DNA from: Mesoplasma seiffertii ATCC 49495
Lineage (GTDB): Bacteria > Bacillota_I > Bacilli_A > Mycoplasmatales > Mycoplasmataceae
Assembly: GCF_000518725.1 (NCBI RefSeq)
Contig: NZ_KI912485.1
Coordinates: 189,866 to 253,865 of the forward strand
Reading direction: 5' to 3'
Length of the DNA: 64,000 nucleotides
Shown here: one piece after another, positions 1 to 64,000 of the stretch
How positions within the stretch are numbered: position 1 is the stretch's first letter
How the letters are laid out: each line of letters begins with the position of its first letter
Notes under the pieces: model-generated
The model's input: only the letters and a program-made list of their open reading frames with translations
What the model was told of the DNA's origin: nothing
Database searches by the model: none
Translations under genes and position numbers: made by a program

Positions 1-1240
1 TATCAGTTAGTTCATTAATCGAATTAATTAACTTTCCACCTTTAGCAGATGATCTTAATTTTCCATTTTCATCAACATCTCCAAAAATTGTGTATTTTTC
101 AAATTTTTGACGTTGCTCGCTTGTTCCTAAATCAGGGAGATTAGGAACATTCATTGCAACATACTTTTGATAGTTATCAAATTCGTTAACCACACTTGTA
201 TTTCCAGCATCTGCAAGAGCCAAATTTAAAATATCTCCACTTGTTGAAAGTGTATTTAATAGATTTGTTCCCACTAGCGAAGTTAAAACTGAAGGAATTG
301 CTTTAATAATCATTCCTTCGGCAAAGGTATTAAAGGTACTCATATAGTATCCAAAAATAAAATTACGTTCAAAAGTTGTTCAAATATCAATTTGATTATT
401 TTTCATTTCTGCAACTCATTCAGCTAAAGTTTTATTTAAGTTATTAGCAATTTCATCATCAGTTGCACCTGCTTGATATAATAATGTTCCGGCATAACCA
501 ATTAAATTAGCAAGATAGTTTTCTTTAATTTTCAATTGAGCATAGTACTTTGTACCTTTTCATTGATTTGTAATCTCTTGGTTATTATCAATATAACGAA
601 TATTTGTTAATGCCATCTTATCGGCAATTTTAGGTGCCGAAAATAGATAGTCTTGATCACTAATTGTCTTATCTGTTTTTGGCAATAGTTTTGATTTAAT
701 AATTTCTCAACTACTTGTGACTTCGTATTTGATTGTTTTATTAGCTTTAGTTTTTAGTTTTAAACCATTGTTTAGAACCAATTCTACTCCAGCTGGAGTA
801 GAATTTCCTTCAAAGTCTTTACCATTTTGAAGATTGTAAACAAGCTTATTTAAATCTTCAACTGTTTCTCCATGAGAACCAATTGGAGCAGAACCATTAC
901 TATAATTTAATGCTCCCATTTTCAAATGGTATTTACTTGATGTTGCAAAACTTGAAGTTTCTTCTTCTTCAAAAGAAGTTACCAAAATAATATTATGGTC
1001 ATTGTTCATAATAGCAATTGGTGCTCGTCCAATTCCCTCAATTGGATTTCAAAAGGCTAATACACAGGTAATTCCATAGATTATTGGAACTACCCCAATT
1101 CCAATAAACTTAATGATTCGTTTTCACGACATTAAGATTCTTGATTCAATTTCAATTTTAATAGCATGACCTAAACCTTTAAATCATCCCCTAATTGTTT
1201 CGTTGCGCTTTTCAAAATTTTTATCAATATTTTTAGACAT
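1..1240 (-). CDS. YhgE/Pip-family membrane protein (C-terminus beyond window)
   Basis: The start is the ATG at 1240; the reading frame runs out of the left edge, so about 413 residues are seen and the C-terminus is missing. Residues 1-35 are basic and cytoplasmic. A transmembrane helix follows, then a typical YhgE/Pip ectodomain entry (FWNPIEGIGRAPIAIMNNDH). This family resembles the ABC-2 permease fold: an N-terminal helix, a large outside domain and C-terminal helices. Some members serve as phage receptors (Lactococcus Pip, Bacillus YueB). The inside residues 77-177 are polar and extracellular in style. It follows a MarR regulator in the same direction, so regulation by that protein is plausible. 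Substrate and function are unknown. The family call rests on the N-terminal motif and topology. Confidence 0.8.
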
Positions 1241-1271
1241 AAAATATTAGACCGTTTTAAATTTTAATTAT

Positions 1272-1733
1272 TTAAAATTTAAAATACTCGTCACTATCTA
1301 AATTGACAGTATTTCTTAGTGCATGACTAATTAGTTCTTGGGTAATTTTGATTTTTTCTGGATCAGCGCCTTCTAATAACTTATTACGGTATTCATATAC
1401 ATAATCTTTTAAATCAGTTGCTCAAGCATGACCTTTTTTGGTAACCTGTAAATTTGTACTACGACGGTTTGTAGGGTCTTGAACTTTAGTGATAAACTCG
1501 TACTCTTCTAACTTAGCAATAATTCGACTCATTGTAGTTTTATCGATATCCAAGTTTAAAGAAATCTGACGCTGATTAATTTTTGGTTTGAAAAAAATCA
1601 ATAGCAAAACAGTAAAATACATTTTATCCATGTTGGCAGGTAAACTATTTTTTTTGTTTACATACTTAATTCCATTAACAATAATAAAATAAACTTTAAA
1701 TGCAAATGGAATTTCAATAGCATTTTTTGACAT
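1272..1733 (-). CDS. MarR-family winged-helix transcriptional regulator
   Basis: 153 residues from the ATG at 1733, with AAGGAG 9 bases upstream. Residues 35-105 form a winged helix: INQRQISLNLDIDKTTMSRI is the helix-turn-helix, and DPTNRRSTNLQVTKKG is the wing, with the D-x-R-x3 pattern and the T-x-K-G that typify MarR. Flanking helices would form the dimer interface. One in-frame TGA (Trp) follows the wing. MarR proteins usually repress their own operon and neighbours and respond to small phenolic or oxidising ligands; the ligand here cannot be read. The gene lies directly upstream of the YhgE/Pip gene on the same strand, which is the most likely target. A TTGACA sequence sits in its upstream gap. 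Confidence 0.85.
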
Positions 1734-1787
1734 AATTAAAAATCTCCTTAGTTCTTACAAGGATATAATCTCTCAAAGCAAAATTAT

Positions 1788-1793
1788 TGTCAA
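1788..1793 (-). promoter_or_regulatory. Candidate -35 box for the marR gene
   Basis: On the minus strand the gap upstream of marR holds a perfect TTGACA. A GATTAT sequence lies 17 bases further on, a weak -10 match. Both are before the AAGGAG ribosome site. This is a plausible promoter only; no operator palindrome is obvious. Confidence 0.35.
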
Positions 1794-1816
1794 TCAAAAT
1801 AGGACACAAATTGCAA

Positions 1817-2128
1817 CTATTCTGGTTTTTGTGTTTCTTGACGTTTTTCTAGTTCACGATTATTTAACATTATTTGTAACTCATTTTTAGTTTGTGCAGT
1901 TTTAATTTCCATCAAACTTTGGGCAATTTCTGGACTTGTACGACGTTTATTAATAATTGCAATGTAAATAAATCATCCTAAAATTGGTAATAAAAATCAT
2001 AATCAAAATTTTCCACGAATTTGTTTTTCCAAATCTTTTAAGATTTTATTAAATCCTTGAAGTTCTTGAGTTAACATTTCATTATTTTTAATTAGTTCTT
2101 CAGTTGTTAGTAAGCTTGGGTTTGTCAT
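1817..2128 (-). CDS. Small membrane-anchored coiled-coil protein
   Basis: 103 residues, not recognised as a known family. Residues 1-38 are a polar helix rich in E, K, N and Q. Residues 40-60 are a Trp/Phe/Ile-rich transmembrane segment containing TGA tryptophans (WLWFLLPILGWFIYIAII). Residues 62-103 are again a charged helix. The start ATG lies two bases after the stop of the upstream gene, whose last codons provide the AAAGGAG ribosome site, so the two are translationally coupled. A scaffold or regulatory role at the membrane is possible but unsupported. Confidence 0.7.
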
Positions 2129-2130
2129 TG

Positions 2131-2841
2131 TTATTCTCCTTTTGTGATGTTGATTTGTTCAACAACTTTTTCGATTAATGTAGTAATTGATTGTGTAACA
2201 ACTTTCATTTCTAAAGTGTTATTTAAAAACTGTTCTTTAGCTTCTGAATTTTGCTCGATATCAATTTTTGCAAGAAAATTATTAAAGTCGCTTAGATAAT
2301 TACTTAGTCCTTCAAGATAATGAAGTTTTTGAATGATATCGTCATTCTGAATAATGTTGTTACAAAACTGATTTAAAATTGCACTAAGCTCGGGCGATCA
2401 AGCTGTTAGTTCACTTGTGTTAACCAGATTTAAATAGCGTTGAGTATAATAGTCAATTTGGCCATTAAAAAAAAGCGCTACAACATTTGAAAAAAGTTGT
2501 TGATCTTCAAGGTCTTTAAAAGCAGAATTATTAGTTTCACAGTAGTTATTAAAATCTTTAATCGTTCCTACAAAGTATAAATATCGTTGAACGAATTGTT
2601 GAAAAACAATTGCCAAGTCAATAACTTTTAGATCTGATAAAGTTTTAAAAATTGCGGTTAATCCAGAAATTATTTCTTCGCCAAATTTGACTTTAGTTAA
2701 AACATTAACTTGTTGATAGATATCATCCAAGTTTGGATCTTCTAATTTTAAAATTAAATCTTCTAAGATTTTAGCTTCACTTTGAAATATAGCGACAACA
2801 ATTTTTTCAAGATCAATTTTTTGTGAGATGTTATAAGTCAT
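2131..2841 (-). CDS. Hypothetical helical protein
   Basis: 236 residues from the ATG at 2841 (ribosome site AAAGGTGG). It is predicted all-helical by eye, acidic and Gln/Asn/Leu rich, with no signal peptide, membrane segment or metal motif. One TGA (Trp) occurs at about residue 148. I do not recognise the family. It is divergent from plsY, sharing a 73-base intergenic promoter region, and is coupled to the small membrane protein downstream. The C-terminal third has heptad-like leucines, suggesting self-association. Confidence 0.65.
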
Positions 2842-2881
2842 TTTGTTTCCACCTTTACTTTATATTTTATCTTATTTATCT

Positions 2882-2887
2882 TATAAT
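2882..2887 (+). promoter_or_regulatory. Candidate -10 box of plsY
   Basis: TATAAT lies 28 bases before the plsY ATG, in the short divergent gap. No convincing -35 box precedes it, which is common in mollicutes. The surrounding AT-rich run could also serve the minus-strand gene. Confidence 0.4.
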
Positions 2888-2914
2888 TTTATAAGAACTT
2901 GAAAGGAAGAACAT

Positions 2915-3757
2915 ATGTATTACTTAGGTACGATACTTGCATGTATTATTGGATACTTGATTGGAGCAATCTCCTTTTCTGTAATTATTGTTAGATGACG
3001 TCACGGCGTTGATATTAGAACAACTGGGTCGGGAAATGCTGGGGCTACGAATACCGCGAGACTTCTAGGAAAAAAATGAGGAATTGCGGTAGTTTTTCTA
3101 GATGGAATTAAAGTTGTTGTCGTAGCATTTGTGGCAGTTGGGTTATCGTTTATCAATAATTCACTTTTTTCACAAACAAGCTATTTCATTCCATGTATCT
3201 TTGCCTTAATTGGGCATTGTTATCCGGTCTACTATAATTTTAAAGGTGGAAAAGCAGTTTCTTGTTTTCTAGGATTACTATTAGTTGTTAATTATATCTA
3301 CTTGTTATTATTTTTATTTATTTGATGAACAACGATTTTTATCTTTAAAAAAGTATCAATGTCATCAATTGTTGCTGCATTAACAATTGGAGTGATTATT
3401 TGAATTCCCCATACTTATGGAGTTGATAGTTATTTATATAAATGAAATTCATGAACTGAATTTAATGCTGCTTGAGCAAACGGTTATATCTTCACTGAGT
3501 TTAACTGAATGCATACCTTGACACCACATCAGTATGCTTCATCAATTGTAGAAATGCAAATTTGTATCTTGATTGGTTTCTTAATATTAGGGTGAAGACA
3601 TTTTCCTAATATTAAACGTCTTAAAAATAAAACTGAACCTGTTACCTTTCCAAAGTTAACAAATGAAGAAAAACGTAAGTTAAAACTAGAACGTGAACTT
3701 ATTCGTCAACAAAAAAAGCAAGCAAAAGTTAAAAAAACTAAAACTACCAACAATTAA
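2915..3757 (+). CDS. plsY: Glycerol-3-phosphate acyltransferase PlsY
   Basis: 280 residues. PlsY transfers the acyl group from acyl-phosphate to glycerol-3-phosphate at the membrane, the first step of phosphatidic acid synthesis. The three family motifs are visible: the first loop ending in TGSGNAGATNTAR (residues 39-51), GHCYPVYYNFKGGKA (phosphate-binding, about residues 108-122), and a later loop motif after the fourth helix. Multiple hydrophobic helices are present. The protein is longer than the usual ~200 residues because of an extra loop with several Trp (TGA) and a basic, Lys-rich cytoplasmic tail (about 45 residues), as in other mollicute versions. AAGGAAG precedes the ATG. A hairpin terminator follows, so it appears monocistronic. 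Confidence 0.93.
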
Positions 3758-3767
3758 TTATTAAGTC

Positions 3768-3797
3768 AAAAAAGAGTGCCAATGGTACTCTTTTTAC
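3768..3797 (+). terminator. Intrinsic terminator after plsY
   Basis: The inverted repeat AAAGAGTGCC / GGTACTCTTT with loop AAT has one G-T pair and ends in a short T run directly after plsY. Confidence 0.8.
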
Positions 3798-3925
3798 TGA
3801 AAAAATACTGCGAGTGTCTCCTTAAAAATAAAATATTATAACTAATTAAATGTTTGTAATGTCAAAAAAAGCAGTTATTTTTAAAAAAAAATCAAAAGTG
3901 GAAGAATCATTTAAAAAATAAGCGA

Positions 3926-3981
3926 AAAAAAAGGCGGAAAAGTAGATTTTTCTATCTTTTCCGCTTTTTTTTTTTTTTTTT
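3926..3981 (+). promoter_or_regulatory. Hairpin followed by T17 tract upstream of lipoprotein gene
   Basis: GCGGAAAAG pairs with CTTTTCCGC around a TAGA/TCTA inner stem, and is followed by 17 consecutive T (3965-3981). It lies after the plsY terminator and 43 bases before a DUF285 lipoprotein start. It could terminate read-through, attenuate the lipoprotein transcript, or act as a length-variable tract. TAATAT follows the T run, so the tract could be a promoter spacer. The role is inferred. Confidence 0.6.
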
Positions 3982-4024
3982 AATATGAGTAAATATACCC
4001 ATAGAAAGAAAAAAGGATGTAAAT

Positions 4025-5197
4025 ATGAAAAAATTATTAACATTATTAGGAGCAGTTGGGTTAACTGCTACTGCTGGGGCAACTGTTGTTGCATGTGGGA
4101 ATCCAGAAAAAAATAAAAATCAACCTGTGGATATAACATTGTTTAAAGAAGAGGCTAAAAAACTAGCAACAGGGTCTTATAAAACAATTGACGAAGCTGT
4201 TAAGGCAATCGAAGAAATCAAAACTCTTCCAACTGGAATTGGAAAAATTGAAGTATCAATTGATAAAGAGAACTCAAAAAATATTGAAGTAAAGTTTCAA
4301 GCCTTAAAAGGATATGAAACTCCTGAGAATTTAACTTTAAGATTTCAAGCAGAAGGTGCTAAAATTCTAACTGAGATTGACATTCATGTAATTCAAAAAA
4401 CTGTTCAAGAACAATTTGTTGAGGAATTAGATACTATAGATGCTGTTAATGAAAAATTAAAATCAATATCAAATGAAATTGAAGGTGTTGCTTCATTAAC
4501 TGCAGAATTAAAACCAGGATCAGATACTACTGTAGTTGTAAACGTTAAAGTTGATGAAAACACTCATTATATAATTGGAGATAGTTCGTTTGAACTTGAA
4601 AATGCAATTAAGGAACCAACAAAAGTAACACAAATGCCAACAATATATATTAACAGTCAAGGAAACAAAGTTTCAACAAATGATACCAACCTATCAAGTA
4701 TTCAATCTAAAGAAATTGTCCAAATAGGATTTTATAAAGTTGGAGATAAAGAAATTCGTGGAGTAAAAATGCCAAAAAGTGTCGAAAAAGTACCAGCATC
4801 TTTACCATCACAAATTACAAGCTTAGAAGGTATGTTCATGGATTGTAGCAATTTTAATCAGGATCTCTCAACATGAGATGTTAAAAATGTAACTGATATG
4901 AGTGGGACATTTTTTGGAGCATCTAAATTTGACAAAAATATTTCAGAATGAAATGTTTCTAATGTAACAGACATGGGTTCAATGTTTAATGGAGCTACTG
5001 TATTTAATCAAGATCTTTCAAAATGAGATGTCTCAAATGTGACTAATATGCAACTAATGTTTAGAGGGACAACTTTATTTAATCAAAATCTTTCAAAATG
5101 AAATGTTAAGAATGTTCAGCGTTTTGACAATTTTGATGAAAATTCAGCTAAGTACTGACACAGTTCAATGAAGCCGCAATTTAATAAAATCAAGTAA
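4025..5197 (+). CDS. Surface lipoprotein with DUF285 (BspA-like) repeats
   Basis: 390 residues. A lipoprotein signal peptide (MKKLLTLLGA start) ends in a lipobox with Cys24. Residues 30-200 hold two copies of a domain of about 80 residues ending in a pattern like HYIIGDSSFELENAI; the second copy is shared with other lipoproteins in this window. Residues 265-370 hold about four DUF285 units with the pattern FNQDLSxWDVxNVTDMxxMF; the Trp codons are TGA. DUF285/BspA-like leucine-rich repeats are common mollicute surface proteins thought to bind host or each other. AAAGGA lies before the ATG. A hairpin with T17 lies immediately upstream. The last unit degenerates into a WHSSMKPQF tail also seen in the homologue at 20504-21952. 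Confidence 0.88.
4830..5130 (+). repeat. DUF285 repeat array, about four units
   Basis: Protein-level repeat of about 25 residues (75 bases): a Trp-Asp/Asn-Val start, a central NVT-D/N-M, then MF and FNQ-D/N-LS. Units are diverged at DNA level, so this is an old array rather than a recent tandem duplication. Confidence 0.8.
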
Positions 5198-5469
5198 GTT
5201 TGTTTCGCTAAACGACGCTAATTAAAAGCTGTTTTAACAACTATTTTAAGTTTGCTTTTGCTTTAGTTCATTTTTTTATTATCGTTTTACTTGTTTTCAC
5301 TACTAAGAAGTTTTAAAAATAGCTTGAAATTTTTAAGGTCGTAAACTTATCAAAATAGAAAAACAGCAATATTTTAAAAAAAGTTTTTCTAATTATTTTC
5401 AAATTTTTGCTTGCATTCAACCTACTTTAAAGAATTAAGATATAAGTGTAAGTAAAGGAAAAAAATAAA

Positions 5470-6336
5470 ATGAAATATATAAAATTAAATGATGGTAATA
5501 AAATTCCACTAATTGGATTTGGAACTTTTCAAATGACAGATTCTGTACAATGTGAAAAAGTTGTTCTTGAAGCGTTGGCAGCTGGGTATCGATTAATTGA
5601 TACAGCGCAATCATACTTTAATGAGGAAGCTGTTGGAAATGCAATAACCAAATCACAAGTCCCTCGTGAGGAGCTTTTTATTACTACTAAAGTTTGAGTT
5701 GATAATTATGGGTATGAAAAGACAATTGCTTCTGTGAAGGAATCTTTGAAAAAACTTCAACTTGATTACCTTGATTTAGTGCTTTTACATCAACCATTTG
5801 CTAATTATTATGAAGCCTATAGAGCCTTGGTGTTTTTACAAAAACAAGGATTGATAAAATCAATTGGAGTATCAAATTTTTATCCTGATAGAATTGCAGA
5901 TTTATGTTTATTTAACGAAGAACAAATTATGCCTGCAGTTAATCAAATTGAAATTAATCCGTTTTTCCAACAACAAACAGCAATTAGTGTCAATCATAAA
6001 TATGGTGTTATTGCACAAGCATGAGCGCCTTTTGCCGAAGGACGTAATAATATTTTTGATAATTCAGTTTTGAAAAGTATTGCTGATAAACACCAAAAAT
6101 CTGTTGCCCAAATTATTTTGCGTTGATTATATCATCAAGATATTCCGTTTTGTGTTAAGTCTAGTAAGAAAGAGCGCATTAGAGAAAATCTTAATATTTT
6201 GGACTTTGAATTAGTTGCTGAAGATATGTTAGCTATTACTAGTTTAAATTTAGATAAGAGTAGTTTCTTTGATCACAGTAGTGTTGAGGGACCTGAGTTA
6301 ATTAAAAAGTTAGTAGTTCAAAGAGCTGCAAAATAA
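5470..6336 (+). CDS. Aldo/keto reductase
   Basis: 288 residues, the full TIM-barrel length. NADPH-dependent reductase of aldehydes or ketones in the cytosol. Signatures in order: GFGTFQM near residue 18, the catalytic Asp and Tyr in RLIDTAQSYFNEEAVG, Lys in FITTKVW, the catalytic His in LLHQP (usually LIHWP), SIGVSNF, and the C-terminal cofactor region IPFCVKSSKKERIRENL, where the usual I-P-K-S appears as V-K-S-S. The closest relatives are the 2,5-diketogluconate reductase/YtbE class. The substrate is not predictable. AAAGGA lies before the ATG; a strong hairpin terminator follows. It is a single-gene unit. Confidence 0.9.
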
Positions 6337-6369
6337 AAAAGTGTAGTGATCTTTCACTACACTTTTTTT
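6336..6369 (+). terminator. Intrinsic terminator after aldo/keto reductase
   Basis: A perfect stem AAAGTGTAGTGA / TCACTACACTTT with a TCTT loop, followed by T7. The symmetrical A/T flanks would also stop the convergent minus-strand gene. Confidence 0.88.
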
Positions 6370-6380
6370 ATAAAGATAAA

Positions 6381-7064
6381 TTAATTTCTTAGGCCAAGAG
6401 TTTTTTTACAGACTTTTGCAAGAGCAACAACTGAATAAGGGTTTTGTCCGGTAATCAATTGTCCATCAACAACTACATGTGATTTAAAGAAGCGTTTTTT
6501 TACAAAAATTGCTCCATTGAATTTAGCAATTCTTTCATTAGAAAATGGGACTTTAAACTTTTTACCACTTAATATTTCTTCAGTATCAGTAAACCCAGTG
6601 ATTCGCTTGTTATTAATTAAATACTCACTAGTATTATGTTTAATTGTCAATAATGCAGCAATCCCATGACAAACACTGGCAATATATGCGCCTTGATTAT
6701 AATTATTGATTACAAGACTTTCAATATCACTGTTATCGTAAAAGTCTCACATAGTTCCATGACCACCAGTAAAGTATATTAGATCATATTTATTTGTCAT
6801 GACTTCTTTAAGTGATTTAGAGTTTGCCAATGCTTTTGAAAAATCATCATCTTTATTTAATCAATCCAAAGAATCTTTGTCAGCCATTTTAAGGCTACGA
6901 CGATCTAAAGGAACCACTCCTCCTTTTGGACTAGCATATTCGATTTCACAATGTGATCCTTGAAACTCTCTTATAAATTCTGTTGCTTCTCCCAATCATA
7001 ATCCTGTAGATTCAGAATTATTCCCGTATTGTGAAACATTAGTTAAAACCATTAATATTTTCAT
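6381..7064 (-). CDS. DJ-1/PfpI superfamily (Hsp31-like) protein
   Basis: 227 residues, type 1 glutamine-amidotransferase fold. The nucleophile elbow Cys lies in ASVCHG (about residue 131), preceded by the oxyanion-type TGGHG loop (about residue 101). The N-terminal strand MKILMVLTNV and the EIEYASPKGG strand-turn fit the Hsp31/YhbO group, with a conserved acidic residue in GEATEF. Members act as glyoxalase III, deglycase or stress chaperone; which applies here is unknown. Beside the aldo/keto reductase, it could take part in reactive-carbonyl detoxification, an inference from neighbourhood only. Three tryptophans are TGA-coded. Confidence 0.85.
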
Positions 7065-7104
7065 TTGTGATCCTCTGCTATTCTATTTATCTATTATTAT
7101 AAAT

Positions 7105-7128
7105 AAAAAAGAATCACTAATGATTCTT
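7105..7128 (-). terminator. Intrinsic terminator of the tkt-yneF unit
   Basis: On the minus strand the stem AAGAATCA / TGATTCTT with a four-base loop is followed by a T-rich run. It lies just past the yneF stop. Confidence 0.8.
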
Positions 7129-7141
7129 AATTTAAAATATT

Positions 7142-7393
7142 TTATTTACCACGTTTCATCGCATTCATAGTTTTTTTAATGTCTGCTTCAGATGGTTTTC
7201 TTCCCATGCTCATATACATAGCTCTAATTTGTTTTTCATTAATTGGAGGATTTTCTTTTAATTGTTTCTTAACAACAATTCGTGTAATGAAAAATCCAAT
7301 AATTCCTCCAACTAATAGTGATCCTAAGATTACACCGATTAACATTCCTGCTAATCCACCAGCTGAAAAGCTAGTTGCTAATAATATATTCAT
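7142..7393 (-). CDS. yneF: UPF0154 (YneF) small membrane protein
   Basis: 83 residues. One N-terminal transmembrane helix (about residues 13-37: glycine/leucine-rich, GVILGSLLVGGIIGFFI) is followed by a cytoplasmic tail with the UPF0154 signature NPPINEKQIRAMYMSMGRKP. The family is conserved in Firmicutes and mollicutes; the function is unknown. The ATG lies 11 bases after the transketolase stop, with GGAGAG between, so it is co-transcribed. The pairing of tkt with yneF is also seen in Bacillus-type genomes (known context). Confidence 0.9.
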   Translation of the reverse strand: MNILLATSFSAGGLAGMLIGVILGSLLVGGIIGFFITRIVVKKQLKENPPINEKQIRAMYMSMGRKPSEADIKKTMNAMKRGK

Positions 7394-7404
7394 ATTTTCT
7401 CTCC

Positions 7405-9381
7405 TTATTTTGTTTGCAAATGTTTTAATATTTGGTTAGTAATATTATCTACTTTAAATCCAAATTTTTCAATAACAACTTCTCCAGGTGCAGATTCACC
7501 AAATGAATCAATTCCAAAAGTCAATCCTGTATCACCAACATATTTATGTCATCCTCATGTAGTTCCCATTTCAATAGAAACTCTCAAAGTTGTTTTATCA
7601 ATTACAGAGTTTTGATATTTTGTTGATTGCTTATCAAATAATGAAGTTGATGGCATTGATACTACTTTCGCCTTAATTCCATGAGTTAATAAAGCTTCTT
7701 TGACATCAATTGCCAAACTAACTTCAGAACCAGAAGCAATTAAAGTTACTGAGGCATCTTTTTGATCTGCAATAATGTAAGCCCCTTTTTTAACATTTTC
7801 AAAAACATTTTTATGTGGTAATTCACGTAAATCTTGACGAGTTAATGCCAACGTTGTGGGACCATCTTTGATTTCTAAAGCAATTTTATAAGCAGCTGCT
7901 GTTTCAGCATAATCTGCTGGACGAATTAAAGTATGGTTCGGAATTGAACGCAACATTGCTAATTGTTCTATTGGTTGGTGGGTTGGTCCATCTTCTCCAA
8001 CAGCAACTGAATCATGAGTAAAAATGTATAGTTCTTGAAGTTTCATAATTGCTGCCAAACGCATCGCTGGTTTTAGATAATCAGCAAATACAAAGAATCC
8101 ACTTCCGTATGCTAAAATTCCTCCATGAGCTGCCATTCCGTTATTGATAACACCCATTCCAAACTCTCTTACTCCGTACATAATGTTACGACCTCGTTTA
8201 AATGTAGGTTCATAATCACCATCGGGTCCTTTAATTTTTGTTGAAGATGCCAAGTCAGCACTTCCTCCAAGCATTGTAGAGTTATCAGTTGCAATCGTAT
8301 TAAAAATTGTTCCAGAACTAATTCTTGTTGCTTGTGCTTTTGAAGGAACATGCTGCATTATTTTTGCTTCATCAAAAGTTCAATTTCGGTTTAAAGCATT
8401 ATTTAGTTCGGCAAATTCACCAGGATATTCAGTCGCATAATTTGCAAAAAGTTTATCTCATGAACTATTAAGTTCAATTCCACGAGTTAAAACAGCTTGT
8501 TTTCAAAATTCCAAAACGCTTTCAGGAATTTCAAATTCGTTGTGATTTCAATTAAAATACTCTTTAACTTTTTGAATGTCTTTTCCTAAAGGTGCTCCGT
8601 GAACTGCACTAGTGGCAGCTTTTGATGAACCAATACCAATTACAGTTTTAATTTCAATATATGTTGGTTTTGATGAACTTTTAGCTTTGTTGATTGCTTT
8701 TTCTAATGCTTTTAAATCTTCACCATTTTCTACACGAAGAGTATTTCAATTTGCTGATTTAAATCGTAACTTTAAATTCTCTGCTTGTGCTTTTGCAACT
8801 TCATCATCAAGTTGAATATCATTTGAATCATGCAACAAGATCAACTTGTTTAATTGATTTTTTCCAGCAAAAGAAATTGCTTCTTGAGCAACCCCTTCTT
8901 GTAAATCACCATCACCACATAATACATAGGTAAAGTGATCAATAATGTCGTATCCGGGTTTATTGAATTTATTAGCTAAAAAGGCTTCAGCAAGTGCCAT
9001 TCCAACTCCCATTCCAATTCCTTGACCTAATGGTCCAGTTGTCACTTCCACTCCAGAAGTAATTGTTGATTCGGGATGTCCAGGAGTTAAACTTCCTCAT
9101 TGACGGAATTGTTTCAAATCATCGATTGACAAGTTATATCCAGATAAATGTAAAGCTGAATATAATAAAGCACTTCCATGTCCAGCAGAAAGCACAAAAC
9201 GATCACGATCAAATCATTTTGGATTCTGAGGATTTTGCTTCATAATTTTAGTAAATAATGTGAAAACCATTGGGGCTGCTCCCAAAACAATTCCTGGGTG
9301 TCCAGAATTAGCTTTATTAACAGCTTCAACTCCTAATATTCTCAATGCATTCAAATTGTCGTTTCCAATATTATTTTTCAT
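7405..9381 (-). CDS. tkt: Transketolase
   Basis: 658 residues, normal length. Thiamine diphosphate enzyme of the non-oxidative pentose phosphate pathway, moving C2 units between sugar phosphates to make ribose-5-phosphate. Seen: ANSGHPG (His for substrate), [15 protein letters not shown], the ThDP motif beginning GDGDLQEG (about residue 152), the second-half pyrimidine domain [13 protein letters not shown], and [13 protein letters not shown] with the catalytic Glu and His. Several Trp are TGA. The start overlaps the DUF896 gene by 11 bases; GGAG lies within that gene's end, so translation is coupled. It forms an operon with glucokinase, DUF896 and yneF, linking sugar phosphorylation to the pentose pathway. 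Confidence 0.96.
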
Positions 9382-9628
9382 GATTTTCTCCTTTTTTTAA
9401 ATTTTTGATTTTTTGGGGAGTAATATCTTCACCCTGTTCATTAATAACTTTAATTGATTGAAGTTGATGTTCTAAATTTCGTCGATAAAGCTCAATATAA
9501 CGAGAACGTAGCAAATCACGTAACTGATGTTCTTCAACTGACAAGTCACGAGTTTTTTTGATTGCAGCTAAACGGTTAATTTCTGAAATCAATTCTTGAA
9601 AAGATAATTGTTCAATCTTATTTTTCAT
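9371..9628 (-). CDS. DUF896 (YnzC/UPF0291) protein
   Basis: 85 residues. A small helical-hairpin family conserved in Firmicutes, with the signature EINRLAAIKKTRDLSVEE and LRSRYIELYRRNLEHQL. Structures in the family show two helices; some annotations connect it to the SOS operon (YneA-YnzC). The start ATG overlaps the glucokinase stop (TAATG), and its 3' end overlaps the transketolase start by 11 bases, so all three are translationally coupled. The function is unknown. Confidence 0.88.
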   Translation of the reverse strand: MKNKIEQLSFQELISEINRLAAIKKTRDLSVEEHQLRDLLRSRYIELYRRNLEHQLQSIKVINEQGEDITPQKIKNLKKGENHEK

Positions 9629-10587
9629 TAGTAATCTCAGTTATTAATTGAATAATAAGCTGCTCCAACAATTCCTGAATTGTTTCCAAGTGATGCCAAA
9701 TCAAAAGTGATTTCGTCTCTAATAATTTTGACAATTAATGGTTTAACATTCTCTTCAATAATTTCCAATAAATCTGTGCCCATTCCAGAACCACCACCAC
9801 CAATTACGATAAGTGCTGGGTCTAAAGCTTGGATCATAATTGCCATATGATTAAATAATGGCTGATAAATTTCTTCGATTAATGCTCTGATTTCTTGGGG
9901 TTTATTATTAGCTTTGTAAACTCTTGCAATATCTTCCATTGTAATGTCATTGGGCTTATCAAATAATTTACTAATACTTGTTAAGTTATTATCTTTTAGT
10001 AACTTCATAAATGTTTTTCCAAATGAAACAGCTGAACAAGTTCTTTCAATACAATAATCCAAACCACAATTACATTTATACAAGGTTTGCATTTTTCCAC
10101 CATGACCGAATTCACCAGCAAAACCATGTTCTCCTGATACTAATTTGTTTTCACTAACAATAGCTCCACCAATTCCAGTTCCCAATCAATAAAAAAGACC
10201 TGATGAATAACGTGATGCAGCTCCAATTCAGTATTCTCCTAATGCTGCAGCATTGACATCATTTAGAACATGGACTTCTTGTTTTTTAAATAACTTTTTA
10301 ATTGTGGTTTTAATATCAAAATTTTCCAAATTTAAATTTCCTGATAAAACTACAATTCCTTTTTCGTGATTAATAAATCCCGGACAAGCAAAACCAATTC
10401 TTTCGATATCAATATCATAGTTGTAACCCAACTCTTCAACTTTGTTGATAGTTTTCATAGCTAAATTTTCCAATAAATTATCCTTATCGTTTTTAACAAC
10501 AAATGACGTTTCAAGTTCTCCAAATTGATTAACGATTCCAACTTTGGCACTTGTTCCACCTAAATCAATTCCTAAAATTTTTCTCAT
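9628..10587 (-). CDS. glcK: ROK-family glucokinase
   Basis: 319 residues from the ATG at 10587; an in-frame GTG two codons earlier is less well placed for GGAAGAGAG. Phosphorylates glucose with ATP. Domain order: phosphate motif GIDLGGTSAKVG (residues 6-17), the catalytic Asp in LNDVNAAALGEYW, GTGIGGAIV, then the ROK zinc motif CNCGLDYCIE (C-x-C-G-x2-x-C-x-E) about residue 175, and GGGGSGMG. An alternative is another ROK sugar kinase such as N-acetylmannosamine kinase. It is first of an operon with DUF896, tkt and yneF. A short palindrome in the gap upstream (about 10634-10654) may be an operator. Confidence 0.88.
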
Positions 10588-10672
10588 AAACACTCTCTTC
10601 CGTTTAAATTTCTATTTTAATTATAAAATAATTAGTAGGTTTAAACTACTATCTATCTTAAATAAAACTAAA

Positions 10673-10696
10673 AGAACTTATTAAATAATAGGTTCT
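10673..10696 (-). terminator. Terminator overlapping the yqeH stop
   Basis: On the minus strand AGAACCTATT / AATAAGTTCT forms a stem with an ATTT loop, followed by TTTTAGTTTT. It includes the yqeH stop codon. Confidence 0.65.
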
Positions 10697-11772
10697 CGTA
10701 GGCTTATTAAGGTATTTTGGTTTTTTAATGGAATTGTAAAAGTAATTTCTTGTTCTGATTGAACAATAAAATTAATTCATCCTAATCCCGAAATAGAAAT
10801 ATCAAATTCTTTGCCAATGTCACTTTTACTAAATTTAAAATGGTAATTTTGTCCTTCATCAGTCATGATTGGTGTAACTAGTAACGCTTGATTTTTTCTA
10901 TAGTAGTTCTCAGCATTTTCTTGCTTTGTACGGTGTAAAGCAATTGCTTTGTTTACATAAACATGAAAATTTTGCTTAGTATCAGTTTGACTGGTAAAAG
11001 TAAATCATGCTAATCCTGAAAAGAAGATTGTTTGTTGAGAGTTTAACTGAAAAGTATATTGACGAAGTTCTTTTTTAAAATAACAGTATTGTCAATCTGC
11101 TCGCTTCATAATATGCGCAATTGATGTATTACGAGCAATTCCGGGAGTGTCAATAATTTTAACAGCTGATGAAAGTTTAATTTCAATTAGTTCTAAAGTA
11201 GTATTGAAATATTTAGATTCCAAAATCTTAGGAACTAAATTATTTGCTTTCATTAAGGCATTAATTAATGATGACTTTCCTACGTTTGATGCTCCAATAA
11301 AATATTGATTTTGTGGGGATTTTAAAACTAGATTTAAAAATGGAGTGATTAGTTTTTGACTATCACTTGCAGTTAAGATAATTTTAGCATTAGCCAATTT
11401 TGAAGTAGCAAAAATTTTAGTAACATATTTTCTAATCTTAGATAGTTTGACTGATTTAGGAATTAAGTCGATTTTATTAATTACAATGACAACCTCTTTA
11501 TTAGCAATTAGTCTTTCAATTTCTAACATTCTTGTTCCTTCTAAATCAAAGATATCTAAAATGTAATAAAAAATTGGTTTAGGATCATTATGAAGAATAT
11601 TTTTGATGTTTGTAATAAAAGTTTCTTGATCAAGATCTTGCTCAATTAAATCATTATAGTTTTTAATTCGAAAACATCTTAAACAGTAATCGTTTTCTAA
11701 TTTGTTAGCAAATCCTGGTTTAGTTGCAATAGTTGTTTGTAAACCAATTCCACATCCAATACATTTTTTCAT
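10681..11772 (-). CDS. yqeH: Ribosome-biogenesis GTPase YqeH
   Basis: 363 residues. A circularly permuted GTPase needed for 30S subunit assembly. The N-terminal zinc finger has Cys4, Cys7 and a second CLRC pair about residues 31-34. The G-motifs come in permuted order: NKID (G4, about residue 99), then GASNVGKSS (G1), then DTPG (G3). The C-terminal 130 residues form the RNA-binding (TRAP-like) domain. The frame crosses several TGA tryptophans after HIMKRAD. It follows the exonuclease-like gene on the same strand, 20 bases downstream. Confidence 0.93.
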
Positions 11773-11792
11773 AAGTTATTATTCCTTCGTTT

Positions 11793-12725
11793 CTACTTTT
11801 TTAAATACTTGTTTTCTGAGTCATCATAAAACATAAACACATATAAAAAATCGATTAAATATAAAAGTTTTAAAACATCATTATAACAATGAGTCTTAGC
11901 TTTTTTAACGTCTTTGTTTCATTTTAAATAATCCTTAAAATTTGAATCCTTATAAGAAAAGAATCGTAAGGCACTGACACATAAATTATAAATATCTTCA
12001 TCTTCTTCAAACTGATTGTTCGGATAAATTGTTTGCATATAATCAAAAAACTTTTTCAAACTTGGCAGGGCCAATGTATTTTCACCCTTTTTCCCAGGTT
12101 TTAGATTTTTTGGTTCGTAAAACTGCTGACCGTCTTTATCAAAATTTGAAAATGACATATTTTGACTTAAGACGTTGTAAATATCAAAAGCATTGACATC
12201 GTATTCTTTGGTTTTATGGTTCATAATAAATAAATCGCTGCGCTTATTATTTAGTAAAACTTTATTTTTATTAATTCATGCTTTCAAAATTCGAGCGTCG
12301 TTTTCTTTACCAGCAAAAACTAAAGTTTTGATATTCTTATTGATACACATGTTAATAAAACTTTTAACAGTTGAGTCATATTGGGCCTCAAAACTGTACT
12401 CAGGGTCTTTAAAATTTCGTTTAATAGTCATTGACTTAATCGCTTTTGAGTTTTGACGATTATGAATCTCTTTAAAATTTTGAGCAAATGAATATTGTAG
12501 AACATATACTAAGTCTTTTTGGTCTTCGTCATAAAGACGGGGAAAATTGTTTTCATTATAGTCATAAGATTCATGAGAACGATTAAAAAATTCTGTATCC
12601 ATTACAATTGCTGGAAACTGAATTTCACTCATTCTTGCTTTCATTTCTTCTTTATCGACATAAAAAAATTGATATTCATTTATGTAATATCGTTCCTCTT
12701 GTTTTTTAATTGCCTTATACTTCAT
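11793..12725 (-). CDS. Probable DEDD-type 3'-5' exonuclease domain protein
   Basis: 310 residues. Residues 38-44 give a DnaQ-like first motif (AIVMDTEFF, D-x-E). A second acidic motif lies in AGKENDARILKAW (about residue 145), where the Asp follows a strand and starts a helix. The C-terminal HCYNDVLKLLYLI (about residue 280) resembles the DEDDy motif with Tyr and Asp. The middle is lineage-specific and charged. No other domain is recognised. The call is a fold-level inference from motif order. It could act on RNA or DNA; upstream of YqeH, RNA processing is conceivable. The gene is conserved-looking, with no defects. Confidence 0.55.
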
Positions 12726-12797
12726 TAATCATCCCGACTTTTCTTTATATATATAGTATCAAAATAAGGTTTTATTTATTTAAATATATTCAATTGA

Positions 12798-12808
12798 TAT
12801 AATATAAT
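12798..12808 (+). promoter_or_regulatory. Candidate -10 region of the 12861 gene
   Basis: Two overlapping TATAAT hexamers occur 53-63 bases before the ATG, in the divergent gap. No clear -35 box is seen. Confidence 0.35.
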
Positions 12809-12860
12809 TATATAAATGCAAACGGTATAGTAGGTCAAAACCGTTAGAAAAGGAATTTTT

Positions 12861-13673
12861 ATGAATCTTAAAGAGTTTATTAATAAGCAAATAATTGAAA
12901 TAACTGCTGGGAAGTTATTTGAGAAAGGTCTAGCAATTAAGCGTGACTTTGCAAATGCGGCTTTAACAAATACTAATCCGATGTTATCTTCATTTATTCC
13001 TAGTGAAACTGATATTGATTTATTCTTGGGAGAAATCAATAGTGATCTTGGAGTAATTCGTAATACTGATGAACTATTAGCTTATTTAAAAGCTAATAGT
13101 GTTGATTCATCAAAGTTATTTTCTGATGGTGCTAATTTCTTAGCTGGTCTAATGAGCCAAGGGGCTGGAGTTAACGGAATGACAAAATCAATCTTAAAAC
13201 TTCAATTTGGTTCAGAGTTTAAAATTCAAGCTCAACAAATTGAAAAAATTCAATCAATCATTCCTAAATTAGGAGATGATGAAAGTTTAGCAACTCTTGA
13301 TTTAGAAGACGTTGATTATTTATTAAACAATCTTTTAGCTGACGACTTAGAACAGTTACGAATTTTTTTGACAAGTAACCCCAATGATGCTGAAAAAATT
13401 TCTCCAAATTTTGCATCACTACAAACAAGTAAAAGTTGAGCTACTAAAATGCATGCTGCTGAAACAATTAAAGAATATTTTACAGAGTTTAAAGAACCCA
13501 ACTTTTTAGGTGATTTAGGAGATCTAAGTGGTGGTATAGACTCATTAAAAGATTCTAATTTTAAACATGATGTTGAAAAATATGTTGCAATTACAAATAC
13601 AGTTAATAGTTTATTAATCTTAGTCTCAATGTGTAAAAAAATATTTGAAGAACTTGAAAAAGCTGCTAATTAA
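12861..13673 (+). CDS. Hypothetical lineage-specific protein
   Basis: 270 residues, family not recognised. The protein is acidic and helical, with several 'LGD/LDLEDVDYLL' type segments. Residues 1-120 have alternating helices, and residues 250-265 form a hydrophobic helix (SLLILVSM) that might pack or touch the membrane. No signal peptide. One TGA Trp occurs at residue 194. The ribosome site is AAAGGAA. It is the only plus-strand gene in this minus-strand block and ends tail-to-tail with ruvB; the two stop codons are adjacent inside a single palindromic terminator. Confidence 0.7.
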
Positions 13674-13686
13674 TTAGCAGCTTTTT
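13657..13686. terminator. Bidirectional terminator containing both stop codons
   Basis: A perfect 30-base palindrome: AAAAAGCTGCTAAT, TA, then its reverse complement. The TAA at 13671-13673 ends the plus-strand gene and 13674-13676 is the stop of ruvB, both in the loop/stem. The A and T runs serve as tails in the two directions. Confidence 0.9.
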
Positions 13687-14627
13687 ATATTAAGAATAGT
13701 ATCTATGTAACTTAAACCTTTCTCAGTAATAACTCGCCCTCTTAAGGTCCGTAAAACAAGTTGAGTTCTAATTAACAAAGGTTCAATATTTTGGACAATT
13801 GTAGACACCGGAATATCTAAAACTTGTGCTAAGGATTCAACACCTAAACTTTTATGTTGCTGTAAAGCTTTTAGATATTCAACATCTTTATTTGTTAAGC
13901 CATAAGGAAAAAGTCCCATTTGCTTAAAGATATCTTTTAAATTGACAATATCGGTACAATCAATATGTTTAGTTACTATGTAGTCTTTTATACGATTAAC
14001 TAAGTTAATGGCAATTCTTGGTGTACTTCGACAATAAGTCGCAATGAATTCGCAACTATCAATACTCAACTGTAAATCAATGCGCCTAGCAGCGTTTTTA
14101 ATAATTTGAGACAATTCAGACAATGAGTAATCCATGATTTGAAAGTGAATAGGAAACCGGTTGATCAATGGATATGATAACTTGTAGATTTCAGTTGTGG
14201 CACAAATAATTGTAAATTCGGGTAAAGCGACATTAATGATTTTAGAGTTGTAATCTTTACCAATAACTAAATTCAGCTTATTGTCTTCTAAAACAGGATA
14301 TAAAATTTCTAAAACTTCTTTAGATATTGCATGAACTTCATCAATAAATAAAATATCTTTTGGTTTCAGAGCAGTTAAGACAGCAATTAGATCACTGGGT
14401 TTTTGAATACTTGGACCATTTAAAATATGAAGTTTTGACTTCATTACTTTGGAAATCAGGAACGCCAGAGATGTTTTTCCCATTCCACTTGATCCGTGTA
14501 TTAGCAAATGATCTAAAGCTTTATTTTGTTGTTTTGCTGATTCAACATATATTTTTAAATTTGAAATGATTTGCGTTTGTCCTAAAAATTCGTTCCAAGT
14601 TTGAGGTCTAAAGTTATTGTTGGCCAA
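13674..14627 (-). CDS. ruvB: Holliday junction branch-migration ATPase RuvB
   Basis: 317 residues, normal for mollicutes. AAA+ motor that drives branch migration with RuvA during recombination. Seen: RPQTWNEFLGQ at the N-terminus, Walker A GSSGMGKTS (about residue 46), Walker B LFIDEVHA (about residue 97), sensor-1 CATTE, the arginine-finger region NRFPIHFQI, and a C-terminal winged helix with GVESLAQVLDIPVSTI and RTLRGRVITEKG. It overlaps the end of ruvA by 14 bases. No ruvC is seen, consistent with mollicutes, which use other resolvases. Confidence 0.95.
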   Translation of the reverse strand: MANNNFRPQTWNEFLGQTQIISNLKIYVESAKQQNKALDHLLIHGSSGMGKTSLAFLISKVMKSKLHILNGPSIQKPSDLIAVLTALKPKDILFIDEVHAISKEVLEILYPVLEDNKLNLVIGKDYNSKIINVALPEFTIICATTEIYKLSYPLINRFPIHFQIMDYSLSELSQIIKNAARRIDLQLSIDSCEFIATYCRSTPRIAINLVNRIKDYIVTKHIDCTDIVNLKDIFKQMGLFPYGLTNKDVEYLKALQQHKSLGVESLAQVLDIPVSTIVQNIEPLLIRTQLVLRTLRGRVITEKGLSYIDTILNIKSC

Positions 14628-15168
14628 TAGTTAAGACTGCCTTTTCTACCATTTTATCAAGCGCTAGAGAATCATCTAACTGTCGCAAAACATGATAAAT
14701 TTCTTTTGTTCTAAATCCCAACTTTTGTAATGAAACTAATAACTTCTCCTTTTTATTAGTCAATTTAAAGTTAAAGTATTCTTTTTGTAAGGTTTCAATA
14801 ATTAACTTTGCTGTAAAATTACCGATTCCTTTAATTAATAAAATTTGATCAATGTCGCCTGTTTGAATAATCTCTAAAAATTCTAGATATTCATATGATT
14901 CTAAAAGTAGTAATGCTGTTTTGTAGCCAACAGTTTTTATCTTTAACAAATTTTTAAACAAATCACGGATTTCATAATTTAGAAAGCCAAAATCTAACTC
15001 TTCAAATTCGGTTTTATATGTTGCAATATACAATTTAACTTCAGTATTGATACTTAAGAATAGATGATCTTTTTCTAAAATAATAAAAGTTTCACCATAT
15101 GAATTAATATCAATATCAACATGATTTTCTCTAAGATTTTTGACTGCTCCAACGATATAATTTTTCAT
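14614..15168 (-). CDS. ruvA: Holliday junction DNA-binding protein RuvA
   Basis: 184 residues from the ATG at 15168, which has GGGAGG four bases before it; an upstream TTG in frame is rejected. RuvA holds the four-way junction for RuvB. The N-terminal OB-fold (residues 1-60), the helix-hairpin-helix pair including IKTVGYKTALLLLE and IKGIGNFTAKLIIETL (about residues 75-125), and the short C-terminal RuvB-contact domain LQKLGFRTKEIYHVL are all present. It is slightly shorter than in other Firmicutes and diverged in the OB-fold, as usual in mollicutes. Confidence 0.92.
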   Translation of the reverse strand: MKNYIVGAVKNLRENHVDIDINSYGETFIILEKDHLFLSINTEVKLYIATYKTEFEELDFGFLNYEIRDLFKNLLKIKTVGYKTALLLLESYEYLEFLEIIQTGDIDQILLIKGIGNFTAKLIIETLQKEYFNFKLTNKKEKLLVSLQKLGFRTKEIYHVLRQLDDSLALDKMVEKAVLTIGQQ

Positions 15169-15202
15169 AACACCTCCCAATAAGTATTAGAAAAAAATAA
15201 AA

Positions 15203-15230
15203 AAACGAACCGTTTATTATCGGTTCGTTT
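15203..15230 (-). terminator. Terminator after rpsU
   Basis: AAACGAACCG pairs with CGGTTCGTTT around an eight-base loop; in the minus direction a T7 tail follows. It lies downstream of rpsU and upstream of ruvA. Confidence 0.88.
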
Positions 15231-15254
15231 AATAATTGTGAATCTTAGTAAAAA

Positions 15255-15419
15255 TTATTTAAATTTACGGTTTTGCTTTTGTTTGTAAATTCGTTTTTCT
15301 TTTTTACTTAAGTGGTATTCACGTTTTCTTGCTTCAGCTTTATTAACTGATGCTACCTTTTGAAAACGTTTTAACGCTTTTTCAATTGGTTCTCCTTCGT
15401 GTACGATAACACTTGCCAT
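15255..15419 (-). CDS. rpsU: 30S ribosomal protein S21
   Basis: 54 residues, typical for S21. Starts ASVIVHEGEPIEKALKRF and has a basic C-terminal tail. S21 contacts the 3' end of 16S rRNA and helps initiation. The start ATG at 15419 is fixed by family alignment (N-terminal M-x-V-x-V). It is transcribed toward ruvAB with a terminator in between. Confidence 0.95.
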   Translation of the reverse strand: MASVIVHEGEPIEKALKRFQKVASVNKAEARKREYHLSKKEKRIYKQKQNRKFK

Positions 15420-15541
15420 ATGTATTCAACTCCAATTCCTTATAATGATACCTTAATTTGAGGTAAATTTGCAATTTTTTTTGCAAGAAATCTATATTTT
15501 TTTCTAATTCTTAGAATATAGGTCTGTTAAAATTCTTGATT

Positions 15542-16861
15542 TTAATTATCTTCAAAAAGATTATTGTAGATCCCCATTGTTTCTTCTTCAATTTCATCTT
15601 CTAAAATAGTGTTGTCTTCTAAGGCAATTGTCCCATATTTATTTTCAAAGTTTGCCAAAAATTCAATAGCTTCTTGAGTATTTGCTTCAGTAATATCTTC
15701 AAATTTTATTAAAGTATCATCGTTATCAGCAACTAAAGTATTTAAGATATCTTCGTCATTTAAGGCTTCAATAATAGTTCTTGTAAGTTCTTGTTCATTG
15801 TCGTAATTATCAAGATAGTCGTTTAAAGTTTCTTCAATGTTATCATCTTCATCTTTAAAAACATCGTTGATTGTTTTAGCAATTTCAGCTGGAGTCACAC
15901 GACTTAAATTCTCGTTACTTGATAGGACATAATCAGTGCTACTAATTGTCGTAGTTGTATAATGTTTTTGATTAAAAGTTTTTAATTCATCGACTTCTTC
16001 AAAATTAATTGATTCTAAATCTAAATCTTCAATACCCATTGTACGAGTATCTTCATTTTCAGTAAATACTAAGTCTTCATCTAAAGTATGAGTACTGTTA
16101 TCATAAGTTTGATCAAAATCTTCTCCAAATGTTGAATTTAAGACTTCATCTAAAGTTAAATGATTATCTTCATCGTCAATTCCATAGCTATGGTTAATGG
16201 TAATTTCATCTAAAATTGCTTCTAATTTAGATTCAGTCATTGAAGGTCGAGTGTTATCAATATTTTTGACAGCTTGGTTATAAATTTCTTTGCGAGCAGT
16301 AAAATCCAAAGTTTTTTCATAATCTACTTCTTCAGGAGAAAGTTTGATATATTCAACAGTCTTATCAGCTTGAACTACAAATGTTTCGTCTTTTTCTTCA
16401 CTTTTAGTAACTTCAAATTCCAAAATATCTGTAGGTTTTTCTGTAGTTTCAAGTTCACGTGCTTGTTGTTCTTCACGTTCACGTTGTTGGCGAGCCAATG
16501 CTGCATAGCGATCAATTCGTTGTTGTTCACGACGACGTTCTTCAATTTGAAGGCGTTGTTTTTCAAAATCAGGACGACCACGTTGAACACGAGCAGTTTC
16601 ACGTTCTTTTTGACGTTCTAACATTTCCAGACGTTCAACAAAGTTCTCAAAAGCATCTTTTAAACTTTTATTATTATCGTGCAATCATATTAAATACATT
16701 ACAAATTTTTTGGCTTCTAAAAGAGTTGCATCATCAAAGTGATAAAACTCCTTAGCCATAATTGACATTACCGAATCGGCATCCAAATTAAGATTAACTA
16801 CATAATCTTGAATTTTATTCAGCATTTTAGTGTCCATATGCTCTCTGATCTTTATTTTCAT
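15542..16861 (-). CDS. Large charged coiled-coil / acidic protein
   Basis: 439 residues, not recognised. Residues 1-65 are a compact N-terminal region starting MKIKIREHMD, with a FYHFDD stretch and a TGA Trp at residue 59. Residues 65-140 are extremely basic/acidic, rich in Arg, Glu and Gln (RQQREREEQQARELE), a long coiled coil. Residues 140-439 are strongly acidic and Asp/Glu/Asn/Thr rich with several similar short segments (for example TLDEVLNSTFGEDFD), probably disordered. The ribosome site GGAAGAGG fixes the ATG at 16861. No signal peptide or membrane segment. A scaffold or cytoskeletal role is possible but unproved. Confidence 0.75.
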
Positions 16862-16928
16862 AACAACCTCTTCCGTATTTTGTAAATATTATAACCTATT
16901 CAAAAATAACAATTTTCAAAAACCCATA

Positions 16929-16955
16929 AAAAAAGTGCTAAAAGCACCTTTTTTT
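16929..16955 (-). terminator. Terminator after ldh
   Basis: On the minus strand GGTGCT / AGCACT with TTT loop and T-rich tail (T7), directly after the ldh stop. Confidence 0.85.
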
Positions 16956-16976
16956 GTTAAATTTTAAGCAAAAGTC

Positions 16977-17933
16977 TTATTTAATTGCATCTCTAGCTTT
17001 AGCAATTGTTGTTGATAAAGTAGCACATGATTGGTTAAATAAATCTTGTTCTGCAGTTGTTAAATCTCATTCAATAATTGATTCTCAACCATTTTGACCA
17101 ATAATTGCGGGAACACCTGTATATAAATCTTTATTTCCGTATTCTCCGTTTAATTTAGCTCCAACCATTAAAGTAGTACGTTCATTTCTTAAAACAGCTT
17201 TAACAATTTTTGTTAAACATACTCCAATTCCGTAGAATGTTGCACGTTTTAATTCAATAATTTTGTAAGCCATATGAACAGCTTCATCTCTAATTTGGTC
17301 TAATTCAGCTTGAGTAATTTTTCCTTCAGCAATATATTTGCTAATTGGTTGCCCCATAACTGAAGCATGTGATCAAACAGCAACTGATGAATCTCCGTGT
17401 TCTCCAGCTAAGAAAGTATCAACTGCTTCGGCACTAACATTTAATTTTTCAGCTACTAATCTTCTTAAACGAGCAGAATCTAAAGTAGTTCCTGATCCAA
17501 TAACTTTATGTTGATCAAATCCAGTCACTTCTTGGTAAACTAATGTTAAAACGTCAACTGGGTTTGAAGCAATTACAGTAATTCCTTGGAATCCTGATTT
17601 TTTAACTTCTTCAGCAATTGATTTCATAATTACTGCATTTCCAGCAACCATTTCTAAACGAGTTTCTCCTTCTTTTTGAGGACGACCAGCTGTAATTACG
17701 ATTACATCAGCATCTCCACAATCTGAATAATCTCCAGCTTTAATTGAAGTAAAAGGTACTGGTAAAACTGCCATAGTATCTGCTAAATCAAGCGCATTCC
17801 CTTGTGCTGCTTGAGGAAAAGCGTCGATTAACACGTAATCTGAAGCAATTCCTTGGTTAATTGCTGAATACATAAATGATGTTCCAACAGCTCCGGCTCC
17901 AATCAAAACAACTTTGTTTGATGTTTTTTTCAT
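16977..17933 (-). CDS. ldh: L-lactate dehydrogenase
   Basis: 318 residues. Reduces pyruvate to lactate, regenerating NAD+ in fermentation. NAD-binding GAGAVGTSFMY at residues 12-22; coenzyme-specificity Asp at the end of the second strand (YVLIDAF); the mobile loop GRPQKEGETRLE with the substrate Arg; NPVD; and the catalytic His in AGEHGDSS. A TGA Trp follows at SVAVW. The malate/lactate distinction favours lactate (Gln in the loop, RPQ). It lies downstream of an FNT-family channel gene on the same strand, consistent with lactate export. It has a good GGAGAG site. Confidence 0.95.
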
Positions 17934-18007
17934 ATTTTTCTCTCCTTAAATATAATTTCCTTTTAATTATAACACTTTGACTTTTTATCGTTTAAATATT
18001 TTACAAG

Positions 18008-19027
18008 TTAGTTTGTAGACTTTTGTTGTAAGTTTTGCAATCTTAATTGGGCTAATTTTAAATTAACTTTTTCATGATTGATTCAGTACAATAATCCAGC
18101 CATACTAATTCCCCCAAGGTAGTTTCCTAAAATTGCTGGAATAATATTTAATCCAAAAAATAGTCATGCTAGTTGAGCGCCAACTTTAATACTTTCAGCC
18201 TGTTGAAATGAGTTAAGAACAGTAACTTCAATTTCTCATCAATTAGCTACTAAAAGTCAGATCATTAAAAACAAGTTAGCCACACAGTGTTGTAATCCTG
18301 AAATCACAAACATAAAAATAATGACACTTAATAAAATAATTAAAGCCAATTTATCTTTAACCGATCTTGATATTGGCACACTTTGTTGGACTAAAAAGTT
18401 ACACAAAATTGCTGAAAAAAAACAATAAATAAATGTTTTAAAAGTAGTTGATGAATCCAGTTTATCAATTTGTTTTCCCAAAAGTTCTAATAACTGAGTT
18501 CCAGTTCCATCTAACTTGTTTAAAGAAAATTCAAAAATAAATTGAGTTAATTCTGGGTCTCGCATTGCTCCTGCAGAAAATCATAAGAGCATAAAAATAA
18601 ATTGCCCAATAAAGTTTCCTAAGTAAACTCCACCAAGTCCCATTAAGTATGGTTTAAAACCAAGATTTCGTTTCAACATTGGAATAGTTGAAAACATGTA
18701 AGCAGTTAAAAATCCTCCTCCAATAAAAACAATAAAGATAATTGCTGAAGGAAAAATTGCTGCAAAAATAATTCTTCTAACTGAGGCATTTGGTACTAAG
18801 TACGCTGCATAAAAACAACCAATATAGGCTAAAGCTACAAAAATTCCTGCAGCAATACCTAGTAAAAAATGTTTAAGAAGTTTTTGATTTAACATGTCAA
18901 TCGCCGCGACAAAACCATCAACAACTCCTTGTTGAGCCATCCCCATTGGCTTATCTAATACCGAATAATCTAATTTTGATAAACGTTCTAATTCATTAAC
19001 GTTTGAGTCATTTTTAAATAAAGGCAT
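18008..19027 (-). CDS. Formate/nitrite (FNT)-type channel, probable lactate exporter
   Basis: 339 residues, seven or eight hydrophobic segments. FNT proteins are pentameric channels for small monocarboxylates with proton. Visible: GFVAAIDMLNQKLLKHFLLG at helix 1, GGGFLTAYMF near helix 3, GVYLGNFIGQFIFM, FFSAILCNFLVQQS (the second pseudo-repeat's conserved N-W/F-L-V-C-like motif), HCVANLF with the conserved pore His, and GNYLGG at the end. It has an extended N-terminal cytoplasmic part and is slightly longer than FocA (about 285). It lies directly upstream of ldh, 74 bases apart, so lactate is the probable substrate (inference). Confidence 0.85.
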
Positions 19028-19063
19028 AAATATAATCTCCCTGTGAAGTTATACAAATTTCTT

Positions 19064-19084
19064 AATATAACCCCCAGTTATATT
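19064..19084. other. Short inverted repeat upstream of FNT gene
   Basis: Perfect 8-base arms AATATAAC / GTTATATT flank a CCCCA loop, 37 bases before the start of the FNT gene. It could be an operator or leader hairpin; no further evidence. Confidence 0.35.
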
Positions 19085-19207
19085 ATTATCTTTTATTTTA
19101 AAAAAACCCTAAAATGAAAAATCTGATATTGAATACAAAAACGAATTTTTTAGGTTTTAAAAATTTTATATTTAAAATGAAATATTAAAATGCTTTTGCA
19201 AAAAAAA

Positions 19208-19232
19208 GTTAAGCAAGATTTACTTACTTAAC
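19208..19232 (-). terminator. Terminator after the 19241 lipoprotein gene
   Basis: GTTAAGTAAG pairs with CTTGCTTAAC (one G-T) on the minus strand, followed by T8, nine bases after the stop. Confidence 0.85.
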
Positions 19233-19240
19233 AAATATTT

Positions 19241-20227
19241 TTAAAGTTCTCCGTAATGTTTTTCTAATTCATTTAAGACTTCAGAAATTCGCTCAAGGGC
19301 TTTTTTTGCAATTGCTTGCATTGTCATACCTGAATTATCCAATTCTCCATTTTTAATAGGTCTTAAAATTAGCAAAATTTCGTTTAGTCCATTAAGCTGA
19401 TGATTTGGAAAAATAGCAGCGGCTCCCAAATATAAAGCTTCCTCTATCTTAGCATAGGCGTCAATACTATAGGTTTTAATTGTTTTTCAATCTGATGAAG
19501 GAGTATTTATCGCACTCATCAATAAGTTTTGAGCTTGATATATTTGTTCGACTGCTTGTTCTCCTTCAACAGCAATAGGGTTTTCAGTATAAGCATTTGG
19601 TATATATAAAAGAGGTTCTACTCCAGGTTCCCCTTCAAGCAATTGATAACCATGTTCAAGATAAATTGCAGTTTGAGCGTCAAATACTTTACGTTCAATA
19701 ACTTCAATTGATTTAATTCCTTCAACTTTAATTTCGCTTAGCAGCTGGTTAATTGACTCAGTATTTTTACGTCTGTTGATTTTTTTATAACTTGGATGAG
19801 TTGTGATTGATACCAAAGTTACAAACTTATTTTCAAAAGTGGGTCCAGTAGACTCATCTTTAGAGACAATTGCATTATAAATAATAAAGCTGCTATCGCC
19901 TTCCAACTTATAATTTGGCTCGACATTAATTGTCACTAAAACATCAGTATCAGATAATTGTTTAGCAGATAAACTTCTAATTCCCACAATAGTAATATTC
20001 TCCAGATACTTGTTAACTTCTTCAACTGATTGTAGTTCTTTGATTTCACCAATTTCAGTTTGATTTTTAATTGACTCAACTTTAATTTCATTACCTTCAA
20101 TAATTTCTGATGGGTCCTTGGCCAGATCTTCGGCCAAATCATTATTTAAAAATCCACAAGAAACGATTGTTGAACTTGCTGTTGTTGTCATGGTAACAGC
20201 TCCCAATATTGTTAATAATTTTTTCAT
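19241..20227 (-). CDS. Lipoprotein with shared N-terminal module
   Basis: 328 residues from the ATG at 20227 preceded by AAAGGAGAAAT. A lipoprotein signal peptide ends at Cys24 (IVSCG). Residues 60-130 hold a module ending in DSSFIIYNAI that is also found in the neighbouring lipoproteins; a related but degenerate second copy may span residues 140-190 (SINQLLSEIKVEGIKSIEV). Residues 230-328 are helical, with paired leucines and one TGA Trp. No enzyme motif is seen. It is the last of the lipoprotein cluster before the metabolic genes and has its own terminator. The surface location is inferred from the lipobox. Confidence 0.82.
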
Positions 20228-20503
20228 ATTTCTCCTTTTGTTATTTTTTAAACTAACAACAATTAAATACTGCTCATAGTATTTATTTTTTTTGCCCTCA
20301 ATACAATACAAATAACTTCTAAGTCAATAGTTAATATCTTGTATTGAGGACAAGCATCTATTTAACAAAGAATAAAAGTATTTAGCGCTTTAACTAAATT
20401 TTGTTCAGATTATAGCTTCAGTTCCAGTCATATCAACTGGTTCTAACTATTTAAAGTTTCTACAAACAACAAGTAACATTGTTGGGACTATTGCTAATCC
20501 AAT

Positions 20504-21952
20504 TTATACATTTTTTAAGAAATTTGGTTTCATTGAAGCAACTCAATTAGGGTTTGTATCCTGATCGAAATTATCATAAGATTCAACACTTTTTACATTT
20601 CAACTCGAAATATCTTGAATAAATTTTTTGGCATCTGTGAACATGTAACGCATATTAGTAACATTTGAAACATTCCAACTAGCAATATCTTGATTAAAAG
20701 ATTCAGCGTATCAGAACATTGCATTCATATTAGTTACATTCGAAACATCTCAAGCTGAAAGATCTTGATTAAAATTTTCTGCTTCAAAAAACATAAATTT
20801 CATGTCAGTTATGTTTGAAACATCTCAACTAGAAATGTCGCTGTTAAAATTACTGGCGTATCCAAAAATTTCGTTCATACTTGTTACATTAGATGTATTT
20901 CAAGATGAAAGCTTTTGATCAAAACTGCTGGCACCGTTAAACATTTCGTCCATACTAGTTACCTTAGAAACATCCCAACTGTCAAGAGGTTGGTTAAATT
21001 TTTTGGCATTACTAAACATAGCATTCATATTAGCTACGTTTGAAACATCTCAACTAGAAAGATCTTGATTAAAAACTCGAGCCTGGTAAAACATAGAACG
21101 CATATTAGTTATATTTGAGACATCTCAACCTGAAATATCTTGATCAAAATCACCACAAGCTATAAACATGCCTTCTAAACTTGTAACTTCTTCTGGTAAC
21201 TCCATAGGCATTTCTTTTACTCTTGTTGGCATTCTTGGCACTTGAATTTCACCTGCCTTATTTTTAAAAAAACCTATTTGCTTAATTGTCGTGGTATTAA
21301 GAGTTGCCAAATTTTGATCTTGAGTAGCGATTTCCTTACCACTAGCATCAACATAAACTGTTGCATTTCTGGGGAAGTTTTGTTTGATAGCTTTCTCGAT
21401 AACAAAAGAGTTTGCTCCAGTTAAATAATGCGTATTCTCGTTAATTAAAATTCTAACACTGACATCAACATAATTATTAAGAGACAATCGACCAATTAGA
21501 GAGAGCACTCCTGGAATTTTAACTTCTGCGAGTTTTTCATTAACAGCAGCTAAATTATTTAGTTGATAGATATCTTTAGTTTTAACAATATCTTCAATAT
21601 CTGTAGTTTTAATTTCAGTTTTAACAATAGTTCCCTTTGCATAGAATTTTAAGATCAACGAAGCAGGGGTTTTATAACCTTCTTCAACACTAAAATTTAT
21701 TTCAATATTTTCAAAATTAAATATTGAAACTTGTATGCTTTCAACCCCAATCGGTAATTCTGTAATATTTTTAATAGGCTCAATTGTTTCTTCAATCGTT
21801 TCGTATTTACCAATTGTTTCAATTTCGGCTTTAATTTTAAAGTCTAAAATATCAATATCCAAACCGTTATTTTGATTTCCACAAGCAATAACTGAAGTTG
21901 TTGTCGTTGTTGTTAAGCCAATTGCTCCTAGTAACATTAATAATTTTTTCAT
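20504..21952 (-). CDS. Surface lipoprotein with eight DUF285 repeats
   Basis: 482 residues. Lipobox Cys24. Residues 30-200 correspond to the module region of the 4025 lipoprotein, with identical landmarks such as NENTHYLTGANSFVIEKAI. Residues 205-270 contain TTIKQIGFF, EVTSLEGMF and FDQDISG. Residues 275-460 contain eight DUF285 units (W-D-V-S-N-V-T-N-M pattern); some tryptophans are TGG and others TGA. It is a longer paralogue of 4025-5197, sharing the C-terminal W-x-SMKP end. It probably binds host surfaces or mediates aggregation (family knowledge, not proven). A 276-base gap separates it from the next lipoprotein; no clear terminator was found there. Confidence 0.88.
20560..21130 (-). repeat. 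DUF285 repeat array, eight units
   Basis: Eight roughly 75-base units encode the W(D/N)VSNVTNMxxMFxxAxxFNQ pattern. Units are diverged in codons; both TGG and TGA code for the first tryptophan, arguing against recent homogenisation. Confidence 0.82.
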
Positions 21953-21980
21953 AGAAATTTTTCTCCTTGCTTATTGATTT

Positions 21981-24900
21981 TTAGGCAAAAAATTGAACAA
22001 TTTTTTTAGATTGAGATACTGTGTAAATTTTATTGTGAGCTTTATAAATTTTATTAAACTCAAGATAAGCGTCAAAACTAACGAACTTTGTAAGACTTTC
22101 AGCTGTCGGATTGCCAAGATCATCGGATACTCAAACAGTATTTTTTGTACCTTCATTTGTAGTAAAGTAAACTTTATCATTATGTTCAATAATTGATTGA
22201 ATTGGACCAATATTTAAACTAAATTTACTAATTCAAACTTGTTGTCTAAGAGATTCTACTTTTACAACATCACCATTTTTTAAACCGACATATAAAAATT
22301 CTGATCCAACAGTTAGTGAAGTAATACCATTGTCTTTGCTGATTGCAACTCCCAAGTCAATACTTTGGAAGTATTGACTATTACCAGCTTTAGCAATTCT
22401 TCCAAAATATCCATCATCAGATGCTAAGTAAAGATCATTTTTAAACACAATTTGTTTTACTCATTTTGGATTTCCATTAGGATAATTTCCCAATTCTAAT
22501 TGCTCAAGCTTGAAGTTTTGTCCCTCGCGACCAAAAGTTTCAATATTACCATCTCGACGTATAAAATATACACCGCCCATATAAGAAAGAGGCACGATTA
22601 TTTGATCAATCGCATTTGTATAGTTTCTATAAGCAGCTAATCGATAATCTCCCGAAGTTTGATTATTGGTATAAAAAATTGTGCTTTCAACATTATCTTT
22701 TGTAAGTTTTCCAGGACTTCTTGTAGTAATAATAATGTCATTTTCAAAAACCTGCATGTCGCTTATAGTTGGGACACCATTCTCAAACATATTTTGTGAG
22801 AGTAGTTTAGGGTCACTAGTAACTCCATTTAATGCATTGTCATAATCAAAACGATAAATGTTTCCTGTTTGAGCAATGAACGTCACAATACCTCCATCAC
22901 CATTTGTAGCAAGCTTGACAACTACTTCTCAAGGATTGCTTACTTTTTCCAAATCGGCATAAACAGCGCCATGAACGTTATTTGTTGGACCAATAGCAAT
23001 ATAGGCTAAAAATTTTCTAAAGTCATTTACATTTTCATTAACCTTACGAATTTGTGATCCTCATATTCAAAAACCACCGTCATTTTGATACATGTCTCTA
23101 ATTTCATAAAGTTCATATAAATCATTTTCAACTTTAAGATTTACTTCTGTAATTTCTTCATTTTTGTCAATTACATAAAGATGTTCTCTTTTGTTATAGT
23201 CAGCATCAGAGTTATATCGTCTTTTAGTGAAAAAAAGATTACTGCGTTGTTCAAAACTATCAACAACATCACCAGGAAGATTTTCAATTGGAGAAAATCC
23301 AGTAGGGGGTTTTTTACTTTCGGGATCAACTTCTCCTGCTTGAACTAAATCTCAATCTCCAGTATAAACTTTGGTGAAGTCATATTCATTTAGATATAAC
23401 AGTCCATGTGTTGTTTGAGCTTTATTAGCAGGTTGACCTCCAATAACTCCTTCAGGAAAACTATTTACATCAATATAAACTGGATATGTTAAACCACGAT
23501 CGTCATTAATTGATCACATTCCAATATAGTTAATTCCTGTTTCCTGAGCTCAGTTATAAACATCCTTAGCATCTTCAAGAGTAAATATACCTTTTTCAGT
23601 GTCATTAACTCCACTCATTGGAGTTGCTCCCATCATTGCATAAACATCAGCATCAGATATATTAGCATTGTAATGTTGGTTAATTGATTTTTGAATTTGG
23701 CGCATTGTGCTTTCCATAGCGGTAATTGCTAAATCAGCATTAGTTAAACCAGCTGCTGTTGCTTCTTCATAAATCTCATTACCATAGTCCATTAACATTG
23801 GATTAATTTTAGGAAGTTGACTAATGCCAACTCCAGCCTTTTGATATTCACTAATAAAAGTATCAACAACTTGATAACCTTTGTTAGGACCTTCAACTAA
23901 CCCATCAGGTAAGACTGCTACAGTTAATGAAAAGTCTCATTCTTTATCTACCTTTACCATATTTGCTAAAGTACGTGCCAACAAACGATTATCAGGAAGA
24001 TATTTGTCTTGTTGAGCATGTCCCTCAATATCAAAGTCGATAGCTTTAGTCATTCGTTCATTAACTAAGTCAGCTACTTCTTTTTGAAATTTTATTAAAG
24101 CATCAGCTAATAGCTGTTCAGCTTTTTGAGTATCTCCATTAGCTAATCTATTAGCAACAACTCATGGTAAATAAGTATCTGCTTCCATACAGGCATTATA
24201 TCCCCCATAAGAAATTTTGGTATTTCTAAAAATACCTCTAGAAGATAATGGTTTTAAAATATCAGGAATTAGCTTTTTGTTCAAATATCATCAATAAGCC
24301 TCTCATTCAGCCGTTGAGCTTTTGTCGATTCCAGCAAAAGAAATATCTAACTTATCTTTCTGATTAGCATCTTGAGCTGCAAATGATAAAGTCATATGCC
24401 TTAACTCGGGATTTTGACGAAGAACTTCTTCAACTCGATCTCCTTGATATAAGGCAGCATCAATATAAGGTGAAAAGTAAGTTGATTCGTTAGCCTTTGC
24501 CTTTGTTATCTGGTTACTTTTTAAACGATTAGGATTGGCTTCATCTCAAGTCTCAAAATAACTTTTGCCTTTTCCTGGTGGATTTGAAAGCTTAACTTTT
24601 TCAGGGTAAACACTAACTTTGAAAGTAACTGGTTTAGCTTTATCATATTTGATAGTGACTGTATCTTGACCATATCCATTAGAAGGTTCTCAAGTTAATC
24701 TAACCATGTCTCCAATTACTTTAGCTGAAGTCACAGCATTTTTTTGAGGATAAACATTAGTACCATATGATGGTGGTTCTGTAGTAACTTCTATTTTGCC
24801 AAAATAGTCAGCAGGTTTAATAATATTAACTCCCACATTAACACTTCCAGCTCCTGAATCATCAATAATAATTTTTTGATCTTTAATTGGTTGAATGACT

Positions 24901-25787
24901 GGAACGTTAACAACTGAAGAAGTAACATTAAATTCAATTGCTTTTGCTTGAGAAGAATTTACCTTGATTGTGGCATTTCCACTTTTTAAACTTTTAAGTA
25001 CTAAATGATTTTTCTTAGTCTCGCTAAGACTTGCACTAACAATATTTTGATCACTTGATGTAACTGAAATATCATGTTGATAAGGTTCATTATCAGCTGA
25101 AACAATCGCGATTGTACTTTCTTGAGATACCCCTAGTTTTTGATTAGCAATTAAAGCAAATTGTTGACTAGCCATAGGATCTTTTAGTTTAATGGCATCA
25201 ATTATTTCAAAAGTATTGGGTCCGTCTAATTCATAATATTTTCTTAAGGTAATTGTTATCGTTACATCAGTTTTTGAATTAGGATTAAAAGTCGCTATAA
25301 GACTTCTAACTCCTTCAATACTATCTTTGATTTCTGCCAAAGTTTTATTAAGGTGAGGTAAATCTCTTAAACCCTTAAGCGCCACAATATCAGGATGATT
25401 TTGAATATCAGTGGCTTTAATAATGACAGTTTCTGGTGGTAATGTTGGTTCTTTTTCTGCAATTGCTCCATAAATAATAAACGTATCTTCACCAATTAGC
25501 TCATAGTTTTTTTCTAAAACAATAGTTACTAAAACGTCAGTACTGTTAATCAATGATGAGGTTAAACTTTTAACCCCATCAATTTGCACTTTTTTTAATT
25601 CTTTTTTAACTTCAGTAAACGAAGCTAATTCGCTAATACTTGTTATTTGAGTATTTGATTGAATTTCTTCTAAAGTAATTGTTATTTTTTCGTTATTTTC
25701 TTCGGCAGTTTTACTGCAAGCGATTAGAGCAAAACTAGTTGCCACTGACATTGATGTTGCTCCTAAAAGTGCTAATAATTTTTTCAT
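21981..25787 (-). CDS. Giant GH18-like (chitinase-fold) lipoprotein with C-terminal propeller-like tail
   Basis: 1268 residues, read through many TGA tryptophans. Order: lipobox Cys24; two copies of the shared lipoprotein module (about residues 30-120 and 120-210, ending FIIYGAI and FEIIDAI); a bacterial Ig-like domain (SSDQNIVSA to NATIKVNSS); a second Ig-like domain starting VIQPIKDQK and containing NVYPQKNAVTSA; a GH18-like domain about 440-800 with SYGGYNACMEA, the active-site pattern KAIDFDIEGH (D584, D586, E588) and NPMLMDYGN; and residues 805-1268, a tail of repeated beta-strand-like segments (YLASDDG, FIRRDGN, YVGLKNGD) resembling a propeller. GH18 enzymes cut chitin or N-acetylglucosamine polymers. 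Activity is not shown. A paralogue lies directly upstream. Confidence 0.82.
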
Positions 25788-25826
25788 AATTAAGTCCTCT
25801 TCTTACCTTCTGTGATTTAGTGACAA

Positions 25827-27752
25827 TTATTTTAAAGCAACTCAGTCTCCAGTGTAAGCTTTAGTAAAGTCATACTCGTTTAAGTATAAAAGACCATGAG
25901 TTGTTTGAGATTTGTTTCCAGCTTGACCTCCAAGAACTCCTTCAGGATAACTGTCTGGGTCAATATAAACTGCAGAACTAAGTCCACGATCATCATTAAT
26001 TGATCACATTGAAATATAAGAAATTCCCACTTTATGTCCTCAATTATAAATTTCTTTAGCATCTTCTAAGGTAAAGACTCCAACTTCAGTATCGTTAACT
26101 CCGCTCATTGGAGTTACTCCCATCATTTGGTAAGCATCTTTATCTGATAACTCTACTCCATAATGTTTCTTAATTGAATTAACCATTTGCACTTTTGTTG
26201 ATTCCATTGCTGCAATTGCTAAATCAGCATTAGTTAAACCATCATCAATTGCTTCTTGATAAATATGATTTCCATAATCCATTACCATTGGGTTAATTGT
26301 TGGTAAGTTTTTAATATCAACACCAGCTTTTTTGTATTCTTCAATAAAAGCATCTACTACTTGATAACCTTTGTCAGGTCCTTCAACTAGTCCTTCAGGT
26401 AAAACAGCTACAGTTAATGAAAAGTCTCATTCTTTATCTTTTTTAACCATTCCTGCTAGTGTTCTCGCTAATAAACGAGTATCTTCGTTATACTCATCAC
26501 CTTGAGCATGTCCTTCAATATCAAAGTCAATGGCTTTAGTCATTGGTTGTTTAACTAAATCGGCAATTTCTTTTTGGAACCCTATTAAGGCTGTTTCTAA
26601 CATGTTTTGAGCTGCCTGAGCATTATTTTTTGCTAACTTATTAGCAATAACTCATGGTAAATAAGTTTCTGCTTCCATACAGGCATTGTAACCTCCATAT
26701 GAAACTTTGGTATTTTTGAAAAATCCAGCATCAACTAATGGTTGTAAAATATCGGGAACTAATTTTCTATTTAGATATCATCAATATGCTTCTCATTCAG
26801 CATTGGTACTTTTGTCAATTCCAGCAAATGAAATATCTAGTTTGTCTTTTTGATTAGCATCTTGAGCTGCAAAAGCTAAAGTTAAATGATCAAAGTTTTT
26901 ATTTTGTTGAATTATTTCTTTAACTTGATCTCCTTGATATAAGGCAGCATCAATATAAGGTGAAAAATAAGTATTAGGATTTTTGGCTACTTGCGGAATA
27001 ACATCATTTTTCTCACGATTAGGATTAGCTTCTTTTCAATCTCAATAAGCACTTTTTCCTTTGCCAGGAGGATTTGCAATTGGTTGATTACGGTTAAGTA
27101 CACTTGCTTTAAAAGTAACTGGTTTTGCTTGCCCAAAGCTAACTGTTACTTTATCTTGACCTAAACCACTAGCTTGATTTCAATGGAGAGTTACTTGGTC
27201 TCCACTGATCTCAGCAGTAGTTACGGCATCTTTTTGAGGATATACATTTTCCCCATATTTTGGGGGTTCAGATTTAATTTCCAAAGTACTTTTATCATTA
27301 GCTGGTTTAGTAATGTTTAAAGTAAATGTCACTGATTGATTTCCCTTATCATCGGCAAAGATTTTTTGATCTTTGATTGGTTGAATAATTGGAATCGCTA
27401 CTTTTAAAACCTCAACATTAAACTCAATTTTGTTTTGTTCTGATGTTGCTACAGTAATTGTTGCTTTTCCAACAGCTAGTCCCACTAAAGAGATCTCAGC
27501 ATTATTTGCCGAACTAGTTTTAACACTTACAATCTCACTTGCACTTGATGATACTGTTAAATCGCCTAAAAGAGGATTTCCGCTAGTTGTTTGAATTAAA
27601 ATTGTTTGTTGTTGATCTACACCAATTGTTAGATCAGAAATGGCTGCCAAAATATCACTGTTATCACTTGTTTGGGATTTACAGGCGATAACTGTTGTTG
27701 CTGCCCCCGTAGTAATTCCAATTGCTGCTAAAATTGATAATAATTTTCTCAT
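25827..27752 (-). CDS. GH18-like (chitinase-fold) lipoprotein
   Basis: 641 residues. The ATG at 27752 is chosen because it puts the lipobox Cys at residue 24 as in every other lipoprotein here and gives better GGAG spacing; 27758 is the alternative. Order: signal peptide; Ig-like domain; second Ig-like domain with KDQKIFADD and NVYPQKDAVTTA; GH18-like domain with SYGGYNACMEA, KAIDFDIEGH (catalytic Glu413) and NPMVMDYGNHIYQEA; stop at KAYTGDW, exactly where the 1268-residue paralogue starts its long tail. It lacks the lipoprotein modules of the larger one. The 39-base gap to the larger gene implies co-transcription. It probably degrades or binds chitin-like sugar polymers of an insect host (inference). 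Confidence 0.82.
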
Positions 27753-27864
27753 AATCATTCTCTCCTTTTCAACGCGTATTTAAGTGTCTTAAATAGTGAA
27801 AAAAATTTCTTAATATATTCAGTTTTTGATCTTTATGGCACTAACGCTCAACTATTAATCTAAC

Positions 27865-27918
27865 AAAAAAAAAAAAAAACAAGAGTTTGTCCCATTTCGG
27901 GACAAAATCTCCTGTTTT
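27865..27918 (-). promoter_or_regulatory. Hairpin plus T15 tract upstream of GH18 lipoprotein
   Basis: On the minus strand ACAGGAG-ATTTTGTCCC pairs with GGGACAAA-CTCTTGT around GAAA, followed by 15 T (27865-27879). It is a terminator for the 28175/28731 unit by position, but the long tract lies 113 bases before a lipoprotein start, like the elements at 3926 and 51656. Confidence 0.7.
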
Positions 27919-28174
27919 AATGTTTTTTAACAATTTTAAAGCATTTTTGTAATTTATATTTTACCAAATATAAACTTATAATGTGTATTTATCTTTGACA
28001 TTTTTATAAAAACTTATTGCTGATCACCTATAATGAATAGCATAATTTAAATGTAGCTGATTGAAAAATTCAAGTCAAGGAAATATCGACTAGTTCATAA
28101 ATATTAAAGTACCACTTTTTTTATAAGAAAATATATCAACATTAAATGTCATTAAGTTTAAATAATATTACTTT
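27919..28174. other. AT-rich non-coding gap
   Basis: No coding frame with a ribosome site and no RNA-like structure is apparent. The gap between the GH18 lipoprotein start (27752) and the next gene (28175) holds only the hairpin/T15 element and AT-rich sequence. Confidence 0.5.
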
Positions 28175-28717
28175 TTATTTTATAATTCTGCTTTTATTAC
28201 CACTTGTTTTTTTATAAGTTGGCAATACTTTACTCGTTGAAGATGATACTTTATTATTTGATGTAATAATCTTATTGTTATTACTTTTTTGAATATTATC
28301 GAAAGTCAAAGGTGTTTCTGAAGACTTAACTGAAATTTCAGGTGAAATGAAATCATTATTAAAATTAGACACAGAGAAATTCTTTGCACGGTCTCTTTCC
28401 AACGCTGAACTCACCATCTTTTTTAATTCAATCATTTTTCTGGGACCTCTATTAGTTACTGAAGGTCTTATAGAATAAGCTCCTTTGCGATTATCTCTTA
28501 TTGAGTTTTGAATTTCAGCTTTCAGCGATTCCAAAATTTCTTCATCATTTCAAATATGTTCTTCTCCTAATAACAAAATAACATTTTCCAATATTATTGC
28601 TTCTACTTTGGAATAGAAATATTCTTTTTCTTTGCTATCGCCAATTGCCGCAATAAAAATTATGAAAAGAATAAATATAATAACTCCTATAATCAATAAT
28701 CAATATCATCCTTGCAT
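28175..28717 (-). CDS. Small single-helix membrane protein coupled to defence helicase
   Basis: 180 residues, unknown family. An N-terminal Trp-rich hydrophobic helix (residues 2-26) anchors the protein. Residues 30-80 are acidic helices, and residues 80-180 are a Ser/Asn/Lys-rich linker ending in a basic tail (KSRIIK), with an RPSVTNRGPR turn. The start lies 13 bases after the helicase stop with AGAGGT between, so it is second in a two-gene unit. Membrane partners often accompany defence NTPases; that role here is inferred. It ends at a hairpin with a T15 tail. Confidence 0.65.
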
Positions 28718-28730
28718 ATTTTACCTCTTT

Positions 28731-31700
28731 CTAATTTATGGTCTTTAAATATTCAGAAATTTCCATTTTTATAGAATCTATGAAACTTTCTTTTATTAAT
28801 GAATTCTTATTTCACCACTGAGTAGACAAAATGCGTTTAAACCTTCAACCTCTATTTTCTAAAAAAATTTGACGTTCTACATCTCGTTGTCTTTGATATT
28901 CCGATGAGTGATATGATCACCCATCACACTCAATCGCTAATATGTACTTATTAAGTTCAGAATGATATATTGCTTGATCAATCTTAAATCCCGAACATTC
29001 TACTTGTGTTTTTAAAGATAATTCCGGAGGCAATATTTTAATTATTGCATCATATACTTCTTCTTCAAAGTGTGAATCAAATTCTATTTGATCAAAAGTA
29101 TTTTTTATAACCTCTGTTTGATTTTTTAACAAAACTTGAACTTCATCGGAATACAATCCTGCTGGCTTCTGCAATTTCTCGCAGTACTCTAAAAATTGCT
29201 TAAAATGAACTGCTCCAACTGAGTTTGGACTTGGATTCATACGTTCAGAATTAATTGATTTTACAACATACATTTTTTCTTTTGCACGTGTTATTGCAAC
29301 ATTTAATCGTCGTTCTCCACCTTCAATATTAATTGGCCCGAAGTTATTTCGAAAATTTCCATTTTCGTCTTCAGCAAATCCAATTGAAAAAATAATTATA
29401 TCTCTTTCATCACCTTGAACATTTTCTATATTTTTAATAAATAAACTTTCACCATGCTCTTTTAAATTATAAATATTATAAATATCTACGTTTTGACTTG
29501 CTAGTAATTCAACTTTATCTTCGATAAGCTTTTGTTGTTCAGAGTTAAAAGTAATTATTCCTATACTTTTTTGGCTATCCTTTTTAACAATTTTCTTTAG
29601 TAACTTGATTACCTCATCAGCCTCGACTAAATTTATTCGATTTATTCTTTGTCCATCAACGTTAATGACTTCAATAGGTTTTGATTCAAATGTTGGATCA
29701 CTAATAACATTTAAATTTCCTTCATAATATTTGTGATTAGAGAACTGAATTAGCTCTTCAAATTTACTTCTATAATGAAAACTTAACATAAACTTACGGT
29801 ATTTACCTTTTGCAAAATCAATTAAACTCGTTTGATTTGAAAAGTTTACAATGTCTTCTTCAAAATTGGAAACTTCATCATCAACATCGTTTTCAATATT
29901 AGTTCGAGATTGAAAAAAATTAGATGGCGATAACTGTTTATCATCTCCAGAAATTATATATTTTTCTGCTCGATACATTGCGGGTAAGCATTTTTCGGTA
30001 AAAATTTGAGATGCCTCATCAAATATACAATAATCGAATTCTCCTTTGTCAATCGGCAGCAACTTGTGATTTGCGATTGTTTCTGGTGATGCTAAAATAA
30101 TTGGAAACATAGTTTCAATTATTGGATAATAATTTTTAAATCATGTAGTAAGACGAACATGATTTCTAACTGATTCAATGTTTCTTCCCATTCTATTAAA
30201 TAGTGTTGCTACGCTTCTAACAGTATTAGTTTCAACATCATTATATTGACCATTTTTAACAATCTTAACAATATTATTAATATGTCGATTATAGATTCCA
30301 TTTAAATCTGCTTCAGCTTTATTTTTAAACAATAGCTGCAATTTATAACTTCAATTAGAATTAATGAAAGTCAACTTTTCCTCATGCATTTTTTCAAAAT
30401 GATTAATAAAAATTTCTTTAACTGTAAAACTACTTAAACTTAACTCGTTTTGAGTGAGAGTCTTAATTAAAGATAGTAACTTCATTACGTTCTCTATCTC
30501 ATATTTATAAGCAAATGCAGCAATTTCTTGCTTAAGCTCTACAAATTCTTGTGTCTTAATATAATTTTTATATTTCTTTTTTTTGAAAAAAGAAATATTT
30601 GAACTTATATTATTGTAATTAATTTTATTAAATAAAAACTTTGACATACTTGCTTCTTGTTTTATAACAGATTTTCAAACATTACTATAAGAATAATCCA
30701 GGTCAAGAAGATTCTTCAAATTATTTAAATCAATTCAAAATTCATTTTTAACAATCATATCTAAATCTGATTTTATCTCAAAACTTAGTGTATTCTCTTT
30801 TCTTATACCATCAGTTCTTTTTACTTCATAAACATCTCTTAAGAAGCTCATATATCGATTGCCATCATTAGTGTTCATTAATACCTTATATTCTTTAATC
30901 TTATTAAAAATTTCAGTTATTTCATCATCATATTTATTAAAGTTAACATGTAATCGTTTATCGTCCTGTATCAATTTTTGAATTTTATAATATAAATTCG
31001 CAACTTTTTGATGCACATCTTTTGCTTTTTCATTGTTATGAAGCATAAGTGTAAATTCATTCAGTTTATTTAATTTATCGTATACTACTGTGGAAGCAAC
31101 TTTTTTTTCTGTAATAAAAAGGCTTTTTTTCTCTTTATATATAATATTTGCAATTAAGTTAACAATTGTTTGTGACTTACCAGTTCCTGGAGGACCAAAA
31201 ATAAAAGTAGACTCTTTCAGAGCATTTAAGACTGCATTTTTTTGAGAATAATCCAATACTGAAATAGTTTTAATATCTTTCTCTGTTGCTTCCTGAGCCT
31301 TTATTAAAGAATTGTATTCTTCCCCAGCAAGAGTCTCAAAAAAAGCAGTATCACTTTCAATTAGTTCATAAGCTGCCAAAATATTACTTGCAGCCAAATC
31401 AAATAATCCAATAGCCACAACTTTTACAGGATAAGCATATAAACCAACTTTTTTAAATTCTAAGAACTTTGCAACTTCATCAACTTTTGAAGATGAACTA
31501 ATATCTTCGTAATCGTTATTAAAAATATCAGCTATGAAATTAGACTCATCAACTAGTTTAATTCCTGCAGCATTAAGTAATTTTGTAATTGTATCTCTTG
31601 TCAATTCTTCTGATTTAAAATCCTCAGAATTGTATTCATAAAAATCTCACTTAATTGAGTTCTTTTGAGCTAATAAATTCATTAGAGCATTATTAAAAAT

Positions 31701-32156
31701 AACATCATTTTCAATTTTAAAAGTAAATTCTTTTAAGTTGTCCTTTTCGATTGTTACTTTTTGTAAAAATAATGGTGCTCTAAAATAATCTTTATCATTT
31801 TTTGAAATCATTCCCTCTATGAAATATTTGCCAATATAAAAACAATCTTGATTGCGCTCAGATATTAATAATTTATTTTTAGAGATGATTGTCTTCAGCT
31901 CTTTTGCGTAGCTATTTATTTTTATAAATTCTTTTGAATCTGGTTCAGCCTTTGTAATTCTGAAATCGATATTTATTAAATTTTCTCTTAAAGAATTCTT
32001 TAAACTTTTACCATTAAGAATCAATTCAAACTTTTGAAACTTAAATAGGTTAATTGTATTTGATCTCTTAATAAAGCTATTATAGTAAATGCTTCCTCTT
32101 CTATTGGTTGATAAGAGTCTTGTTTTAAATTCCTTGATTAATGCTTTGCTTTCCAT
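28731..32156 (-). CDS. DUF4011-like helicase with C-terminal Vsr-type nuclease (Hhe-like defence protein)
   Basis: 1141 residues, one gene spanning many TGA codons. Residues 1-200 resemble the DUF4011 N-terminal domain (RLLSTNRRGS, then FRAPLFLQKVTI). A superfamily 1 helicase follows: Walker A FGPPGTGKSQ (Lys327), a long helical insertion of about residues 400-690, Walker B IFDEASQIF (Asp713), and later AITRAKEKMYV (motif VI). Residues 1060-1130 match the Vsr-like REase_MTES_1575 fold: AIECDG (Glu1076, Asp1078), HSSEYQRQRDVERQ, LENRGWRFKRILSTQWW. This order is that of the reported DUF4011-helicase-Vsr defence protein Hhe. It probably cuts invading DNA. A membrane protein gene follows. Confidence 0.85.
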
Positions 32157-32225
32157 ACTTGTCCTTTTTTCTTTAAATATAAAATTATTATAGCAATAAA
32201 ATTAATACAGCACTTTGAAAATAAA

Positions 32226-32256
32226 AATAAAGAGAAAATTATCTTTCCTCTTTATT
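32226..32256 (-). terminator. Terminator of nagA unit
   Basis: AATAAAGAG / CTCTTTATT arms flank a loop that includes the stop of the membrane-protein gene; a T-rich stretch follows in the minus direction. Confidence 0.65.
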
Positions 32257-32925
32257 CAATCATTGCTCAAGGTCTTCTTGTTCTTTAAGTTTTTGATTTA
32301 GTTCTTCATCTAAAAAAGGATTTTTATCTGAACCACTGGGTTTAACAAATTCATTAACTTCAAGATCACTTTGTTTATGATTTTTAGGTGGTGATTTTGC
32401 TAATAACTTTTCAGCATCACTTTGTTGATTAATAAGCTTTTTAACTTTCGCTTGTTTAACTTCTTGAGCTGCTAAATATTCTTTTTGATATAAAAAGATT
32501 TGCTCGTTAATTCTTGAAAGCGATTCGAAAATTGCTCCCAAAATCATTGATATAAAGATTAATGGATACATGACATAGAAACTAATCATTCCAGCTTGTT
32601 TAGAAGCTGTTAACTCAATGATTACTAAAGTTACTGCTAATAAGGCACTGATACTATAATTACCAAAAGATATTCATAATTTTTGTTTGTCTTTTTGTTG
32701 ATAACTATATCCTGACTTATCTTTTAGATAATTACGTAACCCGATGTAAATTCCTAAAGCGATTACTCCTAAAACCACTAAAATAATGCTAATAGTTATC
32801 GCAGTTGACTGTTGAGCAAAGATTCCCTTTCAAAGCTGAACAAACACTGTTAATGGGGCAATTAATAAAAATATTGAGGCAACGGTTGCAAGATACTTTA
32901 CAAAGGTATAAGTTTTAATATTCAT
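32239..32925 (-). CDS. Four-helix membrane protein with cytoplasmic coiled tail
   Basis: 228 residues, family not recognised. Four hydrophobic segments: residues 9-33, 45-65, about 91-108, and 115-135. A hydrophilic tail of about 90 residues follows, with a Lys/Glu coiled coil (EVKQAKVKKLINQQ) and a Ser/Pro/Asn linker. The start overlaps the end of nagA by 11 bases, so it is translationally coupled to it. Lineage-specific proteins of this type are common in mollicutes; a function with amino-sugar use is not supported by sequence. Confidence 0.7.
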
Positions 32926-34066
32926 GATTTTGATACACAATCCTTCCTTCAACAATTGTCATTGTGACCTTTAGTTGTTGATCTAAAACAACAATGTCTG
33001 CTAGTTTATTAGTTGCTAAGCTTCCAGTTACTTCAAAAATGCCTAATTGCTTAGCAATGTTAATTGAGGTCATTTTAATTAATTCTGTCATTGGCATTTG
33101 ACAAGCTTGATAATAAGTTCGCACATTATGATCATAAGTTGCTCCAGCTCCAGCCAAAACTCCCGTTGCTTTTAAAGCAACTGTCATTTGGTGTTTAACA
33201 ACTTCTAGTTCTCCAAGCTTGTATTCCCCATCAGGTAAACCTTTGGCGTTCATTGCATCGGTAATAATGCAAATGTGGTCTGCAGTTTTATGGTCGTAAA
33301 TTAGTTTCAAAGTATCGGGATGAATATGAATTCCATCAGAGATAACTTCAACAAGAACATCAGGATGATTTAAAGCAGCAACGGCTAAACCAGGACGACG
33401 TTGATCAACTCCACTCATTGCATTAAATAAATGGGTAATATGACGAACTCCTAAATTATAATCTTTTGCAAATTCTCAGGCTTCCATATTAGTATGTCCA
33501 ATTGAAGGGGTTATTTGATTTGCCAACAAAAACTTAGTATAACTGCCATCTTGAAGCTCTCCCGCATAAGTCACCATTCGAAGATTGTTATTTGATAAAT
33601 CAATTAATGATTGAGTAATCGCAATATTTGGTGACATTAAAAGTGTTGGTTCATGAGCCCCTTTACGTTCTGGAGAAATAAATGGTCCCTCCATATGAGC
33701 GCCTAAACATTTAGCCCCTATCTGAGTTTGGTTAGCCATAAAGTTCCCAAATTCTTGATAGTATTTTTGATTATTTTCCAAACTGTTAGTAACTGATGCT
33801 TGTAAATACTTAGTGATTCCTTCTTGAGCAACGTTTATCGCAAAAGTTTCAAAACGATGTTCATCTCCAGTTTCAAAATCAACTCCATAACCCCCATGAA
33901 CGTGACAATCAATAAACCCTGGTAAAACTCATTGACCCTTGACATCAATTCCAGGTTCATCGGTATTGCCCTGATGAATTACCGTAATTTTATTATTTTC
34001 AATTACAAGATAACCAGTTTCAATAACTTTATCTTCTAAAACTATTTTGGCATTTTTTATAATCAT
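32915..34066 (-). CDS. nagA: N-acetylglucosamine-6-phosphate deacetylase
   Basis: 383 residues. Removes acetate from GlcNAc-6-phosphate, feeding amino sugars into glycolysis. Metal site DCHVHG (about residue 58), GAHMEGPFI with Glu (about residue 129), SIGHTN and HITHLFNAMS (His ligands and substrate loop), and the catalytic Asp in ITDAMNAKG. C-terminal GRIVYQN closes the small barrel. Trp residues in WVLPGF and WEFAKDY are TGA-coded. With the GH18-like lipoproteins about 5 kb away, it suggests use of chitin-derived sugars, although no GlcNAc transporter is in the window. Confidence 0.93.
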
Positions 34067-34109
34067 TTTTATTACCTTCTTATATTATCTTATTTAATAA
34101 TTATAATCC

Positions 34110-36314
34110 TTAATTAACTTTTCGTAAGATTACTTGCTTCAAAGTTGTTTTTCTTTGAGGCGGTAAGCGTTTAGCAGCTTTTAAAAATAACTGTTTGCTT
34201 CCGACAATAAATAATTCGTCTTTAGCTCGAGTCACGGCAGTATAAAGAATTTTCTTATTTAAGAAAAATGATGTTCGTCCATCTTCAATTGTTAAAATAA
34301 CTTTCTTATATTCGCTTCCTTGAGTTTTATGAACACTACAAGCATAAGATAACGAAACATCATTAAAGTTACTTGCTTCTAAAACTGCTTGATTGCTTGA
34401 AAAGTCAACTAAGGCATTTTCAAATTTATCGCCTTTAAAATTAATTGTTTCAATAATTCCAATGTCTCCATTAGCCAAATCTAATTGGGAATCATTTTTT
34501 AAAAACATAACCTTATCTTTTAAAGTATAGCGAAATCTTCCACGATCATAAACTTTTGATTGATCTAAGATATTTTCATTATATTCACCTTGGATAATAT
34601 TATTTAAATGCTCAATTCCTAACTTCCCAGCATAAACCGGAGCAATGATTTGTAAGTTCAAAGCTGATTGCTCAAGTTCAGCTTTTTGCGAACTAAAAAT
34701 CTCTTTAACAGCTTCTAAACCAGTATCAGCGTCATCTGTAAAATTACAGCTAACATTAGTTAAATTGTTAAAGTCTAATGATGATAAACTGCCATCTTGA
34801 ATCGCATAGGCTAAATCAATAATTCCGTTACCACCCTTTTGACGGTGAATACTTTTTAAAGTCATTACTGGAAATTGATTAACATCAATAATATCTTCAA
34901 ACATGTTTCCAAATCCAACTGACGCTAACTGATTAACATCTCCGACAAGAACAACTTTTTTAGCATTCCCAATTGATTGAATAAATTGGGAGAATAAACG
35001 GTTTTCAATCATTGAACACTCATCAACAATTAATAAATTGTGTTGCAAAGGATTGTTAATATTAATATCAAAGTCATCATTGGAATTAGCACACAATAAA
35101 CGATGAAGGGTTGTTGCTGGTAATTCTCACGAACTTTCACGAATCCTTGAGGCTGCTCGTCCAGTGGGCGCTGCAATTGCAATCGTAGGTTCACTTAAAA
35201 GCATATTAAATAATTTAACCATTCCACGAATTACCGTAGTCTTTCCAGTTCCGGGACCTCCAGTTAAAATAAACAGTTTATGATTGGCAAACATTCGTAA
35301 CGCTTGGCGTTGTTCTTCATCATATTTAAAACTGTCATCTTTTGAACTTCGAGCAATACTTTTTTCAACCTCATCAATTAAGATTTCCAAACGTTCATCA
35401 GATACCAACTTTTGAGGTTCATTAATTTCAAGCATTTTATTTGCAATAATTTGTTCATCATTATAGCTTTCATAAGTATAAATACGTTGTTCAGTTAACA
35501 CTAGCAAATCGTGTTCTTTAGCATATAAAATTCCTTGAATGATTACATCAATATCATCGATCTGTAATGTTTTCGCAAGTTTATTAAATAAAGTTTGTTT
35601 GTTAGTATACGTATCACCTGTTTGCATTAAAATATCAGTTGTTAACTTTTGAGCTCAATAAGCTACTCGCTCAGGACCAAATTGGTCAGCTCCAAAGTAA
35701 ACTGCAATTTTGTCAATATCTTCAAAGCTACGTAAACGACGACGCATTGCAAAGGCATAAAAATGATTACTAAAAATTGATTCAATTTCTTCATCAGTAT
35801 CAGTATATTTTTTCATTTGATTTAAAATATCAATTTTTAAATCATTTTCAAAAAAGATTTCGGTTAGACGTTCACTATCTTGAATCGCAATCATTTGTTG
35901 ACGAATAATATAGGCTAGTTTTGGATCTAAACCGGGAATTTGAAATAATTGATCATAGTCTTCTTTAATCTTACGAATAACATTAATCTTATAAAAGTCA
36001 CAAATGATTTCAGCTGATCGCTTCCCAACTCCGGGAAATAATGCTGAAGATAAATATTTAATAGTTTGCTCTAATGAATTAGTTTCTCCAACTTTGTAAG
36101 ATTCTACAGCAAAAGTTTTACCAAACTTAATGTGACTTTCAAATTTTCCTTTTATCTCATACAAAACTTTCGTATGCATTAACCCAATGTTTCCCTTAAT
36201 CTTGATTTGTAGCTTACGGTTTTCTTCGCTACTAAAAATTGCGATTCCTCATCCATCAGCGTTTGAATATAATGATTTAAAGATATAACCTCTTAATGTT
36301 TTTATATCGTCCAT
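34110..36314 (-). CDS. recD2: RecD-like DNA helicase RecD2
   Basis: 734 residues. A 5'-3' superfamily 1B helicase acting without RecBC, in DNA repair and fork protection. The N-terminal OB-like and helix-hairpin-helix parts (FPGVGKRSAEIICDFY, FQIPGLDPKLAYII) are typical of RecD2. Walker A GGPGTGKTT, TGRAASRI, Walker B IVDECSMIE, VGDVNQLASVG, motif III/IV, and the C-terminal YACSVHKTQGSEYKKV and AVTRAKDEL complete the motor. The ATG at 36314 has AGGTG six bases before it. TGA Trp occurs at residue 22. It is an ordinary repair gene, with no link to the surrounding defence genes. Confidence 0.94.
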
Positions 36315-36360
36315 ATGTTACACCTGCTTTTCTTTAATTTTAACAAACAAACCCAAAATA

Positions 36361-36389
36361 AAAGAAACTTAAAAAAATTAAGTTTCTTT
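36361..36389 (-). terminator. Terminator after 36425 gene
   Basis: Perfect stem AAAGAAACTTAA / TTAAGTTTCTTT with A-rich loop, in the gap before recD2. Confidence 0.75.
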
Positions 36390-36424
36390 AACCTATCTTT
36401 TATTAGCTATTTAATATATTATAA

Positions 36425-36940
36425 CTACTCATCAGTGTCTAAATATTTTTTTGCTTGTTTTAGAGTACTTTCATAAATTAACTTTGCTTCTTTATCAATA
36501 TAATCATTAGCAAAGTTTCCAGTTCTCACAAACTTTCTAGTTCGAATTTCTCCAAAAATCATTGCAATAAATCCACTAATAATAAGGATAACTGAGATTA
36601 CAATAGTAGAAATACCTTTTGCTCTTTTTGCCTCATTTACAATGTTTTTAAATTCACCATCAATATACTCAAAACTAGTTGAAGTAAATAATCACATCAT
36701 ACCTAGCATTAAAAGCATGAAGCCCAAGAACAGGCCAATAAAGAAAAAAATTAAGTAGAATTTCATTTTGCTAATATATACTCGATAGCAACCTAAATGA
36801 GCTGAATTAGATACTCCTCCAAATGAATTAACACCTACGCTTGAGTTATTAGAGCGATATCCCATACCAACTCCTCCAAAAAAAGTTTTTGCTGCTTGAT
36901 ACGGTTTTATTGATAACCCACATAATTTACAATATTGCAT
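36425..36940 (-). CDS. Membrane protein with N-terminal cysteine motif
   Basis: 171 residues. Starts with a possible half zinc ribbon (YCKLCG, residues 3-8) and a glycine/serine-rich stretch with a third Cys at about residue 51 (HLGCYR). Two transmembrane helices at residues 60-86 and 110-135 follow, and a Lys-rich helical tail. In mollicutes, similar zinc-ribbon/two-helix proteins are uncharacterised. The start has AAGGAAAA before it and lies 35 bases after the parC stop, which suggests co-transcription with parE-parC. Confidence 0.65.
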
Positions 36941-36975
36941 TTTATATTTTCCTTTTTAACTTAAATATAGTCTTT

Positions 36976-39720
36976 TTATTCATCAAATAAATCGTCAAAG
37001 TTCAATTGAACTTTGTCAAAGTCGTCTTGTTTAGGCTTTTTTGATTTTTCTTTTTTAGGTGCTGTGACATTTCCTAAAATTGATGAAATATCTCCTAGTA
37101 AATCTGATAAATCAGTTCCCCGAATTTCAGCAGCTTTTTCTTTACCTTGTTCTTTAACAGTTTTTGAAACAATTACTTTATCAGTTACTTTACCTTTATT
37201 AGCGTCTTGTTTGGCTCTAATTTCGGCTTTAGAAACATATTCTTGACCTTCATTTGAACCATTTGCTGATTCGGGTGGTAAATCACCATTTGTAACTTGA
37301 TAAGCTTTTTCTAAATTGGCAGCGACTATTGCTTGAATTCCTGTATCAGCAGTTGTAGAACTTAAATCTAAGAATTTAGCTTTGGCGACACTAATTTGGT
37401 TGTACTCATCGTTTTGATCTAATACTTTAATTGTGTCGTTAGCGTTGACACTAAATCCATAAGTAATATATTCCACTCCACGTTTACGTTCAGGGAATAA
37501 TCGTGCTCCACGTTTTGGGCGAACATAAATTGGAACTTCGTCTTGAGCAATTTTCTTCATACTATCTTTATCAGTAATAAACATAATTGCATCATCAGTT
37601 TCCAATGGTTTTCCAGCAACAATAATATCATCTTTTAGATTTGATGCTTTGACCCCTTTTGAGTTAGTTCCTTGAACAGGAATATCTTCAATATGATAAC
37701 GAACTCCAAACCCATTACGAGTAATAATTGCACAAGTACGAGTTTTTGAAGTCACTAATGAAGCTGAAACAATTTGATCACCATCAGTTAACTTCATGCA
37801 TTTGAATGCTCGAGTAAAGATTTTAGTTTCCAAATCAACAATTGGTGTACGTTTAATCATTCCCATTTTAGTTGTTAATAAAATTTGTTGAGTTGCTTGT
37901 TCAAAGTTTTTAATGACAAATGCTGAAACAATTTCTTCATTACCATCCATGGTAGCCACTGTATTAATATGAACTCCCATTTCTTTTCATTTACTCATTG
38001 GCAATTTATATAATGGAATTGAATAATAAGTTCCTTGATTTGAAATTAATAATAAGTGCTCTAAGTTTGAAACTTTAGTTGAAGTAATTCATAAATCATT
38101 TGGCTTACGCCCAAATGTCGCTAAATCGTTTTTTGCCACAATGGCATTATCAACAGCTTTTAAGTAACCGTCTTTTGAAACTCATAAAGTAAATTCTTTT
38201 TCGACTAAAGTATCTTTGAATTCAACTTCTAAACTTTCTACTAAATCTGTCATTTCACTACGACGTGGAGTTGGGAAGTTTTTCTTAACCTCTTTTAGTC
38301 GAGCAATAATTTCGGCATCTAACACTGCTTCACTATTTAAAATTTGATCTAAGTGTTGAATTAAACCTTCTAAAGTAGTTTTTTCTTCGTGCAATTTAAC
38401 AATATCAGTTGAAGTTAAACGGTGTAAACGCATATCAACAATTGCTGTTGCTTGAGCTTGCGAAAACTCAAATTGACTAACTAAGTTAGCAATCGCATCA
38501 CTACGATTAGTTGATGCACGAATTGCGACAATAATTTGATCTAGAATTGACATTGCTTTAATTAATCCTAAAACTAATTCTAAACGAGTACGAGCTTTAT
38601 TAACGTCAAATTGTGTACGACGAGTAAAGACCTCTTTATAGTGAACAATATAAGCTTTAATAATGTCAATGATTCCCAATTGTTGAGGTTGTTTATCAAC
38701 AATTACCACATTATTGTAGTTAAATGAAACTGACAATGGGGTGTTTTTAAATAAGAACTTACGAACAGTTTCAACATTAGCTTTATCACTTAAGTCAATA
38801 GCAATACGCAATCCTGTACGGTCAGTTTCATCACGAATTTCCTGAATTCCTAATCCAGGATTATTATCAATAACTTCTCCAATTTTACGAACTAAATCTT
38901 GTTTGACAACTTCATAAGGAATTTCATCAATAATAATATTACCGTTTTCTTCATGTCATTTTGAGTTAATAATAACTTTCCCTTTACCAGTTGCAAAAGC
39001 ATCACGAACTCCTTCGCGACCTTGAACAACTCCTCCTGTGGGGAAATCAGGACCCTTAACAATTTCTAAAATTGAGTCTAAACGGGTATTAGGAGTTTTA
39101 ATTAAACGAATTGTTGCATCAATGATTTCTCCTAAGTTATGCGGTGGCATATTAGTAGCATATCCTGCAGCAATTCCTGTTGCTCCATTAGTTAAGATAT
39201 TTGGGAAATAACTTGGCAAGACTGTAGGTTCTTTTTCCGAATCATCAAAGTTGGGAGCAAACATTACCGTATTTTTTTCTAAATCTTCTAACATTAAGTT
39301 AGATATTTTTGCTAAACGAGTTTCTGTATAACGCATTGCAGCGGCACTATCACCATCAATTGATCCATTATTTCCTTGCATATCAATCAACGGAATTCCT
39401 AGTTTTCAAGTTTGGCTCATTCGCACCATTGCGTCATAAATTGAAGTATCTCCGTGAGGGTGATACTTCCCGATTACTTCTCCAACAATACGAGCAGATT
39501 TTTTATAGGCTTTTTCAGAAGTTAAATTTAAATCTCCCATTGCATATAAAATTCGGCGTTGCACTGGTTTTAATCCATCACGAACATCAGGAAGCGCACG
39601 TTCTTGAATAATATATTTTGCGTATCGTCCAAACCGATCACCCATTAAGTCTTCTAATGGATAAACGACAATTCCTTTTTCATTTTCAACATTACTGTTG
39701 TCAATTGTTTTTTTAGCCAT
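36976..39720 (-). CDS. parC: DNA topoisomerase IV subunit A
   Basis: 914 residues. Cuts and reseals DNA to decatenate chromosomes. N-terminal [20 protein letters not shown], the quinolone-region [20 protein letters not shown], and the catalytic Tyr in [19 protein letters not shown] marks ParC rather than GyrA (GyrA has GQGNFGS). The C-terminal beta-pinwheel (about residues 500-830) is long, and the final 80 residues are Lys/Asp-rich. Many Trp are TGA. AGGAGG precedes the ATG, inside the parE stop context, so parE-parC are coupled. Confidence 0.95.
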
Positions 39721-39732
39721 TTACGTGTCCTC

Positions 39733-41688
39733 CTATTCTTCTATATTTGTAGTTACTACTGGTTCAATAATAATATCAGCAACTTTATCTTCTAATGTAA
39801 ATTTAACATTTTCTTGAATTCATTCTTTACGTTTTTCAGCATCTTCACCCATTAAAGTTCTAAAGGCTTTTTCAGCTGCCAAGGCATCTTCAATTGTTAC
39901 AAGGATTAACTTACGTTTCTCTGGATCCATAGTTGTTTCTCATAGTTGATCAGCATTCATCTCTCCCAACCCTTTATAACGTTGAATTTCAAATTTCTTT
40001 TTAGAACTACGTGAGTATTCTGCTAATTCATCTTCATCTCATAAATAGATAAATGAACGGTCAGAAAACGTCAATTTATATAATGGTGGTAATGCAATAA
40101 AAATATGTTTATTAACAATTAAGTCTTTCATATATCTAAAGAAGAATGTTAATAGCAATGTTTGAATATGTGCCCCATCAGTATCAGCATCGGTCATGAT
40201 AATAACTTTTCCGTAATTGATATCAGCAATTTCAAAGTCAGATCCAATTCCAGCTCCAATCGCGGTAATGATTGTATTAATTTCTTCATTTTTCATTAAA
40301 TCAGCAATCTTTGCTTTCTCCGAGTTAATTACTTTTCCACGTAACGGTAGAATTGCTTGGAAAGTACGATCACGTCCTGATTTAGCACTTCCTCCAGCTG
40401 AATCCCCTTCGACAAGGTATAACTCATTAATTGCCTTTTTACGTCCTTGAGCAGGAGTTAATTTTCCTAACATTGAACGCCCTTGTTTTTTACCCTTAGT
40501 ATCACGAATTGCTTGACGAGCTTTACGGGCTTCTTCACGAGCACGACGAGCCAATAATGCTTTTTCAACAATCTTAGTTGCTGGTACTTTATTTTCAGTT
40601 AATCAAAAGTTAAAGAAATTATAAGTAATTTGTTCGACTGCTGCTTTGGCATCAGGTGTTCCTAACTTACCTTTTGTTTGTCCTTCATATTCAATTAGAT
40701 CTTCAGGAATTTTAACAGTTACAATGGCAATTAACCCTTCGCGTAAATCGTTTGAATCCAAACGCGCTTCTTTTTCTTTAAGAATCTTAGTGTTTTTAGC
40801 ATAGTCATTAATTGCACGAGCTAGTCCGGCTTTAAAACCAGTAATATGAGTTCCCCCATCTCCGGTTTTAACGTTGTTAGCAAATCCCAAAACTGTTTCA
40901 TTATAATCTTCAGTATATTGTAAACAAATTTCGGCTTCAATTCGACGAACATCACCTTTAACAGTTACTGGATCAGTAATCTTTTTAAAGTCTTCTCCTA
41001 GTTCACGAACAAATTCTTGTAATCCATTTTCATAATTGTATTCAACATACTTGTCAGTAGTTTCATCTTTTAAAGTAATCTGTAAGCCTGAATTTAATAA
41101 TGCTGATTCTTTCAAACGTTCAGCAATTGTTGAGAAGCTAAATTTAGTAGTTGTAAAAATTGCATCATCGGGTAAAAAGTTAACTGTAGTTCCAGTTTTA
41201 TAAGTATTTCCTGTATGAGTTAAAGGTTGTGATAACTTCCCTCCGTTTTTAAATTCAATTTCGTTGATTTGTTTATCACGATGAATCGTAACTTTAAATT
41301 TTTTAGATAAAGCATTAACAACTGATGAACCTACTCCGTGTAGTCCTCCTGATGTTTTATAACCGCTTCCTCCAAATTTACCTCCAGCATGAAGCACAGA
41401 AAAAATTACTTCTGGAGTTGGTTTTCCAGTAGCATGCATTCCAATAGGAACTCCACGACCATTATCTGATACTGTCACTGATCCATTTTTTTCTAAAACG
41501 ACATTAATTTCAGTCGCATAACCTGCTAAAGCCTCATCAATTGAATTATCAACAATTTCTCAAACTAAATGATGTAACCCACGTCCATCAGTTGACCCAA
41601 TATACATTCCCGGACGTTTACGAACTGCTTCTAAACCTTCAAGAACCTGAATGGCACTTTCATCATAGACATTTTTAGTATTTGCCAT
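39733..41688 (-). CDS. parE: DNA topoisomerase IV subunit B
   Basis: 651 residues. GHKL ATPase subunit paired with ParC. Landmarks: [22 protein letters not shown] (Asn/Glu of the ATP site), [34 protein letters not shown], the [15 protein letters not shown] and DADTDGAHI with the metal-binding DxD, and the C-terminal [21 protein letters not shown]. The partner parC follows 12 bases later. A methyltransferase-GHKL-Z1-nuclease operon ends just upstream; a hairpin between them shows that it is a separate transcript. Confidence 0.96.
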
Positions 41689-41763
41689 AGTATTCTCCTT
41701 TTCATAACAAAATATCAAAGTTTAAAACTTTGTCTATTTATAAATTATAAATGTAAAAAAGAA

Positions 41764-41796
41764 AATTGTGAAAAAGTTTTCCACTTTTCCACAATT
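41764..41796 (-). terminator. Terminator of the GHKL-Z1 restriction operon
   Basis: AATTGTGGAAAAG pairs with CTTTTTCACAATT (one mismatch) around a short loop, followed by a T-rich stretch. It begins at the stop of the last gene of the operon and precedes parE. Confidence 0.8.
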
Positions 41797-42553
41797 ATAT
41801 TTTAAATTTAAATTTTGCATCTATAGCATTTAGGGGCATTGATAAACCATTTGAAAGATCATTTACATCATAATTTATAATTTCACCTATTTTAAATTTT
41901 GTAGAATATACTTCTGGATATAAATTTTCCAAAAATTCATACTTTTGTTTGTCACTACTTCCCAATAAGTTATACAGTTCAAATACACTTTTTCCTTCAT
42001 TAGATTCAATAACTTCTACAAAAATAAAATCTACATCTTTGCTATTTGTTAACTGTTGATATGACAAATAAACTTCCCTTTTTACTTTAGAAAATGATTT
42101 GACCTCAACAAATTTGTTTTCTTTTGCGTCAAACAAGTCAAAAATTGAATTTTCAAAGTCTTGACTTTTTAATCCCTTTTCTAAAATAATTTTAATTTCT
42201 GCATAAACTGATCTTAGATTTTGAAGAGTTATAATTCGCTTTTTACTTTTTATTAGCTTTGAGATCTCTGACAATGCTTCATTAAGTTTTCACTTTTTAC
42301 TAGCTGTGACAAGAAATATTTTTTCAAGAAGTTCTAGTTCTATATCAGAATTAAACGAAACGGCTTCATATTTAGCGTCTAAAAAATCAACATCACCATA
42401 GTAGTTCATAGATTCACTTGCTAACAAATCAAATTCATTTATATTGTCGTTAATTCTCATTATATAATACTTTTCTTGATCTGATATTTCATTTTCTACT
42501 AACAAATAGTTGTCTACTTTTTTGATTTCTTTCAAATCATATATTTTATTCAT
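41795..42553 (-). CDS. PD-(D/E)XK nuclease (DUF4420-like), restriction operon
   Basis: 252 residues. C-terminal part matches the PD-(D/E)XK pattern: SIFDLFDAKENKFVEVKS (about residues 140-157), with the acidic residue, the turn and E-V-K catalytic triad, then the SYQQLTN helix and DFIFVEV strand. DUF4420 family members (Putative PD-(D/E)XK) belong to the MORC/Z1 restriction-like operons described by comparative genomics. The start overlaps the Z1 gene stop by 8 bases with AGAGGT just before it. It is last in the operon. The nuclease role is inferred from the triad. Confidence 0.75.
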
Positions 42554-43847
42554 TTTTACCTCTGCTCTTATCCTTGTACGTAAATATTATATTTTCATAT
42601 TTTATTTTTTTAATTTCATGTCTTATTTTTTGAACATTGTCACAATTTTTATCAATAAGAAGCTCCATTTTTTCAATTAGATCATCACATTCCAAATAGG
42701 AATCATACACTTTCTGAGAAACATATATTTTCATAAACTTTGCTATATTATTTCTGTACCCAAATCATCTTGCTCTTTGCAGAAGAGTATCAGCCGCATT
42801 TTTTTCAATTGGCTCATTCAACATCACACATGTTAACAAATTATCAAAAGTGTATCCTCTAGAAACTAAATAACCCCCTGAAATTATTGAATGAGTTTCG
42901 TTTTTTCACACGCTTTCGCTTCCATTTAAAACATAATTATTATCCTTAAGCTCCAAAATAATCTTGCGAACTTTGTCATATTCATATTTTTTACTAAAAA
43001 TACTTTCTAAGTCAAAATTTAAAAAAACATCGAGTATTTGGTTTATATTGTCTCGAGCTTTTGAATGATAATCTGTAATTAAGTCATTATTAATCAGTAA
43101 TTGACTTTTTGTTAATTTAGAATCATATATTCTTTCAACATGTGATTTTAAGATCTCCATTCAGATTTTGCTGCTTTTTTCCAAACGTCTTTGCTCTCTT
43201 GTTATTTCAACTACTTCGTACAAATTATTTAAAATAAAAAAATGTGATCCAGTGTAATTCGCATTATGGCGGAGTAAGTGTACATAATCTATGTCACTTG
43301 AGTCGTTTGATAGCAAATCAGCAAATGGTGTTGCAGTAACTCCTATATAGACACCTTTATATAATCTTTCGTACATTTGCTTAAGAAGCTTATAAAGCAT
43401 AGAACCTTCACCATATTTTTGAATATTTTGCCCAGCATAATCTGATTCATCATCAAAAATGGCTACTTTTTTTGGTAAAGAATTGTAAATCATTTCATTT
43501 ACTTTAGTAATTGACTCTTTTGCTTTGAGAGATGAAATAATTATCTTATTATCAGGTATTTTCGTGTAGCTTGTATTTTCAATATCAATTATTTGGTATT
43601 TTTCTGAAAGCTTATGTTTATAAAATCTGTCTCTAGTCTGGTCCAAAAGATTATTTGTTGTTCCTCCTAAAATAACTATCGCATCAAAGTCTTTTTCCAA
43701 TAGGCATTCACACAATTGCATAATAAAATTTGTTTTTCCAGACTGTACTTGTCCAACAACAAGTATTTTTTGCTTTTGCTTCAAATCAATTATTTTTTCA
43801 ATATCTTTAAGAATATTATCCCGAATATTAAAAACTGCTTTTGCCAT
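42546..43847 (-). CDS. Z1-domain ATPase of a GHKL-type restriction operon
   Basis: 433 residues. P-loop VVGQVQSGKTN (residues 30-40) is the exact Z1/superfamily 2 Walker A signature; ILGGTTNNLLDQTRDR follows and FDDESDYAG gives the Walker B. The Z1 signature region GGYLVSRGYT and LLQRARWFGYR (about residues 315-365) carries the arginine-finger-like and aromatic residues. It is more compact than many Z1 proteins. Z1 domains occur in NTP-dependent restriction complexes such as the CglI H subunit, where the motor moves along DNA. The start overlaps the GHKL stop by 3 bases (ATAATGG). The neighbour order is conserved as known for such operons. Confidence 0.88.
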
Positions 43848-45415
43848 TATTGAATAGTAAACCTAACTATGGAATTTAGAATAGAAAGAAAATCGGAACC
43901 TTCTTCTGAATTAATTAAGTCTTTCAAAATTTCAGTCTTAATATCTATTACAGCTAAACCAATTACTGATACCAAAGGATAAAGTACCGACTTTGTATCT
44001 ATCATATTTGCTAAAGTCAAAGGCTTTCATATAGGATGATCTATATTGAAAAAAATTTCAATCTCATTCTTATTTCCTTCTACATGAGAAGCATTAATAA
44101 AATAATTATTCGCATTTTGATCATTTGTAGATATTTCATAAATTTTAAAGTTTAACGCACTTCCATCATTATAAGAAACAAAAGCTCCTGACTTATTAAT
44201 TTTTCAATGAAAATTTGTTTTGGCATTAAGCGTATTTTCAATTTTATTTCCGGCTATATTTGTGTTACCAGAATTAACTTTGGGTTTCTTGCCTATTACC
44301 TCAAAAACTATATCTGCCAAAATTAATAAATCAGCACCTATTTTTTTAATTAATTCATAAAATCTTTCTTTTTCTTTTCCAAAAACAAATTCTCTTTTGT
44401 TATTGTCAGGTTTAAATATTTCACCGAGCTCAACATATCCATATACCCTTTTAATGTTAGTACGAATATATTCTCCAAGTGGTAATGGATTTAAAGGAGC
44501 CAAATTTATTGCTCTTCCACCTTGATATGTTGTAAGCCCATAATTATTAAAAAATTGTTTATTTTGGTCTCTCCCAATACTTCCTTGACTTTGTATACCA
44601 AAAGTAAACATCATATCATGCTCTTTATTTCACTTAACTTGAAAGCCAAATTCTAAAGGCAAATTATTTTGAACATTATAGATAACTTTTTCTTTTAAAT
44701 CTTTTAATATTTTTGTTGATGTAAGCTTATCATTTGCTAATTCAATGATTTTTTCCTTATACTCTTTTTCAATTTTTTGAGCCTTTACTTTTTTGGGTGA
44801 TAAGATATGTTCCTTTTTTTCATTATTTTGAATATATATCAGCTTAATTGATATGTTATTGTCCAAAATATGTTTATAGTATTTTGTAGATAATATAGGT
44901 AAAATATCTCTCTCAAACTCTCTTTTTGAAATAAGCTTGTCTTCGTATATTTTTTCAATAGAAATTTTTGTACCTGTAGACTTTTTTTTGCATGGGAATA
45001 CTTCTCATTCCACTGGATCGTTATAATTGTCAATTTTAGATATTACTATACTAGTTTTATAACCTAAATCTTTTTCTTGCTTTGATTCAATGTATAAATC
45101 CATCCCAAATCAAAATGCACAGTTTTTAAGACCTACGCCATACATGTTTAAACTATTACCACTAGTTTCATTATTCATTTTTATAGCAGAACCCAACAAG
45201 TTTTCATTCATTCCAAAGGCATTGTCTTCAGCGGTTATTTTCTTCAGATCATTGTTTATGCAAATTTCTATTTGCAATTCATTGTCCATTTTATTTTCAA
45301 ATCAAGACCCTATTGAATTATCTATTAATTCAGATAACATAAAATAACTTTTAGAGTTATCATTTTTTTTAGCAAGTAAACTATTATATGGGGTTTTCAT
45401 AAATTGTTTATTCAT
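43847..45415 (-). CDS. GHKL ATPase (MORC/MutL-like) of the restriction operon
   Basis: 522 residues from the ATG at 45415. ATP site: N-box ELIDNSIGSW (Glu29, Asn33), EDNAFGM (Asp64, G68) and the glycine loop MYGVGLKN (G93-G95, Lys97). Then a long helical and strand region, and a late GIQSQGSIGRDQ motif around residue 275. Such GHKL proteins, related to eukaryotic MORC ATPases, sit with a methyltransferase, a Z1 ATPase and a PD-(D/E)XK nuclease. The ATPase likely controls assembly on DNA. An in-frame ATG at 45400 (MKTPYNS) is an alternative start. AAGGAG lies in the methyltransferase 3' end. Confidence 0.86.
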
Positions 45416-45419
45416 TATT

Positions 45420-46247
45420 TTATTGCTCCTTTTTAATTACGTACAACATCTCAACAAACCTATTTTTATTATTTGCATTTGGATTTATACTTCTGTTTGT
45501 TTGAATTTGTATTGCTGTAATAAAACTGCTATCAAATGTTTTGTAAAGCGCCATAGCAAATTCTTTAGAACGCGAATTGGAAATTATAATTGTTGCGCCT
45601 TTTGCAAAAGCATTTTTACATAAGGTAAGCATGTGATAATGTTGTTCTTTTCCAAAAGCAGGATCTGTATATCCCACAAATTTTGAGGTTTCATCAGGAA
45701 AGTAAGGGGGGTCCAAATATACCAAGTCTTTATTATTTACTTTATCCATTATACTTTCATAGCTAATAGAATAAAGCTTTGTATTTTTCAGTAGCTCTGA
45801 AGCCTCCAAAAATTCACTTTCCGTTGGTATATAATACGTCTTATGTTTTCCTACAGGAACATTAAAAATTCCCCTTGAATTTACTCTATAAATTCCGTTA
45901 AATGCAACTTTGTTTAAGTAAAAAAATATTGCTGATTTCCTTAAAGAATTTCCCTTTAAACTATTGTATTCATCTCTAAGTAAATAGTAACTCTCGACGT
46001 CAGTTTTGACTTCAAAAAGATTTTCTATTGACTTCAATAACTGAATAGGATTATCGCGCACGTTCTTATAAAAATTTACTAAATCTTTATTCAAATCATT
46101 CAATATTGCATTTTGAGGATTTAAATGAAAGAAAACAGCTGCAGAACCAGCAAAAGGTTCAATGTATCTTTTATAGTTTTTCAAATATGGATCGATATCT
46201 TTTATAAATCTTCTTTTCCCACCTACTCATTTAACCAATGGCTTCAT
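45420..46247 (-). CDS. D12-class DNA adenine-N6 methyltransferase (Dam type)
   Basis: 275 residues. Methylates adenine in DNA. Motif I VGGKRRF at residues 9-15 with AdoMet loop PFAGSAAVFF, then DPPY (Asp179) as motif IV, and a Dam-type N-x-R-S block (ISNSRSKEF). It is a Dam/DpnM-like alpha-class enzyme; GATC is a likely site but not demonstrated. AAAGGA is nine bases from the ATG at 46247; an earlier ATG at 46256 is too close. It overlaps the udk stop by 17 bases and precedes the GHKL gene. It most likely protects self DNA from the nuclease of this operon. Confidence 0.9.
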
Positions 46248-46887
46248 TGTTTGCATTCCTTTCGTCTACTCAACTTAATATTTTAGTAGCAACTAAGTCA
46301 ATAGCAACTTCATTACCTTCTTGATAAGGTATGATGACATCAGCAAAATCAATACTTGGTGCTACAAAGAAGTCATGCATCGGTTTAACTGTTTCTAAAT
46401 ATTGTTCAATCACTTGATCAGTTGTAAATCCACGTTCACTTATATCTCTAGTTAAACGACGAATGAATCGAACATCATCAGGAGTTTTTATAAACAACTT
46501 TATGTCTCCAAACTTTCTTACTTTATCAACATGTAAGGCAAAAATACCATCAACAATAATTACATCAGCTGGCTCAATACGAATTGTGTCTTCCATTCTT
46601 AACGAAGTAGTAAAATCATATTTAGGTACTTCAATTGTTTGACGCTTTTTAAGTTGAGTTAATTGCTTCACCATCAGATCAATATCCATAATATTTGGGT
46701 GATCAAAATTTAGTTTTTTACGTTCTTCTAAAGTTAACTCCGGAAAGTTTTTATAATAGTTATCCATTGATAAGTAAGTTACTGATTTATCCTTTAAAAT
46801 TACATTTGCAATTCTTTTAGCAACTGTTGTTTTACCAGATGCAGACCCTCCAGCAATTAATATAATTTGGACTGGTTTTATTGACAT
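46231..46887 (-). CDS. udk: Uridine kinase
   Basis: 218 residues. Phosphorylates uridine and cytidine in the salvage pathway. Walker A GGSASGKTT (residues 13-21), DNYYKNF substrate loop, FDHPNIMD, FDGIFALH-like VDGIFALHV, and RRLTRDISERG lid. An extra C-terminal 13 residues beyond the usual length (LSWVDERNANNEAIG) run over the methyltransferase start; this includes a TGA tryptophan. Salvage enzymes fit a mollicute that imports nucleosides. It is flanked on both sides by defence operons. Confidence 0.93.
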
Positions 46888-46921
46888 AATACACCTCTTC
46901 TAACATATAATTATAAATAAA

Positions 46922-46944
46922 AAACAGCTAATTGTTTAGCTGTT
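46922..46944 (-). terminator. Terminator of the dcm-DUF262 unit
   Basis: AAACAGCTA / TAGCTGTTT stem with T-rich tail in the minus direction, after the 46966 gene and upstream of udk. Confidence 0.85.
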
Positions 46945-46965
46945 TGTAATTATATTTCCAATTGA

Positions 46966-47703
46966 TTAGTCAAAAATGAAGATACTAGTATCTAGTCCGA
47001 TCTTATTAAGAATGATTAAAATAGAATGAATATCTGAATAATCAAAAGAACCAATGACTTCATGAAATTCATGATAACCACAGTTTTCTAATATTTGGGT
47101 TAATTCTTTAATATCAAAAGTTTTGAATATATTATTATTTTTTTTAGCTTTTATGTTAGTAACAAATTCAAAGTCGTCACTATTTTCTATTAAGAAGCTT
47201 AAAATCGTTCCATAAATAAATTCTCTGGCAAAATATTTGTTTTCTCGGGCATTGTAAATTAAATTATTGTAAAGAATTTTTTGTTTCTTTTCTCATTCTT
47301 TATCATTTATAATGATATCTTTTAATAAATAACCGGTTGCATAATAAGAATAATCACTTGTTATTGACTTATTGGCTGTAATAGCTGAAAAAGTTACTAG
47401 GACCTTTAAATATTGTGTCATTGTAGCGTCTTTGACCGAAACAAAGTCATTAACTATTTGAGATTTAGGAGTTAAGTTATATCGTTTATCATTTTCTAAA
47501 ATAACTAATTGATAGTTGTCATCAGATTCTTCTGTATAAAGAATAATTGGTTCTTCCTTGTTAACAATGTTTTTATATCTTTTAAAGTTCGAATCAAAAA
47601 TTTTCAAAATGTTATTAATATTTGTGCTTATATTTCAAAAGCTAAAACTTTCTGCTGCGTTCATGATAGCAATCACTTGGTTAAATTCATTTAAACTAAT
47701 CAT
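46966..47703 (-). CDS. Unknown protein in the methyltransferase-DUF262 unit
   Basis: 245 residues. A mixed helical and strand protein with no motif I recognise. It has an N-terminal helix followed by Asn/Lys-rich segments, then DYSYYATGYLLKDIIIND and a C-terminal LLILN. One TGA tryptophan each at residues 24 and about 138. The start lies within the last codons of the DUF262 gene (8-base overlap), so translation is coupled. It could be an effector or immunity part of the system; nothing in the sequence tests that. Confidence 0.6.
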
Positions 47704-50227
47704 ATTTGTAGATCTCATTTACAATTATTGTGGCCATTGCTTCGGAACGATTTTTAATTTCTTCAATAGAAAAATCAATATCGCTAAATAAGGTCACTTC
47801 TTTGTTATTAACATCCTTAAACTTTAAGTCCTTAGCTGTTCTTGAATTAACGTATTCATTTTTCTTTATCTCGAAGTCTTTATTTTGAAGAGCACTATTG
47901 CTTTTTATATCTAGTCATAAATAATTTCCAATTCTGTTTATATAATTTTCAAAATATTCTTTAACATCTTCATCATTTTTAAATGTATTTGGTTTTCTTT
48001 CTTTAATAGTTTTGTATCACTTAGAATTTTTTAAAGGATTCTGAGGAAAAATGTGCTCAAGAGAAGGATTTTTAAAAATTAAGTTAACACTTCCAGTAAG
48101 TTTAGGGTCAATAATGTTTTGCTCAATTCGTTTTAATAATAACATTGCATCATCTTTTTTATAAAATCTGCCTGAATTAGAAAGTTGATCTTTAAATTGT
48201 TCTTTTGTTGGTGTTTTGAAACTAACTCCAATTTTGATATTTGACTCATTTGGATCTTCTTTTCCAGCTAATCACTTTCTTGTTCTTAAAGCTAAGTTTT
48301 CTTTAAAGTTTACACTTTTATCATTTGCTTCAATGAAATCAAGATATCTAATTAATCCTAGTATTACCCCTTTTAAGGATTTTCCTTGTGTAATTTGATT
48401 TAAAGATATTGATCATTTTTCAATTTCCAAAATAGTTTCTTTTATATACCTATGGTATTTACTATCTATTTCATATTCATTTGTTATACGATTTCAATTT
48501 CCATATACTTCCATTAAATAAAACATAAATGGCATTAATGCATCTTTAAAGTTAAATATATCTAAGTAATTTTCAAATGTATTTAAATAATGTGTTGTAC
48601 TTCCTTTATACTCTTCAGTAATCACGCTTAGATATAAGCTTACATATCCTGATAATTCATCGATAATATTTTTGTATTGATCAAAGCTAATATTTTTATA
48701 ATTTTTCATATATACATTATTGAAGGCCAATAATAAATTTTTACTAGTTTTAGAAATTTCATTTTCATCACGCTTTTTAAAAGTTAAAAAATTGTAAATA
48801 AAGTTTTCTTCACACTTGTGAACATCTTTAATTTTAGGCGAATGAGCAATTACATCTTTATTGCTGAAATCTATTTTACTATTAAAGTATTTAGAAATTT
48901 CATTTTCATAATTTTCAAATTCAGAACTTTCAACTTTTAAGAAAATACTATTTTTAATAAGTTCAAAGGTTGAAAGTTCCATTCCTTTAGAATTAAGGTT
49001 CTCAAAAATTCTCATTTCTTCTTCTTTACTTTTTTTAAAATTAATAACTGCTAAATGAAAGTTATTAGCAAAAGCGCTTCATAGTTTTACTAAATATTCT
49101 TCCTTATTTTCATTATTGGCAAGGTAACCATTAATGATTGTAGTAATCTGAACATAATTATTATTAACATTTGTTTTTTTATAGTTTTTTAATTCGTAGT
49201 TTTTTTCAGTTCTTGTGCGAGTGCTATCTAATATTATTGCTAATGCGTGATGCTCTTTTTCTAAATTGGTAGCATTTTTAATTTTATTTTTTCATACATT
49301 TTGCTTAAATAGTTTATCCAATTCATCAGGAAATTCACCACTAAAATTTTTAATATCTTCTTTAAAAATATCATAAATAGCTTTTGCTATTAGTAATGAA
49401 GAAGTCAGGCGTTGTTGACCGTCAATTAATCTAACTGTATTAACACTTTTTTCACTTGCATTTGAAGTCACAGCAATTGTGCCAAAATATTCTGAAGTGG
49501 CATTTGTTTTTTCAACATTAAAATGAATACTAGAAAGAAGTTCTACAATATTTGCAGTTTCTCATGAGTATTTTCTTTGATATGGTGGAATTACAAATTC
49601 ATAATTTGAAACTAATAATGTCCCTATAGATTCTTTTGATAAGCCTATTGAATAATCATCTGGTAAGTAGTCTGCTTGATTGCTTACTTTAGCTTCTTCA
49701 AATTCATTAGCTTCAATACCTTCTTGAGATTCTGGTAAGTAAATTTGATTAGAGTATGATGTCTTTATATTGATTTTCTCAACAGAAAATTGTCTTGATC
49801 ATAATGTATTATTTAAATAAGCAAGTATTAAGTGCAACTCCTGTATTGCAGAAAGTTTTAGATCAATTGTTAGCGGTTCAATAATTAAGTATTCTTTTTC
49901 CTCTTTAGTTGCAGAATGAACAGATATATTTCGTTTAAATTTAAATTTTTCTACAGCACTTTTCACACCACCAGGTACTTGATTTCCTTCGTCTTTAATG
50001 AAATTAACAATAGCATAAAAGTTAGTTGCTATTGTTGTTTCTCTTATTGAAGACACGAACTTATCTTGTGTTAAATACAATGCCTCTTCCAATACTTTTC
50101 CGATCTCAGTATTAAATTTTGTATCATCATAATTTAAAAAGTTGCTCTCGAATTTAAGAACTTCTTCAAAAAAATCATTTTCGTGTCATTTTTTTAAAAA
50201 ATTAAAGTTTGTTAGTTTTGGTTCCAT
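47696..50227 (-). CDS. DUF262/DUF1524 protein (GmrSD/SspE-like)
   Basis: 843 residues. Residues 1-150 form an uncharacterised helical N-terminal domain (KRNISVHSA). DUF262 about residues 180-430: IPPYQRKYSW and the NTP-binding IDGQQRLTSS (Asp269), then MRIFENLNSKGMELS. DUF1524 about residues 690-790: LEHIFPQNP (His725) and NRIGNYLWLD with the HNH-nuclease signature. Such proteins include GmrSD and SspE, NTP-dependent nucleases that respond to modified DNA. It follows the cytosine methyltransferase by one base, with GAGGAAG in its end, so the two are coupled. Which DNA it cuts is unknown. Confidence 0.85.
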
Positions 50228-50228
50228 T

Positions 50229-51593
50229 TTATTCTTCCTCCTTATATTCCAATTCTGCAACTTTTTTAAAAATTGCAACTAGGACGTTTACAACAATACT
50301 ATTTCCAGCCTGACGATATCGTACTGCCTGAGAAATAAAATCATTTTCAAATATTTTTTTGACATCTTTTTCTTCAAATCCCATTAAAAGATAGGTCTCT
50401 CGTGGTGTTAATAAACGATAGTGCATATTCTTTTTTAAAGGGTTATTTTCATGTTCTTTGATTAGGAGACTATTTTCGATAGAAATCATTCCTGAATTAG
50501 GATTTCGGTCTTGCTTTGTGGTTACAGTGCGAGAGTAGTTCATGTAATAACCATTTGAACCAATTTTTTGGTATTGAGATTGGTACTTTGCTTCTGAAAT
50601 ATTACTTAAGTGCAAAATGGGATTTTCACAATACATTTTGACTCTACTTGGAGTTAAATTTGGAGTCGCCTTAGATGCTTCTTCAAGGTATTCTTGCTTT
50701 GTATAATCAGTTTTTAATACTTGATGCAACTTCTTTTTTATTTTTAATTGGCTAGAAACATTTTTCGGAATTGTCTCAACTTCGATGACCCTATTGTTTT
50801 TTGCAAAACTATCATGGAAGTTCTGATCATCTTCTCCCAAAACACTTAATGCATAAACCCTTGTTCGTGCTTGAGGCGAATCATAATCTTTGGCATTCAA
50901 CTGATACGTTTGAGTGTTGTAACCCAATTCATCGTGTAGAAATGAAAGTCATTCTCTGTAATCATCAATATGCTTGTTTGATAACATGTTACGAACATTT
51001 TCTAAAAGTAAGTATTTTGGTAGCTGATTTAACACTTTTAACTCTCGTAGAATTCTTTCAATTTCTCATAACAAACCGCTTCGTGTTCCAGAACCTTTTT
51101 TCATTCCTTTATTAGAGTTATGAAAGTTACCCGCTGTTGATAAATCTTGACAAGGAAAGGAATATGTAATCAAGTCTACACCCGTCTGGTAACTATTCTT
51201 GGTGCTTTCCTTAGTAATACTATTTATTAGGGATTCCCCAGTGATGTTCAAAATGCTTCCTAAGTTATTACTATTAACCATTGAACTATACAAAATTTCT
51301 TTTGTCGTTCTGGGAAGGCGTTTGACAAACATTTTATCAGCAACTTTTTTAGAATCATTTGATAAATCAAACTTATCAAAAAAATCATTAAGTTCTTTAT
51401 CCTTTAAAGGTTTCGCAATATTTTTGTTATTATGATGAATTGCATTATAGGATATATTCGCTCATATATCTCATTCGCTAGTAGCAACAACTTCATAATC
51501 TAAAAAATCCTGCTTTTTCAAAATTTCTAAAGCTTTATGCTGGGCACCAATTCCAGCGAACGTCTCAAAGACTCTTATTTTTGATTTGCTCAT
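50229..51593 (-). CDS. DNA cytosine-5 methyltransferase (Dcm family)
   Basis: 454 residues. Motif I FETFAGIGA (residues 9-17), motif IV SFPCQDLS with catalytic Cys148, motif VI LLENVRN, motif VIII QARTRVY, motif IX/X RLLTPRETYLLMGFE and RQAGNSIVV. The target-recognition region is long (about residues 260-360), so the recognition site is not predictable. It may be for a site of the CCNGG or GC type, but this is a guess. It is preceded by a hairpin and T16 tract and followed directly by the DUF262 gene. It likely modifies host DNA for this system. Confidence 0.93.
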
Positions 51594-51655
51594 TTTTAGT
51601 TCTCTTTATTAGTTTTTTCTATATTTTTATTGTTATTTATATCCTTTATTCTCTC

Positions 51656-51702
51656 AAAAAAAAAAAAAAAACAAGGCATTCACTTTTTTGTGAATACCTT
51701 GT
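51656..51702 (-). promoter_or_regulatory. Hairpin plus T16 tract upstream of cytosine methyltransferase
   Basis: On the minus strand ACAAGGTATTCAC pairs with GTGAATGCCTTGT around a six-A loop, then 16 T (51656-51671). It is placed after the helicase gene, as terminator, and 63 bases before the methyltransferase start. The long T tract matches those at 3926 and 27865. Confidence 0.75.
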
Positions 51703-51720
51703 TAAATTTTCTTAATAAAA

Positions 51721-54700
51721 TTAAACAATTTTAATTTTAAATTTTGGTGAATTAGGATCATCTAAAATATTTATAATTGCCTCTGGTTTAACTACATTAA
51801 TGAAACGATAAATTGTGTCATTGTAAGTTTTTTCCATTTCAAAAGTATTAAAGAATATATAAAGCTCATTGAAATCTTTACTAATAAACTTTGTTGCTGA
51901 ACCTTTTGATTTTAAATCATACCTTCAATTTGATGGAGGATCTCAGTTTAAATAATTCGCATCTTCATTTATGGTATTTGAGTAGCCATATTTACTCTCT
52001 TTAGAATTTGCTTTAGCGCTAATTGCATAAGAATCATTGCTCTTGTTAGATCAAATACCACTTTGTTGCCCATCTCCATAATAGCGATTATTTATAAACG
52101 GATTCTTAAAAATAACTTTTACTTGGGAATTAGTCAAATTCAAACCCACGAAACTTTTGACATCGTTTGTCAAAATAGAATCACTTGTATTTGATGTCTC
52201 TTTTAGGTAAAGTAATAAAAATTTTATTTCCTGTAGCAGCCGTTGTTGTTCAAAAATATTTGTTCATCCTTTATTTACATCTTGTGCTGCTTCATTCCCA
52301 TTTTTCAAGTTTGGATAAAAATTGATAAAAAACAAGTTGTTGATTATCTCGTTATCAATTCTTTGTTGTTTTTCAATAATATTTATAAAAGCATTTATAA
52401 GATGAGTATTATTAACGATCGAAAAGTTTCTTAAAATTGTGTTAGATCTAGAATCTAATATCTTGTTCTTTTGATCATGGTTTCAGTATGTTTGCTTGCC
52501 ATAAAACTTAAATGGCTCTTGTAGTATGAAATCAAAAAATTCCTTATAGTTTTCATAGGTAAAATCTTTGCTTCGATATTCACTTAATAAATCTTTTGTT
52601 TTGTAAAGTTTGATTCTTTTTTCCAAAGCAGAAATGATTTTTTCTTTAGACATTTTATCAAAGTAAAATACGCTATTACCTGGTAATGAGTAACTTATAT
52701 TGTCAGCGTAATGAGTAATTTGATCTAAAATTTCTCTTTCTGCATTATTTTGCATAAAAATTTTAATCGGAATAACTGGGTCGTAAGTTTTATTAGTTTT
52801 CATATCAATATTATTTACAAAATCAAATACTTGCAGTTTTTTATCTATTGTTTTTCTAAGACCTCTACCAAGTTGTTGAATATATATTAACGGTGATGAC
52901 GTTGGTCTTAAGAACAAAATGGCATTGATTTCAGGAATGTCAATTCCTTCATTAAGAATATCTCTTACTACTAAATATTCTATTTTTCCATCTTTGAATT
53001 TTTGAATAATATCTTTGCGTTCTTCTTTACCAATAATAACTTTTTTATTATCTTCGTTTTCAGTATAGCTAACTAAAAACTCTGCCAACAATCCCTTTTG
53101 TTTTAGGGTTGTTGTAATGTCTTTGGCATGCTCAACAGAAGCAGCAAATAAGACAACTTTTGGTTTTTCAATAATAGGAATAATTTTTTCCTCGATTGTT
53201 TTAAATATGAATTCGTTTCTTTCATGTGTATTTAAGGCTTGCGTTAGTGCTGCTTCATTATTGATATCAACACCCTGCATTGAACTTTCATCGTTTACAA
53301 AATAGTAATCAAAGTCAGCCAAGTATCCTTTGTCAATTGCATCAAATAAACGAATTTCCTCTACATATGGTAGGCCAAAATAATTTGCAACGTTTATACC
53401 ATCTGTTCTTTCTGGGGTAGCTGTCATTCCAATGATTTGCTCAGTTTGATTTTCTAATAAGTTAAATATTTCTTTAAATGTTCTTGCTTGTACATGATGT
53501 GCTTCATCAAAAATCGCAATATCAAATTTTTTATTTAACAAAAAAGTCTTATTATTTCTTAAAGTTTCTATATTTGTAAAAATAAATTCTTGTTCATCAT
53601 AGTCATTCGCTTTATTTTTGGAATCATAAAACTGAAAAATATTATCATTTGATAATTCTGCATTTACCTTTTTGAAAGTCAAAATTGTTTGATCTAATAT
53701 CTCCTTATTAGGGGCAATATAAATTAGTCGTGGCAATTCAAATTCATCTTTGGGAATATATCTTTCAACAAAGCTTGCGATTGTAAAAGTCTTACCTGTA
53801 CCTGTAGCCATTACTATTAAATGCTTGTTAATATTTTTAGATATTCTGTCAAATAGATTATTTACCACAAACTCTTGATACGGAAAAAGTTTTTGCCTTT
53901 CATTTTTAAAAATATTCGCTTCTAATTGCTTATCTAGATCAGTACTTTCTCGTTTAAAATCAGAGATAAGCTGTTGTTTTTGAATAATTATATTAATTTT
54001 TTCAGAATCTGTAATATTTATTAGAGAATGATCACTTCACAATTCTTCAAAGTTGCTCATAATTTTGTCAAATAATTTTTTTTCTTGAAACTGACTAATC
54101 TTTAGTGATGATTCACTCCCTGTTAAAATTCCAGTCTTGGTAAAATTACTTGATCCAACATACGCACTAGAAAAATTATTTTCCTTTTCAAATATATAAA
54201 TTTTTGAGTGAATCCTATTTGAATTATTACTAAAGCTATTTTCGATTTTAACGTCAACACGCTCCAAGTAATCAGACTTAAGTTTGGCTAAACCAATTAA
54301 ATCTAAGTATTTGGATTCCCCATTATATGTCGTTGTAATTATCGATACTGCAAGTTGACTATTTATTTCCAAGTACCCTCGAAGTATATTGACCCCATAG
54401 GCGCTTAAAAAAGGCACAATTAAAAATAAATGTTTTGTAGAACTGATTTCCTGGTTTAAATGAACTTGAAGTTTCTTATCAATAAACTCATTTAAACTTC
54501 ACGCTTTTTGATTTGTATTGTCAGTGCTTGATTTAACTCTTTTATTAATAAACTCAATTTCATTATTCAAGTTGTTTAAAAAATTAACCTTTGATGAAAT
54601 ATCTAAATGTTCGATTTGTTCATATAAATAGTTATTGAACTGATTTATTAATCATTTATTTACATCAGCATCTTCACTCATCTTATCTAAGCTTTCTAAC

Positions 54701-54771
54701 GCAAAGTCCTTATTGTAAACTTCGTTTTTTAACGCAATTAAATCTATAACCTTACTAATTTTTTTACTCAT
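51721..54771 (-). CDS. PLD-nuclease/DEAD helicase/DUF3427-like restriction protein
   Basis: 1016 residues. Residues 110-240: phospholipase D-like nuclease with H188-x-K190 and GSSNFT, the HKD half-site. A superfamily 2 motor follows: Walker A MATGTGKTFT (Lys327), DEAHHVQ at about 421, GMTATPERTDG, motif VI QQLGRGLRKT about residue 640. Residues 700-1016 have an uncharacterised C-terminal domain in the position of DUF3427. The order PLDc-ResIII-Helicase_C-DUF3427 is a known bacterial family thought to be a restriction or repair enzyme. It is transcribed toward the methyltransferase but followed by a hairpin. An AAAGGAC site precedes the ATG. Confidence 0.87.
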
Positions 54772-55156
54772 AATTTGTCCTTTATTAACAGTATATCAGA
54801 AAGCATAATTACTTTAACCATGTTATCTTTTTATTTAAATACTAAGAAATGTTTTTTGCTTTTTTCGAAAGATTTTAGTGTTATTTGAATAATTGTTTTT
54901 TTTACAAAAGTATCTTGTTCATATGTTTTGTCTCCGAGTTTAAAACGATTGCTTACGATACTTAGATTTTTAATAAACTACAGCCGTTACCTTATTACAC
55001 GCTTATTTAAAATTTCTATTATGATTATCTTTTCTATTTATATAAGCTATTTGTCTTTTGAATATTTCAGCTTTGAGCTCAGGAATACTTGCTTTTCATA
55101 TATAATATAATTTACAGAAAATATAGAAACACATTAGGAAAATAAGAACAACGTTT
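54772..55156. other. AT-rich divergent intergenic region
   Basis: Between the helicase and exonuclease genes, transcribed apart. A TATAATATAAT sequence about 50 bases before the exonuclease ATG is a candidate -10. No ribosome-site-backed reading frame, RNA gene or repeat is visible. Confidence 0.5.
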
Positions 55157-55915
55157 ATGAAAAATAAATTTACAGCTCAGCTGCAAGAAGAGCTATTTAA
55201 AAATAACACACTTGACAAAATTAATAGTGAACTTACTGTCGAAAATGGAACTCTTAAAGAAGAAATGATAGCACTAAAAACAACAATAAATACGAAGTCA
55301 AAAAGTGGTACTCAATCAAATAATGTTGAACTGACAACGGTTCCATCAAAATTTGATAAAGCTGTATTTATAGATTTTGAAACTGCCAATTTTCAAAAAG
55401 ATAGTATCTGTCAAATTGGTATTGTTGTTATTGAAAACAATGAAATAATCCTGACATTTGATCAATTAGTCAAACCCAAACCATGCGATTTTCATTGAAG
55501 AAATATTAGTATTCATCATATCGATGAATCAATGGTTAAGGATGCCAAAACATTTAAGGAAATTTGACCTGAAATTGAATATCTCTTTAATGGAGATTAC
55601 ATAATATATGCTCACAATGCTAGTTTTGATATTTCTTCAGTTTTGAAAGCGACAGTTCAAAAATATAATTTGAAAATCGGAACCTTTCAATATGGCTGCA
55701 CCGTAAACATTTTGAGAAAAGTAACTAATTACTCTTTTAGTTCATATAGACTAAACGCTTTGGCTGAAAAAAATGGCTTAGAATTTAAGCATCATAATGC
55801 TCTTGAAGATGCGATGGTGACCTACAAAATTGTTAAGAAGTACTATTCCTCATTAGAGGAATTTTATAAATCCGCTTTAAATTTCAAATACGCTTATAAA
55901 ACTTTTAGTTTCTAA
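55157..55915 (+). CDS. DEDDh 3'-5' exonuclease with N-terminal coiled coil
   Basis: 252 residues. Residues 1-48 are a coiled-coil helix with repeated Leu and Glu. Then the DnaQ-like domain: FIDFETAN (Asp and Glu, Exo I), AHNASFDISS (Exo II), YRLNALAEKNG, and HHNALEDA with His and Asp (Exo III). This is the DNA polymerase III epsilon family; it may proofread or degrade short oligonucleotides. No polymerase domain is attached. TGA tryptophans at two places. The ATG has only a weak ribosome site (AGGAAAATAAG upstream). It is followed 174 bases later by another coiled-coil DNA-binding gene. Confidence 0.88.
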
Positions 55916-56089
55916 TTTGATATCGAAATTTTAAATAAATTTTAAATAAGTAATAAAGAAAAGAACGAAGAAAATAATTTGTCCTTCTTGAGAAATTTAT
56001 ATTTATTAAAATATAGCCATTATTCTTATAGATTTTATCTTTTGAGATATAATATATGTTATAGAAAAATAGCAAGGAAAAAGAATTAA

Positions 56090-56644
56090 ATGTTTATCAG
56101 AAAAAAAGAATTAAAAAATCAGTTAGAAAAATTAACTCACGAAAATGAAAAACTTTCGGACACTAATAAAAAAATGGTTTCTCATAATCAAAAAGTAGAG
56201 AAAGAAATCAAAACTTTAAAACAAGATATTGCTGATATTTTGACTTTAATCAAAAGTTTACACGGTGAAGTTGAAGAGTCAGTTTCAACACCTGAACCAG
56301 TTATTGAAAAAACAGTTGAGATAACTCAACCAAAAGCACCAAGAGCTCCTAAAATTAAAAGAGAACAAGTTTCTAAAAAAATGATTTTAGAAGATCTTAT
56401 TGCCAATTATTCAGATATGTCTAAAAAACGTGTTAAACAAATTGTTGATGATGTCTTTGCAACATTACAAAACAAACTAGAGGCTTCTGAAGAAATAACA
56501 CTTGCAGGATTTGGAAAATTACAAACAATTACAAAACCTGCAAAAGTTTCGCGTAATCCATTAACAGGAGAAAAAATTAATATCCCTGAACAAATTGGAG
56601 TTAAATTTAAACCATCAAAAACTTTAAAAGAAAAAATGAATTAA
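56090..56644 (+). CDS. HU-type DNA-binding protein with N-terminal coiled coil
   Basis: 184 residues. Residues 1-65 are a coiled coil (Lys/Glu/Leu heptads), residues 66-95 a proline/acidic linker, and residues 95-184 a full HU/IHF domain: MILEDLIANYSDMSKKRVKQ, then LAGFGKLQT and KVSRNPLTGEKINIPE, with the usual Pro-containing DNA arm (R-N-P). Mollicute HU proteins usually lack the extension. It may tether or bridge DNA. AAGGAAAAAG precedes the ATG. A strong terminator follows. The pairing with the coiled-coil exonuclease upstream is notable. Confidence 0.88.
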   Translation: MFIRKKELKNQLEKLTHENEKLSDTNKKMVSHNQKVEKEIKTLKQDIADILTLIKSLHGEVEESVSTPEPVIEKTVEITQPKAPRAPKIKREQVSKKMILEDLIANYSDMSKKRVKQIVDDVFATLQNKLEASEEITLAGFGKLQTITKPAKVSRNPLTGEKINIPEQIGVKFKPSKTLKEKMN

Positions 56645-56660
56645 TTGATTTTTTAGTGTA

Positions 56661-56700
56661 AAAAGAGGTAGAGCGTAATTACGCTTCACCTCTTTTTTTT
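56661..56700 (+). terminator. Terminator after HU-like gene
   Basis: AAAGAGGT / ACCTCTTT outer stem with a GCGTAATTACGC inner stem and T8 tail, after the HU gene. It also faces the convergent small gene. Confidence 0.85.
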
Positions 56701-56721
56701 GACTATTTATGAGTAAAATTC

Positions 56722-56976
56722 TTATCTTCAAACGTATACTAAAACATTAGCAGGTTTTTTGCAATAACATGTTCCACAACTTTCAAGTTCTTGTTTAACT
56801 TCAATATTTGCTTTGATTCATCTGTTATAACCTTTTCTGATTCAGCCCTTAACCATTCAACCTTTTCTATAAGCAAAGACTAATGTTTTACCTTCACTTA
56901 AAAGTTGATCAACTAGTTTTCCATCTAAATTACGCATATCCAAAAAATCAATTGTATTGTTAATATCTTTAGCCAT
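56722..56976 (-). CDS. Small Trp-rich protein with C-terminal cysteines
   Basis: 84 residues, visible only when TGA is Trp (four of them). The centre GWMVKGWIRKGYNRWIK is basic and aromatic, and the tail SCGTCYCKK has three closely spaced Cys that could bind metal. An ATG at 56988 in frame would add four residues; the ribosome site is weak at both. Family unknown. The even codon use and clean frame suggest a real gene, but this is the weakest of the small genes here. Confidence 0.5.
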
Positions 56977-57146
56977 TTTGTGTCTCATTTCGTTGCTGTA
57001 ATGTATTAATGATATCACAATAGCTTTATAAGAATTTCATTATAACCTATGTTAATTTAGTAATCATACTTTAAAAAGTGAAATAGTTTTTTAACTTTTT
57101 TGTACAATTATAAAATCTTAAATATCAAAAACTCGTTAGATCAACA

Positions 57147-58010
57147 CTACACAGCCACTTTACCTTTAATTCCTGGTCATGAAGTATATTCTTCTAACGA
57201 AATGTCCTCATACTTAATATCAAAAATTGGTTTATTATTAATAACTAGTTTACTTAATTTCTTGGGCTCACGAGTTAGTTGTAACTTAACTTGGTCAAGA
57301 TGATTTAAATAAATATGAGCATCGCCAATTGTATGAACAAAGTAACGTGGTTTTAAATTACATTCACGAGCAATTAATTCTAGCAATAACGCATAACTGG
57401 CAATGTTAAAGGGAATTCCCAAAAAGAGATCACCGCTACGTTGATAGAGTTGCAAATCTAAATAACCCTCTTCACTTACATATAATTGAAATAGTGAATG
57501 ACATGGTGGTAATAACATGTCTTCAACTTCGACAGGATTTCAAGCTGATACAATGTGACGACGAGAGTTAGGATTAGCTTTTAACTGGGTTAATAACTTG
57601 CTAAATTGATCAATTCCATTAAAGTTACGTCATTGTTTACCGTAAACTGGTCCTAAATCACCATAACGTAGAGCAAAGGTTTCATCAGTACGAATTTTAT
57701 TTATGAATTCCTCTAATGTTTCACCTTGATAAGCAGTTGATTTTTGATAATTAGCATACGGTCACTCATTTCAAATATTTACTCCATTGTCAACGAGATA
57801 CTTAATATTAGTATCTCCAGAAATAAATCATAAAATTTCATGAACAATAGCTTTAAAGAAAACTTTTTTAGTGGTTACCAGAGGAAAACCTTCACGAAGA
57901 TCATAACGAGCTTGCATTCCAAACTTTGAGATAGTGCCAGTGCCAGTGCGATCTCCACGAGTTTCTCCGCTTTCAAGTACTTCTTGAAGTAAATTTAAAT
58001 ATTGTTTCAT
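57147..58010 (-). CDS. thyA: Thymidylate synthase
   Basis: 287 residues. Makes dTMP from dUMP with methylene-tetrahydrofolate. Start [13 protein letters not shown], then [43 protein letters not shown], and the catalytic Cys170 in LLPPCHS, then [12 protein letters not shown] and [21 protein letters not shown] tryptophans in WFISGDTN and WNEWPY. No folate enzyme gene (folA) is adjacent, although thyA-folA pairs are common. The deoxynucleoside kinase nearby (60066-60722) completes nucleotide salvage. Confidence 0.96.
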
Positions 58011-58057
58011 AGATTCCTTTTCTTGACTTTATTATTTTTAAGTCGGTTTTTTTACTA

Positions 58058-58102
58058 CTATAAAGTTATTTTAAACTATCTTATTTCAAAATAACTTTAT
58101 AG
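58058..58102. other. Perfect 15-base inverted repeat between divergent genes
   Basis: CTATAAAGTTATTTT at 58058-58072 is repeated as its exact reverse complement at 58088-58102 with a 15-base spacer. There is no T tail, so it is not a typical terminator; it could be an operator for thyA or the secreted protein gene. Confidence 0.5.
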
Positions 58103-58297
58103 TCTTGTGTTTATCTTTACTTTGACAAATTTTAAAAAAATCACGCAAAAAACTAATATTTTTAAAACAAAGCATAAACTTAATAATATAACAAAACAAA
58201 TAATAACAAAAAGGAATAAAAAACAAAGTTGCTATTTTCTTTAAAATATTTATCCGTATTGGTTGGTTGGTTGGGTTAAGAAAAGGATATAAGTTTT

Positions 58298-59008
58298 ATG
58301 ATAAAAGTATTATTAAGTTCGGTAGTAAGTTCGGTTTTAGTGACAAATCCTGCGATGATTACCATTAACAATAATCCCAATAGTCTGTCTGCAGAATTAT
58401 CTGCAGCAGAATGCAGTCAAAACACTTATGATTCTAATGTAACTGTGGTTACAAATTATAATCAAGATGATTTTTTAGTAGTAGATGATACAGATTCAAC
58501 TCGACAAAGATATCAAGTTATTTTTGACAATAATAACGAAGTTAAATTGGGGGCTAACGCTTTTTCTATTGGTAATCCCGTTGATGAAAAAGGTTGAGTC
58601 TATTCTTATTATATTCGAGATCGAAATGCAGTTGATGCAGTTAGACAATCAACTAACTATGCTAGTAATTCTTCTTGAGAAAAAGCGATTGATATGGGTT
58701 CTTCGTTTGGAAGAAAAACTGAATACGGTATGAATCAAGAATATACCTACTATGAGGAAACTACTATCAATCCTGGTAAGATTGATGACGTTAGACGCTA
58801 TAGCAATGAGTTGTATTCAACTTCAATTGGACAAACTTATTTTCAATTAAAAGCTGGAACAGTTTGACATTGAGATCAAGCTTTAAAAGTTTATATTATC
58901 AATTTTATTTTTTATACTAAAGTCTCAGTTTTTGGAGGAGGTCCATCAATTCCTTATTATGCGAGCCTAATTTGAAATTTAGGAAAATCAATAACTTTTT
59001 ATAATTAA
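58298..59008 (+). CDS. Secreted or membrane-anchored surface protein
   Basis: 236 residues. An N-terminal hydrophobic segment (VLLSSVVSSVLVTNPAMI) could be a signal peptide without a lipobox. The rest is Asn/Ser/Thr/Tyr rich, as in exported mollicute proteins, with one Cys and a late aromatic stretch (FQLKAGTVWHW) and a Gly-Pro segment. Family not recognised. AAGGATATAAG precedes the ATG. Three TGA tryptophans. A TTGGTTGGTTGGG direct repeat lies 20 bases upstream. Confidence 0.65.
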
Positions 59009-59042
59009 CCAGTACTCTATATTTACTAATTTAAAAATAAAG

Positions 59043-59075
59043 AAACCAGTTGCTCAAAAGCAGCTGGTTTTATTG
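59043..59075 (+). terminator. Terminator after the 58298 gene
   Basis: AAACCAGTTGCT / AGCAGCTGGTTT with a CAAA loop and T tail; the mirror sequence could also end the convergent J-domain gene. Confidence 0.85.
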
Positions 59076-59104
59076 TTTTTAAAAGTAGTTCTTAGAAACT
59101 AAAA

Positions 59105-60001
59105 TTACTCGCTAATTTGTTTTAACAAATTATAGGCAATGTTAAGACGTTTCATTTCTAATTCAGCATTTGGTGACTTATTATTATCAGGATGGTATTT
59201 AGCAGCTAATTGCTTATAAGCCCGTTTGATATCTGAAAATGTAGCGTCAGTTTGCAAACCCAACGTTTCTAAGGCAATTGCTTGGTCATTAAAATCTATC
59301 TTGAATAATAGATGATCATTAGAAAAGTCTGCAAACTGAACTTTACGATTGCTTGTTTGGGACTGTTGATGATAACTTTTCAAAGCAAATTGTTGATATA
59401 TTACTTCAAGTAAAGATTCAGTTTTTGCTTGAACTTTAGCATTAATTATTTTAAAACTTTTATCAAGTTGAAGTTGATGTTTTTTTAGCTCTAATTCTTC
59501 ATTTATAGCTGTTAAACTTAAATACGTTGTTAATATGCTGGGAATAATTTTTGTTCCAAGTTCTTTTTTAATGATTGTTAGAAACTCTTGATATAATTCA
59601 ATTTCTAACTTTGCAATTAAATCATTATATTCTGGAGTTACTACAATATTATTTTCGGTTGCTTCCAAGATCATAAATCCGTTGCTAATAATATCTTGTA
59701 ACTGCAGATTAAGCCCTGTTAAAGCTATCTTAACAGTATCATAAGTTTTTGCCTCGCAGCTTGTTTTAATATAAGCCAACGTATTATAAAAGGCACTTCC
59801 AGTATAGGTTGTTAAATATTCACAATAAAAATAGTTCTTAACTTCAATTGTTTGTTGAGTTGTAAAACCACTTGTCATTAAATTAGATAAGGTCTGCTTG
59901 TCCTTAATCTTGTTTAAGTATTCACTTCAACTTTGCTCATACAAACGTTGATTGTAATTAGTAATTTCTGCTAACAGTTCAGATGATAAAGTTTTGGTCA
60001 T
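59105..60001 (-). CDS. Protein with C-terminal J domain
   Basis: 298 residues. Residues 1-230 are helical and of unknown family, with no zinc fingers. Residues 234-298 form a J domain: ALETLGLQTDATFSDIKRAY, KQLAAKYHPD (HPD motif) and LNIAYNLLKQ. J domains stimulate Hsp70 (DnaK). Here it sits at the C-terminus, unlike DnaJ, so it probably guides DnaK to a specific client; the client is unknown. A TGA Trp is at residue 26. The ATG at 60001 follows AAGGAG. Confidence 0.88.
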
Positions 60002-60042
60002 AGTTTGCTCCTTATATAAATAATTTTACTTTCTAAAATAAA

Positions 60043-60067
60043 AAAATGAGTTACAAACTCATTTTTT
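60043..60067 (-). terminator. Terminator after deoxynucleoside kinase
   Basis: AAAATGAGT / ACTCATTTT stem with a TACA/TGTA loop and T tail. It overlaps the kinase stop. Confidence 0.8.
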
Positions 60068-60722
60068 AAGCTTTTTGCTTACACTTAAGTTTTTCCAAAT
60101 TTTTCATTTGAATAATGATTTCTTCAGCATAAGTATCAGGATCAGTTGAATTCCCATCAACAACCATGAACGGTGCCATTTGTCGGTACTTTTCAAATCA
60201 CTTGTCATAAATCTCAGTTAAGGTCCTTCAAAAATCATATTCAGTATCAACCTCAGATTCGCGTCCTCGTCCTAAAATTCTTTGAATTGCCACTTCAGCA
60301 TCAACTTTTAGATAAACCACTAAATCAAATCCTGAGTTCTTGTCATCATCTCTAAACAAGTCCGGTAAAATACATGACTGAAAATAATCTTTAAAAACTT
60401 TATAGTCTACATCATTAATTCGATTAAACTTATGATCGGCATCAGCAAATATCATTGAGTCCAAAATGCTGCGATCATAAATCGCATTTGGTTGATCTTT
60501 GTTTTTCATAAATGACTTCATGCGATCGGTTAACATTCACAAATCTAATTTATAATTCATTGCTTGTTGATCAATGTTTTCTTCATCATAAGCTTCTTCA
60601 AAATAAGGACATTCTAATGACGTCTCTCAAAAAATTTTATAATCCTTTGGCAATTTCTGTTCTAATTTTGTAATTAAAGTTGTCTTTCCAGCTCCGGTTG
60701 TTCCAAAAATTGCTACTCTCAT
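60066..60722 (-). CDS. Deoxynucleoside kinase (dAdo/dGuo type)
   Basis: 218 residues. Phosphorylates deoxynucleosides for DNA precursor salvage. Walker A GTTGAGKTTL (residues 7-16), the ETS/ECP region for the substrate, DRSILDS with the DRS motif (about residue 82), and the lid RGRESEVDTEYDFW. The dimer of Firmicute-type dAK/dGK uses this layout. The ATG at 60722 follows GGAGAAAGA. One TGA Trp is in WETSLECPYF, another in WMLTDRMK. It forms a monocistronic unit after the J-domain gene. Confidence 0.93.
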
Positions 60723-60982
60723 TCTTTCTCCACTACTTTATATTAATAAAATACTATCTTTTTTAAAGATAGTATTCAAGGACTTTAATTAAAATTTGCT
60801 TGTTTCGATAATATAAAATAAATTAACTTTGTATTATTTACTTAAAATCTCAACTATTAAAATTAAAAGTCTATCTTGAAAGTTATTCCTATATAAATCT
60901 ATATATAATGAAGGTGTAAATGAAATAAGAAAAATAGAATTTTGTTTATGTTTGTTATCTTTAATTGAGAAAGGTATAAAAT

Positions 60983-61513
60983 ATGAAAAAACTTTTATCA
61001 CTGTGCTCTGCTGTAGGATTAACAATTTCGTTAGTTCCGCTTACAGTTTCTTGTTTCTGAAACGTTAATACCAGACCGCCATACGTATCAAGTGATCAAT
61101 TTGAAAAAGATGAGTGATACACAACCCCATTATCGGAAGGAATAATTAAGGTGACAGATTCAATTGAAAATAAAACCTTTGCCAATGAGGACGAATTAAA
61201 AGTTACTGCAAATGCTGCCCTAGCAGAATATATAAATTCAAAGGAACTTATTTTTGGAGAAGATATTTTTTACAAAGTTATTTATAAAGATAAGAATCAA
61301 CCATGAGATTCAACAATATTTACTCATGAAGAAATTGGTGAGGCCAAAGAAATTTATGCATATTCTATTATTGAAGACAAACACATTGAAGGTTCGCATA
61401 ATATAGTCAGTGAAAAACTAAAAAGAGGAATAATTGGGGAGGAAATAGTTGCAGCACCAATGTTTAAAGCTAGAAAAGAAATGTATGACATCAAGATTAC
61501 CATTAATGAATAA
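60983..61513 (+). CDS. Short lipoprotein
   Basis: 176 residues, family unknown. Lipoprotein signal peptide MKKLLSLCSAVG..., lipobox Cys24 (TVSC), followed by Trp (TGA). The mature part is polar with Glu/Lys/Ile pattern (ADALAEYINSK-like helices) and no shared module with the other lipoproteins. AAAGGT lies before the ATG. A perfect hairpin terminator follows. Probably surface-exposed; function unknown. Confidence 0.78.
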
Positions 61514-61522
61514 CTTGAATAT

Positions 61523-61556
61523 TAAAAGTGTGCCAAATTTTGGCACACTTTTTTTT
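61523..61556 (+). terminator. Terminator after the 60983 lipoprotein gene
   Basis: Perfect 14-base stem AAAAGTGTGCCAAA / TTTGGCACACTTTT and T8 tail. Confidence 0.92.
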
Positions 61557-62329
61557 GTAAATGCATAATTGAAAGGACATTTAATAATTTATTTTTATAT
61601 AATACTGCTGCAATTTAAATAAAGGAACATCAATGTTTTTTGACTTAGATTAATCAAACCATTGTTTTATTCAAGAAAGTCGGTAATTATTGATTTAATT
61701 ATAACGAGATAGGTAATGGTAAATGATTTACTTTATATTTCTTGTCAGCGCTTAAGTTGTTGCATATTTTTAAAGACTATGTAAGCAAGGTAGGAATCTT
61801 TTTTGTATAGTCATCAGATCAGTTAAATTATAATTCAAAAACTATTAATCGTGTTACTATCCATAATCTCAAATTAACTTATCTCAAATTTTAGTCAGCT
61901 TTATTAAAATCATATTTAGTTGTAACTTGCACATTAACTTAAAACCCCTACTACTAAATCAAGTTTGCTTTCTTATACTCTTAATACTTATATCTTAAAT
62001 TACGTTTAGCTACTCTTAAACTTTGACGAACGCCATCATATAATCTTTAGAAAATGCAAATTCAGATTATAATCATTTTTTTCTTAATTCTATGTATTCC
62101 TAATTATAGACTTTCTTTAAAAAATAAGCATATCCAATGCCTATTTCAAAAAAACTTATGTTCTTTTCATGATTTCGCCTTAACTTTATACTCAAAAATT
62201 ATTTTTTATCTTTATTTTTCAAAAAATGTCACTCTTCATTTTTTTTATCTTTCTAGTCATTAACTTCATATTAATAAAATACGCTTTTTTAAGGCAACCT
62301 TTTAATTTAAATGACAAGTAGTGAACAAA
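61557..62329. other. Long non-coding or decayed region
   Basis: 773 bases without a supported gene. No ribosome site with a protein-like frame was found. On the minus strand, 61990-62045 reads DGVRQSLRVAKRNLRYKY followed by a stop, which looks like the end of a basic protein and could be a remnant; upstream frames are broken. No tRNA or rRNA signature. Confidence 0.45.
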
Positions 62330-62998
62330 CTAATCAGTATATATATTTGTTAATAAGTTTTTTAATACATTAGAGATATTTGTTAGTTCTTCATCTGTAG
62401 CAACTTTTACTTCATGATTTTCTTCATTTCCAAGTTTGCGAATTAAATCTATTTTCTCTTTTCAATTTCTACCGACTAGGTCACTTTCTTTAATGGCCTC
62501 TACATACTGAATGAATTTACGGCCTTCTTGACATAAGTTTTGCTCCACTGCAATATGCATCAATATTTTTCTAGCCAGCATAGTTGCAGAAGAATTAAGA
62601 TGTAATCCTCTTGTTATATAAAATTCTTTAATTATCTTTTTCAAGGATTCTTCAGAAATTTTGTCATATTCTTTTATCTCCAAAAAATCTTTATCAGTTG
62701 GAACTATTGAAGCAGGTGATGAGATAAGTGCAGCATTTTTATTTATATTTCTACAAAAGTTACATTTTCATAATATGTAATCTCCCTCATAGAAAGTGTA
62801 ATCTCATAAATCCAATGAATTATGTAAAAATGTTTGCTCCTTAAAAAAATCATCATCGTACTGATTACCACCAAAATATATATAATCAATACCACTCTGT
62901 AAAGAGAACATTACATTACATTTACCACACATATATGTATGATTATCTATTGCATAATTTTCCTTAACTTCCGCTTTCCATACTTTACTGCTCGCCAT
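62330..62998 (-). CDS. Zinc-ribbon DUF4145 protein
   Basis: 222 residues. Residues 24-75 hold two Cys pairs, MCGKC and WKCNFC, a zinc ribbon. Residues 110-205 match DUF4145: helices around ARKILMHIAVEQN, GRKFIQYVEAI, LIRKLGNEENHEVK with the R-x-x-GN-x3-H motif. DUF4145 is often fused to restriction subunits and is found in defence loci. The ATG at 62998 overlaps the ribosome-site end of the DUF2130 gene (GGAGGG in its last codons), so it is co-translated. A protein partner for the nuclease-like neighbour is plausible. Confidence 0.8.
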
Positions 62999-63001
62999 AG
63001 T

Positions 63002-64000
63002 TTATTGCCCTCCCAATTCATAATTTGAATTGTAATGTTGTTTATTTTCGTCTTGTTCTTCAACTATTAGGGTTCCCAAAATTTTTGATAATCCTTTAAT
63101 GATTTTTTCCTTAAATTGATTATTTAATCTAGTAGAAGCCTTTGCTAATTTTGCAGAGTTATTTTCTAATGAGTTTTTAACACTATCAATTGCTTTTAGC
63201 TCAGTTTCAATAATCTTATAAGTTTTAGGAAACTCAATTGTTCAGTATTCATCTAACTTAGCTTTTTTAAGTTCGTACTCTTTAATAACTTCGTTATTAG
63301 TATCCTGAGTTAATAATTGAGTTTTTGCTAAGTAGTCACTTTCAACTTCAATTAGCTTACGAACAATTTGTCCGACAAATACAAAACTCTCACTATCAGT
63401 GATTCAAATATTTGGATACTTCTCACTTCTTATAAATGGAATCCCATTATATTTTTCATTGAAACTAGTTGCCACCAAGATTCCATACTTAGTTTGGTTA
63501 TTAGCAACATCAGTTGCTAATTTACCTTCTCATGAATCTTTTCATTCAGCGTTCTTAACTTCATACACGATTTTTCCAATTTCAACACCTTGACCATTTT
63601 TGATAACTTGTAAGTAGTCAGCTTTTTTATCAGCTGTAACATTATTGATTTTAGTAATCGTATCAAATAGTCCAAAAGCTTTGCGTAGCTCACCTTCAAC
63701 TTCGTGCTCAAAGTTTTCCCCCTTACGTTTTGATTGTAAGATTTTGTTTTGAGCATTAGCAATTTTTAGTTCTTCAATTTGTTGATGATATTTGCGTTCA
63801 GTTTCAGCTTGAAGAGTTGCTAATTTAACTTCAAATTGAGCCTTCATATTTGAAAGATCAATTTCTTTTTTCATAATTTGTTCTCTTAAAGCTTCAATTG
63901 TTGGTTTAATTTCTTCTTGATATTCAGCACGTTTTTTAAGTAATAGATTTTGTTGAGCTTGTTCCATTTCAAATAGCTGGTTTTTTAATTTATTAATTGT
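63002..64000 (-). CDS. DUF2130 coiled-coil/PD-(D/E)XK-like protein (N-terminus beyond window)
   Basis: About 332 C-terminal residues. A long coiled coil rich in Glu/Gln/Lys (MKKEIDLSNMKAQFEVKLAT) leads into the DUF2130 domain: SKRKGENFEHEVEGEL, then DKKADYLQV and KIVYEVKNAEWK, which gives the D...E-V-K pattern of PD-(D/E)XK nucleases. Next come SFNEKYNGIPF and a variable tail. DUF2130 proteins are known from diverse bacteria; the role is unproved, but the nuclease fold suggests DNA cutting. The gene is cut by the right edge, so its start is not seen. Confidence 0.82.

What the first reader, a model, noticed from the sequence alone, without database searches (positions are those of the whole stretch)
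41795..46247. Compact MORC-like GHKL/Z1/PD-(D/E)XK/Dam restriction operon
Four overlapping or abutting genes encode adenine methyltransferase (DPPY), GHKL ATPase (ELIDNS, EDNAFGM, GVGLKN), Z1 ATPase (VVGQVQSGKT, QRARWFGYR) and DUF4420-like nuclease (EVK). Comparative-genomics work (Iyer, Aravind and colleagues) linked this set to the origin of eukaryotic MORC ATPases. The mechanism remains poorly known, and this version is short: the Z1 protein has only 433 residues. It is a good minimal model for a MORC-type bacterial immune system.
Basis: partly seen in the sequence, partly recalled or inferred. Interest (0 to 1): 0.8.

Follow-up and report, generated by a model that had tools for sequence, protein, structure and literature searches.

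The report
Pared-down MORC-type restriction operon in Mollicute
A small wall-less bacterium carries a four-gene DNA-restriction system built around a relative of the MORC proteins that silence genes in animals and plants; it is a stripped-down, methyltransferase-swapped version of a known but little-tested kind of bacterial immune system.

Summary
Under genetic code 4, four tightly packed genes encode a Dam-family adenine methyltransferase, a GHKL ATPase, a 433-residue Z1 SF2 motor and a PD-(D/E)XK nuclease. They match the third MORC operon type predicted by Iyer et al. 2008. The predicted GHKL structure ranks eukaryotic SMCHD1/MORC above Hsp90 and MutL. The nuclease misses the Pfam DUF4420 profile, but profile-profile comparison, its catalytic residues and its predicted fold place it there.

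"Short" is a lineage trait. Eleven Mollicute Z1 proteins lacking about 290 C-terminal residues form one clade; about 720 residues is usual elsewhere. In 80 related loci from bacteria and archaea, 72 have a cytosine methyltransferase next to the GHKL gene and none a Dam homologue within five genes. The Dam version was found intact in one other species, with a remnant in a third. Other short-clade members carry cytosine, N6/N4 or DndC-type modification genes.

The udk-parE site holds different defence genes in three congeneric species.

Most likely it is an ATP-dependent restriction-modification system with a GATC-like methylation mark. Activity and specificity are untested. New variant of a known kind.

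The parts
45420..46247 (-). Dam-family N6-adenine DNA methyltransferase (275 aa; alternative start 46256 gives 278 aa). EcoDam GATC-contact residues K9, N120, R124, P134 conserved, L122 to I, Y119 to F, Y138 to H (numbering of the 278-aa form coincides with EcoDam); catalytic DPPY
   Evidence: PF02086 8.5e-49; TIGR00571 240 bits over cut-off 114.85; DpnM 2dpm 7e-43 and EcoDam 2g1p 7e-39 with alignment
43847..45415 (-). MORC-like GHKL+S5 ATPase (522 aa): E29/N33 box, D64xxxG68, G93xG95xK97, T149, K340, S5 signature GLTTYQGGRAI at 293-303
   Evidence: PF13589 2.1e-9; those residues conserved across 56 relatives, most of them invariant; model best matches SMCHD1 Z 24.6 and MORC3/2/4 Z 20.6-22.6, Hsp90 19.5, MutL 18.1; motif check
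42546..43847 (-). Short DEAD-Z1 SF2 motor (433 aa): Walker A GQVQSGKT (32-39), DDExD (132-136), TATPFA, GGYLVSRGYTF, DTLLQRARWFGYR; lacks about 290 aa of C-terminal domain
   Evidence: PF10593 1.3e-17 and ResIII 2.4e-7; PADLOC Helicase_II 7.6e-29; alignment; tree
41795..42553 (-). PD-(D/E)XK nuclease, distant DUF4420 relative (252 aa): E119, D139, E150-x-K152, Q167; nuclease core about residues 90-252
   Evidence: invariant catalytic columns; hhalign E 3.7e-7 to DUF4420 members; AlphaFold2 model, top structural matches nearly all PD-(D/E)XK enzymes
41764..41796 (-). Terminator-like hairpin directly after the nuclease stop; conserved upstream of parE in congeneric species
46231..46887 (-). udk (uridine kinase): chromosomal flank, probably co-transcribed with the operon; its own terminator, present in G329 and G327, is missing here and its C-terminus is extended into the operon
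39733..41718 (-). parE: chromosomal flank on the other side of the hotspot

Best explanation
The operon encodes an ATP-dependent restriction-modification system of the prokaryotic MORC / SF2-Z1 / PD-(D/E)XK type. The Dam-like enzyme methylates adenine in the host's recognition sites, most probably GATC. On incoming DNA that lacks the mark, the MORC-like GHKL protein dimerises on ATP binding and clamps or loops DNA; the DEAD-Z1 protein acts as a DNA translocase that links distant sites or pulls DNA towards the nuclease; the PD-(D/E)XK protein cuts. This is a Mollicute variant in which the Z1 motor has lost its C-terminal domain, so it is reduced to the part that in the CglI enzyme dimerises (Z1) and binds the nuclease (DEAD), and in which the usual C5-cytosine methyltransferase has been replaced by a Dam-type one. 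Shown here: gene set, intact catalytic motifs, folds by profile or model, conservation as a unit in a second genus, shortness of Z1 as a clade trait, methyltransferase exchange relative to the common arrangement, and a defence hotspot between udk and parE. Inferred: GATC specificity, the clamp/translocation/cleavage order, that unmethylated DNA is the trigger, and that the domain was lost rather than never gained.
For: Gene set and motifs. The Z1 sequence DTLLQRARWFG fits the DThhQXuRhFG motif, and the nuclease fits the E-D-ExK motif, of Iyer's third MORC operon type (PMC2292703). The GHKL model resembles the SMCHD1/MORC ATPase modules most. The nuclease model resembles PD-(D/E)XK restriction enzymes and aligns with DUF4420 proteins occupying the same gene position. 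The same four genes are co-conserved in G332 at 56/51/43/37% identity, with decayed Dam and nuclease fragments in G141. In 80 relatives GHKL always precedes Z1, and the nuclease follows directly in 71. The sister-species site holds other restriction genes. Dam residues known (own knowledge) to read GATC in EcoDam are mostly kept. GATC occurs 161 times against 170 expected in the window, so it is not avoided, which is compatible with protection by methylation. CglI's DEAD-Z1 subunit translocates DNA and needs ATP for cleavage (PMC4267653, PMC5737866).
Against: No restriction, methylation or anti-phage activity has been measured. The GHKL S5 signature deviates at one hydrophobic position (GLTTYQGGRAI). 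No target-recognition domain other than the methyltransferase's is visible, so it is unclear how the restriction side finds unmodified sites. GATC specificity rests on a few residues, and some near the contact site differ from EcoDam (Y119F, L122I, Y138H). The GATC count cannot tell protection from absence of any GATC-specific nuclease. The Z1 protein was not modelled.
Confidence: 0.72

Rival explanations
1. The Dam gene is only a protective or orphan methyltransferase, and the GHKL-Z1-nuclease module is a modification-independent defence effector that senses DNA topology, ends or replication intermediates, so the methylation mark does not decide self from non-self.
For: The GHKL-Z1-nuclease core stays constant while the modification gene changes between C5, Dam, N6/N4 and DndC types, and one short-clade locus (L035) has no recognisable modification gene beside it. 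MZA-type relatives are catalogued as anti-phage systems rather than classical R-M (NCBIfam/PADLOC MzaC). No separate target-recognition domain was found on the restriction side.
Against: A C5 methyltransferase lies within five genes in 75 of 80 relatives; here the Dam gene is nearly flush with the GHKL gene, and the same Dam partner is kept in G332.
Confidence: 0.17
2. A type IV-like arrangement: the module cuts DNA methylated at foreign sites, and the Dam is unrelated to self-protection.
For: Some top structural matches of the nuclease are enzymes that act on methylated DNA (NhoI, Eco15I, DpnI).
Against: Those matches share only the common PD-(D/E)XK core (Z under 9). A nuclease activated by GATC methylation could not coexist with an adjacent active GATC methylase.
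Confidence: 0.05
3. The operon is a decaying or silent relic with no present activity.
For: Relics of this operon exist (G141, broken Dam and nuclease fragments, L064), and it shows no clear promoter of its own apart from read-through from udk.
Against: All four frames are intact, the invariant catalytic residues are present, the overlaps are exact, and catalytic columns are conserved while overall identity to G332 is only moderate.
Confidence: 0.06

Closest known systems
Prokaryotic MORC restriction-modification operons, third type (Iyer, Abhiman and Aravind 2008, PMC2292703)
   Same: GHKL-S5 ATPase of MORC type, SF2 helicase with DThhQXuRhFG (Z1) motif, RE-fold protein with E-D-ExK, DNA methylase; that survey lists Mycoplasma penetrans among its species and notes rare adenine methylases
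   Different: Here the methylase is Dam type, the Z1 protein lacks a C-terminal domain and the nuclease is about 60 aa shorter and too diverged for Pfam DUF4420
MZA system (MzaC family: NCBIfam NF041933, PADLOC MzaC)
   Same: MutL/GHKL plus Z1 plus a small PD-(D/E)XK-type protein
   Different: No AIPR gene here, Z1 half as long, MzaC model 49.5 bits against a cut-off of 1500; MZA-like Z1 proteins of 843-934 aa form a separate clade
CglI / NgoAVII restriction systems (DEAD-Z1 subunit with PLD nuclease; PMC4267653, PMC5737866)
   Same: DEAD-Z1 motor in an ATP-dependent R-M system
   Different: CglI has a C5 methylase, a PLD-B3 nuclease, a C-terminal motor domain and no GHKL protein
DpnII/Dam-family methyltransferases (DpnM 2dpm, EcoDam 2g1p)
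   Same: DpnM 7e-43, EcoDam 7e-39; GATC-contact residues mostly kept
   Different: Coupled to a MORC/Z1/nuclease module instead of a DpnII-type endonuclease or standing alone
Eukaryotic MORC2/3/4 and SMCHD1 ATPases
   Same: GHKL-S5 ATPase module fold, conserved lysine, S5 signature (one deviation)
   Different: No CW domain or coiled coil identified; works beside a motor and a nuclease

Membership tests
Iyer third-type MORC R-M operon | GHKL ATPase with the four ATP-binding motifs plus S5 domain | tested here: met
   PF13589 2.1e-9; conserved E29, D32, N33, D64, G68, G95, K97, T149, K340; GHKL-S5 fold by model
Iyer third-type MORC R-M operon | MORC-specific GhXhhpXXRhl motif in the S5 domain | tested here: inconclusive
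   GLTTYQGGRAI fits 10 of 11 positions (Thr at one hydrophobic position); 95 of 101 relatives fit strictly; MORC/SMCHD1 are the top structural matches
Iyer third-type MORC R-M operon | SF2 helicase with DThhQXuRhFG motif | tested here: met
   DTLLQRARWFG; PF10593 1.3e-17, ResIII 2.4e-7
Iyer third-type MORC R-M operon | RE-fold protein with E-D-ExK | tested here: met
   E119, D139, E150-x-K152; PD-(D/E)XK fold by model
Iyer third-type MORC R-M operon | Linked DNA methylase (mostly cytosine, rarely adenine) | tested here: met
   Dam family TIGR00571 240 bits, 4 bp from the GHKL gene
DUF4420 (PF14390) | Match to the Pfam profile above its cut-off | tested here: not met
   No hit for P0001 or its orthologue; related only by profile-profile comparison, E 3.7e-7
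MZA system | AIPR gene in the operon | tested here: not met
   No AIPR hit in the operon or in the neighbouring genes 46966-54771
MZA system | MzaC-type Z1 protein over the curated cut-off | tested here: not met
   49.5 bits against 1500; long Z1 is a separate clade
Dam methyltransferase | TIGR00571 above cut-off and DPPY catalytic motif | tested here: met
Dam methyltransferase | GATC specificity | not testable with these tools
   Contact residues K9, N120, R124, P134 kept, L122 to Ile, Y119 to Phe, Y138 to His; needs a methylome
Restriction-modification system | Restriction of unmodified DNA and protection by the methylase | not testable with these tools
   Needs expression experiments

The most novel reading that the evidence does not exclude
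In Mollicutes, loss of the Z1 C-terminal domain produced a compact MORC-motor-nuclease chassis that no longer depends on cytosine methylation and has been re-coupled several times to different DNA marks: 5mC, Dam-type 6mA, an N6/N4 methylase, and a DndC-type sulfur gene that overlaps the MORC gene in genomes where no DndD was found. The lost domain would then be the part that ties the ancestral system to its cytosine mark.
Probability: 0.25. Interest if true: 0.65.

Novelty: new variant of a known kind. Interest (0 to 1): 0.45.

Why it matters
Prokaryotic MORC systems are the proposed kin from which eukaryotic MORC silencing ATPases arose, and I found no biochemical test of one in the papers searched. 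This operon has about the smallest set found here (methylase, MORC clamp, bare DEAD-Z1 motor, small nuclease), about 4.5 kb in all, with a methylation mark that can be predicted and is easy to switch on and off in dam-plus and dam-minus E. coli. That makes the old question of what a MORC ATPase does in restriction directly testable. The comparison with longer relatives also defines a domain that such a system can do without.

Tried and rejected
(1) Direct DUF4420 assignment: rejected at Pfam level, kept at profile-profile and fold level. (2) Filing under MZA: rejected, no AIPR, MzaC score far under cut-off, separate Z1 clade. (3) genome-contig search with P0003 alone: no relatives confirmed; the Z1 alignment worked. 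(4) Solved-structure sequence searches: nothing for the nuclease family, only a hit at E 0.91 for Z1, none for the GHKL protein alone and one weak hit to an Hsp90 protein for its family. (5) P0003 on plasmid or phage records: no match. IMG/VR viral contigs hold 30 Z1 relatives, none with a Dam hit by my profiles; some short Z1 frames there stop at contig ends or are split. (6) Canonical phosphorothioation beside DndC: no DndD found (control genomes rang only below cut-off); the DndE search is uninformative because its control rang nowhere. (7) GHKL tree: shorts cluster together but with weak support (63/35) and long branches, so co-inheritance of GHKL and Z1 is likely, not proven. (8) The first Z1 tree used columns of the missing domain; it was rebuilt on core columns only. 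(9) The 80-locus survey was retrieved with the pattern QRARWFGY and annotated with my own profiles, so its fractions describe close relatives of this Z1 type, not all Z1 proteins.
Full report
What is there. The window comes from a 978-kb genome that reads TGA as tryptophan. Between udk (46231-46887) and parE (39733-41718), all on the minus strand, lie four genes: a Dam-family methyltransferase (45420-46247), a GHKL ATPase (43847-45415), a Z1 protein (42546-43847) and a 252-aa protein (41795-42553). They overlap or abut one another. The last stop codon is followed at once by a terminator-like hairpin (41796-41764) that is conserved upstream of parE in congeneric species; the terminator-like sequence that follows udk in those species is missing here, so udk and the four genes probably form one transcript.

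What the proteins are. The methyltransferase scores 240 bits with the Dam family model (cut-off 114.85) and aligns with DpnM and EcoDam over most of its length; K9, N120, R124 and P134 of EcoDam are kept, L122 is Ile, Y119 is Phe and Y138 is His. That these residues read GATC is from my own knowledge of the EcoDam structures. The GHKL protein keeps the ATP-binding residues. Its AlphaFold2 model (mean pLDDT 74.8) matches SMCHD1 (Z 24.6) and MORC3, MORC2 and MORC4 (Z 20.6-22.6) before Hsp90 (19.5) and MutL (18.1). The MORC signature in the S5 domain is present with one deviating position. The Z1 protein has the SF2 motifs, PF10593 at 1.3e-17 and ResIII at 2.4e-7. The 252-aa protein has no Pfam family above threshold, but its E119, D139, E150-x-K152 and Q167 are conserved in DUF4420 proteins from the same operon position. 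Profile-profile comparison gives E 3.7e-7, and the confident part of its model (residues 90-252) finds almost only PD-(D/E)XK nucleases; the individual scores are modest (best Z 8.6), so the weight lies on the consistency of the list and on the catalytic residues.

Relatives. Among 60 genomes of the same family, one other species (G332, another genus) has the same four genes at 56, 51, 43 and 37% identity (Dam, GHKL, Z1, nuclease), and a third (G141) has broken Dam and nuclease fragments. A scan of one genome per species with a Z1 alignment returned 80 loci from many bacterial phyla and archaea. In all 80 a GHKL gene directly precedes Z1; in 71 the nuclease directly follows; in 72 a C5-cytosine methyltransferase directly precedes the GHKL gene; none has a Dam hit within five genes; the median Z1 length is 720 aa. 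This set was retrieved by a motif and annotated with profiles I built, so it describes the near kin of this Z1 type.

What is unusual. First, the Z1 protein ends about 70 residues after motif VI, whereas typical relatives continue for about 290 more residues. A tree on core columns only places all 11 short Z1 proteins (431-520 aa), all from Mollicutes, on one side of a branch (100/99 support) apart from the mid-length ones and from the long ones of MZA type. Loss of the domain is the simpler reading, since mid-length forms are spread over bacteria and archaea, but the tree is unrooted. Second, the short clade has exchanged its modification gene: Dam here and in G332, C5 in L032 and L037, an N6/N4 methylase in L066, a 616-aa protein with a D12 domain downstream in L033, DndC above its curated cut-off in L067 and L068 and below it in L034, and a PAPS-reductase-like gene in L069. 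In L067 and L068 the DndC gene overlaps the GHKL gene; no DndD was found in those genomes.

A hotspot. In G329, the sister species whose parE is 96% identical, the same site holds an HNH gene, a C5 methyltransferase, udk, another HNH-like gene, a GHKL gene and a 718-aa Z1. In G327 it holds a C5 methyltransferase, a nuclease, an 822-aa GHKL and a 586-aa Z1 upstream of udk, and two other genes between udk and parE. In G328 a C5 methyltransferase and an HNH-like protein stand before parE. Different MORC/Z1 systems have therefore occupied one chromosomal site within one genus, as expected for exchangeable defence genes.

How it most likely works. Iyer et al. (PMC2292703) predicted from gene neighbourhoods that MORCs in such operons loop DNA between the recognition and cleavage sites, with the helicase and RE-fold nuclease acting together; this operon meets their description. 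The only biochemically studied motor of related domain make-up that I found is that of CglI: its isolated Z1 part dimerises, its DEAD part binds the nuclease, the complex hydrolyses ATP on DNA with unmethylated sites, translocates and is proposed to cut when complexes collide (PMC4267653, PMC5737866). The short Z1 protein corresponds to the DEAD-Z1 part alone. I therefore propose methylation-marked self, ATP-driven clamping by the MORC protein, translocation by DEAD-Z1 and cutting by the small nuclease. The gene set, motifs, folds and conservation are shown here; the order of events, the trigger and GATC specificity are inferred.

Verdict. The finding is correct in substance. It is a new variant of a known kind: one of the smallest MORC-type restriction operons seen here and, among close relatives, one of very few with a Dam-type mark. 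Its value is as a compact, easily switched experimental system; nothing about its activity has been measured.

Noticed in passing
window 46966-54771: A second restriction locus directly upstream of udk: a GmrSD/DUF262-type protein (47696-50278), a C5-cytosine methyltransferase (50229-51593), a PLD-domain SF2 helicase with NgoFVII-type nuclease similarity (51721-54771) and an unknown 250-aa protein (46966-47718, no Pfam, NCBIfam or PADLOC hit).
   Followed up: partly
L067:6656-12233 and L068:4822-10414: DndC (TIGR03183 above its curated cut-off) overlaps the start of a MORC-type GHKL gene followed by a short Z1 and a nuclease; no DndD was found in these genomes. A possible sulfur-linked modification partner for a MORC restriction module.
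   Followed up: partly
L159:7237-15570, L160:9894-12093, L161:2192-12817: The udk-parE interval carries different defence genes in three species of the window's genus, including two other GHKL-Z1 systems: a defence hotspot.
   Followed up: partly
L159:10600-15570, L039:5039-9936, L041:4813-9668: A sub-branch of Mollicute GHKL plus mid-length Z1 operons has an HNH-like protein beside the GHKL gene, and no DUF4420-type gene by my profile directly after Z1.
   Followed up: no
L033:4835-12620: A short-Z1 operon flanked by an AIPR gene and a 616-aa protein with a C-terminal Dam-type domain: a mixture of MZA and Dam features.
   Followed up: no
L161:5202-9433: An 822-aa GHKL protein with a 586-aa Z1, intermediate in length; its GHKL falls near the short clade in the tree but on a very long branch.
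   Followed up: no
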